Shown one piece after another: positions 1 through 10,514 of a stretch of 10,514 bases of DNA. The translations under genes and the position numbers were made by a program. Numbering within the stretch: position 1 is the first letter of the stretch; every line of letters begins with the position of its first letter. The notes under the pieces were generated by a model. It was not told the DNA's origin. It worked only from the letters and a program-made list of their open reading frames with translations, and did no database searches. Source of the DNA: Bacteroidales bacterium (GTDB lineage Bacteria > Bacteroidota > Bacteroidia > Bacteroidales > GCA-2748055). The DNA is taken from the NCBI GenBank assembly GCA_023135025.1, contig JAGLTY010000043.1, forward strand, positions 1 to 10,514, given 5' to 3'.

Positions 1-109
1 GGTACCTTCCCAACAATTCACCATACGCCAGCTGGTCACCCTTTTTGGCTTTATCAACCAGATGGATGTCCTGTTGTGCTTTAAGGGAAAGATTGGGATT
101 TATCTCCAT
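1..109 (-). CDS. RNA polymerase sigma factor, sigma-70 family (N-terminal fragment)
   Basis: Only the first 36 codons are in the window; the gene runs off the left edge. The translation begins MEINPNLSLKAQQDIHLVDK and continues with a GDQLAYGELLGRY stretch. That is the start of region 2 of a sigma-70 family factor, where a 'G-D..A..EL..RY' pattern is usual, and I recognise the MEINPNLS-type opening from short Bacteroidota sigma factors. Such proteins direct RNA polymerase to a subset of promoters. The ATG lies inside the last codons of the upstream glycosyltransferase gene, overlapping by ten bases, so the two are probably co-transcribed and translationally coupled. Regions 2.4 and 4, which would show promoter specificity, are outside the window, so whether it is a true ECF factor or a slightly larger type cannot be decided. 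Confidence 0.82.
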   Translation of the reverse strand, partial: MEINPNLSLKAQQDIHLVDKAKKGDQLAYGELLGRY

Positions 110-1242
110 GTTTGGTGCTTTATATCAAAACGGCTGCTGAACCAGATAATACCCAGAATCAGTGGTAAAATAGGATCAAATAGCAGCGAAGGTAACAATA
201 AATACTTCTCATCCAACTGACGCATTCCCAATTTGAAAACCACCAGATGTGTCAGTATTAATAACCCGAAAAGTGCTGCTACAGGCACGGTCCAGGGTGA
301 TGAGAAACAGATCCAGATCAGTGTGGAGTAGAGGATGATCCGGCTGATCCATTCGCTGGCCAGCCTGATCCTGGAACCTGTCCGGTAATGGCTTCCAGCC
401 GACAGATGCCTTTTTTTCTGCTTGATCCAACCTTTGAATGTGGTTTCCGGCAGGGAAAGTGTATGGCTCTCAGGTGAGAACTCCACGGCACTGTTTAACC
501 TGGTGGCATTCTCATTGACAAACAGGTCATCATCGCCAGATAACAGGTGATAGTGTCCCGCAAATCCTTTGTTATCAAAAAAGAGTGCTTTTTCGTAGGC
601 AAGATTTCGACCCACTCCCATGTAGGGCCTCCCTTTTATGGCATATGAGAGATACTGAATGGCGGTAAATGTTGTTTCATAGCGGATGAGTTGGTTGAGC
701 AGACCTTTTTTTCGCTCATATCCACCATATCCCAAAACGATCTTTTTGTCCCCTGAAAAATGTGCCCCCATACTCTTTAACCACTGATCACTGACCGGAT
801 AACAATCAGCATCGGTAAGCAAAACAAAATCGTATTTTGCCGATTTCATACCGATGGTAAGAGCCAGTTTCTTTCCCCGCATAAGTCTGTCATTTGCGGG
901 GATGGAGGTAAATCGGAGCTGCTTGAATTGTGCCGTCAGTTGCATAAGCAGTTGCTCCGTATCGTCGGTTGAACTGTCATTGACCACTACCACTTCAAAC
1001 TCAGGATAATCCTGCTGAAGGACGTGTGGTAAAAAATATTCAAGGTTCTTTACTTCATTTTTCGCACAGATAATCACTGAGATCCCCGGTGTGGAGGAGC
1101 TCTTCTTTTTTTTTCTGTAGAGCGGAAGCCTCAGAAAAACAAAAAGATAGATTCCCATTTGAAACAGGAATGCAAGCAGGAAAAAGACAAGTACGATCCA
1201 GTGATGCAGGAGTGTTCCGGCAATAATTTCTCTTATGTACAT
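100..1242 (-). CDS. Membrane-anchored family 2 glycosyltransferase
   Basis: A 380-residue GT-A fold glycosyltransferase, predicted to transfer a sugar from a nucleotide-sugar donor at the inner face of the cytoplasmic membrane; substrate unknown. An N-terminal membrane segment (about 15-38) is followed by a basic stretch (KKKK, 44-47). Then come the GT2 landmarks: GISVIICAKNE (53-63), the nucleotide-binding VVVNDSSTDDTE (85-96), the metal-binding DAD in LLTDADCYP (144-146), SGDDDL (235-240, probable catalytic acid region), and QKKRH (275-279). The last corresponds to the processive Q-x-x-R-W signature but has His for Trp. Two to three hydrophobic segments close the protein (about 302-335 and 350-370). 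The ATG is preceded by an AT-rich stretch with a weak TAnnTTTA box (1250-1257 on the minus strand), giving a very short leader. It overlaps the sigma factor gene downstream and is divergent from tgt. Confidence 0.85.
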   Translation of the reverse strand: MYIREIIAGTLLHHWIVLVFFLLAFLFQMGIYLFVFLRLPLYRKKKKSSSTPGISVIICAKNEVKNLEYFLPHVLQQDYPEFEVVVVNDSSTDDTEQLLMQLTAQFKQLRFTSIPANDRLMRGKKLALTIGMKSAKYDFVLLTDADCYPVSDQWLKSMGAHFSGDKKIVLGYGGYERKKGLLNQLIRYETTFTAIQYLSYAIKGRPYMGVGRNLAYEKALFFDNKGFAGHYHLLSGDDDLFVNENATRLNSAVEFSPESHTLSLPETTFKGWIKQKKRHLSAGSHYRTGSRIRLASEWISRIILYSTLIWICFSSPWTVPVAALFGLLILTHLVVFKLGMRQLDEKYLLLPSLLFDPILPLILGIIWFSSRFDIKHQTWR

Positions 1243-1301
1243 GAAGGTGTAAATTTAGCTGGCAAATGGGGAAAAGAAAAAGCAGGTTTTCAACAATTGT
1301 T

Positions 1302-1309
1302 TATCTTTG
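1302..1309 (+). promoter_or_regulatory. Putative -7 promoter box for tgt
   Basis: TATCTTTG matches the Bacteroidota primary-sigma -7 consensus TAnnTTTG exactly and sits 20 bases before the tgt ATG at 1329. No convincing TTTG -33 box is seen at the usual 19-21 bp spacing. If real, transcription would start near 1313-1316, which excludes an upstream in-frame ATG at 1266 as the translation start. It rests on one short motif plus position. Confidence 0.45.
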
Positions 1310-1328
1310 GCTGATCTCATCAATTTCC

Positions 1329-2459
1329 ATGGAATTTAAAATTTTATACCGGGACAAAGGGAGTGACGCAAGAGCCGGTACTCTTACTACGGATCATTCC
1401 GAGATCCAAACTCCTGTATTTATGCCTGTGGGTACTGCCGGAACTGTGAAAGGAGTGCATCAGCGAGAGCTGCAGAACGATATCAATGCTCCCATTATTC
1501 TGGGCAATACTTACCATCTATACCTGCGCCCGGGTCTTGAAGTTCTAAAGGGAGCAGGTGGCCTGCACAGGTTTATTAACTGGGACCGTTCCATTCTTAC
1601 CGACAGTGGTGGTTACCAGGTTTTTTCCCTGGCAGCCAATCGGAAGCTGAAACCTGATGGAGCGTGGTTCAGTTCTCATATTGATGGGTCGAAACACCTT
1701 TTTACCCCTGAAAATATTGTTGATACCCAGCGGATCATCGGCGCCGATATCATGATGGCTTTTGATGAGTGCACCCCCTGGCCCTGCGATCTGAAATATG
1801 CAAAGGATTCACTGAACCTGACTCACCAGTGGCTCGACCGGGGAGTGAAGCAGTTCCATTCAACCGAACCGCATTATGGACACAAGCAGGCATTTTTCCC
1901 TATTGTTCAGGGAAGCGTATTTAAAGAGCTGAGAAAGAAGTCTGCTGAGTATATTGCTGAGAAGGGAGCAGAGGGGAACGCCATAGGAGGATTGTCTGTT
2001 GGCGAGCCGGCAGAAGAGATGTATGCCATGCTGGAGGTGGTCAATGAGGTTTTACCTGACGATAAACCACGGTACCTAATGGGTGTTGGAACGCCTGTGA
2101 ATATCCTTGAGGCTATTTCCCGAGGAGTAGATATGTTTGATTGTGTGATGCCTACCCGCAACGGAAGGAACGGCATGTTGTTTACCTCGGAAGGTATCAT
2201 CAATATTAAAAACAGGAAATGGATGGACGATTATTCTCCCATCGACACTTCTGGCAACAGTTTTGTAGATATGCAATATTCCAGGGCTTATCTGCGTCAT
2301 CTAATTATATCCGGTGAGATGCTCGGCGCACAGATAGCAAGTCTGCACAACCTGGCATTCTATCTCTGGCTGATCAGAAAAGCATTTGAAGAAATTAAAA
2401 GCGGCACATTCACTGCATGGAAGGAAAAAATGATACCAGCTTTAGGTACAAGATTGTAA
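1329..2459 (+). CDS. tgt: Queuine / preQ1 tRNA-guanine transglycosylase
   Basis: A 376-residue TGT that exchanges guanine-34 in the anticodon of GUN tRNAs (Asp, Asn, His, Tyr) for preQ1, the committed step of queuosine insertion. Seen directly: TDSGGYQVFS with the general-base Asp (D92), FDECTP (145-150), the substrate-binding GGLSVGE (220-226), and GVDMFDCVMPTRNGRNG (266-282) carrying the nucleophile D271. The C-terminal region that normally has the CxCxxC zinc ligands (about 303-318) contains no Cys, although the fourth ligand His (H340 in SLHNL) is kept. Start choice: an in-frame ATG at 1266 would add 21 residues, but the product from 1329 (MEFKILYRDKG) has the family's usual N-terminus and length, and a -7-like box lies between the two ATGs. 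The 3' end overlaps the following permease gene by 43 bases, which suggests co-expression. Confidence 0.96.
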   Translation: MEFKILYRDKGSDARAGTLTTDHSEIQTPVFMPVGTAGTVKGVHQRELQNDINAPIILGNTYHLYLRPGLEVLKGAGGLHRFINWDRSILTDSGGYQVFSLAANRKLKPDGAWFSSHIDGSKHLFTPENIVDTQRIIGADIMMAFDECTPWPCDLKYAKDSLNLTHQWLDRGVKQFHSTEPHYGHKQAFFPIVQGSVFKELRKKSAEYIAEKGAEGNAIGGLSVGEPAEEMYAMLEVVNEVLPDDKPRYLMGVGTPVNILEAISRGVDMFDCVMPTRNGRNGMLFTSEGIINIKNRKWMDDYSPIDTSGNSFVDMQYSRAYLRHLIISGEMLGAQIASLHNLAFYLWLIRKAFEEIKSGTFTAWKEKMIPALGTRL

Positions 2460-3550
2460 GGTTTTTTGGTCTGAAGATCCTGGACATCTATGTGATCCGG
2501 AAATTTCTGAGCACTTTTCTGTTGTCTATCGCATTGATCCTCTCTATTGTGGTGATCTTTGACCTATCTGAGAAAATCGATGATTTTCTTGAAAGCGGGG
2601 CCAAGCTGAAGGTGATTATGTTTGATTATTATCTCAATTTCATTCCATATTTCGCCGTGCTTTTCAGCTCACTGTTTGCATTTATTGCAGTGATCTACTT
2701 TACAAGCAGGATGGCATATAATACAGAGATTATTGCCATTCTGAATAGCGGCATGAGTTTCCGGAGGTTTCTTCTCCCTTATTTTATTTCAGCCACCCTT
2801 ATTGCTTCTGTCTCCTTCTATCTGAGCGACCAGGTGATTCCCAGTGCCAATAAGGTGAAGCTGGACTTCGAGGAGCAATATGTAAAAAAACGCCCCATTC
2901 GGTTTAAAGCCAAGGATTTTCACAGGCAGATAGAACCTGGAATATATGTCTACCTGCACAGCTACAGCAATGTATCCAAGGTGGGCTATCAGTTTACCAT
3001 TGAGAAGTTTGAGGATGGTAAACTAGTCTCCAAGATGGTTGCCGACCAGATCAGATGGGATACCACTGTAAACAAGTGGAGGGCCCGGAGGTACTACATC
3101 CGTACCATCGACGGTCTAAATGAAACCATTGTAGAGGGAAAGCAGATAGACACCACCCTTGCCATGCATCCGGATGATTTCAAAATGAGGCTGAACATTG
3201 TGGAGACCATGAGTCTGAAGGAGCTGGATGAATTTATAAAGAAACAGCGGATGCAGGGAGAGACCAATGTAACCTCCTACCAGATTGAACGTCATAACCG
3301 TATTGCTTTCCCATTTTCCACATTTATATTGACACTGATTGGGGTAGCTGTATCGTCCAGGAAGATGAGGGGGGGCATCGGGATGCAAATAGCCATCGGG
3401 GTGGTATTTTGTTTTACCTATATTCTGTTTACCCAGTTTTCCAAACAGTTTGCCATTGGAGGGTTGCTACCGGTGATGTTGGCTGTCTGGTTACCCAACA
3501 TATTTTATGGGATTATTGCACTGTTTTTAATGCGCATGGCGCCCAGGTAG
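2417..3550 (+). CDS. LptF/LptG (YjgP/YjgQ) family permease
   Basis: A 377-residue inner-membrane protein of the YjgP/YjgQ family. These proteins form the transmembrane part of the LptB2FG ABC exporter, which extracts lipopolysaccharide from the inner membrane and passes it to the Lpt bridge. The layout is typical: an amphipathic N-terminus (KILDIYVIRKF, 20-30), three membrane segments (about 30-49, 71-95, 117-136), a large periplasmic beta-jellyroll region (about 137-290), then three more segments (about 296-312, 321-338, 346-374). The loop motif EIIAILNSGMSFRRF (104-118) is characteristic of the coupling helix region. The ATG at 2417 lies within tgt and gives about 18 residues before the conserved start; no other ATG is available before the first membrane segment. 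LptF and LptG cannot be told apart here, so no symbol is given. The partner permease and ATPase are not in the window. Confidence 0.9.
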   Translation: MEGKNDTSFRYKIVRFFGLKILDIYVIRKFLSTFLLSIALILSIVVIFDLSEKIDDFLESGAKLKVIMFDYYLNFIPYFAVLFSSLFAFIAVIYFTSRMAYNTEIIAILNSGMSFRRFLLPYFISATLIASVSFYLSDQVIPSANKVKLDFEEQYVKKRPIRFKAKDFHRQIEPGIYVYLHSYSNVSKVGYQFTIEKFEDGKLVSKMVADQIRWDTTVNKWRARRYYIRTIDGLNETIVEGKQIDTTLAMHPDDFKMRLNIVETMSLKELDEFIKKQRMQGETNVTSYQIERHNRIAFPFSTFILTLIGVAVSSRKMRGGIGMQIAIGVVFCFTYILFTQFSKQFAIGGLLPVMLAVWLPNIFYGIIALFLMRMAPR

Positions 3551-3642
3551 GAGTTTTGGACAACGGACCGGAATGTTTTATGCAACAGCTTTTCAAACGT
3601 ATTTTTTTTGTAAGATTGTATCACTAACTAAAATCGATAACA

Positions 3643-5187
3643 ATGTCCTCAAACAAAAAAGTTCAGGAACTTAAGAAACGCCGAGAAGAGGTGCAGCAGG
3701 GAGGTGGCGAAAAGGCCATTCAGAAGCAGGTTGCCATGGGGAAGTTAACAGCCAGGGAGCGAATCATCAAACTTCTTGACGAAGGATCTTTCAATGAGTA
3801 TGATATGTTTGTAGAGCATGAAGCAAGGGACTTTGGTATGGACCGAAAGAAGCTTCATGGAGATGGTGTTATTGTGGGAACTGGTACCATTGGTGGCAGA
3901 CCGGTCTGCATCTATGCACAGGATTTTACTGTGGCAGGGGGATCGCTTGGTTTTATGCATGCCCGGAAGATTACCAAGATCATGGATCACTCCCTGAAGA
4001 TGCGAATGCCACTGATTGGCATCAATGATTCAGGTGGAGCGAGGATCCAGGAAGGGGTGAACTCGCTGGCGGGATACGGAGAGATCTTTTTCAGAAACAC
4101 CCTGGCCTCGGGTGTAATTCCTCAGATTTCTGTAATTCTTGGTCCATGTGCGGGAGGAGCTGTCTATTCACCTGCGCTGACCGACTTTGTTTTTGTTGTG
4201 GATAACATCTCCAAGATGTTTATCACCGGCCCGGAAGTTATCAAAACCGTACTGGGTGAGGATATCTCCATGGAGGAGCTGGGGGGTGCCCGTGTTCATA
4301 GTGAAATTACCGGGAATGCACACTTCTTCTCAGAATCGGAGGATGAGTGTTTCGATCAGATAAAATCATTGCTCAGTTATCTTCCCTGGTCAAATACCGA
4401 TGTTCCGGCCAGGAAAGAGATAGTGGAACCACTGGAGGAGTTCAATGTCTCTGAGATCGTTCCAGCGGATAAGAGACAACCCTATGATGTTCGGAATGTA
4501 ATCAGGGCGGTGACCGACGGGTCGGATTTCTTCGAGATCCAGGAGAGCTGGGCTGCCAATATGGTGATTGGTTTTGGAACCATGAACGGACGTACCATAG
4601 GCTTTGTGGCCAATCAACCGCTTGTTCTTGCCGGCGTGCTTGATGTGGATTCGTCAGATAAAGCAGGCAGGTTTATACGGTATTGTGATGCATTCAATAT
4701 TCCCATCGTTACTTTCGTTGACCTGCCAGGATATTTGCCGGGAGTGGACCAGGAACATGCAGGGGTAATCAGGCACGGAGCCAAGGTGTTGTATGCTTAC
4801 AGCGAAGCAACAGTTCCTAAAATCACAGTGATCATCCGTAAAGCTTATGGAGGAGGGTATATTGCCATGAATTCCAGGCACCTCAGGGCCGATTTTGTAT
4901 TTGCATGGCCCGATGCAGAGGTGGCTGTGATGGGACCTGAGGGAGCAGCCAATATTATTTTCAGGAAGGAGATTGCCGCTGCAGAGGATCCTGATCAAAT
5001 GAGGGCACAGAAGGTCCAGGAGTACAAGGAGAAGTTTGCCAATCCTTATGTGGCTGCGGCAAAGGGCTATATCGATTCAGTAATCGAACCATGGGAGACC
5101 AGGAAGTCATTGCTTCATGCCCTTGATGTTTCGGGGGAGAAGAGCGTAGGAATGCCAATGAAAAAACATGGTATACCACCATTTTAA
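3643..5187 (+). CDS. Acyl-CoA carboxylase / decarboxylase carboxyltransferase subunit (PccB/MmdA type)
   Basis: A 514-residue carboxyltransferase of the biotin-dependent family, moving a carboxyl group between carboxybiotin and an acyl-CoA, most likely propionyl-/methylmalonyl-CoA. Two crotonase-like halves are visible. The N half has GGSLGF (99-104), NDSGGARIQEG (128-138) and GPCAGGAVYSPALTDF (157-172). The C half has VANQPLVLAGVLD (322-334), LPGYLPGVDQE (361-371), the KAYGGGYIAM oxyanion-hole loop (400-409) and VMGPEGA (429-435). Length and motifs fit PccB and MmdA equally. It is followed nine bases downstream by a biotin carrier gene, so the two are an operon. There is a 92-base gap after the permease gene with only a weak promoter-like TAAGATTG (3611-3618), and no clear terminator. 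Without a biotin carboxylase (carboxylase reading) or an MmdB-type membrane subunit (sodium-pump decarboxylase reading) in view, the direction of the reaction is undecided. Confidence 0.93.
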   Translation: MSSNKKVQELKKRREEVQQGGGEKAIQKQVAMGKLTARERIIKLLDEGSFNEYDMFVEHEARDFGMDRKKLHGDGVIVGTGTIGGRPVCIYAQDFTVAGGSLGFMHARKITKIMDHSLKMRMPLIGINDSGGARIQEGVNSLAGYGEIFFRNTLASGVIPQISVILGPCAGGAVYSPALTDFVFVVDNISKMFITGPEVIKTVLGEDISMEELGGARVHSEITGNAHFFSESEDECFDQIKSLLSYLPWSNTDVPARKEIVEPLEEFNVSEIVPADKRQPYDVRNVIRAVTDGSDFFEIQESWAANMVIGFGTMNGRTIGFVANQPLVLAGVLDVDSSDKAGRFIRYCDAFNIPIVTFVDLPGYLPGVDQEHAGVIRHGAKVLYAYSEATVPKITVIIRKAYGGGYIAMNSRHLRADFVFAWPDAEVAVMGPEGAANIIFRKEIAAAEDPDQMRAQKVQEYKEKFANPYVAAAKGYIDSVIEPWETRKSLLHALDVSGEKSVGMPMKKHGIPPF

Positions 5188-5196
5188 AACCTATTC

Positions 5197-5547
5197 ATGA
5201 GCAACAAGGAAAAACCTCCAAAAAAGAGCCCCACCAGTGAACCCCGGATGGAATCACTGGAGATCGGAAGTGCTTTGTATACAACCAGGCTCACTTCCAA
5301 GTTCAGGAACAGGGAGTTATGGCAGAAGCCTGATAAGAGGATAATCGAAGCTGTAATCCCCGGTCTCATTCAGAGGATCATGGCCAAAGAGGGGGATGAG
5401 GTGGCTGCCGGCACTCCGCTCCTGATCCTGGAGGCTATGAAAATGAGAAACGAGATACTTGCACCGGTTGGCGGAGTGGTCAGGAAGATTCATGTCAGCG
5501 AAGGGGAGATGGTACCCAAATCTCATCTACTCATTGAGATGGATTAG
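5197..5547 (+). CDS. Biotin carboxyl carrier protein
   Basis: A 116-residue biotinyl-domain protein. The C-terminal domain (about 48-116) has the biotinylation motif EAMKM with the acceptor lysine at K82, preceded by the PG(L)I...KEGDEV..G..LLILEA pattern and followed by the matching half-domain hairpin (GGVVRKIHVSEGEMV). The N-terminal part (1-47) is charged and Lys/Pro-rich, then carries LYTTRLTSKFRNRELW, a stretch I associate with Bacteroidota acyl-CoA carboxylase carriers. It would shuttle CO2 on biotin to the carboxyltransferase encoded directly upstream. The ATG at 5197 is nine bases after that gene's stop. A second in-frame ATG at 5248 is possible but would delete only the unstructured tail. 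The stop TAG interlocks with the stop of ispE on the other strand (shared bases 5544-5547). Confidence 0.92.
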   Translation: MSNKEKPPKKSPTSEPRMESLEIGSALYTTRLTSKFRNRELWQKPDKRIIEAVIPGLIQRIMAKEGDEVAAGTPLLILEAMKMRNEILAPVGGVVRKIHVSEGEMVPKSHLLIEMD

Positions 5548-6362
5548 GCCGGCCCTTTCCAGATCACATACCTTTGAATATCTTCAGGAAGTTCCGGAAG
5601 AGTTTCGAAGATCCCGTAGAGAGATGAGCCACTGCCGCTCATGGATGCGAACTTTGCCCCGGCACTGTAAAGGGAGCGTTTCAACTCTTTCAGCAGGTGG
5701 TGTTTCTGAAAGGTGCTCTCTTCAAAGTCGTTAATTACCAGATTTTTCCATTGATTTACTGGTGCTTCGATCAATTGTCGCAGGTGCAAATCCGGAATAG
5801 CAGGGGAGAGAGCGCCATACGCTTCAGCGGTGGAGATATGAATTTCGGGAAACAGCAACACCAGGTAAAATTTATCAAGTGATACATTCACCTGGCTCAG
5901 GAGTTCACCTCTGCCTTCCATCATCATCGGAACATTGTGAAGAAAGAATGGACAATCACTGCCCAGTTGACCTGCCAGTTCTGCCACTCTTTCAGGTGGT
6001 GCGGGGGAGCTGGCCAAAAGATTCAGCCCTCTTAGAATGGTGGTAGCATTGGAAGATCCTCCACCCAGTCCGGCACCAACGGGAATCTGTTTGTGCAGGT
6101 GAATGGCTACATTGGGAAGTGCTCTTTCCGATGCCAGTAATTTCCAGGCTTTGATGCAGAGGTTCTTCTCCATATGGGCTTCAAACCGGATTCCGGACTG
6201 CGAGAAGCGTATGGGAATATCCTCTTCAGGTAGCTGATTGATCTCAATGATATCACATAGAGCAGTGGGGTACATCACCGATCGGAGGTTATGAAACCCA
6301 TCTGCTCTTCGTTCAAGGATCTGTAATCCCAGGTTGATCTTGGCAGGTGAAAAGTATATCAT
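5544..6362 (-). CDS. ispE: 4-diphosphocytidyl-2-C-methyl-D-erythritol kinase
   Basis: A 272-residue GHMP kinase that phosphorylates CDP-methylerythritol at the 2-OH, the fourth enzyme of the MEP route to isoprenoid precursors, in the cytoplasm. Motif 1 PAKINLGLQIL (6-16) carries the catalytic lysine K8. The ATP-binding GHMP motif PVGAGLGGGSSNA spans 94-106. GSDCPFF (134-140) carries the catalytic Asp, and motif 3 is MSGSGSSLYGIF (241-252). Length is normal for Bacteroidota IspE. The gene converges on the biotin carrier gene, sharing four bases at the stops, and no terminator fits between them. It is divergent from dnaB; a TATCTTTA box on the minus strand (6369-6376) just before the ATG would give a very short or absent leader. 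Confidence 0.95.
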   Translation of the reverse strand: MIYFSPAKINLGLQILERRADGFHNLRSVMYPTALCDIIEINQLPEEDIPIRFSQSGIRFEAHMEKNLCIKAWKLLASERALPNVAIHLHKQIPVGAGLGGGSSNATTILRGLNLLASSPAPPERVAELAGQLGSDCPFFLHNVPMMMEGRGELLSQVNVSLDKFYLVLLFPEIHISTAEAYGALSPAIPDLHLRQLIEAPVNQWKNLVINDFEESTFQKHHLLKELKRSLYSAGAKFASMSGSGSSLYGIFETLPELPEDIQRYVIWKGPA

Positions 6363-6368
6363 TCAACA

Positions 6369-6376
6369 TAAAGATA
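6369..6376 (-). promoter_or_regulatory. Putative -7 box for ispE
   Basis: Read on the minus strand this is TATCTTTA, one base from the Bacteroidota consensus TAnnTTTG, ending seven bases before the ispE ATG (6362). If used, the transcript would be nearly leaderless. No -33 TTTG is seen at the right distance, so this is a weak call based on position. Confidence 0.3.
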
Positions 6377-6465
6377 TTGCATTTTTCAACATTTGTTAAT
6401 TAAAACTTTGGAGGCTGTGTGCAAAAGTAACCAATGGGACCAAAGTGCCGATGAGAGTGGTTTCT

Positions 6466-6473
6466 TACCTTTA
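6466..6473 (+). promoter_or_regulatory. Putative -7 box for dnaB
   Basis: TACCTTTA is one base from TAnnTTTG and lies 19 bases before the dnaB ATG at 6493. Its distance to the ATG matches that of the tgt box to its ATG. It falls downstream of an in-frame ATG at 6445, which argues against that earlier start. No -33 element is recognised. Confidence 0.35.
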
Positions 6474-6492
6474 CAGCCCAAATCTGAAATTT

Positions 6493-8004
6493 ATGGCCAA
6501 GCAGCAAATCAGTACCCCGAAAAAGAATCCTGCCATTTCCCTTGATTATGGTAAAATACCCCCCCAGGCACTTGATCTCGAGGAGGCTGTTCTTGGAGCC
6601 ATCATGCTTGAAAAGGATGCCATTCTTTCAGTACTTGATATACTGGAGCCGCGCAGTTTTTACAAGGAGTCGCACCAGCGGATCTATGAAGTGGCTCAGT
6701 CGCTTTCCCAGGAGGAAAAGCCCATAGACCTGCTTACTGTTACCGAGGAACTAAGAAAGAATGAAAAGCTTGAAGCGGTTGGTGGGGCGGTATACATTTC
6801 GCAGCTTACTTCACGGATTGGATCAGCGGCACATCTGGAGTACCATGCCCGTATTGTGGCACAGAAATATATCCAGCGTGAGTTGATCCGTGTCTCCTCC
6901 GATATACAGGAGCGTGCTTTTGATGAGGGTACGGATGTGGATGACCTTCTGGATTTTTCTGAAAGGGAGCTGCTGAACATTGCAGAGGGTCACATCAAGA
7001 AGGAGACTATCAAGCTTAACAACCTGATCAAGACTGCTCTCGAGCAGATCGAAGAGGCAGGAAAAAGGGAGGACAGCCTGAGTGGGGTGCCCTCGGGGTT
7101 TACACGCCTCGACAGGCTTACATCCGGCTGGCAGAAATCGGACCTTGTGATCCTGGCTGCCCGTCCCTCCATGGGTAAAACAGCATTTGCGCTCTCCATG
7201 GCCAGGAACATGGCGGTGGACCACAGCCGCCCGGTGGCTTTTTTCTCCCTTGAGATGTCCTCCATCCAGCTGGTGAACCGGCTGATCATTGGGGAGACCC
7301 AACTGGCCTCGGACAAGATCAGGACGGGGCGTCTTGAGAATTATGAGTGGGAGCAGCTCGAGTATAAGATCAAGGATCTGGAGAAGGCGCCGATCTATGT
7401 GGACGACACACCAGCCATCTCCATATTTGAATTCCGTGCCAAATGCAGGAGATTGAAGCAAAAGTATGATATACAGGCCGTTGTATTAGACTATCTTCAG
7501 CTGATGACCGGGTCGAAGGATTCGGGCAGCCGGGAGCAGGAGGTAAGTAATATCTCTCGTTCTCTGAAGAGTATTGCCAAGGAACTGGATATACCCATTA
7601 TTGCATTGTCACAGCTGAACCGAAGTGTGGAAATGCGTTCCGGAAACAAGCGCCCACAGCTTTCAGACCTGCGTGAGTCAGGTGCCATTGAGCAGGATGC
7701 CGACCTGGTTCTCTTTATCCACCGTCCAGAATATTATGGCATTGATGTGGATGAGGAGGGCAACTCGCTGAAAGGGGTTGCAGAGATTATGGTGGCCAAA
7801 CACAGGAACGGTCCTACGGGTGATATTCATCTGAAATTCGTGCGGGAGTATGCCAAGTTTGTGGACATGGACGACACCCTGGCCATGGTTGACGATGACG
7901 AGAACGGTTTTACGATCTCCTCAAAGATGAATCAGGAGGGTGAAGGTTTGACCAACAATGATATTAGAATGAACAACGGTTTTGACGGACCGGTGCCGTT
8001 TTAA
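6493..8004 (+). CDS. dnaB: Replicative DNA helicase
   Basis: A 503-residue hexameric 5'-3' helicase that unwinds DNA at the replication fork and recruits primase. The N-terminal primase-binding domain (about 22-125, PPQALDLEEAVLGAIML...) is followed by a linker (about 126-190) and the RecA-like motor domain. Motor motifs are Walker A ARPSMGKTA (213-221), FFSLEM (230-235), Walker B VVLDYLQLM (340-348), SQLNR (383-387), RPQLSDLRESGAIEQDADLV (397-416) and KHRNGPTG (446-453) with the arginine finger. No intein or insertion interrupts it. Start choice: an in-frame ATG at 6445 would add 16 residues, but MAKQQISTPKKN is the more natural N-terminus and a -7-like box lies between the two. The acidic, Asn-rich tail (about 470-503) is poorly conserved in the family. 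It is divergent from ispE and ends at a hairpin terminator. Confidence 0.97.
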   Translation: MAKQQISTPKKNPAISLDYGKIPPQALDLEEAVLGAIMLEKDAILSVLDILEPRSFYKESHQRIYEVAQSLSQEEKPIDLLTVTEELRKNEKLEAVGGAVYISQLTSRIGSAAHLEYHARIVAQKYIQRELIRVSSDIQERAFDEGTDVDDLLDFSERELLNIAEGHIKKETIKLNNLIKTALEQIEEAGKREDSLSGVPSGFTRLDRLTSGWQKSDLVILAARPSMGKTAFALSMARNMAVDHSRPVAFFSLEMSSIQLVNRLIIGETQLASDKIRTGRLENYEWEQLEYKIKDLEKAPIYVDDTPAISIFEFRAKCRRLKQKYDIQAVVLDYLQLMTGSKDSGSREQEVSNISRSLKSIAKELDIPIIALSQLNRSVEMRSGNKRPQLSDLRESGAIEQDADLVLFIHRPEYYGIDVDEEGNSLKGVAEIMVAKHRNGPTGDIHLKFVREYAKFVDMDDTLAMVDDDENGFTISSKMNQEGEGLTNNDIRMNNGFDGPVPF

Positions 8005-8009
8005 AATAG

Positions 8010-8038
8010 AAGGGGCTGCCCTTTGTAGACAGCCCCTT
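8010..8038. terminator. Bidirectional hairpin terminator between dnaB and the convergent repeat-protein gene
   Basis: A perfect nine-base-pair inverted repeat, AAGGGGCTG (8010-8018) and CAGCCCCTT (8030-8038), with an 11-base loop, begins six bases after the dnaB stop. The plus strand lacks a strong T-run after the stem, but the minus strand has CTATTTT. It lies between two convergent genes and could serve both. Confidence 0.8.
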
Positions 8039-8071
8039 GTGATATATAGATGCAAGGTCTGAACTGATCGC

Positions 8072-8548
8072 CTAAAAGGCGGCAGTCATCCAGCTTTCAA
8101 TCGCGATGGTTTCGGCAGCTTCAAATGGAGTGGTCATCCAGTTTTCAATCGCGATGTTTTCAGCAGCTTCAAATGGAGTGGTCATCCAGTTTTCAATCTC
8201 GATGTTTTCACCAGCTTCAAATGGAGTGGTCATCCAGGACTCCAGGCACAGATCAGCTTCATGAACACTGCATTCAAAGGGAGATGACATCCAGCTTTCA
8301 GTGCTATACTCCTCTTCATAAACCACATCGGCCTGGTTAACAGTGTAAGAGATATATACTACAGGCTCATGGTATTCCTTTCTTGCAGTTCTCTCTGTCA
8401 GGCTCAAAAAGCCATTGACCAGATTTTCAAATCTGCTGCTTTTGGTAGTTTGACTTACAGTGATAAATTCTACCTGGCTGGTCTGCCCGAACAGGGCGGT
8501 TCCCAGTGTAACCAGTGCGGTGATTAAGATAATTTTTGTTGTTTTCAT
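8072..8548 (-). CDS. Small secreted protein with tandem W-M-T-T-P-F repeats (paralogue A)
   Basis: I do not recognise a named family. The 158-residue product starts with a signal peptide (MKTTKIILITALVTLGTALF, probable cleavage before Gln22 in LFGQ), so the mature protein of about 137 residues is exported. A middle region (about 38-76) contains FENLVNGF and PVVYISYTV. The C-terminal half is a run of acidic repeats headed E-x-W-M: ESWMSSPFE, ESWMTTPFE, ENWMTTPFE, ENWMTTPFE, and a last truncated ESWMTAAF that ends the protein. The first spacing is 19 residues, the next three are 16. The first unit region has two Cys. At DNA level three adjacent 48-bp units are nearly identical, indicating recent duplication. 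A second gene (8796-9203) is a paralogue sharing the signal peptide, the FE-L-N-F segment and the repeat motif. A sigma-54-like promoter and a conserved upstream element precede it. Function is unknown; alternating aromatic, Thr and acidic residues suggest short beta-strands, which is inference. Confidence 0.85.
   Translation of the reverse strand: MKTTKIILITALVTLGTALFGQTSQVEFITVSQTTKSSRFENLVNGFLSLTERTARKEYHEPVVYISYTVNQADVVYEEEYSTESWMSSPFECSVHEADLCLESWMTTPFEAGENIEIENWMTTPFEAAENIAIENWMTTPFEAAETIAIESWMTAAF
8091..8234 (-). repeat. Three tandem 48-bp coding repeats
   Basis: Units 8091-8138, 8139-8186 and 8187-8234 each encode a 16-residue block of the E-N/S-W-M-T-T-P-F-E-A repeat. The core TTCAAATGGAGTGGTCATCC (plus-strand reading) is identical in all three; differences are confined to a handful of bases in the remainder. 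The period is a whole number of codons, so gain or loss of units keeps frame. Identity at silent positions points to recent duplication or gene conversion. Confidence 0.9.
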
Positions 8549-8589
8549 GACTCTTGCTATTTTTTAGGTTTCAATGTTGTCAGCCTTAA

Positions 8590-8607
8590 TGCATAAGGCG
8601 TGCCAAA
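8590..8607 (-). promoter_or_regulatory. Sigma-54-like -24/-12 promoter of paralogue A
   Basis: On the minus strand the sequence is TTTGGCACGCCTTATGCA. It fits the sigma-54 consensus TGGCACGNNNNTTGCW with the obligatory GG-N10-GC spacing and one mismatch (A for the first T of TTGC). The -12 C at 8591 predicts a transcript start near 8579, about 31 bases before the ATG at 8548. The paralogous gene has the same TTTGGCAC block at nearly the same distance from its ATG. An alternative reading, the Bacteroidota -33 TTTG, is less likely because no TAnnTTTG follows at the expected spacing. Confidence 0.62.
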
Positions 8608-8650
8608 CTCTATAAGCAACAGTATAACAGATATATAAAGGCCATTTATA

Positions 8651-8716
8651 CAAATGTTAATAGAGAGTAATTACGAACGAAAGTGTAACAGGAGTGTACG
8701 AAAACGTACACCGGGA
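8651..8716 (-). promoter_or_regulatory. Conserved upstream element A (putative enhancer site)
   Basis: This stretch aligns without gaps to 9303-9368 upstream of the paralogue, with 30 of 38 identical bases in its core (8678-8715). The core contains two CGAAA half-sites starting at 8678 and 8699, exactly 21 bp or two helical turns apart. The second is embedded in the perfect inverted repeat GTGTACGAAAACGTACAC (8694-8711; seven-base arms, AAAA spacer). Relative to the inferred transcript start it lies at about -95 to -135, the usual place for sigma-54 activator sites. The binding protein is unknown. Confidence 0.6.
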
Positions 8717-8725
8717 ATGATTCAT

Positions 8726-8754
8726 AAAAAAACCGCCTCATCCGGGACGGTTTT
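8726..8754 (-). terminator. Intrinsic terminator of paralogue B
   Basis: Read on the minus strand: a stem AAAACCG (8754-8748) pairs with CGGTTTT (8735-8729), with further G-C pairing possible inside the loop, followed by a seven-T run (8732-8726). It begins 42 bases past the stop of the 8796-9203 gene, and separates the two paralogues into independent transcripts. It lies upstream of the conserved element that belongs to the next gene. Confidence 0.8.
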
Positions 8755-8795
8755 ATCACAAGAGTATTGGGGAAGGCAGAAACCTGTAACCTAAT

Positions 8796-9203
8796 TTACA
8801 TCCATGTGGTTGTCATCCATGTCTCAATTTCGATCTCTTCACCCGATTCAAAAGGAGCGGTCATCCACGATTCAATGATCGGCTCCGCTTCGTAGTAGCT
8901 ACTTTCGAAGGGAGATACCATCCATAATTCGATCTGCAGATCCTCTTCATATACACTGCTTTCAAAGGGTGTGGTCATCCATGCTTCAACGCCCATGTCG
9001 GTTTCAAAGGGAACAAAATATGTTCTGGTTATTACCGGGGCTTCCAATTGATCTCCGGAAGCTGTCCTGGCAGGAAATTCATTGATCAGGTGCTCAAACG
9101 TATAGAATAACATATCACTGTTATTGCGCGAAAGCAGCTGTCCGAAGCAGAGGGTTGTGAGTGCAAATCCTGCGATGCTAAGAAATATTTTTATTGTTTT
9201 CAT
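8796..9203 (-). CDS. Small secreted protein with W-M-T-T-P-F repeats (paralogue B)
   Basis: A 135-residue exported protein related to the one encoded at 8072-8548; no named family recognised. The signal peptide is MKTIKIFLSIAGFALTTLCF with probable cleavage before Gln22 (CFGQ); the Cys at 19 does not sit in a proper lipobox. The middle part has FEHLINEF (36-43) and PVITRTYFVPF, matching FENLVNGF and PVVYISYTV of the paralogue. Four repeat heads follow: EAWMTTPFE, ELWMVSPFE, ESWMTAPFE and a terminal ETWMTTTWM that ends the chain. Spacing is 19, 19 and 16 residues. The DNA of its repeats is diverged, unlike the near-identical units of paralogue A, so this copy may be closer to the ancestral form. 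The mature protein is strongly acidic with no Cys. It has its own terminator downstream and its own sigma-54-like promoter and conserved element upstream. It is divergent from the head-GIN lipoprotein gene. Confidence 0.83.
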   Translation of the reverse strand: MKTIKIFLSIAGFALTTLCFGQLLSRNNSDMLFYTFEHLINEFPARTASGDQLEAPVITRTYFVPFETDMGVEAWMTTPFESSVYEEDLQIELWMVSPFESSYYEAEPIIESWMTAPFESGEEIEIETWMTTTWM

Positions 9204-9242
9204 GGCCTTGCGTTTAATTGTTAACGTATCTGGGTATGATAT

Positions 9243-9260
9243 TCCACATTATGTGCCAAA
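9243..9260 (-). promoter_or_regulatory. Sigma-54-like promoter of paralogue B (degenerate -12)
   Basis: On the minus strand: TTTGGCACATAATGTGGA. The -24 half TTTGGCAC is identical to that of paralogue A and sits 55 bases (versus 57) upstream of the ATG, measured from the first base of TGGCAC. The -12 half reads TGG where the consensus has TGC, so the match is GG-N10-GG. The predicted start is near 9232. Support comes mainly from conservation of position and of the linked upstream element. Confidence 0.5.
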
Positions 9261-9302
9261 TTATATAACAATCAGAATATAAGCTAAATACATACTATCA
9301 GA

Positions 9303-9368
9303 CAATTGTTAAAATTTGATAATTCTGACCGAAAGTGCGACAGCTCTGTTCGAAAACGTATACCCGGT
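9303..9368 (-). promoter_or_regulatory. Conserved upstream element B (putative enhancer site)
   Basis: This is the counterpart of 8651-8716. The CGAAA half-sites begin at 9330 and 9351, again 21 bp apart; the block CGAAAACGTA (9351-9360) is identical, but the inverted repeat around it is imperfect here. The distance from the first half-site to the -24 element is 72 bp against 73 in the other copy. It lies in the 287-base divergent region before the lipoprotein gene at 9491, so it could act on either gene. Confidence 0.58.
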
Positions 9369-9462
9369 TCTTGTTTTGGAACAGTATTGAAGTTTTATTT
9401 CACTTTTTTGTACTGTTTGATGCATCCTTTCGCTCTTTCCTCTCTCTTTTTGATTGAGGAAG

Positions 9463-9470
9463 TATCTTTA
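9463..9470 (+). promoter_or_regulatory. Putative -7 box for the GIN lipoprotein gene
   Basis: TATCTTTA is one base from TAnnTTTG and lies 20 bases before the ATG at 9491, the same geometry as at tgt and dnaB. No -33 element is seen at standard spacing. No plus-strand sigma-54 element with correct GG-N10-GC spacing was found here. Confidence 0.38.
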
Positions 9471-9490
9471 GGTTTAATACATAAGATGAA

Positions 9491-10393
9491 ATGATGAGAA
9501 GAATATGGTTTATAGGAGTGGTGGTTGCAATAGCTGCACTTTCCGGATGTTTCTATTACGGGCCCTGTTTGAATGGTTCCGGTCCGGTGATTACCGAAAG
9601 GCGCGATGTTGAAGAATTTACCGGTGTAGTTAATAGCGGTTCCTTTGATCTGTTTGTTACCCGGGCGGATAGTTTCAGTGTGGAGGTGATTGCACAGGAG
9701 AACCTGATACCCATCATTGAGACATATGTTTCTGGATATACCCTCATTGTAAAGACTGAGAATGATGCCTGTTTCAGATCCGGTTTACCGGTGGAGGTGT
9801 ATATATCCATGCCCGAAACAGAGCTTTTAAGGCTCACCGGATCGGGTAGGGTATTTGCAGATATAGCTGCGAGTTCAGAGGTGGAAATTTCCAATTCCGG
9901 ATCAGGCTTTATGGAGATTGATTCGGTAATGGCTGAAACATCTATACTGAGTAATTCAGGATCGGGATATATCAGTATAGTGGAAACATATGTTAATGAG
10001 GTTGATGTTGTACAGTCTGGTTCTGGCGCAATACTGTGTGGTACCCTGCTTGGAGCAACTGAAGTCAATATGAGGCACAACTCCTCGGGTCGTATCAGTG
10101 CCATGGTTTTAGATGGAACGGTGATGGATGCGGTCCTTAATGGTTCGGGACAGATTGAGCTGGCTGGAGATGTTGAGGTGGCAGAGTATTCACTCAACTC
10201 GTCTGGAAGGGTGGATGCCCTTGATCTGGAGGCTTCAGATGTGAAGGCCATCCATACCGGTTCCGGAAAGATTTATCTCTGGGCCAATGATCTCCTGGAT
10301 GCAACCATTACTGGATCGGGCCATATTATTTACAGGGGCGATCCAGTGATTACCACCAGGATTACAGGAACCGGAAGTGTCAGGCCTTACTAG
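9491..10393 (+). CDS. Head-GIN domain lipoprotein (DUF2807 type)
   Basis: A 300-residue exported lipoprotein. The signal peptide ends in the lipobox LSGC (17-20), so Cys20 would be lipidated and the protein anchored in the envelope. The mature part begins with the head-GIN pattern: NGSGPVITERRDVEEFTGVVNSGSFDLFVT (28-57), typical of the DUF2807 family common in Bacteroidota. From about residue 115 on, the chain has turns of type T/N-G/S-S-G or SGSG about every 20 residues: 116-119, 136-138, 155-159, 176-179, 197-200, 217-220, 236-239, 256-259, 274-277, 292-295. This fits a right-handed parallel beta-helix with one turn per repeat. The role of these proteins is not established; adhesion or envelope structure are usual guesses. 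Start could be the first or second of two adjacent ATGs. The stop TAG shares the palindrome CTAG with the stop of rsmI. It is divergent from the secreted repeat-protein gene. Confidence 0.9.
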   Translation: MMRRIWFIGVVVAIAALSGCFYYGPCLNGSGPVITERRDVEEFTGVVNSGSFDLFVTRADSFSVEVIAQENLIPIIETYVSGYTLIVKTENDACFRSGLPVEVYISMPETELLRLTGSGRVFADIAASSEVEISNSGSGFMEIDSVMAETSILSNSGSGYISIVETYVNEVDVVQSGSGAILCGTLLGATEVNMRHNSSGRISAMVLDGTVMDAVLNGSGQIELAGDVEVAEYSLNSSGRVDALDLEASDVKAIHTGSGKIYLWANDLLDATITGSGHIIYRGDPVITTRITGTGSVRPY

Positions 10394-10514
10394 GTTCCGG
10401 ATCCTTCAACCACAATAACGATCTCACCTTTAACGGTTCCCTTGCTGAAGTGTAGAGCAAGCTCCTGCAGGGTACCCCTAACGGTCTCCTCGTAAACGTT
10501 TGTCAACTCCCTGG
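10390..10514 (-). CDS. rsmI: 16S rRNA (cytidine-1402 2'-O)-methyltransferase, C-terminal fragment
   Basis: The last 40 residues plus stop of a minus-strand gene that runs off the right edge. The reading frame gives RELTNVYEETVRGTLQELAL followed by HFSKGTVKGEIVIVVEG and SGT-stop. The E-x-T-x-x-x-G-T-L-x-E-L...GE-I-V-I-V-x-G pattern is the C-terminal signature of RsmI, which methylates C1402 in the ribosomal decoding centre using S-adenosylmethionine. The catalytic and SAM-binding parts lie outside the window. Its stop (CTA at 10390-10392 on the plus strand) overlaps the stop of the convergent lipoprotein gene. Confidence 0.88.
   Translation of the reverse strand, partial: RELTNVYEETVRGTLQELALHFSKGTVKGEIVIVVEGSGT

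Follow-up and report, generated by a model that had tools for sequence, protein, structure and literature searches.

The two W-M repeat genes at the end of the window (the whole 10,514-nucleotide stretch analysed here, G000:C368 in a 2.5 Mb assembly that is about 81% complete) are very probably preceded by genuine sigma-54 promoters, as judged from their -24/-12 motifs, the conservation of these motifs in related genomes and, most strongly, a palindrome that both genes have further upstream. The same kind of evidence makes it likely that the promoters answer to a two-component activator of the C125 type, and that the activator would co-express parts of an exporter with the W-M proteins. This end of the window holds a dnaB-like gene (assigned by eye), the two W-M genes on the reverse strand and a DUF2807 gene. 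The features concerned are as follows.

8072..8548, minus strand: W-M repeat gene 1, 158 aa, with a signal-peptide-like start, five WM motifs and a strongly acidic mature part.
8590..8607, minus strand: predicted sigma-54 -24/-12 promoter of W-M gene 1, one mismatch, kept in relatives, predicted start about 8579.
8674..8689, minus strand: putative proximal, degenerate site of gene 1, lying two turns of the helix (about 21 bp) away from its distal counterpart; limits approximate, set by a 21-base shift from the distal site.
8695..8710, no strand assigned: distal activator-type site of gene 1, the perfect palindrome TGTACGTTTTCGTACA, one of three perfect copies in the assembly.
8796..9203, minus strand: W-M repeat gene 2, 135 aa, with a signal-peptide-like start, five WM motifs and an acidic mature part.
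9243..9260, minus strand: predicted sigma-54 -24/-12 promoter of W-M gene 2, three mismatches, backed by the upstream site and by relatives, predicted start about 9232.
9326..9341, minus strand: putative proximal second site of gene 2, from the alignment of both upstream regions; limits approximate.
9347..9362, no strand assigned: distal activator-type site of gene 2, TATACGTTTTCGAACA, matching at 9/10 positions.

A preliminary description of this DNA had proposed sigma-54-like motifs before both genes, and what it reported of the motifs themselves holds. Motif 1 (TTTGGCACGCCTTATGCA) and motif 2 (TTTGGCACATAATGTGGA) lie on the minus strand at 8607-8590 and 9260-9243, have the -24 half TTTGGCAC in common, and stand 57 and 55 bases from their ATGs when the count begins at TGG, or 59 and 57 from the first T. 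The gene 1 motif differs from the consensus TGGCACGNNNNTTGCW (TGGCACGN4TTGCW) by the single mismatch that had been claimed and is the best of the window's matches. The gene 2 motif has three mismatches, one of them at the C of the -12 GC (GG-N10-GG); the GG-N10-G core is present in both promoters. When up to three mismatches to the consensus are allowed the window contains 18 matches against 13.8 expected, and the -24/-12 score of gene 2, taken alone, does not exceed chance. The -24 half itself occurs three times against 0.47 expected, a number reached in 6 of 200 shuffles; the third copy falls within the frame 6445-8004, on the strand opposite to that frame.

The sequence around the motifs had been described as not conserved, which is wrong: the two upstream regions share other stretches and, 102-103 bases before TTTGGCA, the palindrome TGTnCG-N4-CGnACA. 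With at most one mismatch this palindrome is found in the window at these two places only, where 0.17 would be expected, and 2 of 200 shuffles reach two. Alignment of the two upstream regions reveals a weaker second site about 21 bases closer to the promoter in both genes, and this proximal site is partly conserved across the 23 W-M promoters of relatives and window considered below. Perfect palindromes number three in the assembly against one for the reversed control, the copies lying before W-M gene 1, in C125 between a regulator gene and a membrane-fusion protein gene, and in a C410 reading frame. The C410 copy was rejected as a regulatory target on account of its position inside that frame. 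Perfect palindromes precede W-M or exporter-type genes in 4/4 cases in each of G015 and G024 (exporter types judged by eye, except the fusion protein), while of the seven in G003, five of which were read, three precede such genes and two are within reading frames. Since the reversed form also occurs one to four times per genome in these three genomes, the palindrome alone is weak evidence and it is its placement that counts.

Searching at the protein level detected W-M genes in 20 of 61 genomes; 44 matches were listed, and the loci of 30 of these were used, giving 31 frames with at least two WM units. The upstream region is cut by a contig end in five frames, leaving 26 that are testable, the window's two included; in one of those cut (L031) TTTGGCA is still visible at -55. 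Before 23 of the 26 testable genes TTTGGCA lies 48-60 bases from the start together with a palindrome matching at 9/10 positions or better, and the offset between the two is 102-104 in 23/23, with the palindrome at no other offset within 16-150. Among the remaining three, one keeps the palindrome but has TTTGGTA and two have neither part. Although the 23 promoters had been selected on TTTGGCA only, every one of them has both the T and the G of the -12 element; the C that follows is retained in three. The scan that the preliminary description had suggested thus finds TTTGGCA-N7-TG before 23/26 genes, again counting the window's two. Relatives preserve both the -24/-12 pair and the palindrome at a constant distance from each other, so the pair is more than a chance resemblance.

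Two TA pairs, at -30/-29 and -7/-6 before TTTGGCA, are also kept in at least 21/23 W-M promoters and in at least 12/14 of the fusion-protein promoters, and a weaker C-W-G-N5-C-W-G pattern accompanies them (window 8607-8640 and 9260-9293, and relatives). We know of no element that matches these TA pairs and the accompanying pattern. One relative's contig (G012:C267; L021, L032) has three clustered W-M genes, two with their own promoter and site and one with neither. The gene order ispE, dnaB, W-M gene (by eye; window 5544-8548) recurs with other genes interspersed at loci L087 and L088, in G022, which belongs to a different genus, and in G040, which belongs to a different family.

These comparisons bear on the possibility that TTTGGCAC is a product of chance or a remnant of paralogy, and that both genes are instead read from the TAnnTTTG promoter usual in Bacteroidota. 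The two W-M genes are indeed paralogous, and the chance-level score of the gene 2 motif would agree with such a view. It is opposed by the fixed spacing and the invariant TG in divergent relatives, by the occurrence of the same arrangement before unrelated target genes, and by the TAnnTTTG box itself, which is missing from 20 of the 23 W-M upstream regions and sits at a different position in each of the other three. We therefore rejected a chance origin of the motifs on the fixed spacing, and the TAnnTTTG promoter on the rarity of its box; that either explains the motifs is extremely improbable.

The combined promoter and palindrome pattern, applied to the DNA alone, matched 52 times in 28 of the 61 genomes, and its reversed control matched once. 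Reduced to 48 distinct readable blocks, these comprise 26 before W-M genes and 15 before the membrane-fusion/TolC operon, which runs divergently from genes for an NtrC-type regulator and kinase, with one before a truncated W-M relative, one before the regulator gene (lacking the -12 TG) and five in no class. The W-M genes of six genomes (G018, G022, G023, G025, G036 and G040) were found in this way and had no protein-search match; the DNA module can locate W-M genes where protein similarity misses them.

A scan of public genomes with GTGCCAAA-N85-88-palindrome returned at least 117 stretches, of which at least 20 are contigs or genes already among the relatives; they hold 120 blocks, 83 in 80 titled loci and 37 in the other 37. 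Taxon labels were assigned by hand, and target classes from motif rules and by eye. The same module stands before other small exported proteins, mostly in Bacteroidota among the matches listed, where 69 of the 83 blocks of titled loci are in records so labelled. Named species with W-M genes behind the module include Prolixibacter bellariivorans and Carboxylicivirga linearis. Among the 120 blocks listed, 42 precede W-M proteins, 18 YIDDIPFNT repeat proteins and 13 other small exported proteins (LPxVEIV 5, TEASLKY 5, YWIDPVVVT 2, VKYxP 1); seven precede exporter or regulator genes (L107, L174 and L181 by eye), two precede TonB-C-like proteins, and 38 fall in no class, three of these at contig ends. 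Loci that lack the -12 TG, such as L127 and L156, may be chance matches. The YIDDIPFNT family follows the same site and promoter at L094, L106, L109, L116, L126, L128, L130, L142, L146, L160, L165 and others. The LPxVEIV proteins have 54-67 residues, with the motif present once in those read whole, and L092 encodes a run of five YWIDPVVVTYD units, each of 20 residues and almost identical to the others; we take their PVVVT core to resemble a TonB box. Small exported proteins resembling the TonB C-terminal domain (by eye) follow the module at L098 and L163.

The absence of rpoN had been named as a test of the original proposal. The gene is present in the genome, with the sequence ARRTVAKYRE, the RpoN box, intact; together with the motif upstream of W-M genes in relatives this supports the sigma-54 reading of both motifs. 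Sigma-54 polymerase is held in a closed complex until an upstream-bound NtrC-family regulator loops to it and opens the complex with ATP. On this pattern sigma-54 RNA polymerase would transcribe both W-M genes from the -24/-12 sites, and an NtrC-family response regulator would bind the palindromic sites that lie in tandem some 100 bases further up, the likeliest activator being the C125 regulator with its partner histidine kinase.

The C125 regulator is of NtrC type, having a receiver, a sigma-54 interaction domain and an HTH_8 (Fis-type HTH) domain. Behind it is the start of a kinase of the relatives' type, the rest being lost at the contig end; the kinase of a relative carries HATPase_c. Divergent to the regulator gene is an operon encoding an HlyD-type membrane-fusion protein and then TolC; the operon's promoter is TTTGGCACAAAAAGTGCA, and its two sites are 21 bases from each other. 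The regulator's contact loop reads GAFTDA, and the canonical loop that touches sigma-54 is GAFTGA. Among 35 regulators read, the loop contains FTDA in 33 (AFTDA 27, SFTDA 6; L072:700-2079 included).

Of the 28 own-family genomes, 23 encode a relative of the fusion protein with at least 60% identity, in some cases as a fragment at a contig end. The fusion protein, W-M matches and the pattern are all missing from G001 and G010 (82-83% complete); in G021 the fusion protein is present with no W-M or pattern match, in G009 the fusion protein and a pattern match with no W-M match, and in G020 W-M matches at contig ends with no close fusion protein. Co-occurrence of W-M and fusion-protein genes is therefore not perfect. 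In 26 genomes that carry the module, represented by 29 loci picked from 80 for a small exported protein after the site, so that the rates are biased, the best regulator match has 66-72% identity in 12, 51-56% in 13 and 38% in one. Only the 12 at 66-72% are clear, because the list also contains paralogues with up to about 51%. Exporter-type genes adjoin 23 of the 26 best-match regulator loci (by eye), and related sites also accompany paralogous regulators close to MacB-type genes. In view of this imperfect co-occurrence and of these paralogues, the C125 regulator with its partner histidine kinase is the likely, though not proven, activator of the W-M promoters.

A different activator of the same promoters, namely the NtrC-type regulator of C75, C441 or C9, or a sharing of the sites by several regulators, is on present evidence rather unlikely. 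The genome has four strong PF00158 matches of seven listed, the MacB-type genes of relatives lie near what appear to be other regulators with palindromes of the same consensus (by eye), and the C441 intergenic region contains CG-N4-CGAACA, all of which would suit such an arrangement. Among these regulator regions, however, the perfect palindrome is found only at C125, and the palindrome at C75 is spaced differently, TGTTCAG-N3-CTGAACA (by eye). Against the whole explanation built on the C125 regulator stand the seldom kept C of the -12 element, the three testable W-M genes that lack one or both parts of the module, the GAFTDA loop, the regulator paralogues, the imperfect co-occurrence and an assembly only about 81% complete.

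The function of the W-M proteins may be approached through the genes that share their switch. Pfam reports no family above cut-off for them, and the AlphaFold model of W-M protein 1 (mean pLDDT 53.8, pTM 0.16) gives no claimable fold. As the fusion-protein/TolC operon is also preceded by this arrangement of sites and promoter, the W-M proteins would be co-expressed with exporter parts, probably in a cell-envelope response. That acidic exported repeat proteins would be made with parts of an exporter suggests such a response, with the proteins as its cargo or partners. The sequence itself shows the promoters, the sites with their spacing and conservation, rpoN, the regulator, the beginning of the kinase and the site common to both targets; we infer transcription from the promoters, binding by the regulator, a signal, and a place for the W-M proteins as cargo of, or beside, a MacAB-TolC-type exporter. 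In the own genome the exporter genes under the site are the fusion protein and TolC only, and the relatives' ABC ATPase has distant homologues only (the best by E-value at 40%, a fragment at 47%). In relatives, ABC-ATPase-like and MacB/FtsX-permease-like genes also carry the site (by eye).

It is possible, if short of probable, that the W-M proteins are Sec-exported cargo subsequently moved over the outer membrane by a MacAB-TolC-type system. Their co-regulation with the fusion protein and TolC, and in relatives with the ABC-ATPase-like and MacB-like genes just mentioned, is consistent with this, and export by MacAB-TolC is reported for a small protein that Sec delivers to the periplasm, in the available part of one account (PMC5985334). 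However, the W-M genes lie outside the exporter operon, a pump gene was not seen beside the fusion protein in the operons read, and co-regulation is no proof of transport. Held with equal tentativeness is the view that the W-M proteins, being acidic, remain within the envelope and bind or decoy cationic antimicrobials or misfolded proteins beside an efflux pump. The mature proteins of the 23 promoters have a net charge of -11 to -35 (with a crude signal-peptide cut), and the N-terminal hydrophobic stretch of the kinase looks like two helices with almost no loop (one merged segment in 3/4 kinases, two segments in 1/4), which would suit this role, as would the association of BceS-type kinases with MacB-related transporters described in the part of that account available (PMC5985334). 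It is weakened by the module's non-W-M targets, some types of which are not acidic. A broader reading, and an improbable one, is that of a Bacteroidota-wide peptide system, in which a sigma-54 two-component circuit would make Sec-exported multi-copy peptide precursors, with tandem WMTTPFE-, YIDDIPFNT- or YWIDPVVVT-type units, along with a MacAB-TolC-type releaser; the repeats would act outside the cell as signals or binders and may feed back on the kinase. Under the preferred explanation, a C125-type activator at sigma-54 promoters, nameless small exported proteins come to share one switch, along with a candidate pair for sensing and a machine as partner, and with these their role becomes testable.

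No description of this regulon was found in the literature searched, in the parts of the sources available and with most subscription papers outside the scope of the search. The arrangement resembles the sigma-54/NtrC class as generally understood in its GG-N10-G core, the presence of rpoN, palindromic sites in tandem roughly 100 bases ahead of the promoter and a candidate activator that combines receiver, AAA+ and Fis-type HTH domains; it differs in that the C at -12 is mostly lost, the loop is GAFTDA and the targets are exported repeat proteins. The sigma-54 promoters of Flavobacterium psychrophilum lie before envelope-stress genes and before genes for exported proteins whose function is unknown, and this regulon, also of Bacteroidota, is similar in having -24/-12 elements before exported proteins, whereas the portion of its account available makes no mention of activator sites, of a link to an exporter or of W-M repeats (PMC9723704). 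Sigma-54 control has been predicted for FtsX/MacB-type ABC permeases in Bacteroidia, which places the same transporter class under sigma-54; the small repeat proteins and the activator site found here are absent from that prediction, as far as its accessible text goes (PMC12316311). The BceAB-BceS and MacAB-TolC systems, in the accessible part of their description, likewise tie a two-component system to a MacB-type transporter and include a fusion protein and TolC, but here it is sigma-54, an NtrC-type regulator and repeat proteins that would be joined to such a machine (PMC5985334).
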